Below are positions 1-50,675 of a DNA stretch of 50,675 nucleotides, piece after piece (the first letter of the stretch is position 1; every line of letters starts with the position of its first letter). The notes below the pieces were generated by a model that saw only the letters and a program-made list of their open reading frames with translations, ran no database searches and had not been told where the DNA came from. The DNA is from Pilibacter termitis. Its GTDB lineage: Bacteria; Bacillota; Bacilli; Lactobacillales; Streptococcaceae. The stretch is from NCBI RefSeq assembly GCF_900167335.1, contig NZ_FUXI01000018.1, forward strand, positions 13,971-64,645. Direction: 5' to 3'. The translations under genes and the position numbers were made by a program.

Positions 1-95
1 CTGTTCGCAATGCCACCTGAAGCTCTGCTTCAGGCAAGTAAATGGCATGGCTCACTGCGACCAACTCCTGAACGCCCCTCGTAGCTTTTCTTTTT
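1..95 (+). repeat. U-family palindromic repeat, cut by the window edge
   Basis: This is the right part of a U unit: inner hairpin CCTGAAGCTCTGCTTCAGG at about 15-33, the conserved AAGTAAAT after it, then the right arm ending GCCCCTCGTAGCTTTTCTT. It matches units at 29035-29726, 38562-38811 and 50043-50226. The unit ends on the stop codon of the neighbouring minus-strand ATPase gene, so the repeat supplies two bases of that stop (TTA at 94-96 on +). Confidence 0.8.
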
Positions 96-1485
96 ACATC
101 GTTTGGAGTTCTATCAATGTGAGCTGTTGTTTTTTGCTATAATCAATTGCTTCTTTTGTAAATGATGTTTTTGAGAAGACGTAAAGAGTTTTTGTTTTTT
201 CTGCAAATATACTCGAGCGTTTTACTAATGTTTCTAATACACTTTTAGAAACAAATTCATTCCGCCATTTACATTCAGCTAATAATATCTCTTCGTCCTC
301 AAATCCAATGCCTACAATGTCAATTTCTTCTTGCTTTCGTTCGATAGGATTATTCCCCCACCATGAGCCGAAATTGCGATAAACCGTTGGTAAATTATTG
401 TGTCGCATTTCTTTCCATAAATACTGTGTGGAAATTTCTTCAAAAACCGCCCCCATGAAATGCGGGAATTGCATTTCAATAGATGATGCAACAAAATCCG
501 TAATCCCCAATTCAATCTGAGAAATATTCGGTGCGATAAATCGAAACCAAAATCGAAACATAGAATCTTTTATTGTATAAATTGTTTTTTTACTACGTTC
601 TTCTCCGATAGGATATTTTTTTTCTACAATATCCAAATCCATTAAGTTTTCAAGATAACGGCTGAGATTGCTTGTTGGAATATTAACTTTTGTCGCAATC
701 TCATTCAGCCGACTGCGACCTTCTGCGATAGCTGACAAGATAGAATTGTAACTACTCGGATCATCCAGTTCTTGCTTTAAAAGATTTTGCGGTTCTTCAA
801 ATAAAAGCGACGTTTTCTTCAAAAATGTTTCTCTAATATTGTTTATGGTAGAAATCTCTGGATTGATTTGTTCAAGGTATTGAGGAATCCCTCCTGTTAT
901 CCCATAGATTTCTGCTACTTTTTCTTTTTCCATTGTAGGAAAATAATCTTGGGTTTGATAAAAATCAAAAGGTCGCAATTTAATCTGCCCTGTTTTTCTA
1001 CCGTATAATGGACTTTTGTACCCCAATACTTGGCGTTCCATAAAAGACATGGACGAACCGCACAAAATCAATTGAATATTCGCCTTGTCTTTCCAATGAT
1101 GATCAATTTGATTTTGTAACAGCGAACGAATACTTTTAGATGCTTTTGCCAAATATGGAAACTCATCAATAATAAAAATGATTTTTTCTTTTTCAGCATA
1201 CTCGGAAATAGCATTGAATATATCAGTATAGCTACGAAAAAGTTGTGCGGATTTTGGCAAATCTGGATAAAGCACACAACTCACCGCATTGGACAATCGT
1301 TCAATATTTAGTTCTTCTCGTTCTTCTAATGCTTGATAATAAATTGCTTTTTTATCTTGGATAAATTCTTTAATGAGCGTGGTTTTGCCAACACGCCGTC
1401 TGCCATAAATTGGAATAAACGAGAATTTATTTGCATGATATTGCTTATTTAAAAAATTCAAATCTTCGATTCTGCCAACAAACAT
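94..1485 (-). CDS. Archaeal-type AAA ATPase with DUF234 nuclease-like C-terminus
   Basis: A 463-residue P-loop ATPase of the ATPase_2/DUF234 type. Visible parts are the Walker A motif GRRRVGKT at about residues 28-35, a Walker B segment IIFIIDEF near residue 105, a winged-helix segment around 250-310 (LSRYLENLMDLDIVEKK), and a C-terminal EIDIVG...LLAECKWR stretch that fits a PD-(D/E)xK-like core. The start is ATG 1485, eight bases or fewer after AAAGGTGG; an open frame continues upstream to 1551 but lacks a ribosome site there. Known members are accessory ATPases of unclear role, often linked to mobile DNA or toxin-like behaviour; a function here is not established. Three 15-bp direct repeats lie just upstream and a U repeat abuts the stop codon. 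Confidence 0.88.
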   Translation of the reverse strand: MFVGRIEDLNFLNKQYHANKFSFIPIYGRRRVGKTTLIKEFIQDKKAIYYQALEEREELNIERLSNAVSCVLYPDLPKSAQLFRSYTDIFNAISEYAEKEKIIFIIDEFPYLAKASKSIRSLLQNQIDHHWKDKANIQLILCGSSMSFMERQVLGYKSPLYGRKTGQIKLRPFDFYQTQDYFPTMEKEKVAEIYGITGGIPQYLEQINPEISTINNIRETFLKKTSLLFEEPQNLLKQELDDPSSYNSILSAIAEGRSRLNEIATKVNIPTSNLSRYLENLMDLDIVEKKYPIGEERSKKTIYTIKDSMFRFWFRFIAPNISQIELGITDFVASSIEMQFPHFMGAVFEEISTQYLWKEMRHNNLPTVYRNFGSWWGNNPIERKQEEIDIVGIGFEDEEILLAECKWRNEFVSKSVLETLVKRSSIFAEKTKTLYVFSKTSFTKEAIDYSKKQQLTLIELQTM

Positions 1486-1511
1486 AAACATCCACCTTTC
1501 TTTTTTTGCTA

Positions 1512-1556
1512 TTACACATAATAGTATATCACGTAATAGTATTACACACAATAGTA
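1512..1556 (-). promoter_or_regulatory. Three tandem 15-bp iterons upstream of the ATPase gene
   Basis: Three contiguous 15-mers at 1512-1526, 1527-1541 and 1542-1556 read on the minus strand as TACTATTATGTGTAA, TACTATTACGTGATA and TACTATTGTGTGTAA. They end about 25 bases before the ATPase start. Each contains a -10-like TACTAT, so promoter and binding site may coincide. Exact tandem spacing suggests cooperative binding by a regulator, possibly the ATPase itself through its winged helix; that is inference. Confidence 0.6.
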
Positions 1557-1578
1557 ATTAGATAGATGTAGTTATAAT

Positions 1579-3084
1579 CTACAAAACCTCTTCCAACGCT
1601 TTTTTCTCAGCTAAATGAAACAAACAATCATACAAGCGATAATATTCATTCAAGCCGTATTCTAATTCCCACTGAAAACCTGCAATCTCTGGATGTTTGT
1701 TCAAAACGGCAGAACTTGTTGAAATCAGAAAATCTACGCCAGTTATTTTTTCAGCAGAATATTCTACTACCTCAAGACACCCAAAATTCTTTAGCCATGT
1801 GTTGAGCCTACGAAAACTCAACTGTTCAAGTTCACCGCAAACGGCAACGGTAATCTTTAGATTTGCCTCAATTTCTTGGAGAAGGTAACAGTGCAAAAGT
1901 GCCGACATTCTATTGACAAATACTTCTCTTGTGACTTCACGAGCAAAAACTCTCGACACCGATACTTTTTCTGTATAAAATTCATCCACTAACTTGACAA
2001 TCGCTTTGTAGGCGGAATTTTTCGTATCTAAAGAAACGGACAAATCCTCAAGAAAAATGTAGTTTCCTTGGAAAAATTGGAAACACATAAACAACGCATT
2101 CATGTGCAGAAACAACGCTTGCTGTGTATCAACTGATACTTTTTTGAGATAGCCACCTCTCACAAGTGTCTCCAAAAACGTTTTGCTCAACTCAACAAGC
2201 CCCACTTCTCCTGCATGAAGCATAAAACTTCTCTCGACATTGTTTGAAAGCAAATTGAACTCTTTTCGTCTTATGCCAATGTAAAACGCACGGAAAAACC
2301 AATATTCCAATTCCTCTCTTGGCAAATTCTGAGTCGCTAAAAATTGATTGAATTGTTCTTTTTTCAGTTTGTGCATGACATTTTTCTCGAAAAATTCTCG
2401 CCAAATTTCATTGCTTGCAATCACATGATGATTTTGCAAACGATAAGAAGCAACCGCTTGAGCGTACAATAAACGTTCGTTCAGCACATATGAGTTTGGA
2501 AAATCAAACAAATGGAAAAGCTCTTGCTGTTGCCTTAAAAGTCGCTCTTGTTTTACTTCTTCAAACGGCCATTCATTGCCACGATAGACCAGCCAAAAGA
2601 CATATGTGTAAAACAAACGAATGTTAACCTCATTCCCACAAATCGAAATCGGGTGGTATTGAACGGTCAAATGATACTTATCCAAAAAACGAATCAGCGG
2701 AGTCAACTTACGTGAAACCGTACTTCTAGCAAAACCATAATGCTCACAAAAGTCATCAATCGTCCAATTCACACCTAAAAGCGTATGATAAATAAATTGA
2801 AATGGAATGGAGTTTTCGCTTAATAGCAAACGATATTCGTCTATTTTTGGCAAACATTCACGAATGGTCATTTTTCCATTGCCAATAGAAAGGGCAACTT
2901 CCCCCTCATCATTCACTTCCTCCATAATTTCTTGCAATATTTTGGTGATTTGATGATAATTCAAAAAATGCTTTTCCATTAGCTCATCCAAACGATAAAC
3001 ACCCTTTTTTCTTATGGAAAGCGAGCGATAGACCTCTAATTTGATTTGGTCTGACGACATAAACAATAATTCATCTAAAATCAT
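1579..3084 (-). CDS. Mga-family transcriptional regulator
   Basis: About 501 residues, the usual length for Mga/AtxA-type regulators. The N-terminus carries two helix-turn-helix segments: residues around 35-60 (LDELMEKHFLNYHQITKILQ) and around 115-135 (IDDFCEHYGFARSTVSRKL). A long helical PRD-like middle follows, and the C-terminus resembles an EIIB-like domain (ITVAVCGELEQLSF; VDFLISTSS). Such proteins typically control surface or carbohydrate genes. ATG 3084 is chosen because GGGG lies nine bases before it; a GTG five codons upstream is possible. A sigma-A-like promoter lies at 3187-3215. The target is unknown. A second, distantly similar Mga-type gene is at 44840-46342. Confidence 0.82.
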   Translation of the reverse strand: MILDELLFMSSDQIKLEVYRSLSIRKKGVYRLDELMEKHFLNYHQITKILQEIMEEVNDEGEVALSIGNGKMTIRECLPKIDEYRLLLSENSIPFQFIYHTLLGVNWTIDDFCEHYGFARSTVSRKLTPLIRFLDKYHLTVQYHPISICGNEVNIRLFYTYVFWLVYRGNEWPFEEVKQERLLRQQQELFHLFDFPNSYVLNERLLYAQAVASYRLQNHHVIASNEIWREFFEKNVMHKLKKEQFNQFLATQNLPREELEYWFFRAFYIGIRRKEFNLLSNNVERSFMLHAGEVGLVELSKTFLETLVRGGYLKKVSVDTQQALFLHMNALFMCFQFFQGNYIFLEDLSVSLDTKNSAYKAIVKLVDEFYTEKVSVSRVFAREVTREVFVNRMSALLHCYLLQEIEANLKITVAVCGELEQLSFRRLNTWLKNFGCLEVVEYSAEKITGVDFLISTSSAVLNKHPEIAGFQWELEYGLNEYYRLYDCLFHLAEKKALEEVL

Positions 3085-3186
3085 TTCCCTAATCCCCACA
3101 TTCTTTGAGCGTTTGCTTTGTGTCCCCCGTTAACACAAACAAAACACCCTACTTCTTCTTTTTCTGCTCCTAAGCAGTTTCTATGT

Positions 3187-3215
3187 ATAGTATATCACGA
3201 TAATTGTTTTATCAA
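3187..3215 (-). promoter_or_regulatory. Promoter of the Mga-type gene
   Basis: Minus strand TTGATA, 17-base spacer, TACTAT, giving a leader of about 95 bases. The leader contains a small CTGCT/AGCAG hairpin near 3163-3176. The rest of the 3085-3400 gap is AT-rich; a 7-bp inverted repeat (GGCAATT/AATTGCC) spans about 3240-3292, and no further gene is apparent. Confidence 0.6.
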
Positions 3216-3400
3216 AATATTTTTTTGTTTTTTGAATAGGGCAATTTCCTCGAAATTTTGACAAAAAAAGCACTCTTCCGTTGTAATTGCCTATAAGAAC
3301 AAACATTTCATTCAAGTTATTAATTATCACTTTTCTTAAAAATTAAGTAATTTGTCAACTTTACCTAACACAAAATGTCATTTATCATTTTTTTATTTAT

Positions 3401-3438
3401 AAAAAAACTCGCCTCTCAAAAAAATTGAGAAAGCGAGT
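3401..3438 (-). terminator. Terminator of the 95-residue membrane protein gene
   Basis: On the minus strand ACTCGC and CTCAA pair with TTGAG and GCGAGT around a short loop, followed by a run of seven T. It starts just after the stop codon at 3444. Confidence 0.85.
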
Positions 3439-3443
3439 AAGTC

Positions 3444-3731
3444 TTATTGTTTGGTTTTTCCGAATAACAAATCCAGAACGCTTATGATAAGAAGGGCTGC
3501 AAGAAAACTAAAGTAAATGCTCGAATATTGCGTAATACCAAACCCTTCATTTGCACGGTAAAGGAAAACGATAATTGCCAAAATTGCCAAGCAGACAAGA
3601 TTTAGCGGAATAAAAAACCACAAATTTCCATTTTCTTTTTTTGCGAGATAATACAAAAATGCACCCAATGAAAAAACAATCCACGCAAATCCCACCAATA
3701 CAGCAAACCAATAAATAATAAAAGGTACCAT
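3444..3731 (-). CDS. Small three-helix membrane protein, unknown function
   Basis: 95 residues with three hydrophobic segments (about 5-28, 38-60 and 70-90), short charged loops (AKKENGN) and a basic C-terminus (GKTKQ). The start is supported by GGAGGAATTTAAATG. It has its own terminator and no operon partner. I do not recognise a family; the composition suggests an inner-membrane protein. Confidence 0.75.
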   Translation of the reverse strand: MVPFIIYWFAVLVGFAWIVFSLGAFLYYLAKKENGNLWFFIPLNLVCLAILAIIVFLYRANEGFGITQYSSIYFSFLAALLIISVLDLLFGKTKQ

Positions 3732-3843
3732 TTAAATTCCTCCATTTTCTAATTAGCAAAATTGCTACTTTTATTCTATCATGAAAACGTCAGAAAATGA
3801 ATTTTCTTCTCCTTTGAATTTCTTTAAATCCCTCAAATCACCA

Positions 3844-3871
3844 TTGAATTTCTTGAAAAAATATGTATAAT
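3844..3871 (+). promoter_or_regulatory. Promoter of the small RNA at 3878
   Basis: TTGAAT, 16-base spacer, TATAAT, followed by AGAGAGTGTAAACAG. A very similar stretch (GAAAAAATTGCGTATA..AATAATAGAGAGTAACAG) lies inverted at the far end of the locus near 4155-4190, so the two outward ends of this module carry related promoter sequences that point at each other. Confidence 0.75.
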
Positions 3872-3877
3872 AGAGAG

Positions 3878-3977
3878 TGTAAACAGGTGCTGCTAACACC
3901 TTAGCGTTTACGGCTATCGTTTTTCGATTAGCTAGGTACAGTATTAGTGGATAAGCCCTTATTTACGGGGCTTTTTT
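3878..3977 (+). ncRNA. Candidate antitoxin-like small RNA
   Basis: A transcript of about 100 nt is predicted between a strong promoter (3844-3871) and a terminator (AAGCCC/GGGCTT stem at 3953-3973, then T5). It contains two further stem-loops: GTAAAC...GTTTAC enclosing GGTG...CACC at about 3880-3912, and GCTATCG-TTTTT-CGATTAGC near 3913-3932. Its 3' end overlaps the end of a convergent 32-codon ORF. Short repeats shared with the opposite transcript's leader (CTTAGCGTT at 3900-3908 and CTTAGCAGTT at 4078-4087) could allow pairing in trans. The layout matches par/Fst-type type I toxin-antitoxin loci; identity is inferred from layout only. Confidence 0.6.
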
Positions 3978-4057
3978 GTTTCCACAATAAAAATCGTTAA
4001 TGCCTTGACTAACTCAATAGCCAATACAAATTTTACGATTTCAAATAGTGTTTCCAC
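3959..4057 (-). CDS. Candidate type I toxin peptide, 32 residues
   Basis: The ORF begins with GTG at 4057, directly after an in-frame TGA, and is preceded by a strong AGGTGG site eight bases away. The peptide is 32 residues: acidic N-terminus (METLFEIVK), hydrophobic centre (FVLAIELVKALTIFIV) and basic tail (ETKKPRK). Length, hydrophobic core and charged tail resemble Fst/Ldr-type membrane toxins, although the proline and glycine of classical Fst are missing. The stop codon lies inside the terminator hairpin shared with the convergent small RNA. The leader of about 115 bases starts near an AT-rich GCGTATATT promoter-like site at 4170-4182. It is too short for routine gene callers. The toxin role is inference. 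Confidence 0.55.
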   Translation of the reverse strand: METLFEIVKFVLAIELVKALTIFIVETKKPRK

Positions 4058-4298
4058 TCAAGCACCACCTCTCAATACTTAGCAGTTAGCACCTCGCTTT
4101 TTTATTTCTCTTTTCCTTGCAAGGCCGAGGACTTACCTAACTTCTACTTGATTGCTGTTACTCTCTATTATTAATATACGCAATTTTTTCGTGATTTGGA
4201 TAAAATTTTTCTCGCTACATTTTCCTTGAAAATAATAGATAAATTCCTTCGTTTATGCTATTTTTAATAAGGAAAATAAAAATACACAGGAGAATTTT

Positions 4299-5273
4299 AT
4301 GAACGGAATCTTTCAATTTATTACAGAAAACCTATGGTTTATTTGCACGATTTTGACCATTTTCACGTGGGGTGCAGGAGAATTTTTTTACAAAGTCGGA
4401 AACGACTATGAAGATGATTATAGTAGTAGCCGAACGGTTGTAATGGTCGGATTGTTTTTTGGCTTATATGTGCTTGTCTACTATGTGATGATTCAACACT
4501 TTTCATACGATTGGTCGAGCTTTTTGACTTACTTGCCTGTTTCAGCTGCTTACATCATCTCTATGTGGCTTGGGTATATCGGTCTTCGCTATTTAGAGGT
4601 GTCAATTGTTGGTCCCGTTTCTAACGCAAGCGGTGCAGTTTCTGCACTATTTCTTGTCTTATTTGCAGGGCAAAAGATTTCTTGGCTGGCATGGGTGGCA
4701 ATTATTCTTGTCACACTTGGGATTTTGATTATTTCTCGAGGAGAAGACAGCGAAATGAAAGAACGTGCGGAAAATGCAGAAAATGTTGAGGAAGAAAAAC
4801 GTTATCGCATTGGAGCAATTGCAATTTTGTTTCCGATTGGCTATATGATTTTTGACTCGCTCGGCACATTTTTTGACGGAATTGTCCTTGATGCTCATGA
4901 GTTAACCATTTTTGGCAACACAATCCATTGGGCATTAGATGAGGACCAAGCACAGATGAGTTATATGTTGACATTTTTCTTCTTGGGACTCCTCGTTTTC
5001 TTGTGGCTAACTTTTGTCAAAAAGCAAAAATGGAGTTTCGGTGGCGAAAAAAGTCGAGCAACGGCTGCAATTTTGGAAACGATTGGGCAAGTATTTTATG
5101 TGTTTGCTATGACAGGTGCTAGTGTACTGGCTGCCCCGCTTATCGCAAGTTATGCCGTGTTTTCCGTTGTTTTAGGACATATTTTCCTAAAGGAACGCTT
5201 GAAACCTTTAGCATATGTCGCAGTCATTCTAGTGGTTATTGGTACAATTATCATTGGTGTTTACGATTATTAA
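4299..5273 (+). CDS. EamA/DMT-superfamily transporter
   Basis: 324 residues with ten predicted membrane helices in two halves of about 150 residues, separated by an acidic cytoplasmic linker at about 150-168 (EDSEMKERAENAENVEEEKR). The repeat pattern, and conserved small-residue helices such as VSIVGPVSNASGAVSALF and GASVLAAPLIASYAVFSV, fit the drug/metabolite transporter superfamily. The substrate is unknown. It is the first gene of a likely three-gene unit with chorismate mutase and NiaR, so an aromatic or nicotinate-related compound is possible but unproven. Start ATG follows AGGAGAATTTT. Confidence 0.85.
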   Translation: MNGIFQFITENLWFICTILTIFTWGAGEFFYKVGNDYEDDYSSSRTVVMVGLFFGLYVLVYYVMIQHFSYDWSSFLTYLPVSAAYIISMWLGYIGLRYLEVSIVGPVSNASGAVSALFLVLFAGQKISWLAWVAIILVTLGILIISRGEDSEMKERAENAENVEEEKRYRIGAIAILFPIGYMIFDSLGTFFDGIVLDAHELTIFGNTIHWALDEDQAQMSYMLTFFFLGLLVFLWLTFVKKQKWSFGGEKSRATAAILETIGQVFYVFAMTGASVLAAPLIASYAVFSVVLGHIFLKERLKPLAYVAVILVVIGTIIIGVYDY

Positions 5274-5311
5274 TTCACATTTCAAATGTGGTAGAATATG
5301 GAGGGGATAAA

Positions 5312-5581
5312 ATGGAACTTCAACAAACGAGAAAAAAAATTGACGAAATTGATGCCGAGCTGATTGCCTTACTCGAGATGAGAATGAATCTTGTCGGTGA
5401 AGTGGTGAGATTTAAACAAGCAACAGGCAAAGCAATTCTTGATAAAACGAGAGAGGCTGAACAAACAAAGAGACTTAAATCGTTAATCAAAAACAAAGAG
5501 TATGAAGAAACCATTCTCCATACATTTGAAAGCATTTTGACCTATTCAAAGGAGTATCAAGCAGGCAAACTTAGCGAATAA
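5312..5581 (+). CDS. Chorismate mutase, AroQ type
   Basis: An 89-residue all-helical protein of the AroQ class, which converts chorismate to prephenate in phenylalanine and tyrosine synthesis. It shows the family pattern RKKIDEIDAELIALLEMRM, then VVRFKQATGKAILDKTREAE, with the usual Arg, Lys and Glu positions. Start ATG 5312 is preceded by GGAGGGG; the frame is open further upstream but without a ribosome site. It lies between a transporter and niaR with short gaps, probably one transcript. A short CACATTTCAAATGTG palindrome sits just upstream at about 5276-5290. Confidence 0.9.
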   Translation: MELQQTRKKIDEIDAELIALLEMRMNLVGEVVRFKQATGKAILDKTREAEQTKRLKSLIKNKEYEETILHTFESILTYSKEYQAGKLSE

Positions 5582-5596
5582 AGGAAAGGTGATAGT

Positions 5597-6118
5597 ATGC
5601 AAGCAGGTGAGGACAGACGAAAAAAAATTCTCTCAGAACTAACAAGCTCTATGCGACCAATTAACGCAACGAAATTAGCTGAAACTTATAATGTTTCACG
5701 CCAAATTATCGTAGGTGATATTGCTCTTTTGCGAGCAAGCGGAACGGACATTTATTCGACAAGTCGTGGCTATTTGCTCGAAAAAAATCGCCATAAAGTT
5801 GGCATTATCGAAACCATTGTCAGCTCACACACTCCTGAAGAAACTCGCAAGGAGTTAGAAATTATCGTAAACAATGGTGGCGAAATTCTTGATGTATCAG
5901 TTGAACATGTGCTTTATGGAACTCTTACAGGCAACCTTGAAATTAAAAATCATGAGGATATTCAAAATTTCTTCGATACAATGGAACGTGAACAAGCAAA
6001 ATCTCTTTCGATATTAACCGATGGTATCCACTCGCATCGCATTTTTGCCAAAACAGACGAAGCACTTGCAAAAATTTTACTTGAATTAAAAAAAGAAGAT
6101 TTACTTTATCATGAGTAA
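5597..6118 (+). CDS. niaR: NiaR, niacin-responsive transcriptional repressor
   Basis: 173 residues: an N-terminal winged helix-turn-helix (about 8-60, ATKLAETYNVSRQIIVGDIA) and a C-terminal 3H domain. Histidines expected to bind metal are visible, notably the DGIHSHRI motif near residue 142. Family members (YrxA/NiaR) repress NAD salvage or niacin uptake genes when nicotinate is present. AAAGGTGAT precedes the start. No niacin gene is adjacent, so its targets are elsewhere or include the co-directional EamA transporter (inference). Confidence 0.9.
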   Translation: MQAGEDRRKKILSELTSSMRPINATKLAETYNVSRQIIVGDIALLRASGTDIYSTSRGYLLEKNRHKVGIIETIVSSHTPEETRKELEIIVNNGGEILDVSVEHVLYGTLTGNLEIKNHEDIQNFFDTMEREQAKSLSILTDGIHSHRIFAKTDEALAKILLELKKEDLLYHE

Positions 6119-6122
6119 GAAT

Positions 6123-6166
6123 GGGCACCTGTAAAAACTGGAATACCAATTTTACAGGTGCCTTTC
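6123..6166 (+). terminator. niaR terminator resembling a collapsed M element
   Basis: GGCACCTGTAAAA pairs with TTTTACAGGTGCC, then TTTC. Its left arm differs from the M-family terminal repeat GGGCACCTCTAAAAACT at only one position, so this terminator may be an M element that lost its interior. Confidence 0.8.
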
Positions 6167-6220
6167 ATAACATTATAAAAAAGTTAAAATACTTTTAATA
6201 AGTCGCTTCACTTACAGCAA

Positions 6221-6571
6221 TTATGCTTTGTGATTTTCCCTAAAGAAAAAACAAATCTTCATCCCTACAAGAGAAGGGATGATAAGCAAGATGAAATAAA
6301 ACAATAATATCTGCCTCTCTGCTATTCTACTCCAATTAACTACTAATACCTCAATTGAAAATATAACAAAATGAAGAAAAAAGTATTTTAATTGAGCATA
6401 TTTTCGAGGTTTATACAATAAAGAAGAAAGCACTGGCACAAGTGACGAAAAAGCAATAAGCGAGAAAACAATAACATCTTCTTTTGCCAAACTTTTGAAA
6501 CTTACTAGTGCCGCAACCAATTGTATCGCAAAATAGTAAATCATTAATTTTTTTTGTTTATCAAACTTCAT
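6221..6571 (-). CDS. Four-helix membrane protein, possible immunity protein
   Basis: 116 residues with four hydrophobic segments (about 10-28, 33-52, 62-82 and 88-110) and basic ends. Its start codon overlaps the stop of the upstream secreted-protein gene by one base (6571), so the two are translationally coupled. Small multi-helix proteins directly behind a secreted hydrophobic peptide gene are often immunity proteins. There is no sequence signature that proves this. Function unknown. Confidence 0.7.
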   Translation of the reverse strand: MKFDKQKKLMIYYFAIQLVAALVSFKSLAKEDVIVFSLIAFSSLVPVLSSLLYKPRKYAQLKYFFLHFVIFSIEVLVVNWSRIAERQILLFYFILLIIPSLVGMKICFFFRENHKA

Positions 6572-7341
6572 TATCCAACCTCAATATAACCATTATTTCG
6601 TTTCCTATCTATAGAATCTATCCAACGTGCAATAAGTAATCCTGGGTTTAATGCTTTCGCAATAGTATCAATCAATCTAGCAATTCCTGTAATTAATCCC
6701 CCAGATATTCCTAAGGCGAGCAACTTATTTTTTATTTTTCCAAGAAGATTATCTTTGATCCACTTGCTAACAACTTTTAATCCTTTCTTTTTCACTGCTG
6801 TTACAATTGATGTCCCAGCTCCACCAGTAAACATAAAGACCAGTCCTCCTATGAGTATGTTTATACACGCAGCAAGCGTATTCACCGACATCAAGCGAAA
6901 CCATCTTGCTTGTATAGGTGATTTTTTCCCACTCCCCATAGTAAACAATAATCTTTTTATATTGTCACCCTCATTTTGTAACTCCTTTTTAGTAACAAAG
7001 AGTTTTCCTGTCCTTTTTAAACTTTTTTCCGCCTCTTCTACAACCAATTGATGAAAGAACTTTTTTTCCTTCGCATTCATCTTCTTTTCATCAAAATTAG
7101 TCTGTTCTAGATTAACCCCTTTATACTCTGAAAAACTTCCTTCTTTTTTTAAGTATTGAGAGGTTTCTTCTTGAAAACCGAATGTTTGAAGTGCTTGCTC
7201 AATTTTCTTATCTACCGATTGCTTTGAGCTTATTTCGATTTCTTTTGCGTTAACAACGGAAAATGCAGTTGGAACCGTTAGTGCACACATATTAGCAACT
7301 ACTATCATACCAGCTATCATTTTTTTCTTCAAATTTTTCAT
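6571..7341 (-). CDS. Secreted protein with hydrophobic C-terminal half, bacteriocin-like
   Basis: 256 residues. A clear signal peptide (KKKMIAGMIVV...VVNAKE, cleavage near residue 33) is followed by a charged, helical region to about residue 145, then a glycine-rich hydrophobic and amphipathic region (about 150-235: ILIGGLVFMFTGGAGTSIV, LLALGISGGLITGIARLI) with lysine-rich stretches between. This resembles long pore-forming bacteriocins or toxins, but no named family is recognised. AGGAGG lies nine bases before the ATG. M element M1 sits 36 bases upstream and has probably displaced or replaced the native promoter. The co-transcribed four-helix protein may provide immunity. Confidence 0.75.
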   Translation of the reverse strand: MKNLKKKMIAGMIVVANMCALTVPTAFSVVNAKEIEISSKQSVDKKIEQALQTFGFQEETSQYLKKEGSFSEYKGVNLEQTNFDEKKMNAKEKKFFHQLVVEEAEKSLKRTGKLFVTKKELQNEGDNIKRLLFTMGSGKKSPIQARWFRLMSVNTLAACINILIGGLVFMFTGGAGTSIVTAVKKKGLKVVSKWIKDNLLGKIKNKLLALGISGGLITGIARLIDTIAKALNPGLLIARWIDSIDRKRNNGYIEVG

Positions 7342-7376
7342 AACTAATTTCCTCCTAGTTTTTATGAGCTTTTTAA

Positions 7377-7531
7377 GGGCACCTCTAAAAACTCCGCTTA
7401 AGACTAAATTAGCTAGTTTTTCGATTATCGAGGAAATCGACGAAAGCTATGTGGTTCATAGGTTGAGGAGATTGACAAAGAAAATCGGAAAACTAGTAAT
7501 TTAGGATAAGTGCGAGTTTTTAGAGGTGCCC
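7377..7531. mobile_element. M1: palindromic MITE-like element, 155 bp
   Basis: Terminal inverted repeats GGGCACCTCTAAAAACT and AGTTTTTAGAGGTGCCC are flanked by TTAA on both sides (7373-7376, 7532-7535). The interior continues the palindrome down to a CTATG/CATAG-type apex. No ORF. The rest of 7532-7714 is AT-rich with no gene seen. Related copies: 28060, 31318, 34012, 38490, 39228 and a half copy at 50290. Confidence 0.85.
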
Positions 7532-7714
7532 TTAACATAACAACTTCTAATTCCTGTTTACGTTCTCGCTTTCGCTCACGCATACAGCACAATTAAGTTG
7601 CTTTAGCACCTTAATTGTGCTACTATACCTCGAGTATTTTTGATGAAAAAACGTGCAAGTTTAGCCAAAATAGATCAAAAATAAAAATCGTAAACAGATT
7701 CTACATCTGCTTTG

Positions 7715-8134
7715 TTAAAATGGTAAATCATCCTCTATCACATCCATTGGTACACTGGCATCTTTAACCACTGAAACGTGGCTATTTCCTTGTTTTTCCA
7801 TACGTCGTTGCACCACATCTTTTGGCTCAATAAATTGAAATTCCGAGCAATTTACATCTGTAAAATATCGTGTAACACCATTTTTTACAGACTTCGTTGT
7901 CCGAATTTCCCCAAGTACGCCAACAAGTGTACCTTTGCACATATATTGCACAAAATTCTCCGCTCGCCTCCCCCAAAGTACGCAATTAATAAAGTCTGTC
8001 GGTGTATTCCCCTTATCATCCTTGTACTTTCTAGACACTGCAAGCGTAAATCGACTCATAGACGTTCCGTTTGTCAACACACTAATCTCTGGATTTCTAA
8101 CTAAACGTCCTACTAAAAATACATTGTTTAACAT
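7715..8134 (-). CDS. ssb: Single-stranded DNA-binding protein, short SsbB-like form
   Basis: 139 residues: an OB fold opening MLNNVFLVGRLVRNPEI, the DFINCVLWGRRAENF strand that contacts DNA, a short linker and the acidic tip EDDLPF that recruits partner proteins. Housekeeping SSB of this group is usually longer and lies between rpsF and rpsR; this copy stands alone and has a short linker, as competence SsbB proteins do. GAGGAGG precedes ATG 8134. A leader of about 115 bases starts near TTTTTGCGTATA (8253-8264), which resembles the ComX box of related cocci. A competence role is inference. Confidence 0.92.
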   Translation of the reverse strand: MLNNVFLVGRLVRNPEISVLTNGTSMSRFTLAVSRKYKDDKGNTPTDFINCVLWGRRAENFVQYMCKGTLVGVLGEIRTTKSVKNGVTRYFTDVNCSEFQFIEPKDVVQRRMEKQGNSHVSVVKDASVPMDVIEDDLPF

Positions 8135-8252
8135 AATATTCCTCCTCGTCTGCTGTCTTTCATTTTTTCCATGTAGCCTAAAAAACTTTTATGGATTTGT
8201 TTTTAGGTAACCTAAAATAAAATCCGTCTATTTTACCTCCTTCTGGTTTTAA

Positions 8253-8264
8253 TATACGCAAAAA
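8253..8264 (-). promoter_or_regulatory. Possible ComX-type box upstream of ssb
   Basis: Minus strand TTTTTGCGTATA, followed by TTAAAA. The lactococcal ComX box recalled from memory is TTTTTACGAATA, ten of twelve identical. The core TTGCGTATA recurs upstream of the 32-residue peptide (4175-4183) and of the DUF2798 gene (28311-28321). An AGGAGG downstream at about 8238 has no start codon at a sensible distance. Confidence 0.4.
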
Positions 8265-8667
8265 TATTTTTTTGTACGAAAAAAGCCCGAGAAATTTCGA
8301 AACCGCTGAAAATCTCCGATTTTAGATTAATAGCTAAAACTTGAAACACCCAAACCACCCTACACCCCTTGCTACACCAACATTAACCAAAGAAAAACTC
8401 ACTCAATTAACGGCGAAAATACGCTTTGATAATTTTTTGGAAGTTGATTGAACGTCACTAAAAAAGAGAGGTCAGACAATTCATAGTTCATCAAATAAAA
8501 CAATGCTCCATGTGTTAATTTTTCAGAAAAAATACTTTCTACCAAGGTAGACAAACAAGGTGGGACAAGGAGAGACGTGAGGGGTTGTGGTACAACAAGC
8601 AAAACCAAATGCCTGGAGTCGATTCGAATCGACTTCGTAAAAAAATAAAAACACATAACCACCTAAA
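8265..8667. other. 403-bp gap with no convincing gene; one 18-bp palindrome
   Basis: An 87-codon minus-strand frame (8399-8662) is open but shows no known family and an ordinary-looking composition, so it is not called. The stretch 8340-8380 is C-rich on +. A perfect 18-bp palindrome AGTCGATTCGAATCGACT lies at 8617-8634 and could bind a dimeric protein. Confidence 0.5.
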
Positions 8668-8792
8668 GAGGCTGGGACAAAACTAGCAAAAATAGAAAAA
8701 TCGCAAAAATTTCATTTTCTCAAATGCTGATTTCCTGCGATTTTTCTATTTTTACATTTAGGCTAAAATTTGAATTTTGTCCCAGCCTCTTT
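8668..8792. terminator. Large GAGGCTGGGACAAAA hairpin ending the polysaccharide operon
   Basis: AAAGAGGCTGGGACAAAA at the left pairs with TTTTGTCCCAGCCTCTTT at the right; an inner stem (AAAAATAGAAAAATCGCA with its complement) extends the palindrome to about 125 bp. The right arm touches the flippase stop codon at 8793. Similar hairpins with the same ends are widespread in Gram-positive cocci; here it probably terminates the minus-strand operon and may be mobile. Confidence 0.8.
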
Positions 8793-10199
8793 CTACTTAT
8801 TAAAAACTTGAATAGACTCTTTGATTTCATCTTTCTTTACCAAAATATAGACAATGAGCATTACAATATATGTTGGCAATGAAATATACGGCGGAAAGAA
8901 CCACGTTACTCCGATAAAGCCAGCTACCATGACGGTTTCAATTATTAGCTCTCCTGCTACATTGATTTCCAATTTTTGTTTCATGTAAATCTCTGAAAAC
9001 GTACTTCTAAAGGCAAATACAAGGATAATTGAAAAAATTGTCATAGTTAAATTATGAAACACGGAGACACTAACAATTGTCAAGAACACACTACATACCA
9101 ATGTTGCTATATTGACAATAAGTAGTTGTTTTTCCATTCTCAATGTTTTCATAAATGTATTTGATAAAAGTGAAAATTTACCTTGATAAATAACCATTGG
9201 AAACATCACAGACATATAAACCAATGCCTCTTTAAATTTTGGTAACCACTTAGGGATAATGTAATCAATCGGAAAATAAACTAATGTTCCGACAAGTAGC
9301 GTAATCATCAATATATGACGTATGCTTGAATAAATTGTAGTCATATTCTTTACATCTATTCTTCTTAACATCGGGAAAAGTACCACACCTATTGCTCCAA
9401 CAAAAATCATGAGTAGATTAGAAATTCCTAAGGTCAATGAAATTTTTCCAAAAGTTTCAACGTTCCACCCTCGCTCAATTCCCATACGGATAATCCCAAG
9501 AACAAGCATTCCTGAAAAATTCGAGAGTACTAGTTTTATTCCAACTTGAATATTCTCTTTTACCTCTTCAAAAGAAAAGTCAAGAGAAAAATGTTTTAAA
9601 AAAAGGATTTCCTTACATTGTAGCATAGCATAGACTGTCGAAATTGCGACTCCTATTAGATAACTTCCAACAAAAAATTCATAATTTCTGAAACCTAATG
9701 CCAAAGACAAAAGTACCCCACAAGCATAGATAAATGGATTTAGAAAGTTAGAAATCGCATATTCTTTAATTCGATTCGTTGCTTGTAAAATGTACCAGAA
9801 AAATGTTTGCATATTTTGGATAACCACTGCAATTGCTAGCGAACAAAGAAGAAAGCGTGAACTTTCAAAGCTAGGAAATAGTGAAATTAGCACCATCACT
9901 ACTGCAAAGAATATCATCATCAATGAAAACAGGATAAATTGTTGATGGAACTTTTTCTTATCTAATTTTTCATACTCAGCCCCGCCATATCGCAAATAAA
10001 TACCATCTAGCCAGCCAAAATGAGCAATCCCAACATATGCTACGTAGAGCAAAAAAATCTGAAAAAGTCCATATTCTCTTGTATCTACCACTTTCGGAAT
10101 GATAATAACAAGCAAGGTAGAAATAACTAACTGTACTAAGTTAGAAACAATCGTATAAGAAAAATTTTTTAACAACGCTATAATTTTCAAGTTTTTCAC
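8793..10199 (-). CDS. Polysaccharide flippase, Wzx/MATE-like
   Basis: 468 residues with twelve to fourteen membrane helices and the family opening (KNFSYTIVSNLVQLVISTLLVIIIPKVVDTREYGLFQIFLL, quoted in parts: residues 11-30 and 31-51). Proteins of this type move undecaprenyl-linked repeat units across the membrane. It is the last gene of the surface-polysaccharide operon. The start is GTG 10199; only a weak AAAGAAAGA precedes it. A 20-bp hairpin lies just upstream. Confidence 0.85.
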   Translation of the reverse strand: MKNLKIIALLKNFSYTIVSNLVQLVISTLLVIIIPKVVDTREYGLFQIFLLYVAYVGIAHFGWLDGIYLRYGGAEYEKLDKKKFHQQFILFSLMMIFFAVVMVLISLFPSFESSRFLLCSLAIAVVIQNMQTFFWYILQATNRIKEYAISNFLNPFIYACGVLLSLALGFRNYEFFVGSYLIGVAISTVYAMLQCKEILFLKHFSLDFSFEEVKENIQVGIKLVLSNFSGMLVLGIIRMGIERGWNVETFGKISLTLGISNLLMIFVGAIGVVLFPMLRRIDVKNMTTIYSSIRHILMITLLVGTLVYFPIDYIIPKWLPKFKEALVYMSVMFPMVIYQGKFSLLSNTFMKTLRMEKQLLIVNIATLVCSVFLTIVSVSVFHNLTMTIFSIILVFAFRSTFSEIYMKQKLEINVAGELIIETVMVAGFIGVTWFFPPYISLPTYIVMLIVYILVKKDEIKESIQVFNK

Positions 10200-10219
10200 T
10201 CTTTCTTTTATATGGCTTC

Positions 10220-10239
10220 TGGGAAAACTCCGTTTCCCA
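10220..10239 (-). other. Small hairpin between DUF2142 and flippase genes
   Basis: TGGGAAA pairs with TTTCCCA around a six-base loop, with no T run after it. It may modulate processing or translation of the flippase gene. Confidence 0.4.
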
Positions 10240-10276
10240 CATTATTTTTAGAAATCTCCATATTTAAACTTCTACT

Positions 10277-11656
10277 TTATTGATACGGATACACTACATT
10301 TGCCAATACTACCCAAATAGTTGAAATAATTGCAAAGACAAATAAGAAACTATACAACATCTTTTCACTTATCTTATTATCTCCTTTCTTCATAAACGCA
10401 CCAAAAGGTGCAAACGACAATAGAAAAGGAATAAAGTATCTTCCTTGCACGCCAGAAATATAAAGTGACCTATGTGCAACAGAAGAATTGTAATACTTAT
10501 ACATCCATAGTATTCCTAAAAAATTAACGAAATACAAAGCCAATGAACTAAATGTAAATGCTTTACTTGATTTTTTATCTGAAAATTCTCCATTAAATAT
10601 AATGAAAACAAAAAACGCAAACCAAAGATAGGCTACTGCCGTTGGTGGACGTTGCAAAACGGTTCCTGCAAATACTTCTTGCACGATATAGCCTGGTGAG
10701 TTGGATCTTAAAAATGTTTTGACTACTTGCCAAGCAAAATAAAAGATCGTCGAACGCATTAAGAAAATAACTGCAATAACTGCCAATGGAAAAAGTAAAA
10801 TCATCGTTCTTTTGAACGCTTTTTTCTGGAATAACTCTCCAATATCCTCGCATAATTTCGCCACTTTTTCTCCAAATATCAGCGGAGGTAAAAACAATAT
10901 CAATGCTAGTAATAATAAAAGATTGGTTTTCGCACCAAAAAATACCAAAAGTACGTTTACTATCAATAATAAAAATTTATTCCAACTTATTTTTTCTTTT
11001 TGAACACTTAAATTAATGAGTTGCCCAAGAAAAATCGCTGCTACAAGAACAGTTGTCCCATCATAATTCAAAGAAACAATACTTCCCATTGTTGCAGGAG
11101 AGAGAATGGTAAACATAAAAATTGTTTTTCCATATTGTAATTTCCTTATTACAAAATAAAGAATGAGTAAAATGACAAATGCCGTAAATAATTTGGCACT
11201 TACGACCATAACTCCAATAGACGGATAAATCATATAACCTATTCTCATGCCAATAGCCGGCAATAAATGCCCTATTTTTTGGAAAGGTGCTTGTTTTTTG
11301 ATACGCACATCTTTTACGTATTCTTTTTCCACTCTTTTCGCTTTGGTCAAGAACATATCAGAAAAATAGGTTTTCTCTTTTAAAGATGAAAATCTCTTAC
11401 TTGAGTTCAATCTATCTGTGGTACCATACAACTCTTGAGATAAATATTCTCTGTTAACTACAATATTCCCCATATATGCCTCGCTGTCAAAGTGATACAT
11501 ATCATCTGGTCCATTCAAAACAGGGGTAAAGACAGCATGAATCAATGCACAGAACATCGCCACCCATAAAAAAATTTTTTCATAGAATGTTTTTTGATGT
11601 TTTAACTTTTCTTCTTTTTTCTTTTTTTCTATGCTATTCGACAATATTCTGAACAT
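10277..11656 (-). CDS. DUF2142-like multi-spanning membrane protein
   Basis: 459 residues, about ten to twelve membrane helices. The NGPDDMYHFDSEAY motif after the first helix (about residues 48-61) matches the acidic, histidine-bearing loop typical of DUF2142 proteins, which have a GT-C-like architecture. Relatives lie in teichoic acid and rhamnan clusters and may transfer sugars from undecaprenyl-phosphate donors on the outer face. It is the best candidate here to use the donor made by the GtrB-like protein or to act as polymerase, since no classical Wzy is visible. AAGGTGG precedes the ATG. Confidence 0.75.
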   Translation of the reverse strand: MFRILSNSIEKKKKEEKLKHQKTFYEKIFLWVAMFCALIHAVFTPVLNGPDDMYHFDSEAYMGNIVVNREYLSQELYGTTDRLNSSKRFSSLKEKTYFSDMFLTKAKRVEKEYVKDVRIKKQAPFQKIGHLLPAIGMRIGYMIYPSIGVMVVSAKLFTAFVILLILYFVIRKLQYGKTIFMFTILSPATMGSIVSLNYDGTTVLVAAIFLGQLINLSVQKEKISWNKFLLLIVNVLLVFFGAKTNLLLLLALILFLPPLIFGEKVAKLCEDIGELFQKKAFKRTMILLFPLAVIAVIFLMRSTIFYFAWQVVKTFLRSNSPGYIVQEVFAGTVLQRPPTAVAYLWFAFFVFIIFNGEFSDKKSSKAFTFSSLALYFVNFLGILWMYKYYNSSVAHRSLYISGVQGRYFIPFLLSFAPFGAFMKKGDNKISEKMLYSFLFVFAIISTIWVVLANVVYPYQ

Positions 11657-11709
11657 ATTTTTCCCACCTTTTTCTCTACTTTAGAAATAGAAGTGAATTT
11701 ATGCTACTT

Positions 11710-12708
11710 CTATACTTTCTTACCTCTTATTTTATAATACATTTTCAAAGGAAATTCAAAACAAAACGCCATTGAACGTATCCAATAAACATTTCTTTCA
11801 TAATCTTTTTTATGAAAAAGAATCGAAAAAATCTTTTTCTTCTCTAGTCGAGACTGATTGTTCTCAGCCTTCTTCTCTAATTTCGCTATCAGTATTCTCT
11901 TTTCTTGAAGTTTTGCAATTTCCAATTCTTGTCTCAATACTTTATCTAAGCATTTCATCAGATCAGCACGTGTTTGAAAATGTTCAATTACTTTCACTTT
12001 ATTGTGCTTCATTGCATTGCTTTGAACTAGGCTTTCTTTTATTTCTTTTCTAAATGTACTCTCCCCATGTTTTCTCCAAGCACCTAAATTCTCTGGTAAG
12101 ATAAATGCTCCGTCAAACAGGAGTGCTCCAAACCATGCAACTTGGTCGTGAGGTATAGTTTCATCATTTTCCCATGTACGAACAATCGTTGGAATGAACG
12201 TTCTCTTCAACGCAAGTGTCCAACCAACACGCACTTTGATGAAGTTTTTTTCGCAACAAAGAGCAAATTTTACATTTCCTTTGTCTACCAAATGATGAAT
12301 CCGACTTGGTTCAGGCGTCCCACCCTCTTCAAAAAATTCTTCGTAATCATGCGAAAGCACCAAAACTTCATTGTTTTCTTCAAAAACTCTTGCCATCTTC
12401 TCTATTTTTTTTTCATACCAAATATCGTCTTGATCAGATAAGAAAACAATCTCTCCAGTAGCTTTCTCCATTAGATGAATGAAGTTTTTACGCCACCCCA
12501 AATTCTTTTTATTCTTCAAATATTTCCAGTGTTCTAGTTTGTGTTCTTTGATAAAGTTTTGCACAATATTTTCTGTATTGTCTGTTGAACCGTCATCTTG
12601 AATAATGACTTCATCTGGTTGAAGTGTTTGCTGATATATAGAAGTAAGCTGTTCTAAAATATACTTCTCTCCATTATATGTTGCCATTACAACTGAAATT
12701 TTTTTCAA
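11710..12708 (-). CDS. Glycosyltransferase family 2
   Basis: 332 residues with the GT-A nucleotide fold: MKKISVVMATYNGEKYILEQ, the DDGSTDNT motif near residues 39-46, and FLSDQDDIWYEKK near 92 as the metal-binding DxD region. The C-terminal third is basic and helical. Rhamnosyltransferase-like members share the SDQDD motif, but donor and acceptor are unknown. It resembles the GT2 at 14880-15821 (both have NLGW and SDQDD), so the pair may have arisen by duplication. Confidence 0.88.
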   Translation of the reverse strand: MKKISVVMATYNGEKYILEQLTSIYQQTLQPDEVIIQDDGSTDNTENIVQNFIKEHKLEHWKYLKNKKNLGWRKNFIHLMEKATGEIVFLSDQDDIWYEKKIEKMARVFEENNEVLVLSHDYEEFFEEGGTPEPSRIHHLVDKGNVKFALCCEKNFIKVRVGWTLALKRTFIPTIVRTWENDETIPHDQVAWFGALLFDGAFILPENLGAWRKHGESTFRKEIKESLVQSNAMKHNKVKVIEHFQTRADLMKCLDKVLRQELEIAKLQEKRILIAKLEKKAENNQSRLEKKKIFSILFHKKDYERNVYWIRSMAFCFEFPLKMYYKIRGKKV

Positions 12709-12733
12709 CTTTTTTCTCCTATTCCTACAAGTC

Positions 12734-13846
12734 TTATTTAATCCCCAATACCTTTGCTAGTTGACTTGCAGACCACAAAATATTTCTTTCTGTCACAAGA
12801 TAGTGCGACATTGCTGAAACTTTTTCTCTCGCAATTTCTCCATTTCGCACTTGACAAATGGCTGAAGTCAATTCTTCCACGTCATCAAACTGGACAATAA
12901 GCCCATTTTCGTTTTGTCTTACTACATCAAAAGCTGCTCCCACTTCATCCGTCGTTACAATTGGAATCCCTGCAACTGCAGCTTCTACTAATGCTAGTGA
13001 GAACGGCTCTTTCCCCGGATGAATGTAGGCATTAGCAATCGCATAAAGTGAATGAAGATCTTTTAATGGTACACTTGGCAAATATACAATATTTGAATTT
13101 TCTTCTTTTGCCTCCGTTACAAAATGTCTATCCGGTCCATCTCCTACAATTAGAAAGGAAGAATGTTTTTCTTGTTTAGCTATTGCATTAAGCAAATTAC
13201 GAATCTTGCGAGATGGAATTAATTTTCCTACAAATAAAAACAAATAATCTTCTTGAGGAATATTGTATTTTTCTCTCAACTCTTGCTCTTTTTCTTTTTC
13301 AGATTTGATAATTTGATACATCTCTTCTGTATCATTTGTATATACACCTTTGAAAATTTTAGACTTTACAATTCCTTCACGAATTAAGAAATTTTTACTC
13401 ATATTACCTGGAACAAAAACCGTTGTCGCATATTTTAAAATGAATAACGCAAGTCGTTTTGATTTCCCATTAATTTCTACTGAGTCAAGCATAACAGAAA
13501 ACCTTTTTCTAAACAAAATACAAAAGAAAGCAATTAGCAAACTTGTTGCTGGAAACCAACCACTAATTAAAATAGAACTGTATTTTCCTCTTAACACATA
13601 TTTTAATATCTCAAAATCCAATGTACCAAACGGTGTATTAAGTGGTTCTTTTTCTCTTTTATTTTTAAATTTAAGTGGCGTTGTATAATTCCATTCTGGG
13701 TGCATACTTTTTGCCTGTGTATTAATTAAAAAACAATCTACTTGAACTTGTGGATTTTCTTCTATAAATTTTTTTATTGTATTATCTCTGTACGGTGCTG
13801 CTGTTTGCACGATAATTGCTACTTTTTCTTTCGCCAGTTTACTCAT
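12734..13846 (-). CDS. Glycosyltransferase family 4
   Basis: About 370 residues. The C-terminal GT-B half has FLFVGKLIPSRKIRNLL, then HPGKEPFSLALVEAAVAGIP with the E-x7-E-like nucleotide-sugar motif. Start ATG 13846 follows AGGAGGGAAT and overlaps the stop of the upstream gene by eight bases, indicating coupled translation. Substrate unknown. Confidence 0.87.
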   Translation of the reverse strand: MSKLAKEKVAIIVQTAAPYRDNTIKKFIEENPQVQVDCFLINTQAKSMHPEWNYTTPLKFKNKREKEPLNTPFGTLDFEILKYVLRGKYSSILISGWFPATSLLIAFFCILFRKRFSVMLDSVEINGKSKRLALFILKYATTVFVPGNMSKNFLIREGIVKSKIFKGVYTNDTEEMYQIIKSEKEKEQELREKYNIPQEDYLFLFVGKLIPSRKIRNLLNAIAKQEKHSSFLIVGDGPDRHFVTEAKEENSNIVYLPSVPLKDLHSLYAIANAYIHPGKEPFSLALVEAAVAGIPIVTTDEVGAAFDVVRQNENGLIVQFDDVEELTSAICQVRNGEIAREKVSAMSHYLVTERNILWSASQLAKVLGIK

Positions 13847-14852
13847 ATTCCCTCCTATTTTTTTCATCTAACAAGATAGAAATCACTCGATTTGCTCCAC
13901 AACCGTCAATTAAATTTAAGAGTTGTTTTGTAAATTTTTTTCTATATCCTTCTTCTCTAACTAAACCAAACAACTGTGCTATCCTTTCAAGGTCCAGTTT
14001 ATTTCTAGCATCATAAACCAAAAGTTCAGGAAAATATTGTTTTAAACTGAGTTTATTATTTTCTTGATTGTCTGCTACTTGAATGGGTAAAAAGGGAACA
14101 CCTAGAGACAATAATTCAAAAATAGTCTGTCCCATTGCAGTAATTGCAAAATCAACAGAATCCATGAGTGTTGACAATTCTCTTGCTTGTAGTTCATAAT
14201 AATATCGAATATTTTCTTTTTCAATCTCTTGGATAGATTGTTGATTCCCAATTACCACATGAAATATAATTTCTGGATATTTGGTCGACAAGTGTTGAAC
14301 AACGCTTTCTCTTACCCCCAACGCATCTGTTCCACCAAACAAAATGAGAACCCTTTGAATTGTTGTTAAAAAACGATTTCTTTCTTCCGAACGGAACTCT
14401 GCTCTTGTGATGACATATTGTTCTCCTTTTAGGACAATAGAGTCGTCACCTGATAGTTGATAGCCTGTTTCTCCTAACAGAAGAGGATTCAAAAGAATCC
14501 CATTAGGATAATTCAAGCGCTTGAAATCATCTATAAATACACAACGCTTAGCATTCTGTGAAACAAAGTCATAAATCTCCTTGTCCGCCAGGTAAGAGTC
14601 AATGATACAATAGCAATTTTTTAAGTAAATCTCTGAAAGACAAGTTTCTTCTTGCCAATGACAATATTCAATTTCTCGATTTTCAAAAAACATCTCGTTA
14701 TGCACATGCCCTTCAAGCATAATTTTACAATTGGCTCCTAGGAATTTTGCCGCATCATAAAGTGCAAAACATCTTGTCAAATGTCCATAGCCTATTTGGT
14801 CACTTGCCTCTGTAAAAATGTAAATCGTCTTTTTCCCCTGCGACATCTTCAC
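13839..14852 (-). CDS. PseG/SpsG-like nucleotide-sugar hydrolase or transferase
   Basis: 337 residues with a GT-B fold. The glycine-rich start (DQIGYGHLTRCFALYDAAK, about 18-36), the central ILFGGTD (about 167-173) and NQENNK near the C-terminus match the PseG/SpsG family, in which PseG removes UDP from an intermediate of pseudaminic acid synthesis. No other pseudaminic acid genes are present, so this copy probably has another role, such as an unusual GT28-like transferase. It is coupled to the GT4 gene downstream. Confidence 0.75.
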   Translation of the reverse strand: MKMSQGKKTIYIFTEASDQIGYGHLTRCFALYDAAKFLGANCKIMLEGHVHNEMFFENREIEYCHWQEETCLSEIYLKNCYCIIDSYLADKEIYDFVSQNAKRCVFIDDFKRLNYPNGILLNPLLLGETGYQLSGDDSIVLKGEQYVITRAEFRSEERNRFLTTIQRVLILFGGTDALGVRESVVQHLSTKYPEIIFHVVIGNQQSIQEIEKENIRYYYELQARELSTLMDSVDFAITAMGQTIFELLSLGVPFLPIQVADNQENNKLSLKQYFPELLVYDARNKLDLERIAQLFGLVREEGYRKKFTKQLLNLIDGCGANRVISILLDEKNRREYE

Positions 14853-14879
14853 TCCTCCAACTACGTAAAGTATCTTTAA

Positions 14880-15821
14880 CTACTTTTTGAACGCAAAAAC
14901 AATGTCTCTCATCATGCCTGTAAAACCAAAATAATATCGTCTATCCACTACTAGCTGTTTTAAAATTGGCAATAGTTTCTTCTCTTTTGCATTTTTGTAC
15001 CTTCTTTGATAAAACGATTTTATATCTTGTACTTTTGTCACATCATTACGATTTAAATCACTTAAGACATTTTCTACAACATCAAAAAAGTCTATATACA
15101 TACGTAATTCTTGCAAATTCCTTTCATTTGATGATCTCATTGAGAAATAATCATGCCCACTTGCATTATTTTCATGGCGGATATGTTTGCCCACTGACTC
15201 ATTTAAGTTGTATCCCGTTTCCAATATACCACTTATACTCGTAAAAAGATTGTCATGAGAGAGAAAATAATTTTCTTTCCAATGTTTTGAAACTAACGCT
15301 ACTAAACTTCTTCTCATACAAAACGTCCATCCATGGCGATGATTAACATAGTTGTATTCTCTAGGGTATTTGGAAATCCTCTCCGAACGGTCAAGCTCTC
15401 TTGGATATTTGTAATTTTCCACGTTAACGTCATAATCACCACTCAGTACTTGCATACTCTCATTTGATGCCATAACTTCCAACTGACGGTTCATTTTAAA
15501 GGCATACCATTCATCATCTTGATCTGAAAAGAAGAAATAATTAGCATCTGTTGCTAAGCCATCCATTAAGAGCTGGCGGAAATTGAAACGCCAACCAAGA
15601 TTTTTTTCATTTCTTCTGATTGTCCAACCAGATAACTGGTGTGTTTGGATATATTCCTCCACCATTTCAACAGTTCCATCTGTTGAACCGTCATCACGCA
15701 TCACCACATAGTTTGGCGTCACTTCTTGATTGCGAATACTCTCTAGCTGAGCAATAATTCCTTTTGAACCGTTGTACGTTGCCATCATGACAACCGTTTT
15801 ATTTTTTATTTCGTCTTTCAT
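14880..15821 (-). CDS. Glycosyltransferase family 2
   Basis: 313 residues: VVMMATYNGSKGIIAQLE, DDGSTDGT near residue 42, and FFSDQDDEWY near 95 as the metal-binding region. AGGAGATAAAAG precedes the ATG. Similar in length and motifs to the GT2 at 11710-12708. A worn U repeat separates it from licD. Confidence 0.88.
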   Translation of the reverse strand: MKDEIKNKTVVMMATYNGSKGIIAQLESIRNQEVTPNYVVMRDDGSTDGTVEMVEEYIQTHQLSGWTIRRNEKNLGWRFNFRQLLMDGLATDANYFFFSDQDDEWYAFKMNRQLEVMASNESMQVLSGDYDVNVENYKYPRELDRSERISKYPREYNYVNHRHGWTFCMRRSLVALVSKHWKENYFLSHDNLFTSISGILETGYNLNESVGKHIRHENNASGHDYFSMRSSNERNLQELRMYIDFFDVVENVLSDLNRNDVTKVQDIKSFYQRRYKNAKEKKLLPILKQLVVDRRYYFGFTGMMRDIVFAFKK

Positions 15822-15846
15822 CTTTTATCTCCTTTGTCTGACTTTA

Positions 15847-15945
15847 AAGGGCGGGAGTTGAGCAACTACTCACTGTATCGCTTGAAACTTTAATTTCAAG
15901 TAAATAAACAACGTGATTCGCTGTTACAAACTCCCGAGAATGGCT
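15847..15945 (+). repeat. Worn U-family repeat inside the polysaccharide operon
   Basis: GGGCGGGAGTTG at the left and AAACTCCC at the right are the outer arms. The inner hairpin CTTGAAACTTTAATTTCAAG is followed by the diagnostic TAAATAAA. The U ends TCTAGCT and GCTTTTCTT have decayed (GGCTCTTTTC remains). It is the only clear U copy inside the operon and lies between licD and a GT2 gene. Confidence 0.65.
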
Positions 15946-15949
15946 CTTT

Positions 15950-16768
15950 TCACTTTTCTTTCCAATACCATTTATAATAGCCATGATTTACTTGTTTATC
16001 CTTTGGAGGAAGTTGCATATAATCTCCATATAACGCTGAAAGATAAGCATCATGATTTTTAATTTTTCGAGCTGTCAGATGTTCAAATGGACAGTCTTCA
16101 TATTCCTGGAAAATTTCTCTTGGGAATACTTCTCTTGTGCCATAATATGATGCCACAAATCCCATTTTTTTCTCTTCCAAAGTAGCGTATTTTTGTACAA
16201 AAGTATCCAAATCGCTTGCAATTTCTTTCCATTTTCCATGCGCTTTTACAAACTGCGGAAATCTTACAATTATCTTAGCAAAAAATATCAACAAATTAGG
16301 TGCTGCTGCGTATGCGGGAAAACCATCACTTTCAAGTAAAATGGCTTTTTTACGTGCCTCCTTTTGAAACGCTTCGCGTTCTTCTTGCTTGCTTGGCAAA
16401 ACATCCATAGGGAAAATATCTAATCCAACACCAATTCCAGGTTGATTATTTCCTGTCAAACTTTTTAAAACCGTTTTGGGATTGTACAATTTTGCAAATG
16501 GAAAAAGAGATTTTTGCGTTGTATAATGTAGCAATTTATACTCATCTTCATTTGCACGCAACACAGTCAATAATTTTTCATATTCTGTGCGTTCTAGCAT
16601 AATGTCAATATCATCATCCCAAGGAATATAGCCTCTATGACGAATTGTTCCAATAAGCGAACCAGCGCAAAGAGAATATGCAATTCCCTCGTTTCGACAA
16701 ATTTTATCAACGTGTAACAATAGTTCTAATTGACAATTTTTTAATTCTTCCGCAGTTAGTTGCCTCAT
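15950..16768 (-). CDS. LicD family phosphotransferase
   Basis: 272 residues. The LicD signature CAGSLIGTIRHRGYIPWDDD (about residues 34-53), followed by IDIMLER, is complete. Members transfer phosphocholine or other phospho-alditols to polysaccharides and teichoic acids. AAGGAGAACGAT sets the start at ATG 16768, twelve codons inside a longer open frame. No choline uptake or activation genes are nearby, so the transferred group is unclear. Confidence 0.9.
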   Translation of the reverse strand: MRQLTAEELKNCQLELLLHVDKICRNEGIAYSLCAGSLIGTIRHRGYIPWDDDIDIMLERTEYEKLLTVLRANEDEYKLLHYTTQKSLFPFAKLYNPKTVLKSLTGNNQPGIGVGLDIFPMDVLPSKQEEREAFQKEARKKAILLESDGFPAYAAAPNLLIFFAKIIVRFPQFVKAHGKWKEIASDLDTFVQKYATLEEKKMGFVASYYGTREVFPREIFQEYEDCPFEHLTARKIKNHDAYLSALYGDYMQLPPKDKQVNHGYYKWYWKEK

Positions 16769-16836
16769 ATCGTTCTCCTTATGTTTGATAAGCGAGTACT
16801 CCACTTATCTTTCATCTGTATTTTTATGCTTTTTTA

Positions 16837-17991
16837 TCAAAGAATTTCGCTATATTTTTCAACCATACCGTCTGCTGAAAATTCTTTTCCTCTTTTGCAA
16901 CACGCTTTTCTCACTTCTTCCGTTGTCTGTATCGTTTGAACAGCCTCAAGTAAACCTATTACATTTCCTTGTTCAACGACAAGACCTGTTTTTCTATTGA
17001 TTGCCTCTGGACTTCCACCTGTGTTGTAAGTAATCACAGGAGTACCGCAAGCAAGAGATTCAATATTGACCGTTGGAAAATTGTCATCATAGGTGGGATT
17101 AATGAATACGTATGCCTTAGAATACAGCTGTGCCAGTTCGTTTGTATCATTTGTACTTTCAATATGCACCAATCTCGGCGAGAGCGACACACCTTTTGGT
17201 ACACTTCCTACCACAATAACTTGAAATTCATCAGACAGTTTTTCAGCAAGTATATTAATATCAGAAAGACCTTTTCTCTCCTCCCATATACTTGCAACTG
17301 CTAAAACAATTTTTTTCCTTTGTTTTTCTTGTTCTCGTGGATAAAAATCTGCTAAATCAATACCGTTATAAATCGTCTTGACCTCATTTTTCCCAAGAAA
17401 TGACTTCTTTATAATCGTTGTCAACCAATTTGATGGTGTCACAAAAAGAATTTCACGCTTTGAAAAATATCGTTTTTTTAACTGTAAATTGCGTTGATAC
17501 TTATCAATAAATGTAACTGGATACTCCTTTAACCTTTTTTTGGCATTAGGATTACTCTCTAGGTATACTTCTTCTTCTGGCAAATAAGCTGAGTGACCTG
17601 TTATTGTCCACATATCGTGCAGTGTCCAAATCACTTTTCCTTTAAATTCTTTGTTTAAGTAATCAAATAGAATAGGAAAATTCAAGTAATAACCATGAAT
17701 ATTGTGTAGATGAATGACATCTGGATTGTATTTTCTCAAGAAAGAGACAAATCTTTTCGTCACTCCTCGAGAAGAAAGCCCATGATTATCAAACAAAAAT
17801 GTTTCCATTGCATGCTCGTACATATCAAATTTATTGCCAATTTTATACGATTGTATCTCTGGTGAAATACCGAGTCGACCATAACATACTGTACAATCAT
17901 GTCCTGCTTTTACATAGCCAAAATACAAATCCTTGACAATCCTACCAGTTGACTTAGTATCTCCTAATACATTTACAAGCACAATTTTCAT
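16837..17991 (-). CDS. Glycosyltransferase family 4
   Basis: 384 residues. The N-terminal half has HLHNIHGYYLNFPILFDYL and TLHDMWTITGHSAY, typical of the WcaC/WbaZ-like GT4 group. The C-terminal half has VLAVASIWEERKGL and FINPTYDDNFPTVNIESLAC. It follows capG in the operon and probably extends the lipid-linked repeat unit. Donor sugar unknown. Confidence 0.88.
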   Translation of the reverse strand: MKIVLVNVLGDTKSTGRIVKDLYFGYVKAGHDCTVCYGRLGISPEIQSYKIGNKFDMYEHAMETFLFDNHGLSSRGVTKRFVSFLRKYNPDVIHLHNIHGYYLNFPILFDYLNKEFKGKVIWTLHDMWTITGHSAYLPEEEVYLESNPNAKKRLKEYPVTFIDKYQRNLQLKKRYFSKREILFVTPSNWLTTIIKKSFLGKNEVKTIYNGIDLADFYPREQEKQRKKIVLAVASIWEERKGLSDINILAEKLSDEFQVIVVGSVPKGVSLSPRLVHIESTNDTNELAQLYSKAYVFINPTYDDNFPTVNIESLACGTPVITYNTGGSPEAINRKTGLVVEQGNVIGLLEAVQTIQTTEEVRKACCKRGKEFSADGMVEKYSEIL

Positions 17992-18018
17992 TTCTATTCC
18001 TCTACTATTTATATTTCT

Positions 18019-19146
18019 TTAATATTGTTTCCATACCACACGATTTACATAATCTGTATAACTTAAAATAATACGCAATACTTTCTCTGATACATTTGGC
18101 ATACTATAATCAGCCACTTGACGCAACGTATTTTTCTCTTGTGTTTCAAGTATTTTCAACCCTTGCATGACACGCTCTACTACTAAACCAGTCATCATCA
18201 CACTTGCCTCTTCCATTGCCTCGGGGCGTTCATGTGCTTGACGAATATTTAATGCACGAAATTGCAAAATAGATGATTCTTCACTAATCGTACCACTATC
18301 ACTCAATACTGCTTTGGCATTCATTTGCAATTTATTGTAATCATTGAATCCCATTGGTTTTAATGTTTGAACTAGCTTGTGGAACGTTGTTCCCGTTTCT
18401 TCAATCATCTTGCGTGTACGTGGATGTGTAGAAATAATTACGGGCAATTGGTATTGTTCAGCAATCGTATTGATTGTTTCCACAAGATCAAAGAAATTTT
18501 TCTCTGATTGAATATTTTCTTCCCTGTGTGCTGAGAATAGGAAAAATTGATCTTTTTGAAGATTCAACTCCTCTAAAATTGTTGATGCCTCAATGTCCTC
18601 TTTTCTTGAATTCAACACCTCAAACATTGGGGAGCCTGTTTTAATTACTTGTTCTGCTGGCAACCCCTCTTTTAATAGATATTCTCGTGCAATATCGGAA
18701 TAAGTCAAATTAATATCTGCTGTATGGTCCACAATTCTGCGATTGGTTTCCTCTGGTACACGTAAATCAAAGCAACGATTTCCTGCCTCCATATGGAAAA
18801 TAGGAATATGGCGACGTTTTGCAGCAATTGCACACAGACAACTATTGGTATCTCCTAATACTAAGAAAGCATCGGGTGCAACTATTTCTAACACCTCATC
18901 AATTTTGATAAGAATATTTCCAACCGTTTCCATTGCACCCCCAACAGCTGCGTTTAAGAAATAATCTGGTCTTCTCAATTTAAAATCTTCGAAAAAGACT
19001 TCATTCAATTCATAATCATAGTTTTGTCCTGTATGCACAATAATATGTTCAACTGCTTCGCTTTCTTCTAGCTTTTGCATTACAGCAGACAGACGAATAA
19101 TCTCTGGTCTTGTTCCGACGACTGTCATCACTTTTAGACGTTTCAT
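18019..19146 (-). CDS. capG: UDP-N-acetyl-L-fucosamine synthesis 2-epimerase (CapG/FnlC-like)
   Basis: 375 residues of the non-hydrolysing UDP-GlcNAc 2-epimerase fold: MKRLKVMTVVGTRPEIIRLS, GDTNSCLCAIAAKR, HMEAGNRCFDLRVPEE and SDSGTISEE. It follows capE and capF in the same order as in capsule loci where the three enzymes make UDP-L-FucNAc from UDP-GlcNAc; this step epimerises C2 of the pathway intermediate. The general WecB enzyme shares the fold, but the NRCFD and linkage to capEF favour CapG. Confidence 0.92.
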   Translation of the reverse strand: MKRLKVMTVVGTRPEIIRLSAVMQKLEESEAVEHIIVHTGQNYDYELNEVFFEDFKLRRPDYFLNAAVGGAMETVGNILIKIDEVLEIVAPDAFLVLGDTNSCLCAIAAKRRHIPIFHMEAGNRCFDLRVPEETNRRIVDHTADINLTYSDIAREYLLKEGLPAEQVIKTGSPMFEVLNSRKEDIEASTILEELNLQKDQFFLFSAHREENIQSEKNFFDLVETINTIAEQYQLPVIISTHPRTRKMIEETGTTFHKLVQTLKPMGFNDYNKLQMNAKAVLSDSGTISEESSILQFRALNIRQAHERPEAMEEASVMMTGLVVERVMQGLKILETQEKNTLRQVADYSMPNVSEKVLRIILSYTDYVNRVVWKQY

Positions 19147-19170
19147 ATTTGGTTTCTCCTCGTTCTCAAA

Positions 19171-20289
19171 TTAAACTACTTCAAAATAAGTATCAGGTCT
19201 TTCAGGGTCAAAAGGTTCATTTACCCACATAACTACTACCATATCTTCATTCCCTAAATTCTCAATATTGTGCGTATACCCCACTGGAATATCGACTACT
19301 TCGATTTTATCACCACTTACCATGTATTCAATCACTTCACTATCTGGTTGCTCCATACTTCTAAAGCGAATCACTCCAACTCCGGACACAACGGCAAATT
19401 TTTCATTTTTCGTATGATGCCAGTGATTTCCTTTGACAATATTTGGCTTGATAATATTCACTGAAACCTGTCCTCTATCTTTTGTACGAATGATTTCTGT
19501 AAATGAGCCACGGTCGTCTACATTCATTTTCAGTGGATAAGAGAAATCCTCTGTTGGTAAAAAACTTAAGTAGGTGCTATACAAGTTCTTCTCAAAACGA
19601 TTATCCAATTTTGGCACCTGAAGATTCAGTTTCATTTCCTTAAAGTCTTCAATTAATTCCTTTAGTTCCCCAACTGTCACAGTATCATATTCTGGCACTT
19701 CATAGTAAAGACCATTTTTATGACCTTTTCCTTTTAAAAGAGACAACAATTCACGCACTACATCATCAATATAGCATAACTCAATCTTTGCACTAAAGTC
19801 GTTAATAGTCACTTCTTCCCCACGTGAAATTTTATAACAGAACGTTGCCACTACTGTATTGTAATTAGGACGTGACCATTTACCATATAAATTTTTAAAT
19901 CTATAAACATAAACTGGAACATCTTCTGAGATTCCATATTCAAAAATTAACTTTTCTCCTGCTGCTTTACTTTTTCCATAAGAATTGTCAAGAGCAGCTT
20001 GAGAAGATGATGAAATCATAATAGGTGCTTTATTCCCTACTTTTTTCAACATTTCTAAGAGTTCACTTGTAAAACCAAAGTTTCCCTCCATAAACTCACT
20101 TTCTGTTTCTGGACGATTGACCCCTGCCAAATGATAGACAAATTCTGCTTGTTTCGCAAAATCTTCTAATCGTTCCTTTGGTGTATCTTGATCAAACAAA
20201 AATAAATCTGTATATCCTTGGTTTCTCAATTCTGCGGTTAGATTTTTTCCAATAAACCCTTTGGCACCTGTGATCAATATTTTCATCAT
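19171..20289 (-). CDS. capF: UDP-2-acetamido-2,6-dideoxy-hexulose reductase CapF
   Basis: 372 residues, two domains. The N-terminal Rossmann/SDR part has ITGAKGFIGKNL and the YGKSK catalytic motif near 127. The C-terminal cupin (about 250-372) has GNHWHHTKNEKFAVVSG with its metal-binding histidines. CapF epimerises C3 and reduces C4 of the keto intermediate on the way to UDP-L-FucNAc. The start overlaps the capE stop by four bases. Confidence 0.93.
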   Translation of the reverse strand: MMKILITGAKGFIGKNLTAELRNQGYTDLFLFDQDTPKERLEDFAKQAEFVYHLAGVNRPETESEFMEGNFGFTSELLEMLKKVGNKAPIMISSSSQAALDNSYGKSKAAGEKLIFEYGISEDVPVYVYRFKNLYGKWSRPNYNTVVATFCYKISRGEEVTINDFSAKIELCYIDDVVRELLSLLKGKGHKNGLYYEVPEYDTVTVGELKELIEDFKEMKLNLQVPKLDNRFEKNLYSTYLSFLPTEDFSYPLKMNVDDRGSFTEIIRTKDRGQVSVNIIKPNIVKGNHWHHTKNEKFAVVSGVGVIRFRSMEQPDSEVIEYMVSGDKIEVVDIPVGYTHNIENLGNEDMVVVMWVNEPFDPERPDTYFEVV

Positions 20290-21308
20290 GCTACCCCACC
20301 AAATAATTTAAGTTTCAGCAATAATTTTTTCATTCCTTCAACATCTAAACGCTCTGTGTTGTGAGAATGGTACTCATCAACCTTTTCAAAATCTACTTTA
20401 CCCTCTGCAAAGTATTTATCATAATTCAAGTCACGGTCATCTGCTGAAATTCGGAAATATTCTCCAAAATCTTCTGCACGAATCATTTCTTCTTTCGTGA
20501 CAAGTACTTCATACAATTTTTCTCCATGACGAGTACCGATATTTCTGATTTCTTGCTCAGAATTAGAAAGTTCTTTTACGGCTTGAGCCAATACATCAAT
20601 CGTTGCAGCTGGTGCTTTTTGGACGAATAAATCACCTTGTTTTCCATGCTTAAATGCATAAATTACCAAATCTACTGCATCATCTAGTGTCATCATAAAA
20701 CGTGTCATATCTGGATTGGTAATAGTAAGTGGCTCATTGTTTGCAATTTGGTCTACGAATAATGGAATAACAGAACCACGACTTCCCATTACATTTCCAT
20801 AACGTGTACAGCAAATAATTGTTTGCCCGTCATTTAAGTTTCTACCTGCTGCAATTGCAACTTTTTCACTCATTGCTTTACTCATACCCATTGCATTAAT
20901 TGGATAAGCTGCTTTGTCTGTGGAGAGAACAATTACTCTTTCTACTTTGTTTTCGATTGCACATTCTAAGACATTTTCTGTGCCTAAAACATTTGTTTTG
21001 ACCGCTTCGATTGGAAAAAATTCACATGATGGAACTTGTTTCAATGCAGCAGCGTGAAAAACAAAATCCACTCCTTGCATTGCTTTTTGAATAGAACGAC
21101 TATCACGAACATCTCCAATATAAAACTTAATTTTTTTGGATTCTTCAGGGTGAGTTGCTTGAAATTCATGACGCATATCATCTTGTTTTTTCTCATCACG
21201 AGAAAAAATACGAATTTCTTTTAAATCACTTGTTAAAAAATTACGCAATACAGCATTCCCAAATGAACCTGTTCCACCTGTAATTAATAATGTCTTATCT
21301 TTAAACAT
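20286..21308 (-). CDS. capE: UDP-N-acetylglucosamine 4,6-dehydratase/5-epimerase CapE
   Basis: 340 residues, extended SDR fold. Residues about 8-16 are TGGTGSFGN, followed by FSRDEKKQDDMRHEF and FHAAALKQVPSCEFFPIEAV. STDKAAYPINAMGMSKAMSE carries the active-site K in place of Y typical of these inverting dehydratases. It starts UDP-L-FucNAc synthesis from UDP-GlcNAc. Adjacent to its likely partner transferase, with the stop and start almost touching. Confidence 0.93.
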   Translation of the reverse strand: MFKDKTLLITGGTGSFGNAVLRNFLTSDLKEIRIFSRDEKKQDDMRHEFQATHPEESKKIKFYIGDVRDSRSIQKAMQGVDFVFHAAALKQVPSCEFFPIEAVKTNVLGTENVLECAIENKVERVIVLSTDKAAYPINAMGMSKAMSEKVAIAAGRNLNDGQTIICCTRYGNVMGSRGSVIPLFVDQIANNEPLTITNPDMTRFMMTLDDAVDLVIYAFKHGKQGDLFVQKAPAATIDVLAQAVKELSNSEQEIRNIGTRHGEKLYEVLVTKEEMIRAEDFGEYFRISADDRDLNYDKYFAEGKVDFEKVDEYHSHNTERLDVEGMKKLLLKLKLFGGVA

Positions 21309-22526
21309 CTAAAATTCCTCCATCATTTCTTCTAATTCATCTATTAGCTTTTCTTTTGAAAAATGTTCTTGACTATATTGTAATGAATTTTTTCCTAGTT
21401 CTTGAATTTCTTCTTTTGATAACTTTAAAATCTCTTTTATTTTTTCAACTAACTGTTCTTCATTACCAGCATCACACACAAAACCACAATTTGCCTCCTT
21501 GACAATTTGTTGCACTTCGCCATTGGCTGAGGCAAGTATAGGTTTTGCACATGCTAGAGTAGATTGTACTTTTGCTGGAATCGCCTTGTCAAATAATGGG
21601 TTGGGCGCTAGCGAAATATAGGCAACATCACTATTGGCTAGATATTGCGGAATACTCATTGCAGGCTTTCTGCCAAGAAATTGAAAGTGTTCTTGAAGAT
21701 GTTCTTTCTCAACCATTTTTTCCAGCTTTTCTTTTGAAAGTCCATCGCCAATCATTACAAATCGAAAATTGTAGATGCTTTCTTCGAGTAACCTTTTAAC
21801 AATCTTTGGTAACAACTCAAGTCCTAATCCCGGTCCAAGATTTCCTGCAAATGTGATATTCAAGCGTCCATCTTGGATAATTTCTGTTTCTGGTGAACTC
21901 TCCTTTGGTGCATAAAAATCTTCTGCATATTGTGGCCAAAATTGTAATTTTTCATCTGAAACATTGCGTTCTTTGATTGCATCTATGTTACTCTTTGAAG
22001 ATGATAAAATTTTATCTGAGTGCTTATAAACATAGTCAACCAATTTGCCAATTTGTTTCAAAACAAATAGACTTTTCACCCCTGTTACCGCCTCAACACT
22101 CTCAGGCCATAAATCTAATACGTACAGCAAGTGAGGGACCTTATGTTTTTTAGCATATTGCACTGCTGGAATTGCTTGCGTAATCGGCGATTGTGCGTAT
22201 GTAAAAACAATGTCTGCTTTTACCTTTGTAAACAAATTCCATAAAAATCCTGTATTGACATAAGAAAGGTAGTTTAAACCTAATGTCAAAAAATTATTTT
22301 TCCGAGGTGTAATCGGTAGACGAATAACCCTTACACCATGAATCATTTCTTCTCTTTTGGAAAACCAACCATATCCTTTAAAGAAATTTCCCTCTGGGAA
22401 ATTTGGAATCCCTGTAACAACAGTTACCTCATGCCCTCGCTTAACTAGACTCTCTGTAAGGTCATTGATACGAAATTGCTCTGGATAATAATGCTGGCTT
22501 ATGACTAATATATGCTTTTTTTTCAT
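21309..22526 (-). CDS. GT4 glycosyltransferase, WbuB-like (probable FucNAc transferase)
   Basis: 405 residues. SQHYYPEQFRINDLTESLVK, PNFPEGNFFKGYGWFSKRE and YVLDLWPESVEAVTG are hallmarks of the WbuB/CapM-like GT4 group, which commonly travels with the UDP-L-FucNAc genes. The C-terminal half has ITFAGNLGPGLGLELLPK. It lies directly before capE, so transfer of L-FucNAc is a reasonable inference. Confidence 0.87.
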   Translation of the reverse strand: MKKKHILVISQHYYPEQFRINDLTESLVKRGHEVTVVTGIPNFPEGNFFKGYGWFSKREEMIHGVRVIRLPITPRKNNFLTLGLNYLSYVNTGFLWNLFTKVKADIVFTYAQSPITQAIPAVQYAKKHKVPHLLYVLDLWPESVEAVTGVKSLFVLKQIGKLVDYVYKHSDKILSSSKSNIDAIKERNVSDEKLQFWPQYAEDFYAPKESSPETEIIQDGRLNITFAGNLGPGLGLELLPKIVKRLLEESIYNFRFVMIGDGLSKEKLEKMVEKEHLQEHFQFLGRKPAMSIPQYLANSDVAYISLAPNPLFDKAIPAKVQSTLACAKPILASANGEVQQIVKEANCGFVCDAGNEEQLVEKIKEILKLSKEEIQELGKNSLQYSQEHFSKEKLIDELEEMMEEF

Positions 22527-22557
22527 ATATTGATTGCCTCTTTCTTCCTTGATAACA

Positions 22558-24327
22558 CTACGTTTTTAGTGTAATCACAGCGAGCAAGCTCACTGCAAAA
22601 ACAATTGCAATGCTCAGGCATAATATGAGATACACTTTCGGCTGTTTATCTGAAAAACTTTGTGCTTGTTTTTGCCCTTTTTTTACATTGATAATAGCAT
22701 TGTACTCTTCAAAACTATCGGTACGGGGCCAATAATCTGAGTTTGTAAATGAAACCCTTGGTGCATTTTGGTAAGATGTTTTACTCACGGTAAATGTATA
22801 AATATCTTGTTTTTTCTCATATCCGTCTTGGAATTTTGTTTGATACAAGAAATAAACATATTTAGTCGAAAGACCTGAAATCACCAACGCCCCCTCTTTT
22901 CCAGGTTCAAATTCAGCGATAGCCGTTTCTTTTTTCTCTATTGCCTTTGCTATTTCTTCTCTATTTAGTTCTTCATTCCCTTTCAAATTTTTCAACTGAA
23001 AATCTGGTATTACTTGCCAAATATAATCTTCTTTTACTGTTTTCTTCTCCACTACCTCTACTTTTCCTGTTTTATCTACTCTGAAGAGTGCAAAAGCTGT
23101 ATTCGCTAGTGGCTTTCCTGTATTAACATCAGATACAAAGAAGTTTGCACCTCTAGCAATTAGAGTCGCTGAAGATACTTTACTATTTGATATATTTGAG
23201 TTTTGATCCTCTATAAGGGTATCAGCATATACTGTAGACATCATTGTTTTTCCAGCTTTACTTGCTATTTGTTCATTTTTTTTATATTTCACTCCATCTG
23301 CCATATAAATCAAAGGGAGACTATAATTTTCTTCTTTGTGCAAAGTCGCTGAAAAAGAAATCCGCACCTCTTTTTTTGATAAAAATGAATAAGGAAGTTC
23401 TAAATTATATCCTTTATAAAAAGGAATATTGTATTCAACTAATTGTTCTTGAAACTCTTTTAATGCAGTTTCCAAAGACTTTTCCTTAGAACTGTAAGGA
23501 TTGTCGTTTGTCCAATTATCTTCCCTAGTTACCTTTAAATTTTCCCCCTCTAATTGAAAAGAATTAGGGTCAATTTCAAAGTTATACGTAGATGAAAATG
23601 ATATTGAAATTTTTTTCACACCTTGTGGAATCTTTAGCACATAAGCAAATGTTGCTTTTTGACCATACCCGATAGCATATTCGTTTTCTTTGATTTTAGC
23701 ATCTTTACTATCGGACACACCAGAAATTTTTTCCAATTTAATCTCGCTTCGCTCATCTTTAGAAAAATTAAATACTACATCTTTTTGAGTGTAAAAAAAT
23801 TGCAACGGTATTTTACCGCTATAATCCATTAATATATACCAATGTTCTTTTGCCAATTCACCTTTTGCTTTCCATCTTGCATCTATAGACAAGTCCGTGG
23901 TAATCGTGTTATCTCCTTGATTCAACACATCGAAATAAACTCTTTGTGTCATAAAAAGAGTTTTCATTACCGTTCTCGTTTCTTCTTCCGAGAGCCTCTT
24001 CCCTTTTCCAAATGTTATGGATTGAAATACTGTTGAACCCGAAAAATCTGTTACTGTAACATTTTTTTCTTTTTTATTCACTTTAATTCCATCATTTTTT
24101 TTCAACGTTTCAAGAGCGACATCATTAAAATCATCATCCGTAAATGAACCTCGTTTCATCTTTTCAAATAAAACATTTACATCCTTCGCTTGAAACTTTG
24201 TCGTTCCTTGTGCTTTACTTGTTTGTATTTCTATTTTTACTTTTTCCATATTATTTGCTAAAATCACTTGCGTTTTAAGCACCGTCGCAAGAATTAACAA
24301 CAAAAGAAGAACAACTTTTTTCTTCAT
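22558..24327 (-). CDS. Membrane-anchored surface protein with a pilin-like (SpaA/CnaB) domain
   Basis: 589 residues. A signal peptide (about 1-24) leads to a beta-rich, polar ectodomain. Around 393-430 the stretch DVNTGKPLANTAFALFRVDK, continued by TGKV, looks like the first strand of a CnaB/SpaA domain with a possible isopeptide lysine. A single C-terminal helix (about 566-587) ends in KT with no LPXTG motif and no basic tail, so the protein seems lodged in the membrane, not sortase-attached. Its place inside a polysaccharide operon, between DUF2304 and the WbuB-like gene, is unusual. Function unknown. Confidence 0.78.
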   Translation of the reverse strand: MKKKVVLLLLLILATVLKTQVILANNMEKVKIEIQTSKAQGTTKFQAKDVNVLFEKMKRGSFTDDDFNDVALETLKKNDGIKVNKKEKNVTVTDFSGSTVFQSITFGKGKRLSEEETRTVMKTLFMTQRVYFDVLNQGDNTITTDLSIDARWKAKGELAKEHWYILMDYSGKIPLQFFYTQKDVVFNFSKDERSEIKLEKISGVSDSKDAKIKENEYAIGYGQKATFAYVLKIPQGVKKISISFSSTYNFEIDPNSFQLEGENLKVTREDNWTNDNPYSSKEKSLETALKEFQEQLVEYNIPFYKGYNLELPYSFLSKKEVRISFSATLHKEENYSLPLIYMADGVKYKKNEQIASKAGKTMMSTVYADTLIEDQNSNISNSKVSSATLIARGANFFVSDVNTGKPLANTAFALFRVDKTGKVEVVEKKTVKEDYIWQVIPDFQLKNLKGNEELNREEIAKAIEKKETAIAEFEPGKEGALVISGLSTKYVYFLYQTKFQDGYEKKQDIYTFTVSKTSYQNAPRVSFTNSDYWPRTDSFEEYNAIINVKKGQKQAQSFSDKQPKVYLILCLSIAIVFAVSLLAVITLKT

Positions 24328-24348
24328 GTTTCATTCCACTTTCTATTC

Positions 24349-24693
24349 CTATTTCTCTTCCTTCTCCGCAATCGAAATTTCCTGTATCAATGTCTTTATT
24401 TGTTTCTCATGCTCAATAATTTTGATGTGCTGGCTCAATGTGATAAACAGCAAGAGAGCAATGGCTGTGAACATTAGGAAATTTGAAAATGTGCGAAAGC
24501 CGATGAGTTTTGAGACGAAAATTAAAAGGTTTGGGAAGAAAGCTACGAAAAGCAATGCAACCGAAACAATCAACCATAATTTCATATGGCGAACTTCGCC
24601 TTTATCGTTGCGAACCAAATACATGGTGACACCAAAGAATAATAATGCCACACCTAACATGATAATGCGGAAAATAATCGAAGTATCAAACAT
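24349..24693 (-). CDS. DUF2304 membrane protein
   Basis: 114 residues with three membrane helices and a C-terminal coiled helix (HEKQIKTLIQEISIAEKEEK). The size, position and charged cytoplasmic tail match DUF2304 partners of GtrB-like transferases. Its start overlaps the upstream GT2 by eight bases. It probably helps hold or regulate that enzyme at the membrane. Confidence 0.82.
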   Translation of the reverse strand: MFDTSIIFRIIMLGVALLFFGVTMYLVRNDKGEVRHMKLWLIVSVALLFVAFFPNLLIFVSKLIGFRTFSNFLMFTAIALLLFITLSQHIKIIEHEKQIKTLIQEISIAEKEEK

Positions 24694-25429
24694 TTTGTTT
24701 TTCCTTTCTAATCATTGCACTCATTAGCATAGAAAGTCCCACACTTGCCATATAGCCAACGGATTTACGAATGGTAATCGAAGACTCTCCTGTTGCTCTT
24801 GCAAACATATTGACAGGAACTTCCATGATTTTCTTATTCTTTTTATACAACAATACCAAACTTTCTGGTTCTGGATATTGCCGTGGATAACGTTTCGTAA
24901 AGATTTCAATGACACTCTTATCCGCCGCACGATAGCCACTTGTCACATCATACACTTGAATGCCCGTGACGATTTTGAGTAAAATAGACAAAATCTTAAT
25001 GCCTGCTCGTCTTGCGTAACTTGATTGAAACTCTGATTCTGAGCCTTCAACATAGCGAGAGCCTAACGAAAAATTTGCCTCACCTGACAAAATTGGTGCC
25101 ACTAACTGTGGTAAATAGGAAATATCATGCTGCCCATCGCCATCAAATTGTACTGCGATATCATAATCACATTTTTGTGCATAGCGGTACCCTGTCTGCA
25201 CCGCCCCACCAATCCCAAGATTTTGAAAAAGGTCAATGTGATTGATATTGTTTTTTTGTAAAATTTTTCTCGTATCATCTGTACTACCGTCATTTATCAC
25301 GACATAATCTATTTTTAAATCAGATGATTGCTGAAATTTTCTCACTTGCTCAATCGTCGCCTCAATTCCCTCTTGTTCATTATAGGCTGGAATAATGAGT
25401 AAAATTCGCTTCTCACTATTGTTCTTCAT
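24686..25429 (-). CDS. GtrB/DPM1-like glycosyltransferase family 2
   Basis: 247 residues, soluble GT-A fold without C-terminal membrane helices: ILLIIPAYNEQEGIEATIEQ, VINDGSTDDTRK and VQFDGDGQHDISYLPQLV with its DGD metal site. Members make undecaprenyl-phosphate-linked sugars for decoration on the outer face. It is the first gene of the operon after the 25548-25576 promoter and is coupled to DUF2304. Confidence 0.9.
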   Translation of the reverse strand: MKNNSEKRILLIIPAYNEQEGIEATIEQVRKFQQSSDLKIDYVVINDGSTDDTRKILQKNNINHIDLFQNLGIGGAVQTGYRYAQKCDYDIAVQFDGDGQHDISYLPQLVAPILSGEANFSLGSRYVEGSESEFQSSYARRAGIKILSILLKIVTGIQVYDVTSGYRAADKSVIEIFTKRYPRQYPEPESLVLLYKKNKKIMEVPVNMFARATGESSITIRKSVGYMASVGLSMLMSAMIRKEKQNV

Positions 25430-25547
25430 CTTACGTTTTCCTATCTATATCTATTGTTCTATTGGAAACTCTAAAAACTCATATTTAAAAATTGTTGGTT
25501 TCCCTAAAATAAAATCTCCGCTTTTAAGTTCACATACATTCTTTGCT

Positions 25548-25576
25548 ATTTTACCTTACTTGACTGTTCTTTTCAA
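25548..25576 (-). promoter_or_regulatory. Promoter of the surface-polysaccharide operon
   Basis: Minus strand TTGAAA, 17-base spacer, TAAAAT. The transcript would have a leader of about 110 bases carrying GGAAACCAAC...GTTTCC, a hairpin whose right part (plus strand GGAAACTCTAAAAACTC, 25464-25480) resembles the M-family end. No other strong promoter was noticed down to 8.8 kb, so the operon may be about 17 kb. Confidence 0.75.
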
Positions 25577-25620
25577 TCTTGATTCGGAGAAATTAAGGAT
25601 AATTTACATTCTTTACTCTA

Positions 25621-25650
25621 AAATCCCCGCATGAATGTATTCACGCGAGG
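25621..25650 (-). terminator. pbp1B terminator
   Basis: Minus strand CCTCGCGTGAA and TTCATGCGGGG form a stem with a short loop, followed by ATTTTAG. The T run is short, so read-through into the polysaccharide operon is possible. Confidence 0.7.
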
Positions 25651-25664
25651 ACTCTTGTAGTTTT

Positions 25665-27986
25665 CTAATTCGTCTTTTTCAATCCGTCTTGAGCCGTTGG
25701 GTCGCTTCCTTTGTAGTCTGGTCGGCTCCATGCTTTTGCATAATCTTCTTTCGTGCCACCAATCCCAAACTCAAACGCAGACTGTGCCGCTCCATTTTTC
25801 GCCCAATAACTATCCACCGATTTCCCGGGTGTTTTCGTTGATTTTCCGTTTATTGTTACACTTCCGGGAAGTTCTCCTGTAAAACTTGAAACCGTGGATT
25901 TTATCACATCACTTGAGAGCGTAAAGCGTTCTTCTGCACCAAAAATTTCTGGTTTTGCTTGGTAAACCGCACTTAACACGCAAGCATTAAATGACCCTAC
26001 ATTATCACTTTGCTTAATATACATTGGCTGATTTTGGTCATACCCCGCCCAGCTACCAAACGTAATTTTCGGTGTAGAAACCATTAGCCAAACGTCTTTA
26101 AAATCATCACTCGTCCCCGTTTTTCCTACCCAATCTGCTTGAGCAAGTGTCGGATCAACGAGCTGCATCGTATTTTTAAAATTCGTTGTGATTTTACTAT
26201 CAATAACTGAACGCATCATATTATTCATAATCGAGGCTGTTGCAGGCGAATACACTTGAGCTTTAACATCTTTATGCTCATAAATCACCTTTCCATTGCT
26301 ATCCGTGATTTTTGCAATCATATAACTCTCATGGTATTCTCCATTATTCGCAAGTGTCTGGAAACCATTCGTTTGCTGGGCAACCGTCACATCTGCACCC
26401 CCACCCATTGGCAAGGATTCAATCGAATAATCTTTGATATTGAAATTCATTTTCTTCATATATTCTTCAGGCTGATACCCCTCACTTCTCAACGTTTGAT
26501 ACGTCCAATAAGCTGGGATATTCCACGACCACTCCAGTGCCTCACGCACGCTCATGTAGCGACTCGTTCCCGCATTTCCCACGTGCAAAATCGGCTGACC
26601 GTTGGAGTATTTTGTTGGAAAATTAGAAAGCTGACTTTCCGTTCCAATTAGCCCAACGTCAACAGCAGGGCCATAGACAAGTAATGGTTTAATCGTTGAC
26701 CCCGGCGAACGCTCTGTATCAAGAGCATGGTTGTTTTGATTCTTCACAAAATCACGACCACCAATAAACCCTAGAATCGCTCCCGTTTGATTATCTAGCA
26801 GAACATTTCCTGTTTCAACTTCACCGTAAATGTTATTTCTATCCAACAAATAACCATTTTCTTTCATTGCCTGCTGCATTGTGTTGTAAATCGTCTCATC
26901 AATTGTGCTAATCACTTTATACCCAGAACGTCGCAAAGCACGCTCTGCTTGCTGATAATAGGCGTTATATGTTTTCGTATCATTCATATCCGCTTCTTTC
27001 AAACCAGCGTCTTTTGCCAATTTCCTTGCAAGGACATCTGTCGCTTGGTCTAGCACTTCGTAATAAAGGAAATCATTCAAATTTTGTTTCGCCGTCCCTT
27101 GTTGTTGGAAATCTTTCTTCAAATCATAGCCTTTTGCAGCTTGATAATCTTTTTCATTGATAAAACCTTCACGATACATATTGAACAGCACATTGTTTTT
27201 TCTAAGCAAACCTATCTCTAAATCTTTATCACTCTTAACTTTTCCTGTCGCATCATAAGGCGAGTAAACAATTGGACTTTGCGGAAGTCCTGCGAGAAAT
27301 GCCGCTTGTGGAATACTTAACTCCTTTGCGTGCTTGCCAAAAATCCCAATCGCCGCCTCCTCTACACCTGCAATATTTTCCCCTTTATTATTGCGACCAA
27401 ACGGTGAAACATTGAGATAAGTGGTTAAAATCTCATCTTTTGAAAAATGCTTTTCAATTTGCAAAGCAAGCATAATCTCATCTGCTTTACGCTTAAACGT
27501 TGGGTCATCGGACAAAATTTGTTGCTTGACAAGTTGTTGCGTTAACGTACTTCCACCAGAAGACGCACCTATACCAAGAGCATCACCTAACAATGCACGA
27601 AAAACAGCTTTTGGCACTACCCCTTTGTGTTTGTAAAAATACTCATCTTCGGTCGCAACAACTGCTTGTTTCATAATCGGAGCAATATCTGCACTTTTTA
27701 TACGAGTCCTGACCAAATCACTTTTTATCGTGGCAATTTCTTTCCCATTGCTATATGCAAGTGTGGAAACTTCCTCAATATCATTGATTTCTTTTTCCAA
27801 CTTTGACTTGCTTGGCGGACGAGTATCTGACACTAAATAGCTAAAATACCCTAGCCCAATCCCCGCACACAAAGAAAAGCCAAGCAACCCAAAACTCACG
27901 CCGACAAGCATAATCGCACGTGCCACACGAATGGTTATATTCAATCCCATTTTTAATTCTTTCAACTGCTTACTTTTTTCAGTCAC
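25665..27986 (-). CDS. pbp1B: Class A penicillin-binding protein, PBP1b type
   Basis: 773 residues. A short cytoplasmic tail and membrane helix (about 30-53) precede a GT51 glycosyltransferase domain with EDEYFYKHKG and GASSGGSTLTQQLVKQQ. The transpeptidase domain has STIK near residue 430, SWN in ALEWSWNIPAYW and KTGT near 622. The wording STLTQQLVKQQILS and SPFGRNNKGENIAG fits streptococcal and enterococcal PBP1b (PbpZ) rather than PBP1a or PBP2a. It polymerises and cross-links peptidoglycan. Start is GTG 27986 after GAGAGG. The nearby tyrS matches synteny in streptococci. Confidence 0.93.
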   Translation of the reverse strand: MTEKSKQLKELKMGLNITIRVARAIMLVGVSFGLLGFSLCAGIGLGYFSYLVSDTRPPSKSKLEKEINDIEEVSTLAYSNGKEIATIKSDLVRTRIKSADIAPIMKQAVVATEDEYFYKHKGVVPKAVFRALLGDALGIGASSGGSTLTQQLVKQQILSDDPTFKRKADEIMLALQIEKHFSKDEILTTYLNVSPFGRNNKGENIAGVEEAAIGIFGKHAKELSIPQAAFLAGLPQSPIVYSPYDATGKVKSDKDLEIGLLRKNNVLFNMYREGFINEKDYQAAKGYDLKKDFQQQGTAKQNLNDFLYYEVLDQATDVLARKLAKDAGLKEADMNDTKTYNAYYQQAERALRRSGYKVISTIDETIYNTMQQAMKENGYLLDRNNIYGEVETGNVLLDNQTGAILGFIGGRDFVKNQNNHALDTERSPGSTIKPLLVYGPAVDVGLIGTESQLSNFPTKYSNGQPILHVGNAGTSRYMSVREALEWSWNIPAYWTYQTLRSEGYQPEEYMKKMNFNIKDYSIESLPMGGGADVTVAQQTNGFQTLANNGEYHESYMIAKITDSNGKVIYEHKDVKAQVYSPATASIMNNMMRSVIDSKITTNFKNTMQLVDPTLAQADWVGKTGTSDDFKDVWLMVSTPKITFGSWAGYDQNQPMYIKQSDNVGSFNACVLSAVYQAKPEIFGAEERFTLSSDVIKSTVSSFTGELPGSVTINGKSTKTPGKSVDSYWAKNGAAQSAFEFGIGGTKEDYAKAWSRPDYKGSDPTAQDGLKKTN

Positions 27987-28059
27987 TAAACGAACCTCTC
28001 AAACATAAAAGACTTCTCAAAAACACATAGTTTTCAGAGATAGCCTAAAAATATACAAT

Positions 28060-28214
28060 GGGTACCTCTAAAAACTCACGCTTACCCAAAATTGCTAGTT
28101 TTTCGATTTTCTTCGTCAGTTTCCTCAACCTATGAACCACATAGCTTTCGTCAACTTCCTCGAAAATCGGAAAACTATCTAATTTTGGCTTAACCGGAGT
28201 TCTTAGAGGTACCC
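28060..28214. mobile_element. M2: palindromic MITE-like element, 155 bp
   Basis: GGGTACCTCTAAAAACT and AGTTCTTAGAGGTACCC ends; flanks show only a partial AT duplication. It lies between divergent pbp1B and the DUF2798 gene, close enough to affect pbp1B expression. The interior CTATGAACCACATAG forms the apex hairpin. With the short AT-rich flanks it fills the 27987-28262 gap. Confidence 0.85.
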
Positions 28215-28262
28215 ATATTTACCTCGTTATTATAACAAACTTCCCGCAAACAAGAAAGAGTG

Positions 28263-28291
28263 TTGACATTTCCAGTGAATTTTGTTAAAAT
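28263..28291 (+). promoter_or_regulatory. Promoter of the DUF2798 gene
   Basis: TTGACA, 17-base spacer, TAAAAT, close to consensus. A second possible -10, TTGCGTATAAT, lies at 28311-28321. The leader is about 100 bases. Confidence 0.75.
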
Positions 28292-28401
28292 ATCTTTACA
28301 TTCAAATATTTTGCGTATAATCGTTCAGCAAAAAATACTCTTTTTTGTTGGACGTTTTTTTGTGTGTTATTTGGATGAATACAATTTTCGGAGGAATTTA
28401 C

Positions 28402-28914
28402 ATGGATTTTCACAACAAATTGCCACGCTCAGGAAAGGAATTTGCATTATTTTTATTTATTGTCTCTGTCCTTTCTGTCAATCTCATCGCACCAACGATT
28501 ACTTTTTTGGAAATAGGATTTTCAGTTGAAAATTATTTCAATACGTTAAAAATCCTACCATTTATGTGGATTGTCGTTGTGATTTTCGTTTTACTCACAC
28601 ATCCAATTGCTGAAAAAATGGCAAATAACATTACAGCTGAAAAAGATAGTTTTCATTCCAAAATGACGATTAACATTTTGTGCAATGTTCTTTTGATGTC
28701 TATTTTCCTTACTGTTATTGGCACTTGGATTGGTACAAGACAAATTTCACTTATGCCTATCACACATTTCTTCCAATTTTGGCCAAGGAATTTTACCGTG
28801 GCTTTCGGTGTAGAATTATTAATTGCTCAACCAATCGCACGTGGAATTTTGTTTGCAATCCATAAAAGAGCAGATATGGAAGTACAAAATTGGGGAATTG
28901 AAGAAAGCGAGTAA
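28402..28914 (+). CDS. DUF2798 membrane protein
   Basis: 170 residues with four membrane helices. The segment FWPRNFTVAFGVELLIAQPI, followed by ARG, matches the conserved DUF2798 helix. GGAGGAATTTAC sets the start at ATG 28402; a longer open frame upstream lacks a ribosome site. Function of the family is unknown. A single-gene unit with its own promoter and terminator. Confidence 0.83.
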   Translation: MDFHNKLPRSGKEFALFLFIVSVLSVNLIAPTITFLEIGFSVENYFNTLKILPFMWIVVVIFVLLTHPIAEKMANNITAEKDSFHSKMTINILCNVLLMSIFLTVIGTWIGTRQISLMPITHFFQFWPRNFTVAFGVELLIAQPIARGILFAIHKRADMEVQNWGIEESE

Positions 28915-28976
28915 CTAATTTTAAGGATACCTCTAAAAACGAAAACAGTAAAAACTACACAAAAAATGAAAAAAGT

Positions 28977-29019
28977 AAGAAAGATAACCATTTTTCATGG
29001 AAATCTTTCTTATTTTTTT
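28977..29019 (+). terminator. Terminator of the DUF2798 gene
   Basis: AAGAAAGAT pairs with ATCTTTCTT, then ATTTTTTT. A TATGAT sequence immediately follows (29021) and could be the -10 of a tyrS promoter, though no good -35 is seen. Confidence 0.8.
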
Positions 29020-29034
29020 GTATGATAGAAAATA

Positions 29035-29726
29035 GAAAAGCGAGCGGGGCGGTTTGAAGTCTGTGGTAGTGAGCCGTGCCGTTCATTTACTGCTACACTT
29101 CGTTTCGCATACAGTCTTTCTAAGAATCAAAGATTCTTGAAAGACTAGCATCAAAACGAAGTTTCGAGCGGCACTGCGAACAGCCACCAGACTTCTGCCC
29201 CTCGGAGCTAGACAAAGAAAAGCGAGCGGGGCGTTATGAAGTCTGCAACAGTGATCCACAGCATTTACTTGCTGGAAACGTAGTTTCCAGTGCTGTTGCG
29301 AACAGTTGCCAGACTTCAGCCCCTCAGAGCTAGACAAAGAAAAGCGAGCGGGGCGGTTTGGAGGTTGCAACAGCGAACACTGTCGTTTATTTACTGCTAC
29401 ACTTCGTTTCGCATATAGTCTTTCTAAGAATCAAAGATTCTTGAAAGACTAGCATCAAAACGAAGTTTCAAGCGACATTGTGAGCAGTTGCCAAACTTCA
29501 GCCCCTCGGAGCTAGACAAAGAAAAGCGAAGAGGGGCGGTTTGGAGGTTGCAACAGTGAACCGTGCCGTTTACTTGCTCGAAACGTTAGTTTCGAGCGGC
29601 ACTGTGAACAGTTACCAAACTCCTGCCCCTCGGAGCTAGACAAAGAAAAGCGAGCGGGGCGGTTTGGAGATTGCAACAGTAAACGGCACTGTGAACAGTT
29701 TCTAGACTTCAGCACCATGTAGCTAA
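29035..29726 (-). repeat. Tandem array of five U-family repeats upstream of tyrS
   Basis: Units start with GAAAAGCGAG at 29035, 29217, 29339, 29521 and 29645 and measure about 182, 122, 182, 124 and 82 bp. Long units carry an extra inner hairpin (CTTTCTAAGAATC with GATTCTTGAAAG); the last has lost its inner hairpin. Arms differ between units yet stay complementary: GTGCCG with CGGCAC, CACAGCA with TGCTGT, CTGTCG with CGACA. The array ends 16 bases before tyrS, leaving only AAAGGAGG between. The 28915-29741 gap otherwise contains the terminator and a solitary M-like end at 28921-28940; no T-box motif was found. Confidence 0.88.
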
Positions 29727-29741
29727 AAAAAGGAGGGCATT

Positions 29742-31007
29742 ATGAGCTTAACATTTTTTGAAGAATTAAAAGAACGTGGACTCATTTTTCAGTCTACGGA
29801 TGAAAAAGAAATTGAAAAGAAATTAAACGAGGGTTCAAGTAAAATTTATATCGGATTTGACCCTACGGCTGACTCATTGCATTTAGGTCATTTAGTGCCT
29901 GTTCTCATGCTCAAAAGATTCCAAGAGGCAGGTCATACGCCAGTTGCACTCGTCGGTGGAGCAACTGGAATGATTGGAGACCCGTCATTTAAAGATAGCG
30001 AACGCCAATTAAACACTGTCGAAGTCGTTCAAAATTGGTCGGAAGCAATCAAAGGACAACTTTCACAATTTGTCGATTTTGAAGGTGTGGAAAATGCTGC
30101 AATCATCGTCAACAACTATGATTGGTTAGGGAATATTTCACTGATTGATTTTCTACGTGATGTAGGAAAACATTTCACAATCAACTACATGATGAGCAAG
30201 GAAAGTGTAAAACGCCGTATCGAAACAGGGATTAGCTACACAGAATTTGCCTACCAAATCTTGCAAGGCTATGATTTTTACAAATTATTCAACGACTATG
30301 GCGTAGAATTTCAAGCTGGCGGAAGCGACCAGTGGGGGAACATTACTGCTGGAACAGAATTAATTCGCCGTATGACAGGGAAAACTGGATATGCATTCAC
30401 ACTTCCATTGATTACCAATTCTGACGGAAAAAAATTCGGGAAATCCGAGGGGAACGCTGTATGGCTTGACCCAGATAAAACTTCCCCTTATGAGTTTTAT
30501 CAATTTTGGCTTAATGTCGCAGATGATGATGTTATTCCGTTTATGAAATATTTCACATTCCTTTCGCTTGATCGAATCGCTGAAATCGAAGGGGAATTTA
30601 ACGAAGACCGTGGTTCTCGTTTAGGGCAAAAAATTCTAGCCGAAGAAATGACGAAAATTGTCCACGGTGAAAAAGCTCTTGAAGACGCAAAGCATATTTC
30701 AGAAGTATTGTTCAAAGGCGGGAATCTCAAGAGTTTACCTGCAAGTGTGCTTGAAAAACATTTTGAAAATGTTCCAAGCTACACTGCTCAAACCGATGAA
30801 AATTTCAATATCGTAGAATTACTTGTCGCAAGTCAGATTTCGCCTTCTAAACGTCAAGCACGTGAAGATGTCACAAATGGTGCAATTTACATTAATGGCG
30901 AGCGTGTGCAAGATTTATCCTACACCCTTGGCGAAACAGACAAGATTGACGAAAAATTCACGATTATCCGCCGTGGGAAAAAGAAAAATTTTATCATTCG
31001 TTATTAA
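29742..31007 (+). CDS. tyrS: Tyrosyl-tRNA synthetase
   Basis: 421 residues, class I synthetase that charges tRNA-Tyr in the cytosol. The HIGH-type motif is HLGH (47-50), the KMSKS-type motif is KFGKS (231-235) and the S4-like RNA-binding domain fills about 350-421. AAAGGAGGGCATT precedes the ATG. Tyrosyl-tRNA synthetase genes of this group usually carry a T-box leader; here the leader region is a U-repeat array instead, so control is unclear. Terminator at 31012-31044. Confidence 0.97.
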
Positions 31008-31011
31008 AGAA

Positions 31012-31044
31012 AAGCCAAGTCGCTCGAGTAGACTTGGCTTTTTT
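31012..31044 (+). terminator. tyrS terminator
   Basis: AAGCCAAGTC pairs with GACTTGGCTT around GCTCGAGTA, then T6. A solitary M-like end (GGTAACTCTAAAAAC) follows directly. Confidence 0.93.
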
Positions 31045-31067
31045 AAAGGTAACTCTAAAAACGTGCA

Positions 31068-31286
31068 TTAGAAAAACACCAAAGTTGTTTTCGTTGCAAG
31101 ACTCATCTCTTGCAATATTTCACGAATTTTATGATAGGAAATATTTTTTCTGCTAATAACAGAAACCGTACTCGTTACTTCGTCCAATTTCACCTCGTCC
31201 ACTTCTTCTAAAGAAATCAAGCGGAAAAACAATTCCCTTGCAACCGTTGTAAAATTTTGCTGTATCTTTATTCTTTTTTGTTTCAT
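31068..31286 (-). CDS. Small HMA-fold-like protein without CxxC
   Basis: 72 residues with a beta-alpha-beta-beta-alpha pattern: RIKIQQNF, VDEVKLDEVTSTVSVISR and HKIREILQEMSL. This resembles heavy-metal-associated domains such as CopZ, but the CxxC metal site is absent, so metal binding is unlikely. AGAGGTGACATT precedes the ATG. It is alone on its strand between tyrS and M6. Function unknown. Confidence 0.65.
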   Translation of the reverse strand: MKQKRIKIQQNFTTVARELFFRLISLEEVDEVKLDEVTSTVSVISRKNISYHKIREILQEMSLATKTTLVFF

Positions 31287-31317
31287 AATGTCACCTCTTC
31301 TAGCTACAAAGTGTTAA

Positions 31318-31480
31318 GGGTACCTCTAAAATCTTTGACACTTCGCATTTCGTTATTATCATGATCCTATCCTACAAAACTAAGCTTAACACAACCTTAT
31401 TTCATTTTCATCGGGCTTTGGGAGGAGATTGGCGAGGAAAATGGGGAACTGGCGATTTTGGGGAAGGGGAGTGTTTAGGC
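31318..31480. mobile_element. M6: degenerate M-family element
   Basis: The left end GGGTACCTCTAAAA is clear. The right half, GAGGAGATTGGCGAGGAAAAT and beyond to about 31480, aligns with M1 positions 7467-7520 but with many A-to-G changes on +, giving a G-rich stretch (31455-31475) that could fold as a quadruplex. Confidence 0.6.
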
Positions 31481-31570
31481 TTACCTAAAAACTCATGAAC
31501 TCTGGTTAAAATTTTAACTTCATACATTTTTATTTGATACATTATATTAATTGCGATTTAACTTTAGAAC

Positions 31571-32827
31571 TCAGTCAATCAACACACTTTCTTCTTGTTC
31601 CCTCTCCATTTTTTTCTTTTTCATCAACACTTCTTCATACGTCCAAACATCTTTTATTTTGTAACAAAGAATTGCACTTGCAAAAAATCCAATGGTTGCT
31701 ATCAAAAAAGTGTAATGGATACCTATTTTTTCTGCAAATGGTGTGATAAGCACTAGACCTAGTGGCGTTGCCATATTAAATAGGGAAAATGTTATCGCCA
31801 TAATTCGTCCAAGTATTTCTTTTTTGTAAGTTTCCTGTAAAATTGCAAAAAAACTCGCATTGATAACTGGAAAACTGATTCCAGCTATCAATGAAATCAA
31901 CATGAAAATCAATAGACCATCCCTGTTTTTCGGCAAAAAAGTTGTCATAGAATAGACGATACCCATGAAAAGAAAAGTAATTGCCAGCATTTTTATTCGG
32001 TTTTTCATTCCTATACCACTTCCAATTACTACACCACCTATAACCATTCCTACACCAGACAACATTTCCACTATCCCCACTTGTGCAAGTGTGCCATGAA
32101 AATAACTGGTCGTCATCAACGGGTAAAAACTAACTGCTGGCATGAAAAGAAAATTGCAAAGTAGGGCAATCATCATGGAATAACGCATCGCTGGAATTTT
32201 CCATAGCTCGTTTACGCCATACTTCATATCAGCTATCGGGTGTGGCTTTTCTTCTTTTCGTACAACTTGTGGTAATTTTAACAAAAGTAAAATACCGCAC
32301 CCTATCATTGCTCCAAAAATATCTAGCAACACTATTTGGTGAATGTCGAAAATAGTAAGCAAAAAAGCTGCAGCAACAGGAGATATGACCATATTGATTG
32401 CACCAATTGCTGAAAATTGTCCGTTCGCTTTGGTAAAATCTTTTTCTTCTACCATAGTAGGAATAATCGCCTGTATCGTTGGCTGTTGAAATGCTTGCCC
32501 TCCCGCACGCATACCAAGTGCAATAAAAATCAGCACTAAAGGCATTTTTTCAACCATTTCTCCGCTGAAAAATAAAACAATCGCAAATAGTGCAACGCAA
32601 CTATCACTTATCATCAAGATATTTTTCCGACTAAAACGGTCTATTATTCCCCCGATAAATAATCCTAGCACAACCATCGGCAAAATGCCTAACATAGTGG
32701 CAATGCTCAAAATCGTTGCACTTCCGTATTCTGTCGTCAAGTACCAAATCAACGCATATTGTACAAGCATACTTGTGAATCCTGACACAAATTGACCAAA
32801 TAAAAAACATTTAAACTGTACGTTCAT
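31571..32827 (-). CDS. MFS efflux transporter, macrolide-efflux-like
   Basis: 418 residues, twelve membrane helices. The N-terminus (FGQFVSGFTSMLVQYALIWY) and the loop GGIIDRFSRKNILMISD resemble Mef/enterobactin-exporter-type MFS pumps. Start ATG 32827 follows AGAGGGGAAAGG and overlaps the end of tetR by 17 bases, so both are one coupled unit. Substrate unknown; drug or toxic-metabolite export is inferred from the TetR partner. Confidence 0.87.
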   Translation of the reverse strand: MNVQFKCFLFGQFVSGFTSMLVQYALIWYLTTEYGSATILSIATMLGILPMVVLGLFIGGIIDRFSRKNILMISDSCVALFAIVLFFSGEMVEKMPLVLIFIALGMRAGGQAFQQPTIQAIIPTMVEEKDFTKANGQFSAIGAINMVISPVAAAFLLTIFDIHQIVLLDIFGAMIGCGILLLLKLPQVVRKEEKPHPIADMKYGVNELWKIPAMRYSMMIALLCNFLFMPAVSFYPLMTTSYFHGTLAQVGIVEMLSGVGMVIGGVVIGSGIGMKNRIKMLAITFLFMGIVYSMTTFLPKNRDGLLIFMLISLIAGISFPVINASFFAILQETYKKEILGRIMAITFSLFNMATPLGLVLITPFAEKIGIHYTFLIATIGFFASAILCYKIKDVWTYEEVLMKKKKMEREQEESVLID

Positions 32828-33491
32828 CCTTTCCCCTCTCTTCACTAACTGTGTATTCCTTACTTAGATTAGAAAATGCCGTTTTTAATTCTGACATCTC
32901 TCCATCTTTACAGCCCAATATCCGCTCAATCCCCCAAGTAACCGCTCGAATTTGCAATTCTAATTCTTCAATGGTCAAATTTTGCATTTCTGATAAATCA
33001 AAAGCTCTTATCCGCCTTAAAATAAATTCTACGCTCTCTTTGGGATAAGATGTATCAAAAATCCCTTCCTCCACCCCTTTTTCTATCACTTTCCCTAGGA
33101 TTTCTGTTATATCACGGAAAAATACTATTTCCACTCTCTGATAAATCAACGCATTTTCTGGACTAAGTAGATATTCCACCATTGAAACACCGTCAATATC
33201 GTTCATATTCAAACTAAGAAGAATTTTTATCACTCGCTCCTTTGTGGAAAGTGAGTAATCATCTGCAATTTTTTTCACCTTCGTCATGATAAATTTACGA
33301 TACCTTTCGATTACAGCATCAACAATTTCTTCTTTCGAGGCAAAATGATAAAAAATCGCCCCCTTACTCATTCCTAACTCCTCCACAATATTTTGCATAG
33401 TCGTTTTTGCATAGCCTTTTTCTGCAAACAATCTTGCCGATATTTCAATAATTCGTTGTTTTGTTTTCTCTGGATTATTTTTTCTTGCCAA
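32811..33491 (-). CDS. TetR-family repressor
   Basis: 226 residues. Helix-turn-helix at about 27-46 (TTMQNIVEELGMSKGAIFYH), typical TetR opening KQRIIEISARLFAEKGYAKT, then a variable ligand domain. It should repress itself and the efflux gene it overlaps; a candidate operator lies upstream at 33545-33557. GGAGGAGAATCATTTTG-type ribosome site precedes ATG 33491. Confidence 0.92.
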   Translation of the reverse strand: MARKNNPEKTKQRIIEISARLFAEKGYAKTTMQNIVEELGMSKGAIFYHFASKEEIVDAVIERYRKFIMTKVKKIADDYSLSTKERVIKILLSLNMNDIDGVSMVEYLLSPENALIYQRVEIVFFRDITEILGKVIEKGVEEGIFDTSYPKESVEFILRRIRAFDLSEMQNLTIEELELQIRAVTWGIERILGCKDGEMSELKTAFSNLSKEYTVSEERGKDERTV

Positions 33492-33544
33492 AATGATTCT
33501 CCTCCAATCTTATATTTTATTATTCTATACCTTCATTAAAACAT

Positions 33545-33557
33545 ACTGACGGTCGGT
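33545..33557. promoter_or_regulatory. Probable TetR operator
   Basis: ACTGAC-G-GTCGGT, inverted half-sites matching at five of six positions, about 54 bases before tetR. TTTACA on the minus strand overlaps it as a possible -35. Confidence 0.55.
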
Positions 33558-33669
33558 TTGTAAAGAGTTATTGTGAAGTTCCTATTTTTTGTAATAAAAA
33601 GTCTACAAAAAAACAACCTCATTTCTGAAATTGTCTCTTAATTTATGATAAAATCCTTGAACTTCTTCT

Positions 33670-33912
33670 CTACTCCACCACCCCTAATTTTAGCCAACGT
33701 TTTGATACAATCAAGCTTACAACAAAAGAAATCGCAAGCAAAACAGTGAGGAAAGCAATAATTTGAAGATTCGACAAAAATGAAAGTGGTGAGTTTTCAG
33801 TTAAAAGAAATGTTTCAACTTTCTTGCTAAACGTATTTGATGCCTCAAACATTGCCACGTGTTTTCCAAATCCACCGACTGCTACTAAAATTACCGAAGA
33901 AATAATGAATAA
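33670..33912 (-). pseudogene. Remnant of a membrane protein gene, possibly an ABC permease C-terminus
   Basis: An open frame of about 80 codons has no plausible start. It encodes one helix (IISSVILVAVGGFGKHVAMF), a polar extracellular segment and a last helix (IIAFLTVLLAISFVVSLIVS) with a basic tail (KRWLKLGVVE), as at the end of many ABC permeases. Upstream sequence is closed by stops and M3 lies nearby. It looks like the surviving 3' end of a lost gene. The rest of 33492-34275 holds the TetR operator and M3. Confidence 0.45.
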
Positions 33913-34011
33913 TTAATAACGGCATAATTTTACTTTTGAATCGAATCAATGCAAATTGAAAATTTCTTAGCTCAACTCACTACTCTACACCAAAACCATA
34001 TAAAATTTTAT

Positions 34012-34147
34012 GGGTACCTCTAAAAACTTCGTTTAAGATAGTTTTTCTTGTTTTCAAGGAAATCGACGAAAGCTATATGATTCATAGGTTGAGAAGGCTG
34101 ACGAAGAACTAGCAATTTTGGATAAATGTTAGTTTTTAGAGTTGCCC
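34012..34147. mobile_element. M3: M-family element with a small deletion, 136 bp
   Basis: Ends GGGTACCTCTAAAAACT and GTTTTTAGAGTTGCCC. The interior lacks about 20 bp relative to the 155-bp copies. Flanks (TTAT and TTAA) do not match, so the target duplication has decayed or the ends recombined. Confidence 0.8.
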
Positions 34148-34275
34148 TTAAGAGTACTTCTACACATTTTCACTTGCTCAATATTTCTCCAACGCACTTC
34201 ATTTCCTTTCTTCTGCAAGAAAAGATAAAATAAGAGGGAGGTTTCTTTTATTTTTATTCAAAGGTAGGTATTTTT

Positions 34276-35109
34276 ATGTTAACTAGAAGTAGAGAAGATT
34301 TGCGTGAACACGCAAAAAAGATTAAGGCGATATTTTTTGACATTGACGACACGTTGCGTTTGAAAGATGAAGAATTTATGCCTGAAAGCGTTAAGGACGT
34401 TTTTCGTAGATTGAAAGAAAAAGGAATACTTACAGGGATTGCCTCGGGTCGTGCGTATCATGCCATTGTGCCTGAGGTGCGAGAGTTAGGGGCAGATGTT
34501 TATGTGACAATTAATGGGCAGTATGTTATCACACCGAGCGGGGAAGAACTTTATTCTAATCCTATTCCTTCGGATGTTGTGGAGCGTGCGATTGAGTGGG
34601 CGAAATCTGAAAATGTGGAGCTTGTATTCATTGGAAGTAGCAACGTTGCGTTGACGAAGTGGAACGAATACGGCGAAGCGGCACTTCCAATTGTTTACGG
34701 TCGGGGGATTATCGAATATCCGAAATTTCATGAAAAACACCGAGTGTATCAAATGTTGACGATTAATGAAAATGCGGAAAGTCTTGTTTTACCAGAGGAA
34801 TTGCGGCAGCACGTTCGTCTTGTGAAATGGCACCCTTATTCTAATGATATTATTCCTCTTGGCGGTTCTAAAGCAAACGGAATTGCTCGAGTGATTGAAA
34901 GCCTTGGACTTACACCAGATGAAATTATGGCATTTGGTGATGAGATGAACGATATTGAAATGTTCAATTTTGTTGGCATTGCAGTTGCAATGGGGAATGC
35001 CAATTGGAAAGTCAAACCTCTTGCGGATTATGTAACAAAGACGGTGACAGATGACGGCATTTTAGATGCTCTTGAAACACTTGGGATTTTGGATAAAACG
35101 GAGGATTAA
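34276..35109 (+). CDS. HAD-superfamily (Cof-type) phosphatase
   Basis: 277 residues. Motif I FFDIDDTL near residue 20, a threonine/serine motif II in GIASGR, and motif IV FGDEMNDIEMF near 227 are all present, with the large C2B cap between them. Cof-type enzymes dephosphorylate sugar phosphates, FMN or pyridoxal phosphate; the substrate cannot be told from sequence. Start follows AAAGGTAGG. A small membrane protein gene follows three bases later. Confidence 0.92.
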   Translation: MLTRSREDLREHAKKIKAIFFDIDDTLRLKDEEFMPESVKDVFRRLKEKGILTGIASGRAYHAIVPEVRELGADVYVTINGQYVITPSGEELYSNPIPSDVVERAIEWAKSENVELVFIGSSNVALTKWNEYGEAALPIVYGRGIIEYPKFHEKHRVYQMLTINENAESLVLPEELRQHVRLVKWHPYSNDIIPLGGSKANGIARVIESLGLTPDEIMAFGDEMNDIEMFNFVGIAVAMGNANWKVKPLADYVTKTVTDDGILDALETLGILDKTED

Positions 35110-35112
35110 AAG

Positions 35113-35451
35113 ATGATTTATTTAAAACTATTTCTAGCAGGGGCATTAATTGCCAATTTTTTCCCACATTTTATCATGGGGGTAACGGGTCAGAGATTTC
35201 CTACACCTTTTGTAAAAAATCGTCGTTCCGAAAATGTTCTCGAAAGAACGTCAAGTGCAATGGTGAACATGATTTGGTCGCTTTGGAATTTAGCATTGGC
35301 TGGTTCTGTTTTCTACTTTGCACTGGTCAACCACGCTGATGAAGGAAAATTAGAATTTTGGTTGCTTTCACTGTTTCTCGGGTTTGTCTTTATGGGCGTG
35401 TTTGCTGCGAAGGTCTTTGGTATGCGAAATGAACACTTACACCAAAAATAA
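35113..35451 (+). CDS. Small membrane protein, unknown function
   Basis: 112 residues, three hydrophobic segments (about 3-22, 52-70, 82-102), a polar loop KNRRSENVLERTSS and a histidine-bearing C-terminus (RNEHLHQK). GGAGGATTAAAAG precedes the start, which sits three bases after the HAD stop, so they share a transcript. No family recognised. Confidence 0.8.
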   Translation: MIYLKLFLAGALIANFFPHFIMGVTGQRFPTPFVKNRRSENVLERTSSAMVNMIWSLWNLALAGSVFYFALVNHADEGKLEFWLLSLFLGFVFMGVFAAKVFGMRNEHLHQK

Positions 35452-35467
35452 GACTCACCTAATCAAA

Positions 35468-35510
35468 CGGGAGAATTTGTACTTGATGTACTAGGAGGCA
35501 AATTCCCCCG
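35468..35510 (+). other. Twelve-base-pair stem upstream of the SorC-type regulator
   Basis: CGGGAGAATTTG pairs with CAAATTCCCCCG at eleven of twelve positions. The loop contains GTACTTGATGTAC and an AGGAGG. It lies 22 bases before the regulator start, overlaps no T run, and could be an autoregulatory operator or a leader structure. Confidence 0.5.
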
Positions 35511-35531
35511 AAAAAAATATAAGGGGATAAA

Positions 35532-36488
35532 ATGAAAGAAGATAAGAGAAGACTGCTGGCAAAAATCGCCTATCTGTATTATGTGGAGGACAAAACGCAG
35601 GCACAAATCGCCAAAGAGCTAGACATTTACCGCACGAGCATTAGCCGAATGTTAACGCAAGCCAAGCGTGAGGGCATTGTCAAGATTGAAATTCAAAATA
35701 CAGATGCCGAGCTTTTGGCTTTGGAAAATCAGTTTAAAAATAAGTACGGATTGAAATATTTGGAAGTATTGCCAAACAATCCTACGATTTCTACTGCTGA
35801 GCAAGAGGAACTTTTTGCAGAACTTGCGGGGAGTTTTGTTCGCAAAATTATCAAAAACGACCAGACGATTGGGCTGTCATGGGGTTCAACACTTTCGAGG
35901 GTTATTCATCATATTAATAAAAAAACAGCGAAAAACCTTTCGATCGTCCCACTTGCTGGAGCCCCAAGTCATACAAATTCTCGTTTCCATGTGAATACTT
36001 TAGTTTATGAGTTGGCAAAGAAAACGCAAGGACATAGCGTTTTCATTAATACTACGGTTATTCAAGAAACTCCTCAGCTGGCAAATGGGATTCTCTCCTC
36101 AAAATATTTTGGTGAAATCAAAAATTTGTGGGAAAAATTGGACGTGGCGATTGTCGGAATTGGTGGGCATCTTGCGACAACGGAAAGTCAATGGCGAGAT
36201 TTATTGACACTTTCTGACAATCGTTTTTTACAGGCAAAAGAAGTCGTAGGCGACTGTTGCTGTCGATTTTTTGATAAAGACGGAAATGTTGCCAAAGGTG
36301 AACTTTATGAACGGACAATTGGCATTACCCTTGAGCGATTAAAAGAAGTCCCGATTTCTGTCGGGATTGCGTATGGCGAGGAAAAAGCTCAGGCGATTTT
36401 AGCCCTTTTAAAACAAGGAGCGTTGAATACTCTGATTACGGATCAAAATACTTTGCTTGAGATGAAAGCGTTGTGGGAGCTAGAGTAG
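35532..36488 (+). CDS. SorC/DeoR-type sugar-binding regulator
   Basis: 318 residues: an N-terminal helix-turn-helix (about 18-40, KTQAQIAKELDIYRTSISRM) and a large C-terminal phosphosugar-binding domain (GLSWGSTLSRVI, VGIGG). Such regulators sense a phosphorylated sugar of the pathway they control. It lies directly before the PTS genes on the same strand with its own terminator between, and is their likely regulator. Start follows AAGGGGATAAA. Confidence 0.9.
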   Translation: MKEDKRRLLAKIAYLYYVEDKTQAQIAKELDIYRTSISRMLTQAKREGIVKIEIQNTDAELLALENQFKNKYGLKYLEVLPNNPTISTAEQEELFAELAGSFVRKIIKNDQTIGLSWGSTLSRVIHHINKKTAKNLSIVPLAGAPSHTNSRFHVNTLVYELAKKTQGHSVFINTTVIQETPQLANGILSSKYFGEIKNLWEKLDVAIVGIGGHLATTESQWRDLLTLSDNRFLQAKEVVGDCCCRFFDKDGNVAKGELYERTIGITLERLKEVPISVGIAYGEEKAQAILALLKQGALNTLITDQNTLLEMKALWELE

Positions 36489-36516
36489 CCATAAATCTAA
36501 TCTGGATACCTCTAAA

Positions 36517-36546
36517 GGAGACTGAGTTAGCAACAGTCTCTTTTTT
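36517..36546 (+). terminator. Terminator of the SorC-type gene
   Basis: GAGACTG pairs with CAGTCTC, then T6. A solitary M-like end (GGATACCTCTAAAG, 36503-36516) lies immediately before it. Confidence 0.88.
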
Positions 36547-36622
36547 GCCGCCAAATATTTCACTTATTTTTCGCACAAATGTGCAATTAAATCATAAAAC
36601 AATTCAATTTCCACATTTCCAC

Positions 36623-36651
36623 TTGAGAAAACGTTTACTAGGTTGTATGAT
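36623..36651 (+). promoter_or_regulatory. PTS promoter with embedded cre-like site
   Basis: TTGAGA, 17-base spacer, TATGAT. The spacer holds GAAAACGTTTAC (36627-36638), close to the CcpA cre consensus, so catabolite repression by blocking polymerase is likely. A GCACAAATGTGC palindrome at 36573-36584 could be the SorC-type operator. The leader to IIB is about 145 bases with a GGAGGGGG stretch that has no usable start codon. Confidence 0.7.
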
Positions 36652-36803
36652 TTAGTTGCGAAAGTAAATAAATAAGTTTCATTTAAAAATGATTTTATTT
36701 TCACATGAATAAACAAACGAAAAGGAGGGGGCATCATACACTGCTACATTTATGAACATTATTTATTTGCTAACAAAAAAATTATTTATTGGAGGAATTA
36801 CTC

Positions 36804-37112
36804 ATGATTAAAATTCGTTTATTTTGTGCCGCAGGTTTTTCAACTGGAATGTTGGTAAATAATATGCGTGCCGCTGCAACAAAAAAAGGCATCGAAGTAG
36901 ATATTCAAGCAGATTCTCAAGCGAAAATCGCTCAACTTGTCGAAGGAATTGACGTTGCACTCTTAGGACCGCAAGTCAGCTACACGCTTGACAAGTCGAA
37001 AAAAGTTTGTGATGAAAAAAATGTACCAATTGCTGTGATTCCAATGAGCGATTATGGAACATTAAACGGAGAAAAAGTGCTGGATTTAGCATTAAATCTA
37101 ATGCAAGGATAA
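36804..37112 (+). CDS. PTS lactose/cellobiose-type IIB component
   Basis: About 102 residues. The active cysteine is in LFCAAGFSTGML (about residues 6-17), the phosphate loop of this family. GGAGGAATTACTC sets the start at ATG 36804; five extra upstream codons have no ribosome site. It passes phosphate from IIA to the sugar carried by IIC. Its IIA partner in this operon is broken. Confidence 0.93.
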   Translation: MIKIRLFCAAGFSTGMLVNNMRAAATKKGIEVDIQADSQAKIAQLVEGIDVALLGPQVSYTLDKSKKVCDEKNVPIAVIPMSDYGTLNGEKVLDLALNLMQG

Positions 37113-37124
37113 CGGGAGGAAACT

Positions 37125-38450
37125 ATGAAAAATTTTAATTCGCAAGCAATTATTGCCCCGATTATGCGGTTTGTCAATATGCGTGGCATTATCGCTTTAA
37201 AAGACGGGATGCTGGCAATTTTGCCACTTACGGTTGTCGGGAGTATCTTTTTGATTATCGGTCAAATTCCGTCAGAGCAGATTAACAAGGCTATTGCTGA
37301 TGTTTTTGGCAAGGACTGGACAGAGCCATTTATGCAAGTGTACTCTGGGACATTTGCGATTATGGGCTTAATTTCTTGTTTTGCGATTGGCTATGCTTAT
37401 GCGAAAAATAGCGATGTTGAGCCATTACCTGCTGGAGTTTTATCTCTTTCAGCATTCTTTATCACACTAAAATCATCCTATATACCAGAAGCCGGGGAGC
37501 CAATAGGGGATGCAATTTCAAAAGTATGGTTTGGTGGGCAAGGAATTATCGGAGCAATTATTATTGGTTTAACAGTTGGAGCGATTTATACTTTCTTTAT
37601 CCAAAAGAAAATCGTCTTGAAAATGCCTGAGCAAGTCCCTGAGGCGATTTCCAAACAATTCGCAGCCATGACACCTGCGTTTGCTATTTTCTTGCTTTCC
37701 ATGATTGTGTATATCATCTCAAAGAAAGTGACAGACGGCGGAACCTTTATCGAGATGATTTACAAAGCTGTTCAAGTGCCACTTCAAGGACTTACTGGTT
37801 CTCTTGGTGGAGCAATCGGAATTGCGTTTTTCATCTCATTTCTCTGGTGGTTTGGGGTACACGGACAATCTGTTGTCAACGGAATTGTTACCGCCCTTCT
37901 TCTCTCCAATCTTGATGCGAACAAAGATTTGCTTGCAAAAGGACAACTTTCTGTTGAAAATGGAGCACACATTGTAACACAACAATTTTTAGATAGCTTT
38001 TTGATTATTTCAGGAAGTGGGATTACTTTTGGGATTGTGATTGCTATGCTATTTGCCGCGAAATCTCAGCAATATAAGGCACTTGGAAAAGTTGCGGCAT
38101 TTCCTGCAATTTTCAATGTAAACGAGCCAATTATTTTCGGTTTTCCAGTCGTGATGAATCCGATTATGTTTGTACCATTTCTTGTTGTGCCAATTATTTC
38201 AGCGTTACTCGTGTACGGAGCGATTGCGATAGGATTTCTCGCACCATTTTCTGGTGTGACACTGCCGTGGAGTACACCTGCGATTATCTCTGGTTTAATG
38301 GTCGGTGGTTGGAAAGCAGCATTGTTGCAAATCGTCATTTTGGCAATTTCAACTGCCGTTTACTTTCCATTCTTCAAAGTGCAAGACAAAATTGCTTATG
38401 AAAATGAGTTGAAACAAGCAGAACTTGATAAGGAGAGCGTGGGAGCATAA
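37125..38450 (+). CDS. PTS lactose/cellobiose-type IIC permease
   Basis: 441 residues, about ten membrane helices. FWWFGVHGQSVVNGIV-type and FNVNEPIIFGFPVVMNPIMF segments mark the EIIC-Cel/Lac family, the latter including the conserved NEP sugar-binding motif. The substrate is probably a beta-glucoside or other disaccharide, but pairing with a glycyl radical enzyme and an aldolase suggests another sugar or polyol. GGAGGAAACT precedes the ATG. Its stop overlaps the IIA start (TAATG). Confidence 0.93.
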   Translation: MKNFNSQAIIAPIMRFVNMRGIIALKDGMLAILPLTVVGSIFLIIGQIPSEQINKAIADVFGKDWTEPFMQVYSGTFAIMGLISCFAIGYAYAKNSDVEPLPAGVLSLSAFFITLKSSYIPEAGEPIGDAISKVWFGGQGIIGAIIIGLTVGAIYTFFIQKKIVLKMPEQVPEAISKQFAAMTPAFAIFLLSMIVYIISKKVTDGGTFIEMIYKAVQVPLQGLTGSLGGAIGIAFFISFLWWFGVHGQSVVNGIVTALLLSNLDANKDLLAKGQLSVENGAHIVTQQFLDSFLIISGSGITFGIVIAMLFAAKSQQYKALGKVAAFPAIFNVNEPIIFGFPVVMNPIMFVPFLVVPIISALLVYGAIAIGFLAPFSGVTLPWSTPAIISGLMVGGWKAALLQIVILAISTAVYFPFFKVQDKIAYENELKQAELDKESVGA

Positions 38451-38489
38451 TGGAGAATCAAGAACATTTAGAAGCGATTATGAATTTAA

Positions 38490-38891
38490 GGGTACCTCTA
38501 AAAACTCATGCTCACCCAAAATTGCTAGTTTCCTGATTTTCTTCGTCAGCCTCCTCAACCTTGTCTAGCTACGAGGGGCAGGAGTTTGGTCGCTGTTCGC
38601 AACAGCACTGGAAACTTCGTTTCCAGTAAATAAATGCTGTGACTCACTACGACAAACTCCTGTTCGCCCCTCTTCGCTTTTCTTGTTGTCTAGCTGCGAG
38701 GGGCTGAAGTCTGGCAACTGCTCACAATGTCGCTAGAAACTTACGTTTCTAGTAAATGAACGACAGTGTTCGCTGTTGCAGACTTCAAATCGCCCCGCTC
38801 GCTTTTCTTGTCACCACATAGCTTTCGTCGGTTTCCTCAAAAATCGGAAAACTATCTAATTTTGACTTAAGCGGAGTTTTTATAGGTACAC
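38490..38891. mobile_element. M4: M-family element carrying a tandem U pair
   Basis: Left end GGGTACCTCTAAAAACT; right end AGTTTTTATAGGTACAC, slightly decayed. TTAA lies on both sides (38486-38489, 38892-38895). The 155-bp M body is split at its apex between CAACCT and ACCACATAG by two U units (38562-38811). Confidence 0.87.
38562..38811 (+). repeat. Two tandem U-family repeats nested in M4
   Basis: Units at 38562-38686 and 38687-38811. Each begins TGTCTAGCT and ends GCTTTTCTTG. Their outer arms differ as AGGAGTTT/AAACTCCT against TGAAGTCT/AGACTTCA, with both pairs still complementary. Inner hairpins CTGGAAAC-TTC-GTTTCCAG and CTAGAAACTTACGTTTCTAG are followed by TAAATAAA or TAAATGAA. Confidence 0.9.
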
Positions 38892-39197
38892 TTAATCATC
38901 TTTGGCTAAAATGCAAAAAGTAGTGCTATGGAGGCGATTTCTGCTGCAAAAGCTCGGGATTTTTCGATTGCAGAGGAAAAAATCACAACTGCTGAGGAGT
39001 CTCTTATTCAAGCACATCATGCCCAAACAGATATGCTAACTCAAGAGGCTCAAGGCAATCACATGAACGTCACACTTCTTGCCGTTCACAGTCAAGATCA
39101 TTTGATGACCTCCATTTCTTTTACCGATTTAGCAAAGGAAATCGTGGAAATTTATCGTGAATTGCCTGCGAAAAATTAAAGGCGGACGCTAAAGATT

Positions 39198-39398
39198 GAG
39201 AGACTTGGACATAAAAAAGAAATATATGGGCACCTCTAAAAACTCACGCTTATCCAAAATTGCTAGTTTTCCGATTTTCTTCGTCAGTCTCCTCAACCTA
39301 TGAACCACATAGTTTTCGTCGATTTCCTCGAAAATCAAAAAACTATCTAATTTTGGCTTAACCGGAGTTTTTAGAGGTGCCCATATGTCTAGGTCTCT
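39198..39398 (+). terminator. Terminator split by element M5
   Basis: Left arm GAGAGACTTGGACAT (39198-39212) and right arm ATGTCTAGGTCTCT (39385-39398), then TTTTC, form a terminator when the 155-bp M5 is removed. It would have ended the PTS unit after IIA. Confidence 0.7.
39228..39382. mobile_element. M5: palindromic MITE-like element in a terminator loop
   Basis: Ends GGGCACCTCTAAAAACT and GTTTTTAGAGGTGCCC. ATAT stands on both sides (39224-39227, 39383-39386). Nearly identical to M2, including the CTATGAACCACATAG apex. Confidence 0.88.
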
Positions 39399-39403
39399 TT
39401 TTC

Positions 39404-39432
39404 TTTACTTTCGTACGAAACTATATTATAAT
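39404..39432 (+). promoter_or_regulatory. Promoter of the glycyl radical enzyme gene with palindromic operator
   Basis: TTTACT, 17-base spacer, TATAAT. A perfect palindrome TTTCGTACGAAA (39409-39420) overlaps the -35 and spacer. The enzyme gene therefore has its own promoter and does not depend on transcription through the broken IIA. Confidence 0.7.
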
Positions 39433-39468
39433 TCATATGAAAATATTAAAATGAATGGAGCGATTAAA

Positions 39469-41898
39469 ATGTTAGCAACTGAAACAAAGAAAACTGAGAA
39501 CTACTTTGGCGATTTGACCAAAAGAATGGCACATTTTCGTGAGGAAGTTCTCTCAACAAAGCCTTATGTTTGTGCAGAACGTGCTGTTTTGACAACTGAG
39601 GCTTACAAAGAACATCAAGATAAACCACTTGTGCTAAAACGTGCGTTGATGTTGAAAAATATTTTGGAAAATATGTCGATTTTCATTGAAAAAGATACAC
39701 TCATTGTTGGAAATCAAGCAAAAAATAATCGTTCGGCTCCTATCTTTCCAGAATACGCAATGGACTGGGTGGTCAATGAATTAGACGAGTTTGAAAAACG
39801 TGACGGAGATGTCTTTTATATCACCGAAGAAACCAAAGAAGAACTTCGTAATATTGCACCTTTTTGGTATCATAACACGACAAAAGACAGAGGACTTGCG
39901 GCAATCCCTAGTGCCTCTAAGTTATTTTACGATTTAGGAATTATCAAAGCCGAAGGGAATATCACCTCTGGAGATGCTCATATTGCCGTGAGCTATGAAA
40001 CGGTTATCAACGAGGGGTTGATTTCCTATGAAAAACGTGTGAAAGAAATGCTTGCAACTCTTGATTTGACAAATGTAGAAGATATGAAAAAAATGTACTT
40101 TTACGAGGCAACGCTCATCACGCTTGAGGCAATCCAAACATTCGCCACTCGTTTTTCTGAGCTTGCACTTGCACAGGCGAAAACTGCTGATACTAAACGC
40201 ATGGAAGAATTGCTTGAAATCAGTCGCATTTTGAAAAAAGTACCCTATCAAAAAGCGGATACGTTCTACGAAGCGGTGCAAGCCATTTGGTTGATTCAAT
40301 TGATTTTGCAAATTGAAAGTAACGGTCATTCGCTAAGCTATGGACGAATGGATCAATACCTCAATCCATTTTTAGAACGTGACCTAGCAAACAAGACAAT
40401 TACCGAAGAAAAAGCGGTGGAATTACTGACAAATCTCTGGATTAAAACTATTACGATTAATAAAATTCGTTCATGGAGCCACACACAATTTTCTGCGGGT
40501 TCTCCGCTTTACCAAAATGTCACGATTGCAGGACAGACAACGGAGAAAAAAGATGCGGTGAATCGTTTGAGTTATCTATTGCTAAAATCCGTCGCTCAAA
40601 CAAAATTGCCACAACCAAATTTGACCGTTCGCTATCACGCTGGTCTTACACCTGAATTTATGAATGAATGTGTCGAAGTGATCAAACTAGGAATCGGAAT
40701 GCCTGCGTTTAACAATGATGAGATTATCATTCCTTCCTTTATTTCTCGTGGCATTGATGAAAAAGATGCGTACAATTATTCTGCCATTGGTTGTGTGGAA
40801 ACGGCAGTTCCCGGAAAATGGGGGTATCGCTGTACTGGTATGAGTTTTATCAATTTCCCTAAAGTGCTGACAATTATTATGAATGGTGGAGTCGATCCGA
40901 AAAGCAAGGTGAAGTTAATTGACGGCATTAAGCCTTTTAGTGAAATGAAAAGTTATGATGAGCTATTTGCGGCTTGGGATGTGGTAATTCGTGATTTCAC
41001 TCGCCATTCTGTTATCATTGAAAATGCTTGCGACTGGGTGCTAGAAACAGATGTGCCTGATGTGTTGTGTTCGGCATTGACACAAGATTGTATTGGTCGT
41101 GGGAAAACGCTCAAAGAAGGCGGTGCCGTTTATGACTTTATCTCTGGTTTACAAGTAGGAATTGCCAATCTTGCCGACAGTCTCGCTGCAATCAAAAAAC
41201 TCGTTTTTGAAGAAAAGAAAATTACCCCTACTGAACTTTGGGAGGCTATGAAAAATGATTTTGCAGGCGAAAAAGGCAAGGAAATACAAGAGTTACTTTT
41301 GTATAGCGTAGGAAAATATGGAAATGATGATGATTCTGTTGACCAATTAGTTGTTGATGCTTATAACTGCTATATTGACGAAGTGGTCAAATATCCAAAT
41401 ACTCGTTTTGGTCGTGGACCAATCGGTGGCACTCGTTACGCTGGTACTAGTTCTATTTCTGCAAATGTCGGGCAAGGACATGGTACTATGGCAACACCAG
41501 ACGGTCGCAATGCATGGACACCATTAGCAGAAGGTTGCTCACCTACTCACGCAATGGACACAAACGGACCTACTGCGGTATTGAAAACCGTCGCAAAACT
41601 TCCGACAAAAGATATTACAGGTGGTGTTTTATTGAACCAAAAAGTAACACCGCAAGTATTAGCCAAAGAAGAGGATAAACTGAAATTAATCGCACTTTTG
41701 CGTACTTTCTTCAATCGTCTGCATGGTTATCACATTCAGTACAATGTCGTAAGTAGAGAAACACTTCTTGACGCCCAAGCACACCCAGAACGTCATCGTG
41801 ATTTGATTGTACGTGTAGCAGGATATTCTGCATTCTTCAATGTCTTGAGCAAAGCTACACAAGATGATATTATTGAACGTACAGAACACACGCTTTAA
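39469..41898 (+). CDS. Glycyl radical enzyme, PflD/PFL2-like
   Basis: 809 residues. The glycyl radical loop RVAGYSAFFN lies near the C-terminus and the active-site segment AIGCVETAVPGKWGYRCTG near residue 442 carries the GCVE cysteine-glutamate motif of glycerol-dehydratase-like members rather than the double cysteine of true pyruvate formate-lyase. So it is probably a C-O or C-N lyase or dehydratase. No activating radical-SAM enzyme is adjacent; it must come from elsewhere. ATG 39469 has TGGAG upstream; 28 more upstream codons overlap the promoter and are excluded. In streptococci similar genes sit with PTS IIABC, an aldolase and glycerol dehydrogenase. Confidence 0.9.
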   Translation: MLATETKKTENYFGDLTKRMAHFREEVLSTKPYVCAERAVLTTEAYKEHQDKPLVLKRALMLKNILENMSIFIEKDTLIVGNQAKNNRSAPIFPEYAMDWVVNELDEFEKRDGDVFYITEETKEELRNIAPFWYHNTTKDRGLAAIPSASKLFYDLGIIKAEGNITSGDAHIAVSYETVINEGLISYEKRVKEMLATLDLTNVEDMKKMYFYEATLITLEAIQTFATRFSELALAQAKTADTKRMEELLEISRILKKVPYQKADTFYEAVQAIWLIQLILQIESNGHSLSYGRMDQYLNPFLERDLANKTITEEKAVELLTNLWIKTITINKIRSWSHTQFSAGSPLYQNVTIAGQTTEKKDAVNRLSYLLLKSVAQTKLPQPNLTVRYHAGLTPEFMNECVEVIKLGIGMPAFNNDEIIIPSFISRGIDEKDAYNYSAIGCVETAVPGKWGYRCTGMSFINFPKVLTIIMNGGVDPKSKVKLIDGIKPFSEMKSYDELFAAWDVVIRDFTRHSVIIENACDWVLETDVPDVLCSALTQDCIGRGKTLKEGGAVYDFISGLQVGIANLADSLAAIKKLVFEEKKITPTELWEAMKNDFAGEKGKEIQELLLYSVGKYGNDDDSVDQLVVDAYNCYIDEVVKYPNTRFGRGPIGGTRYAGTSSISANVGQGHGTMATPDGRNAWTPLAEGCSPTHAMDTNGPTAVLKTVAKLPTKDITGGVLLNQKVTPQVLAKEEDKLKLIALLRTFFNRLHGYHIQYNVVSRETLLDAQAHPERHRDLIVRVAGYSAFFNVLSKATQDDIIERTEHTL

Positions 41899-41925
41899 AA
41901 AAGTTACAGGAACGAGGAAAGAAAA

Positions 41926-42606
41926 ATGGAATTTATGATCGACACCGCCAATCTTCAAGAAATTGAACGTTGGAATAATGCTCTTGCACTTAGCGGAGTA
42001 ACAAGTAATCCTAGTATTTTGAAAAAAGAGGGCAAAATTGACCTTTATGCCCACCTTAAACAAATTCGCAAAATCATTGGCATGGAAAAAAGTTTGCACG
42101 TGCAAGTTGTCGCAAAAGATTTTGACGGCATGATGAAAGATGCCGAGGCAATTTTAGAAAACGTTGACTCCAACGTATTTGTCAAAGTTCCTGTCAACGA
42201 AGTCGGACTCGCCGTGATTAAAGAGCTAAAACGTCGCAACATCAATGTAACAGCGACCGCCATTTACACACAAATACAAGGTTTGCTGGCAATTGCAGCA
42301 GGTGCGGATTATATCGCTCCTTATTACAATCGCATGGAGAATTTGAATATCAGTCCGAACGCTGTCATTTCTTCACTTGCTGAGGAAATCGCTCGAGGAA
42401 ATGCAAAGACAAAAATTTTAGGGGCAAGCTATAAAAATATCACACAAATCAACGATTCCATTGATTGTGGCTCGCACGCTGTAACGGTTGGAAGTGACGT
42501 AGTCGAACAATTTTTCGCTCATCCTTCTATTACAAAAGCAGTGGATGATTTCACCTCTGATTTTGAAGAGATTCATGGTGCTGGAAAAACGATGAGTAAT
42601 GTGTAA
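41926..42606 (+). CDS. Fructose-6-phosphate aldolase / transaldolase-like protein
   Basis: 226 residues, the short TalC/FSA (MipB) form. MEFMIDTANLQEIERW, GVTSNPSILKKEG and the Schiff-base lysine in NVFVKVPV (about residue 86) are present. These enzymes make or cleave C-C bonds between dihydroxyacetone or hydroxyacetone and glyceraldehyde-3-phosphate. It follows the glycyl radical enzyme by 27 bases and is presumably co-transcribed. The usual partner gldA is absent. Confidence 0.92.
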   Translation: MEFMIDTANLQEIERWNNALALSGVTSNPSILKKEGKIDLYAHLKQIRKIIGMEKSLHVQVVAKDFDGMMKDAEAILENVDSNVFVKVPVNEVGLAVIKELKRRNINVTATAIYTQIQGLLAIAAGADYIAPYYNRMENLNISPNAVISSLAEEIARGNAKTKILGASYKNITQINDSIDCGSHAVTVGSDVVEQFFAHPSITKAVDDFTSDFEEIHGAGKTMSNV

Positions 42607-42619
42607 TAAAGTTACCTAT

Positions 42620-42657
42620 AAAAACGCATGAGGAATTTGTTGCCTCATGCGTTTTTT
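42620..42657. terminator. Bidirectional terminator
   Basis: ACGCATGAGG pairs with CCTCATGCGT around a nine-base loop; T6 on + and T4 on -. It ends the aldolase unit and contains the last codons of the convergent efflux gene. A solitary M-like end (AGTTACCTATAAAAAC) lies at 42608-42625. Confidence 0.92.
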
Positions 42658-44039
42658 GTGTAACCTTGTTTTCCTGTTAAAAAGAAACTTGTCGGAATCA
42701 TCAAGACAAGTGCGATTGCTGAAAACAAAAATCCTGCATGAAATCCTTGTATGTCGTCTTTTGGAAATGTCGCAACAATTGTCGCAAGCAATGCTGTACC
42801 AAAACACGCTCCAAGATTTTCAATAATATTGATCCCAACTCCCGCATCAGCAAGTAATTCATCATTCAACCCAATATATGCCTCGCTCATCAAAGGAAGT
42901 GTCAAACCGCCCACACTTGCTCCACGGATAAATAAAACAATCACAAGAACAACCATACTTGTTTTCTCCGTCACAAATAAAAGAGGAAACACGCTAACCA
43001 ATGCAAGAGGTAAGCTAATTTGCACAACACGCTTGGAACCGAATTGATCAATCTTTCGTCCAATCATTCGCCTTGTGGCAAGCATTCCTACACCTTGCGG
43101 AATCAAAGCGAAAGCTGACATAATCGCATTGAAATGAAACGACCTTTGGAAAAATAATGGCAAAATCAACATTGGCCCCATAATCGCAATATTAGCTAAA
43201 AATAGTCCGATACTTGCAGAGGCGAATCCTTGATACGTGAACAATTTCAAAGGCAGAACGGTTTTATTCTTTCTGAGAGAATTATAGAAAACATAAATTG
43301 CAAGAAAAGAACAGCCAATACCACAAAAAATAACAGTGGATTGGTTCAAAAGACTTGCAGTATCTGCTGCTTTTGTCAAACCATAAATCAGCCCGACACT
43401 CATAATAGACAAACAAAAAATTCCAAAAAAATCAAGCCTACTTTTTCTATTGAAAGGAGCAAAATCAGGAATATTTTTCTTCATCAAAGGTGTGGCAAAT
43501 AGTGTCACAAATACATTGAGAAAGAAAATCCATCGCCACGATAATACTTGCACAATAAAACCCGCAAGCACTGGAGCAAAAATTGGCCCAAAAATCATTG
43601 GCATACTGACAATTGCCATTACTCTGCCCACTCGCTCTTTCCCTGCAACTTTCACTAACAGCGTAAACATCAAAGGAGTAATCACTCCAGCGGCTGCACC
43701 TTGCAATAAACGAAAGAAAATAAAACTCTCAACACTCCAACTCACCCCTGCCAAGACAGAAGTCACACCAAAAATAAGGGTCGCTAAAATGAAAACTTTT
43801 TTCCCATTCAAACGATTCATCAGCCAGCCTGAGATAGATACTGTAACCGCTAGTGCTAAAGTGTATCCTGTAACAGACCACTGCACCATATTTAAATTTG
43901 TTTGAAAATCTTTTGTTAATTGGTCAATAGCTATATTCACCATTGTAGCGTCTAACATCGGAGCAATCGCCCCCAATGCTATCGCCCATGCTGTCGCAAG
44001 TATCGTTTTAGGTAATTGTTCTTGTTGTTTATTTTTCAT
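42645..44039 (-). CDS. MFS multidrug efflux transporter, DHA2 family
   Basis: 464 residues, fourteen helices. Early motif MLDATMVNIAIDQLTKDF, motif A LMNRLNGKKVF and motif C GFIVQVLSWRWIFFLNVFVT match EmrB/QacA-like exporters. ATG 44039 follows AAGGAGAATACAA. Its promoter carries a palindrome likely bound by the adjacent MarR-type protein. The stop codon lies inside the convergent terminator. Confidence 0.9.
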   Translation of the reverse strand: MKNKQQEQLPKTILATAWAIALGAIAPMLDATMVNIAIDQLTKDFQTNLNMVQWSVTGYTLALAVTVSISGWLMNRLNGKKVFILATLIFGVTSVLAGVSWSVESFIFFRLLQGAAAGVITPLMFTLLVKVAGKERVGRVMAIVSMPMIFGPIFAPVLAGFIVQVLSWRWIFFLNVFVTLFATPLMKKNIPDFAPFNRKSRLDFFGIFCLSIMSVGLIYGLTKAADTASLLNQSTVIFCGIGCSFLAIYVFYNSLRKNKTVLPLKLFTYQGFASASIGLFLANIAIMGPMLILPLFFQRSFHFNAIMSAFALIPQGVGMLATRRMIGRKIDQFGSKRVVQISLPLALVSVFPLLFVTEKTSMVVLVIVLFIRGASVGGLTLPLMSEAYIGLNDELLADAGVGINIIENLGACFGTALLATIVATFPKDDIQGFHAGFLFSAIALVLMIPTSFFLTGKQGYTKNA

Positions 44040-44057
44040 TTGTATTCTCCTTGTTTT

Positions 44058-44111
44058 TTGTTTCCCAAGAAACAATATCATTGTATCTCTTTTTTGTTTC
44101 CTAGTCAACAA
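44058..44111 (-). promoter_or_regulatory. Promoter and MarR-type operators of the efflux gene
   Basis: Minus strand TTGACT (44103-44108), 17-base spacer, TACAAT (44080-44085). A perfect 7-4-7 palindrome TTGTTTCCCAAGAAACAA (44058-44075) covers the start of transcription, and a weaker copy TTGTTTCCTAGTCAACAA (44094-44111) covers the -35. Both fit binding by the neighbouring MarR-type repressor. Confidence 0.75.
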
Positions 44112-44125
44112 AAAAACACCAAAAA

Positions 44126-44157
44126 AATGAGGTTGAAAAATTGTTCTCACCCTCATT
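44126..44157 (-). terminator. Terminator of the MarR-type gene
   Basis: Minus strand AATGAGG pairs with CCTCATT, then T5. The stop codon overlaps the left arm. The regulator and pump are thus separate transcripts in tandem. Confidence 0.8.
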
Positions 44158-44623
44158 ATGTGATTTCTCTACCCTCTCGCTTAATTTCTTCGTCTAAATG
44201 TTTGGAATATCGCTGAATAAATGCCAAAAATCCTGCAAGTTGTTCTTCGGTTATTTCATCAAAAACCACCTTATCTCGTGCTAAAAATTCCTTGTGTAAG
44301 TTTTCGTGAATTTCATTTACCTCTCTACCTTTTTCAGTCAAGCGAAAATAAACTTCCTTTTTATTTTCTGTTCTTTGATACCGCTCAATCAATTTCTTAT
44401 CCAACAATTTCTTGGCAATCTTACTTGCTGCACTTCTTGTCATATAAAGAGATTGAGCAATTTTCGTTACATTGACAAATTCACCTTTACTAATACACTC
44501 AATCGTATGCACTTCAGAAGATTGGTAATCTGAAAGCATTTGTTCCATTTTATACTTATTCAACCAGCCCATTTTATTCAACACTTCTCGTGTCTTGTTT
44601 AAGATTATTTCTTCCTTATCCAT
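44156..44623 (-). CDS. MarR-family regulator
   Basis: 155 residues with a winged helix-turn-helix (about 52-72, NVTKIAQSLYMTRSAASKIA), a wing (RYQRTENKKEVYFRLTEKGRE) and dimerisation helices at both ends. It precedes an efflux pump whose promoter holds two candidate palindromes, so it probably represses that pump until a ligand is bound. No repeat of those palindromes is seen before its own start. Confidence 0.92.
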   Translation of the reverse strand: MDKEEIILNKTREVLNKMGWLNKYKMEQMLSDYQSSEVHTIECISKGEFVNVTKIAQSLYMTRSAASKIAKKLLDKKLIERYQRTENKKEVYFRLTEKGREVNEIHENLHKEFLARDKVVFDEITEEQLAGFLAFIQRYSKHLDEEIKREGREIT

Positions 44624-44770
44624 TCTATTCTCCCATTCGCAAGTTTTGTCTACTCGAAGTCTTTCTTACTAATATAAGAGTGCCTCTACACATAATCACT
44701 TATCCGTGTACTGTTACATTTTACAATTCTTCAACAAAAAAATGCAAGTTTTTTTCAAGTTGAAAGGAAT

Positions 44771-44799
44771 CGACATTGCGAGCAGTTGCCAGATTTCAG
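44771..44799 (-). repeat. Fragment of a U-family repeat
   Basis: CGACATTGCGAGCAGTTGCC and ATTTCAG match an arm of the U unit at 29473-29501 with few changes. The rest of the unit is gone. It abuts the terminator of the Mga-type gene. Confidence 0.6.
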
Positions 44800-44832
44800 A
44801 AAAAAGAAGTACCCAAACCTCTGGATACTTCT
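44799..44832 (-). terminator. Terminator of the second Mga-type gene
   Basis: Minus strand AGAAGTATCC pairs with GGGTACTTCT, then T6. Confidence 0.85.
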
Positions 44833-44839
44833 CCTCGCA

Positions 44840-46342
44840 TTATTTCTTCGGTGTGCCCACATGCAATTTCAACTGCAAACGGTCAATTTCTTTTGCTATT
44901 TCTCCTAGTTGAATAACGTTTGGGATATTATCTACGACAAAAAGTTTTTCTCTTGCAAATTCCAGCAGTGGTTCTGTTGAGATAATCACATCATAGCTTT
45001 CTGCGTTCGGGAATGTTTTTTTATTCATTACACTTCCCTCATATATCTCCATTTCCACTCGATAATGAAACTGCATATCTAGTATCCCTTTTAATATTTT
45101 AGCGTGCGTTTGACCGTGAGTTGAGACAATCAGCATTTTCACCTTTGTTCTACGTTTTTCTAATTTAATTGGCAAATCGCTCCATTCGACAAATAAAATG
45201 TCAATAATGTGATAGAGCATTTTTGAATACCAAGGAAAATGTGTTCTCTTCTCCATTAATTGCAAATTCCCTACTATTTCTCTTGAGAAATTTGGATAAT
45301 TTTCAAATACACGCTCCGCTTGAAATTTCAAATTATCAAATAAAGAATAACGCACATATGGAAATATCTTATATTTTGTGTAAAGGCTAACCACTTCAAA
45401 CTGCACTGCTGCTCTATCTTCTTCTACAAGCTCTAGTCCTACTTCTTTTGAAATAACGTCCAAATAATCACTTACATATCCGTTAATACGTGCCATTTCC
45501 TGTTCGTTATCCCAGCCGTAATACGGGTGAAAAATCATTTGTGCTAGTTCCTTATGCCAATCTGTCGGAAGACGGAACGGAAGTATTTCTTGTATTTCCT
45601 CTTCATATCCTAAAATGTACTCATCTATTTCATGATTCTTTTTATCATTCAACTCCAAGCGAAACCCTTGGCTCATACGCACAAAAGCAACACCTACCGA
45701 AAGTGAATGATTGAACACTACCTCGTCACTTAATCTCATATTTAACTTTTTGGCAATCTCGCCTATCATTCTGACAATAGGCTCTTGCTGAAATTCTTTA
45801 AACGGCCACCTGCCAATACCATAAGCCTGATCAAAATAATTGGTAAAGTGAAGCCGCAACCACCGTTCATCTTTCGCCTGCAAATAAAACGGCTGACGAA
45901 TGATTTCAATGCCAACTTGCTCCATGCTACCATTTAACGTCTGCACCATACGATAAAGACTAGACTCGCTAATAAACAGCTCACTTAACCAATAACTTCC
46001 CGTTTCATACGGCTTGAAAAACAGCATTTCCGCAAACTGAAAAAATTGAGAGTTTTGCAAGGTTTCGCCGTAAATGCAATTCATTTTTCGTTCATGATTC
46101 ACATGAATCCTTACCCCGCTTTTTCTGGAAAATTCAACAACAAAATACTCCTGCCAAGTCATATCAAAAAACTGAAAATCCGTCCCCAATGTTTTCGTTG
46201 AACAACTTGCAATTTTAGCTAATTCGTCCAAATCCACCCATGTTTTTCTCTCAAGTAACGTTTCAACAATTGTTAATCGTCTTTTTTCAGCAGTTGTTAG
46301 CATAGAGTGCATATCCATTGCTTTTTCTTTTTTTCTTTTCAT
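44840..46342 (-). CDS. Mga-family transcriptional regulator
   Basis: 500 residues. First helix-turn-helix at about 38-58 (DLDELAKIASCSTKTLGTDF) and a second near 125-145 (LFISESSLYRMVQTLNG) lead into the long PRD-like region. The C-terminus has an EIIB-like fold (KMLIVSTHGQTHAKILKGIL, DVIISTEPLLEF). AAGGGGTG precedes the ATG. It is divergent from an efflux pump 329 bases away and may control it, but Mga proteins usually act on surface genes, so this is open. Confidence 0.85.
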   Translation of the reverse strand: MKRKKEKAMDMHSMLTTAEKRRLTIVETLLERKTWVDLDELAKIASCSTKTLGTDFQFFDMTWQEYFVVEFSRKSGVRIHVNHERKMNCIYGETLQNSQFFQFAEMLFFKPYETGSYWLSELFISESSLYRMVQTLNGSMEQVGIEIIRQPFYLQAKDERWLRLHFTNYFDQAYGIGRWPFKEFQQEPIVRMIGEIAKKLNMRLSDEVVFNHSLSVGVAFVRMSQGFRLELNDKKNHEIDEYILGYEEEIQEILPFRLPTDWHKELAQMIFHPYYGWDNEQEMARINGYVSDYLDVISKEVGLELVEEDRAAVQFEVVSLYTKYKIFPYVRYSLFDNLKFQAERVFENYPNFSREIVGNLQLMEKRTHFPWYSKMLYHIIDILFVEWSDLPIKLEKRRTKVKMLIVSTHGQTHAKILKGILDMQFHYRVEMEIYEGSVMNKKTFPNAESYDVIISTEPLLEFAREKLFVVDNIPNVIQLGEIAKEIDRLQLKLHVGTPKK

Positions 46343-46566
46343 TTTCGCACACCCCTTATCACCATTTCACGTTTGAATTTAAGTTGAAAATCTAAAAAAT
46401 AGCACGATACCCTTACATAAATATCGTAACATAATTCACGAATGGAAACAAAAGGTTCAAAAGGCGTTTTGTATTTTTTCAAATATTTCCGTAAAATAGA
46501 AAAAGATGAATGACCCGAGAATACTCTGTTTCCCAAACTCCTCTAAATAATAAACAAGCCTATTTA

Positions 46567-46595
46567 TTGACAAGTGTTATTTACAACACTAAAAA
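46567..46595 (+). promoter_or_regulatory. Promoter with inverted repeat upstream of the efflux gene
   Basis: TTGACA (46567-46572) and TAAAAA (46590-46595) flank a perfect AGTGTT-ATTTAC-AACACT inverted repeat that fills the 17-base spacer. A second -10-like TATAAT at 46620-46625 lacks a -35. Nothing else is seen in the 46343-46671 gap. Confidence 0.55.
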
Positions 46596-46671
46596 AGAAA
46601 TCATTTCCATTGAAATCTCTATAATAGTTTGAGACAATAGCAGAGCATTACACGAATGGAAAGGGAACGTT

Positions 46672-48141
46672 ATGAATATCACAAATAAAAACAAACTTTG
46701 GATTACGATTGCTATTTTTATTGCGACTTTTATGAATGGAATCGAAGGAACAATTGTAACAACTGCCATGCCGACAATTGTCGGAAGTCTTGAGGGAATG
46801 AGCATTATGAATTGGGTGTTTGCGATTTATTTGCTCACAGGAGCTATGATGACACCAATTTTTAGTAAGTTGGCAGATATGATTGGCAGACGTCCCGTAT
46901 TCCTCACCTCTGTTACGATTTTCATTCTTGGCTCAGCACTTTCTGGCTTGTCAAGTTCAATGGTTCAGCTAATTATTTTCCGTGCGATTCAAGGGGTGGG
47001 AGCTGGAGGAATTTTGCCAATTTCACTCACGTTGATTGCTGATTTATACGATCAAAAACAACGCTCAAAACTGCTCGGGCTCAATTCTGCCACGTGGGGA
47101 ATCGCCTCAATCGTAGGCCCTCTCGGTGGTGGAATGATTGTAGAGACATTTAGTTGGCATTGGATTTTTTACATCAATGTCCCCGTTGGCATTGCGGTCA
47201 TTTTGCTACTTCTTGCAAACCTCAAGGAAAATGTTCGTCCACATCAAAAACTAAAACTTGACCTTTTAGGAAGTGGTGTTCTTATGCTGTTGCTCCTCTC
47301 TTTCTTGCTTGCCGTGCAATTTTTTGGAACAGAAACATTTTCTTTAAGAGTAGTGTGTCTACTTGCTTTATCCATGATTTGCTTAGTTGCATTTATTTTT
47401 ATTGAAAAATCAGCAGAAGATCCTGTCATTCCGCTCAGTTTGTTCAAAAATCCACTATTTACTTTAGTCAACTGTTCGGCTTTATTGATTGCTGGTGTTT
47501 TGATTGTGGTAGATGTTTATATTCCAATGTGGTTACAAGGAATTAATGGCGAAAGTGCCATGATTGGTGGTCTTGTGCTTGCTCCACTTGCATTCGCATG
47601 GATGTTTGGGAGCAATATTGCAGGGAATTTGCTTGAGAAATGGAGTACAAAAAACGTCTTAGCTCTGGGGAATACGATTATTCTACTTTGTTTTGTCGCT
47701 TTTACACTTTTTGGTGAAAATGCAGGAAAATGGCATTTTCTTCCTGTTAGTATGGCAAGTGGCTTAGGTTTTGGGATTAGTTTTACTACATTTACAGTCG
47801 TTTCACAAACGAGTGTTGCCAAAGGTGATATTGGTGTCGCAACAGGCTTTAGCACGCTCGTCCGCACACTCGGGCAAACAATTTTGATTGCTATTTTCGG
47901 TGTCGTACTTAACGCAAAAATCGCAAATAATTTGCCAAAAGACAGTGCTATTTCACTTGAAGATATGAATCAACTCATCAACCCGCACACCGCAGGAAAC
48001 CTACCAAAAGCCTCCATGCTCGCCTTGAGAAGTATTTTACAAGGAGGTATACATTTCATTTTCTTGATTAGTCTTGTGTTACTTCTTGTAGTCTATTTGG
48101 TGATTTTGCCGATGAGAGAGGGGAAACGAAAAACGGAATGA
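46672..48141 (+). CDS. MFS multidrug efflux transporter, DHA2 family
   Basis: 489 residues, fourteen helices. GIEGTIVTTAMPTIVGSL (motif D1-like), KLADMIGRRPVF (motif A) and GGGMIVETFSWHWIFYINVP (motif C) are typical of 14-helix drug/proton antiporters. AAAGGGAACGTT precedes the ATG. No dedicated repressor is adjacent on the same strand; a site in its promoter suggests control by a dimeric protein. Confidence 0.92.
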   Translation: MNITNKNKLWITIAIFIATFMNGIEGTIVTTAMPTIVGSLEGMSIMNWVFAIYLLTGAMMTPIFSKLADMIGRRPVFLTSVTIFILGSALSGLSSSMVQLIIFRAIQGVGAGGILPISLTLIADLYDQKQRSKLLGLNSATWGIASIVGPLGGGMIVETFSWHWIFYINVPVGIAVILLLLANLKENVRPHQKLKLDLLGSGVLMLLLLSFLLAVQFFGTETFSLRVVCLLALSMICLVAFIFIEKSAEDPVIPLSLFKNPLFTLVNCSALLIAGVLIVVDVYIPMWLQGINGESAMIGGLVLAPLAFAWMFGSNIAGNLLEKWSTKNVLALGNTIILLCFVAFTLFGENAGKWHFLPVSMASGLGFGISFTTFTVVSQTSVAKGDIGVATGFSTLVRTLGQTILIAIFGVVLNAKIANNLPKDSAISLEDMNQLINPHTAGNLPKASMLALRSILQGGIHFIFLISLVLLLVVYLVILPMREGKRKTE

Positions 48142-48161
48142 AATTTTTCCGGTTGTCATAA

Positions 48162-48202
48162 AATAAGGAAGTAAGTCCCAAATCCCCTTACTTCCTTATT
48201 TT
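48162..48202. terminator. Bidirectional terminator between efflux and vanZ genes
   Basis: AATAAGGAAGTAAG pairs with CTTACTTCCTTATT; T-rich on + and A-rich before it. The vanZ stop codon lies in the right arm. Confidence 0.88.
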
Positions 48203-48694
48203 CTTTATCCCCTCAAGCAGCAATAGTGCTGCCACTGCACAAAATGCTCCTGATGAATCAAGGGCAACATCTTCAATTCTCGCCGTCCTGCCTCCTGTGA
48301 GCATTTGGTGAAATTCATCTAAACCAGCGTACCCACTAGCAGCAAGCCATGACAAAACACCAAAGAGAACGATTGACTTTCTAAATTTGTTTCTCAATCC
48401 TAAAAATAGGAAAAAGGACAAAAAGAAATATGTGGCAAAATGAGCAAACTTGCGAATAAAAAACTCAACAAAGGGATAATATCCTTTTTCTTCGATACTC
48501 ACTTGCTCGTTCCCATAACGAAGATGAATACTTGAGAGTTCCTTAAAAAATGGTTTTCCTTGAAGAAAATGTTCTAAATTCCCCACTTGTGATTGTTCTT
48601 GATATGTTTGCGAGGAGGAATAAAATAACACGCACATCACCACGAAAGCCAATGCCAACCATAAATTTCCGTTGGCAAAATGTTTTTTTATCAT
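48188..48694 (-). CDS. VanZ-family membrane protein
   Basis: 168 residues with four membrane helices. RKFAHFATYFFLSFFLFLG and DEFHQMLTGGRTARIEDVAL are the conserved VanZ segments. The start overlaps the ligase stop by four bases (ATGA), so they are coupled. VanZ proteins can confer low-level lipoglycopeptide tolerance, but most have no known role. Confidence 0.88.
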   Translation of the reverse strand: MIKKHFANGNLWLALAFVVMCVLFYSSSQTYQEQSQVGNLEHFLQGKPFFKELSSIHLRYGNEQVSIEEKGYYPFVEFFIRKFAHFATYFFLSFFLFLGLRNKFRKSIVLFGVLSWLAASGYAGLDEFHQMLTGGRTARIEDVALDSSGAFCAVAALLLLEGIKKIRK

Positions 48695-50031
48695 TTGATT
48701 GTATCCCTTCTCTCTTTGAGCGTTGACAAATCAAGATTTTGCTGAATCCCCTCAACAACTTGTTGCCAATTTTTAGGGAGTTGCCCCGCTTTTTCAATGG
48801 ACATTTTGTGATTTGTTTTTGAAAAACGAAGGATAAATTCAGGATCGAATTTTTGGTACATTTCCATTTTCCCACTTGGTGTTTCCTCTGGAAAATCAAG
48901 CATCCTCTCAAACTCTTGAATAATTTTTTTATCCGCAGCAGACAAAGGAAATTCTTGCCACTCTTGGAATAACCGTTTCCCCTCGTCATAAAGAACGGTT
49001 TTGTCTTGAGGGGATTCAAAAGCTACCGTATAATTTTTCTCTAATCCGTCTTGCTGAGCAAGTTCTGGATTTTCCTCTGGTTTCCACAAAAGAAAAAGCA
49101 AGAATAAATGAAGAAAACGAAGAGTAGCATAACTAATGCCAAAAGGTTGAAAAGGCACTATATCAATATTTCTAAGCTCAATATACTGAATACCGTTTAA
49201 CTGCAACTCAAAAGCTTTTTTCCCGCTACGCAGACGAACAGGTGAATAAAATTCACGTTCTCCAATTAATTTCTTCTCGGCAATCATTTTCTGCAAATCT
49301 TTTACATAAGTATCTAACGAAGTAAATCTCACTTTCACCTCATTGAAATTCCGATACCCAAACATAGAATTACGAATGGAACGAACAGCTCTTGGAAGGC
49401 TCTCGCCATTGCGGAAAAATCCCGAAAAAGCACGTGTACTTGCTCCTAAAAGATACGTCAAAAGCCACTCATATCGCAAATATTGTCGTGCGATTTTCAT
49501 ATAAACCTCGTTTGAAAACTCCTTTAAAGAAGTTTTAGCATGTAAAAGGGTATAAAGTTGCTTTAAAAAATCCTCGCCTAACTCAAAATTTACATGAATA
49601 CCACTCATCATTTGCTTTCTTTTTCCGTACTTTTGTACTAAATATTTGCGATAATCGACTTCTTGCGTATCGTTCAGTTGAGAAAGCGGAATTTCCTCGT
49701 CACGATGTGGCAAATCTGGTGGCATAGAGGCGTGCCACAATAAGTCGTCATTTTCTAAAGCCAAAATCGCCGCATAATGTTCCGCCTCTAAAAACAATAA
49801 CGCTTCCTTCTCTGTCGAAAAAGGAGGAGTGATAAACTCCATTTGCGTTTCTGCAAAATCCGTCTTAATATAATGATTCTCCTCACGCATAAATAAAGCA
49901 CTCGGATGAGGCTGTTTTGAGAGAAAACCAAGCGGATTTACTCGATGATTTTCCTTTTCCAAACCAATTTTTGATGAAAAAAGAAAAGCCTGCATTGAAT
50001 TTTCAGTTAAAATTTTTTTATAATCACACAT
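48691..50031 (-). CDS. gshA: Glutamate-cysteine ligase, stand-alone GshA-like half of GshF
   Basis: 446 residues. GLEKENHRVN near residue 22, YIKTDFAETQMEFITPP and SGIHVNFEL match the ligase half of the bifunctional GshF common in this group. The ATP-grasp glutathione synthetase half is missing: the gene ends and vanZ begins. It should make gamma-glutamylcysteine and needs a partner elsewhere for glutathione. ATG 50031 follows AAAGGAAG; the longer frame upstream runs into the U repeat. Confidence 0.88.
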   Translation of the reverse strand: MCDYKKILTENSMQAFLFSSKIGLEKENHRVNPLGFLSKQPHPSALFMREENHYIKTDFAETQMEFITPPFSTEKEALLFLEAEHYAAILALENDDLLWHASMPPDLPHRDEEIPLSQLNDTQEVDYRKYLVQKYGKRKQMMSGIHVNFELGEDFLKQLYTLLHAKTSLKEFSNEVYMKIARQYLRYEWLLTYLLGASTRAFSGFFRNGESLPRAVRSIRNSMFGYRNFNEVKVRFTSLDTYVKDLQKMIAEKKLIGEREFYSPVRLRSGKKAFELQLNGIQYIELRNIDIVPFQPFGISYATLRFLHLFLLFLLWKPEENPELAQQDGLEKNYTVAFESPQDKTVLYDEGKRLFQEWQEFPLSAADKKIIQEFERMLDFPEETPSGKMEMYQKFDPEFILRFSKTNHKMSIEKAGQLPKNWQQVVEGIQQNLDLSTLKERRDTIK

Positions 50032-50042
50032 TTTTCTTCCTT

Positions 50043-50226
50043 TGTCTAGCTTTGAGGGGCTGAAGTCTGGCAACTGTTCACAATGTCGCTCGCAACTAAC
50101 GTTTTGATACTAGTCTTTCAAGAATCTTTGATTCTTAGAAAGACTGTATGCGAAACGAAGTGTAGCAGTAAATAAACGACAGTGTTCACTGTTGCAGACT
50201 TCAAAACGCCCCTCCTAGCTTTTCTT
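50043..50226 (+). repeat. Long U-family repeat upstream of gshA
   Basis: Starts TGTCTAGCTTTGAGGGGC and ends GCCCCTCCTAGCTTTTCTT. The long inner hairpin (CTTTCAAGAATC with GATTCTTAGAAAG) and flanking CGTTTTGATACTAG / GCGAAACG arms match the long units at 29035 and 29339. It lies only 12 bases before gshA. Confidence 0.9.
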
Positions 50227-50289
50227 ATTCTATATAAAATATTGTAGCATGATTGGTGGAGTTTCAAAATAGTTACGCTTAAAAATTAG

Positions 50290-50340
50290 GAGAGCTGTTA
50301 AAACTCGGGTGAATACCAAATTTGCTAGTTTTCGTTTTTC
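50290..50340. mobile_element. M7: half of an M-family element
   Basis: The stretch from about 50290, with AAAACTCGGGTGAATACC and AAATTTGCTAGTTTTCG, aligns with the left interior of M2 and M5. It stops where the ISL3-type end begins, so the IS appears to have landed in this M copy. Confidence 0.5.
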
Positions 50341-50341
50341 A

Positions 50342-50675
50342 GGCTCTTTGTCAAATCGTGTGGAAAGCATCTATTTTACAAAGCGTACCTAAGAGAGTTG
50401 GACATCTTGTCCAGCTCCTCTTTTGCGTCTACCAGAAATAGTTTTCTTGTAGCATTCTGCTCTGTCGAACCTAGCCAGTAGCACAATTATAGGTCGTTCA
50501 ACATGCAAAACCTTGTTCACTTGACTATTCTCTTGTTTTATCTTTCACTGTTACACTTTAAATACTGAAATATCTATTCTAAACCACCTTACAAATCCCT
50601 GTAAGAAGACCACACTGAATATAGCTCCTCGTACGGAAATTCTCAAATCTTCTAAAACCATAAGCCAATCGTTTG
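50342..50675 (-). mobile_element. ISL3-family insertion sequence, one end and transposase C-terminus
   Basis: GGCTCTTTGTCAAATCG at 50342 matches the ISL3-family terminal repeat type. The transposase 3' end lies at 50579 onward. Between them is a terminator-like hairpin (GTTGGACA/TGTCCAGC, about 50397-50414) and no gene. The element continues past the window. Confidence 0.75.
50579..50674 (-). CDS. ISL3-family transposase, C-terminal fragment
   Basis: 31 codons and a TAG are in view. KRLAYGFRRFENFRTRSYIQ, then CGLL, matches the conserved C-terminal KRxAYGxRNFxxFRxR motif of ISL3 transposases (DDE type). The rest lies outside the window, so intactness cannot be judged. Confidence 0.75.
   Translation of the reverse strand, partial: KRLAYGFRRFENFRTRSYIQCGLLTGICKVV

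Follow-up and report, generated by a model that had tools for sequence, protein, structure and literature searches.

A convergent candidate type I toxin-antitoxin locus in Pilibacter termitis, with a second copy that has near-identical control arms and an unlike peptide

Convergent type I systems and the locus

A convergent layout, a small hydrophobic peptide and duplication are typical of type I toxin-antitoxin modules. The Fst peptides of par modules carry a signature of W before the charged tail and a PXXXG motif, which is set out together with the other par features in the available part of PMC7472228. Modules of the txpA/ratA type are defined by an antitoxin that overlaps the 3′ end of the toxin mRNA and have no basis in start-site repeats, according to the accessible text of PMC4147584; that text, with the accessible part of PMC3531473, also gives the features of txpA/ratA and bsrG/SR4, including an overlap of about 120 nt for bsrG/SR4 (PMC4147584), and SR6 is given as 100 nt long in the excerpt available. 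The type I peptides of Clostridioides difficile are 30-56 aa long with a lysine-rich tail, and share no homology with the type I toxins known from other bacteria, as stated in the available part of PMC6563280. For three type I pairs of E. coli, strongly conserved promoters and ribosome sites are reported (accessible text of PMC11264685). A type I module with kept control arms but a replaced toxin peptide is nowhere described in the available parts of the literature that we searched, which were mostly papers open without subscription.

Here we describe a convergent module of about 377 bases at positions 3836-4211 of a stretch of Pilibacter termitis DNA of 50,675 nucleotides, the whole of which is called the window (G000:C11:13971-64645, from a 2.79-Mb genome in 59 contigs). 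We think it rather probable that this is a lineage-specific chromosomal type I toxin-antitoxin module, repressed by a 3′-overlapping antisense RNA, the toxin of which has been exchanged between copies. Both transcripts, the toxicity, the pairing and the decay are what we infer from the DNA. The coordinates of the features are collected in Table 1.

Table 1. Features of the window module, with the Hol_Tox peptides of the same genome (C numbers are contigs)
Feature	Position	Strand	Description
Left conserved arm	3836..3936	+	convergent RNA (5′ half) and its promoter; 96-98% identity with C50:20128-20228
Antitoxin promoter	3844..3871	+	TTGAAT-N16-TATAAT, 10/12 consensus matches
Predicted antitoxin RNA	3875..3978	+	about 100 nt, both ends inferred; folds
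SL1	3879..3911	+	stem-loop holding CUAACACCUU, able to pair with the toxin ribosome site; pairing tests weak
SL2	3912..3933	+	second stem-loop; folds
Intrinsic terminator of antitoxin RNA	3953..3977	+	stem 3953-3973; overlaps the ORF end
Toxin candidate ORF (peptide A)	3959..4057	-	32 aa, GTG start; hydrophobic, basic tail KKPRK; METLFEIVKFVLAIELVKALTIFIVETKKPRK
Translation initiation region	4055..4076	-	SD GAGGTG at 4066-4071; 19/22 identical to the C50 copy, ORFs unlike
Right conserved arm	4132..4211	-	presumed toxin promoter and mRNA 5′ end; 95-97% identical to the C50 copy
Toxin-side promoter/leader segment	4155..4177	-	resembles antitoxin-side segment 3861-3886, inverted orientation
Hol_Tox peptides L101-L105	C37:42255-42356; C43:52569-52667, 52957-53055; C16:56161-56253; C30:41799-41900		two close together on C43

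The module and its second copy

The module is flanked by a gene for a 95-aa hydrophobic protein without a Pfam match over cut-off (3444-3731, minus strand) and, on the other side, by the gene of an EamA transporter (4299-5273, plus strand). Just upstream of the latter, an AT-rich segment at 4262-4300 gives a weak Rfam match to the pntA sRNA (E 0.34, below gathering) that is probably due to chance. Further along, 6221-7341 on the minus strand encodes a 256-aa protein with a signal-peptide-like start and a glycine-rich hydrophobic stretch, without a Pfam match over cut-off, and then a 116-aa hydrophobic protein; our guess is a bacteriocin-like secreted protein and its immunity protein.

Within 3732-4298, the ORF of peptide A is the sole SD-led ORF of 20-70 aa. 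A 32-codon minus-strand ORF with a GTG start and a strong ribosome site had been proposed from an earlier sequence-only reading, and it is confirmed here with a spacing of 8 nt between SD and start. The hydrophobic character and basic tail also proposed at that time hold as well: among 1000 dinucleotide shuffles of the window copy, three gave an SD-led hydrophobic ORF and none gave one that had the basic tail too, with criteria (SD, hydrophobicity, basic tail) that were fixed only once the peptide was known. The same reading had described a convergent RNA of about 100 nt on the plus strand with a promoter, two stem-loops and a terminator over the ORF end, and all of these sequence features were found. 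The promoter scan lists 3 promoter-like sites where 2.1 are expected, and the terminator scan one terminator where 0.2 is expected. The fold is modest, since the window antitoxin RNA (107 nt) reaches a z of -1.17 and 24/200 shuffles fold as well. Because the consensus promoter scan of the window copy has no entry for the toxin side around 4150-4200, the toxin promoter is a presumed one, placed by the conserved right arm and its likeness to the other arm. A simple pattern scan of the window copy finds no terminator in the toxin direction.

A complete second module is present in the same genome at C50:20128-20559. Its homology to the window copy ends just outside both promoter regions, and the region between the arms measures 242 bases against 198 in the window. 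The best ungapped match between the arms is the translation start region, with a score reached by 6/2000 shuffles; the likeness of the coding DNA is no better than that of shuffles (888/1000), and peptides A and B, encoded by the window and C50 copies, give no alignment. Peptide B is MNVDTVLLVSILALVAGVLQCVKAYFDFLASRQNYNHKKRRFPPKRKRR, 49 aa long and strongly hydrophobic with a basic tail, and is preceded by the same SD at the same spacing of 8; an ORF of this type (SD-led, hydrophobic, basic-tailed) arises in 1/1000 shuffles. The C50 copy holds two further SD-led ORFs, which are less hydrophobic and without such a tail, and the strongly hydrophobic basic-tailed SD-led ORF occupies the same place in both copies. 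The antitoxin promoter of the C50 copy reads TTGAAC-N16-TATAAT. Here too the ORF end extends over the convergent RNA's terminator; this terminator, a hairpin and then T6, differs in sequence from that of the window copy and is missed by the simple pattern scan. SL1-SL2-terminator is the minimum-energy fold of both antitoxin RNAs, with terminator sequences that are unlike; the C50 RNA folds better than its shuffles (z -2.58), and its centroid structure is without SL1. The unlike peptides would have arisen through exchange of the central part, or else gene conversion would have homogenised the arms. In both full copies a toxin-strand gene is found just past the antitoxin promoter (3444-3731 in the window; L026 4281-5015 for C50), which toxin mRNA read-through could reach.

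A third, truncated copy, at C50:27408-27480 on the minus strand (L026 12409-12481), has retained SL2 and the terminator, and its final codons read ..VETKKPHK stop. A few bases separate its start from the stop codon of a preceding gene that we take, from sequence likeness, to encode a DHH-type phosphoesterase, and it may now serve as the terminator of that gene. Around a partial match on contig C23, inspection by eye of 150 bases to each side revealed no second module. Two full copies and one fragment are what is seen in the whole genome.

Relatives, distribution and origin

The search of related genomes put forward in the sequence-only reading came back empty for peptide A, with none of 334 other family genomes giving a match at E<=0.01, and the accompanying covariance search gave matches at chance level: with an RNA model run under strict filters against 395 order genomes, the best E outside the own genome was 0.012. 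Peptide A has no match in plasmids, Pfam, NCBIfam, PHROGs or PADLOC either. Against four Hol_Tox peptides its best alignment score was reached by 37/2000 shuffles, and against two peptides of genome G268 by 88 and 117/2000, so that kinship to either group is unconvincing given several comparisons. A DNA search of 335 family genomes (two candidates scored per genome) did not locate the arms outside the source genome, nor did searches of plasmids and phages, or of viral contigs by exact patterns. Three kinds of match were set aside: a single pattern run against genome contigs gave one match, in a Sumerlaeota MAG, that appears fortuitous and lies in unrelated sequence; short matches of 155-361-base queries in many genomes are, among the matches listed, promoter- or terminator-like words; and what was matched in the sibling genome G001 looks like an ordinary terminator. 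Besides the source genome, one genome of the genus was among those listed, and it is 59% complete.

Peptide B has weak relatives in 2/334 other family genomes, comprising three ORFs of G268 and G262 (L121, L122 and L123), with E of 1.9e-4 to 9.7e-4 for one genome, which scales to about 0.06-0.3 for the full set of genomes. We take the kinship with the two G268 peptides as real because their alignment scores of 77 and 78, where shuffles average 31, were each reached by none of 2000 shuffles, under a null in which hydrophobic part and tail were shuffled apart. The three ORFs are SD-led by eye, and downstream of them lie a terminator and a promoter of the opposite strand; TTGACA and TATAAT are exact in two of these promoters, and the third reads TATACT by eye. 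As predicted from these elements, the layout is the same convergent one, and the peptides, 33% identical to peptide B, share with it the basic tail with RRFP; their control sequences are not recognisably similar by eye to those of the window and C50 copies, and the terminator lies past the stop codon, not across it. The peptides of L121-L123 are about 52 aa long with a tail KKPRRFPTRRR, and each fetched stretch contains this motif twice, probably as tandem copies. Neither G268 peptide belongs to a Pfam family; the one tried matches no NCBIfam family, and searches of phages, plasmids and viral contigs did not return it. PHROG matches were phrog_19794 for peptide B (E 0.017) and phrog_34117 for a G268 peptide (E 0.036).

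Neither peptide A nor peptide B matches a known toxin family, as would be expected if, instead of a toxin-antitoxin pair, the locus encoded a regulatory RNA that converges on the gene of a small membrane peptide, not toxic and of dual or regulatory function. We regard this as unlikely, because type I modules as described in the available parts of PMC7472228, PMC4147584 and PMC6563280 have this layout, this kind of peptide and such duplication, and five PF16935 (Hol_Tox) peptides over the curated cut-off are also encoded in this genome.

In genome G010, which belongs to another genus of the same family, orthologues of both neighbours (EamA 77% identical; the 95-aa gene 56% over 93 residues by tblastx) are adjacent with no module between them, and the spacer is about 208 bases against 567 here. 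The G010 spacer has diverged and the exact junctions are unreadable. Since a second copy exists, gain of the module in the source lineage appears likelier than loss, a comparison that rests on one relative. In G010 (78% complete) a search with the neighbour gene of the C50 copy gave nothing at E<=1e-15, and matches elsewhere reach at most 40% identity, which leaves this copy with no empty site to compare. An empty site, together with inverted likeness near both ends, sharp homology limits, two full copies and a fragment, would also suit a small mobile or repeated element of MITE-like kind, the ends of which carry promoters by chance and the ORF of which is incidental. However, just two full copies and one fragment were seen in the genome, no convincing target-site duplication was found (5- and 6-nt AT-rich words only), the start region is conserved while the rest of the centre is not, and relatives of peptide B stand in a convergent layout, all of which makes such an element decidedly unlikely.

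Kind of module and proposed control

The locus was compared with two sets of modules. The Fst set consists of 14 of the 15 loci from a PF13955 search (L028-L041; 5 pass the Pfam cut-off and 9 lie below), the remaining one (L042) being dropped as a weak match inside a 420-aa frame, and the Hol_Tox set of five loci of the same genome. The PF13955 profile search of the genome gave one match, which lies outside both modules; peptides A and B returned no Pfam family at E<=10, and the peptide sequence has no W and no PXXXG. The direct repeats CTTAGCGTT/CTTAGCAGTT, which the sequence-only reading had considered for pairing in trans, are present at a level expected by chance, as the longest exact word shared between start region and antitoxin is 6 nt in the window (287/300 shuffles) and 7 nt in C50 (125/300), whereas 11/14 Fst loci have repeats of 10-16 nt at <=5/300 shuffles and the other three do not. 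When gaps are allowed, 12/14 Fst loci lie at <=18/300 and 0/5 Hol_Tox loci do (64-231/300), against 184/300 for the window and 7/300 for C50, but there the match sits upstream of the antitoxin promoter. The likeness of the outer promoter regions noted in the earlier reading does exceed that of shuffles (2/300): the 5′ regions of both RNAs are alike in the window (2/300) and in C50 (4/300), values that are non-independent as the arms are duplicates, and likewise in 3/5 Hol_Tox loci at <=8/300 (the others at 23 and 190) and in 0/14 Fst loci (lowest 12), a criterion observed in this analysis and not a published one. The fstAT antitoxin RNA (RF01797) has no match at the locus, which is a weak test in that 0/58 genomes reach the cut-off, even among those with Fst peptides. 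Of the par/Fst convergent promoters, the ORF and the antitoxin promoter are present and the toxin-side promoter is presumed; in place of a shared bidirectional terminator, the simple pattern scan found a plus-strand one only.

Pairing was followed by energy. The antitoxin 5′ half against the whole leader is at chance in the two cognate pairs (70/200 and 102/200), as it is against the last 48 nt of the leader (77/200 and 35/200). The duplex of SL1 with the start region beats shuffles for C50 (3/500, 5/500), which is the only clear winner among six comparisons with the short start region, and is at chance for the window (281/500). Scanned along each toxin RNA, SL1 has its best site at the start region in both copies, a position that shuffled SL1 takes in 63/300 and 77/300 cases, and energy and position jointly are reached by 16/300 shuffles for each copy; by energy, SL1 of the window copy suits the C50 start region as well as the C50 copy's own SL1 does. 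Such contacts, with the convergent layout, the small hydrophobic peptide of about 32 aa and the GTG start known from pAD1, could be taken for a genuine par/Fst module whose peptide is unusual, in which RNA II blocks translation through start-site direct repeats and a shared bidirectional terminator, but this is very improbable, and membership was rejected on the missing Fst signature, repeats at chance level where DRa/DRb-like ones would stand and the lack of a terminator found in the toxin direction, next to the missing fstAT match and the chance-level SL1 duplex of the window.

The par/Fst layout proposed earlier is supported as a convergent type I layout, mainly through the C50 paralogue, the relatives of peptide B and the empty site in G010, and is unsupported as an assignment to par/Fst, on signature, repeats, the toxin-direction terminator scan and the 5′ regions of the RNAs. 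Judged from sequence features, the architecture resembles TxpA/Hol_Tox-type modules more than par/Fst because start-site repeats are absent and the 5′ regions of both RNAs are alike, with peptides that lie outside PF16935. As in TxpA/RatA and Hol_Tox modules, a toxin mRNA would converge with an antitoxin RNA that starts downstream of the toxin stop; the overlap with the ORF end is about 20 nt from the predicted RNA ends, and in C50 SL1 may contact the start. The arms share only short weak matches with the Hol_Tox loci, and in 4/5 Hol_Tox terminators the stem is by eye flanked by an A-run upstream and a T-run downstream, whereas the window module has a T-run on one side only. By description, BsrG/SR4 and YonT/SR6 of Bacillus subtilis are alike in their 3′-overlapping convergent antisense antitoxin, and CD2517.1-RCd8 and others of C. 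difficile in their convergent overlapping antitoxin and hydrophobic N-terminal part.

We therefore return to the type I module with a 3′-overlapping antisense RNA. A minus-strand promoter would give an mRNA, with a predicted start near 4160, that has a leader and encodes a small membrane-seeking peptide, and a convergent plus-strand promoter, nearer to consensus, would give a structured RNA of about 100 nt from near 3877. As the predicted transcripts overlap, the 3′ parts are complementary, over about 20 nt within the ORF and up to 104-112 nt if the mRNA reaches the antitoxin start (ends predicted). Read-through of the toxin mRNA is plausible because no terminator was found in that direction, and if the mRNA does read on, the antitoxin RNA would be fully antisense to its 3′ part. 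The resulting duplex could lead to RNase III decay, to lost translation or to both, compare txpA/ratA and bsrG/SR4, and SL1 of the antitoxin may additionally contact the ribosome site. We hold that action as a 3′ antisense RNA would be the main mechanism, with contact at the start site as a possible addition.

A further step, which we put forward tentatively and with some doubt, is that the outer parts form a reusable shell (promoters, antitoxin 5′ domain, leader and start region) into which unrelated peptides with their own terminator-forming tails are swapped. If true, a type I antitoxin RNA could switch its client toxin by recombination, and its antisense part would change automatically along with the ORF end. 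The module itself is one more type I system, and what is unusual is the paralogue pair. With arms 95-98% identical and peptides unrelated, this pair allows a direct test of the specificity between antitoxin and toxin RNAs: on whether antitoxin A silences toxin B, cis-antisense overlap predicts no, and shared pairing of SL1 with the start region predicts yes. Fast-changing peptides make such modules easy to miss by peptide similarity; the conserved part here is the control arms and not the peptide, which offers another route to finding modules.
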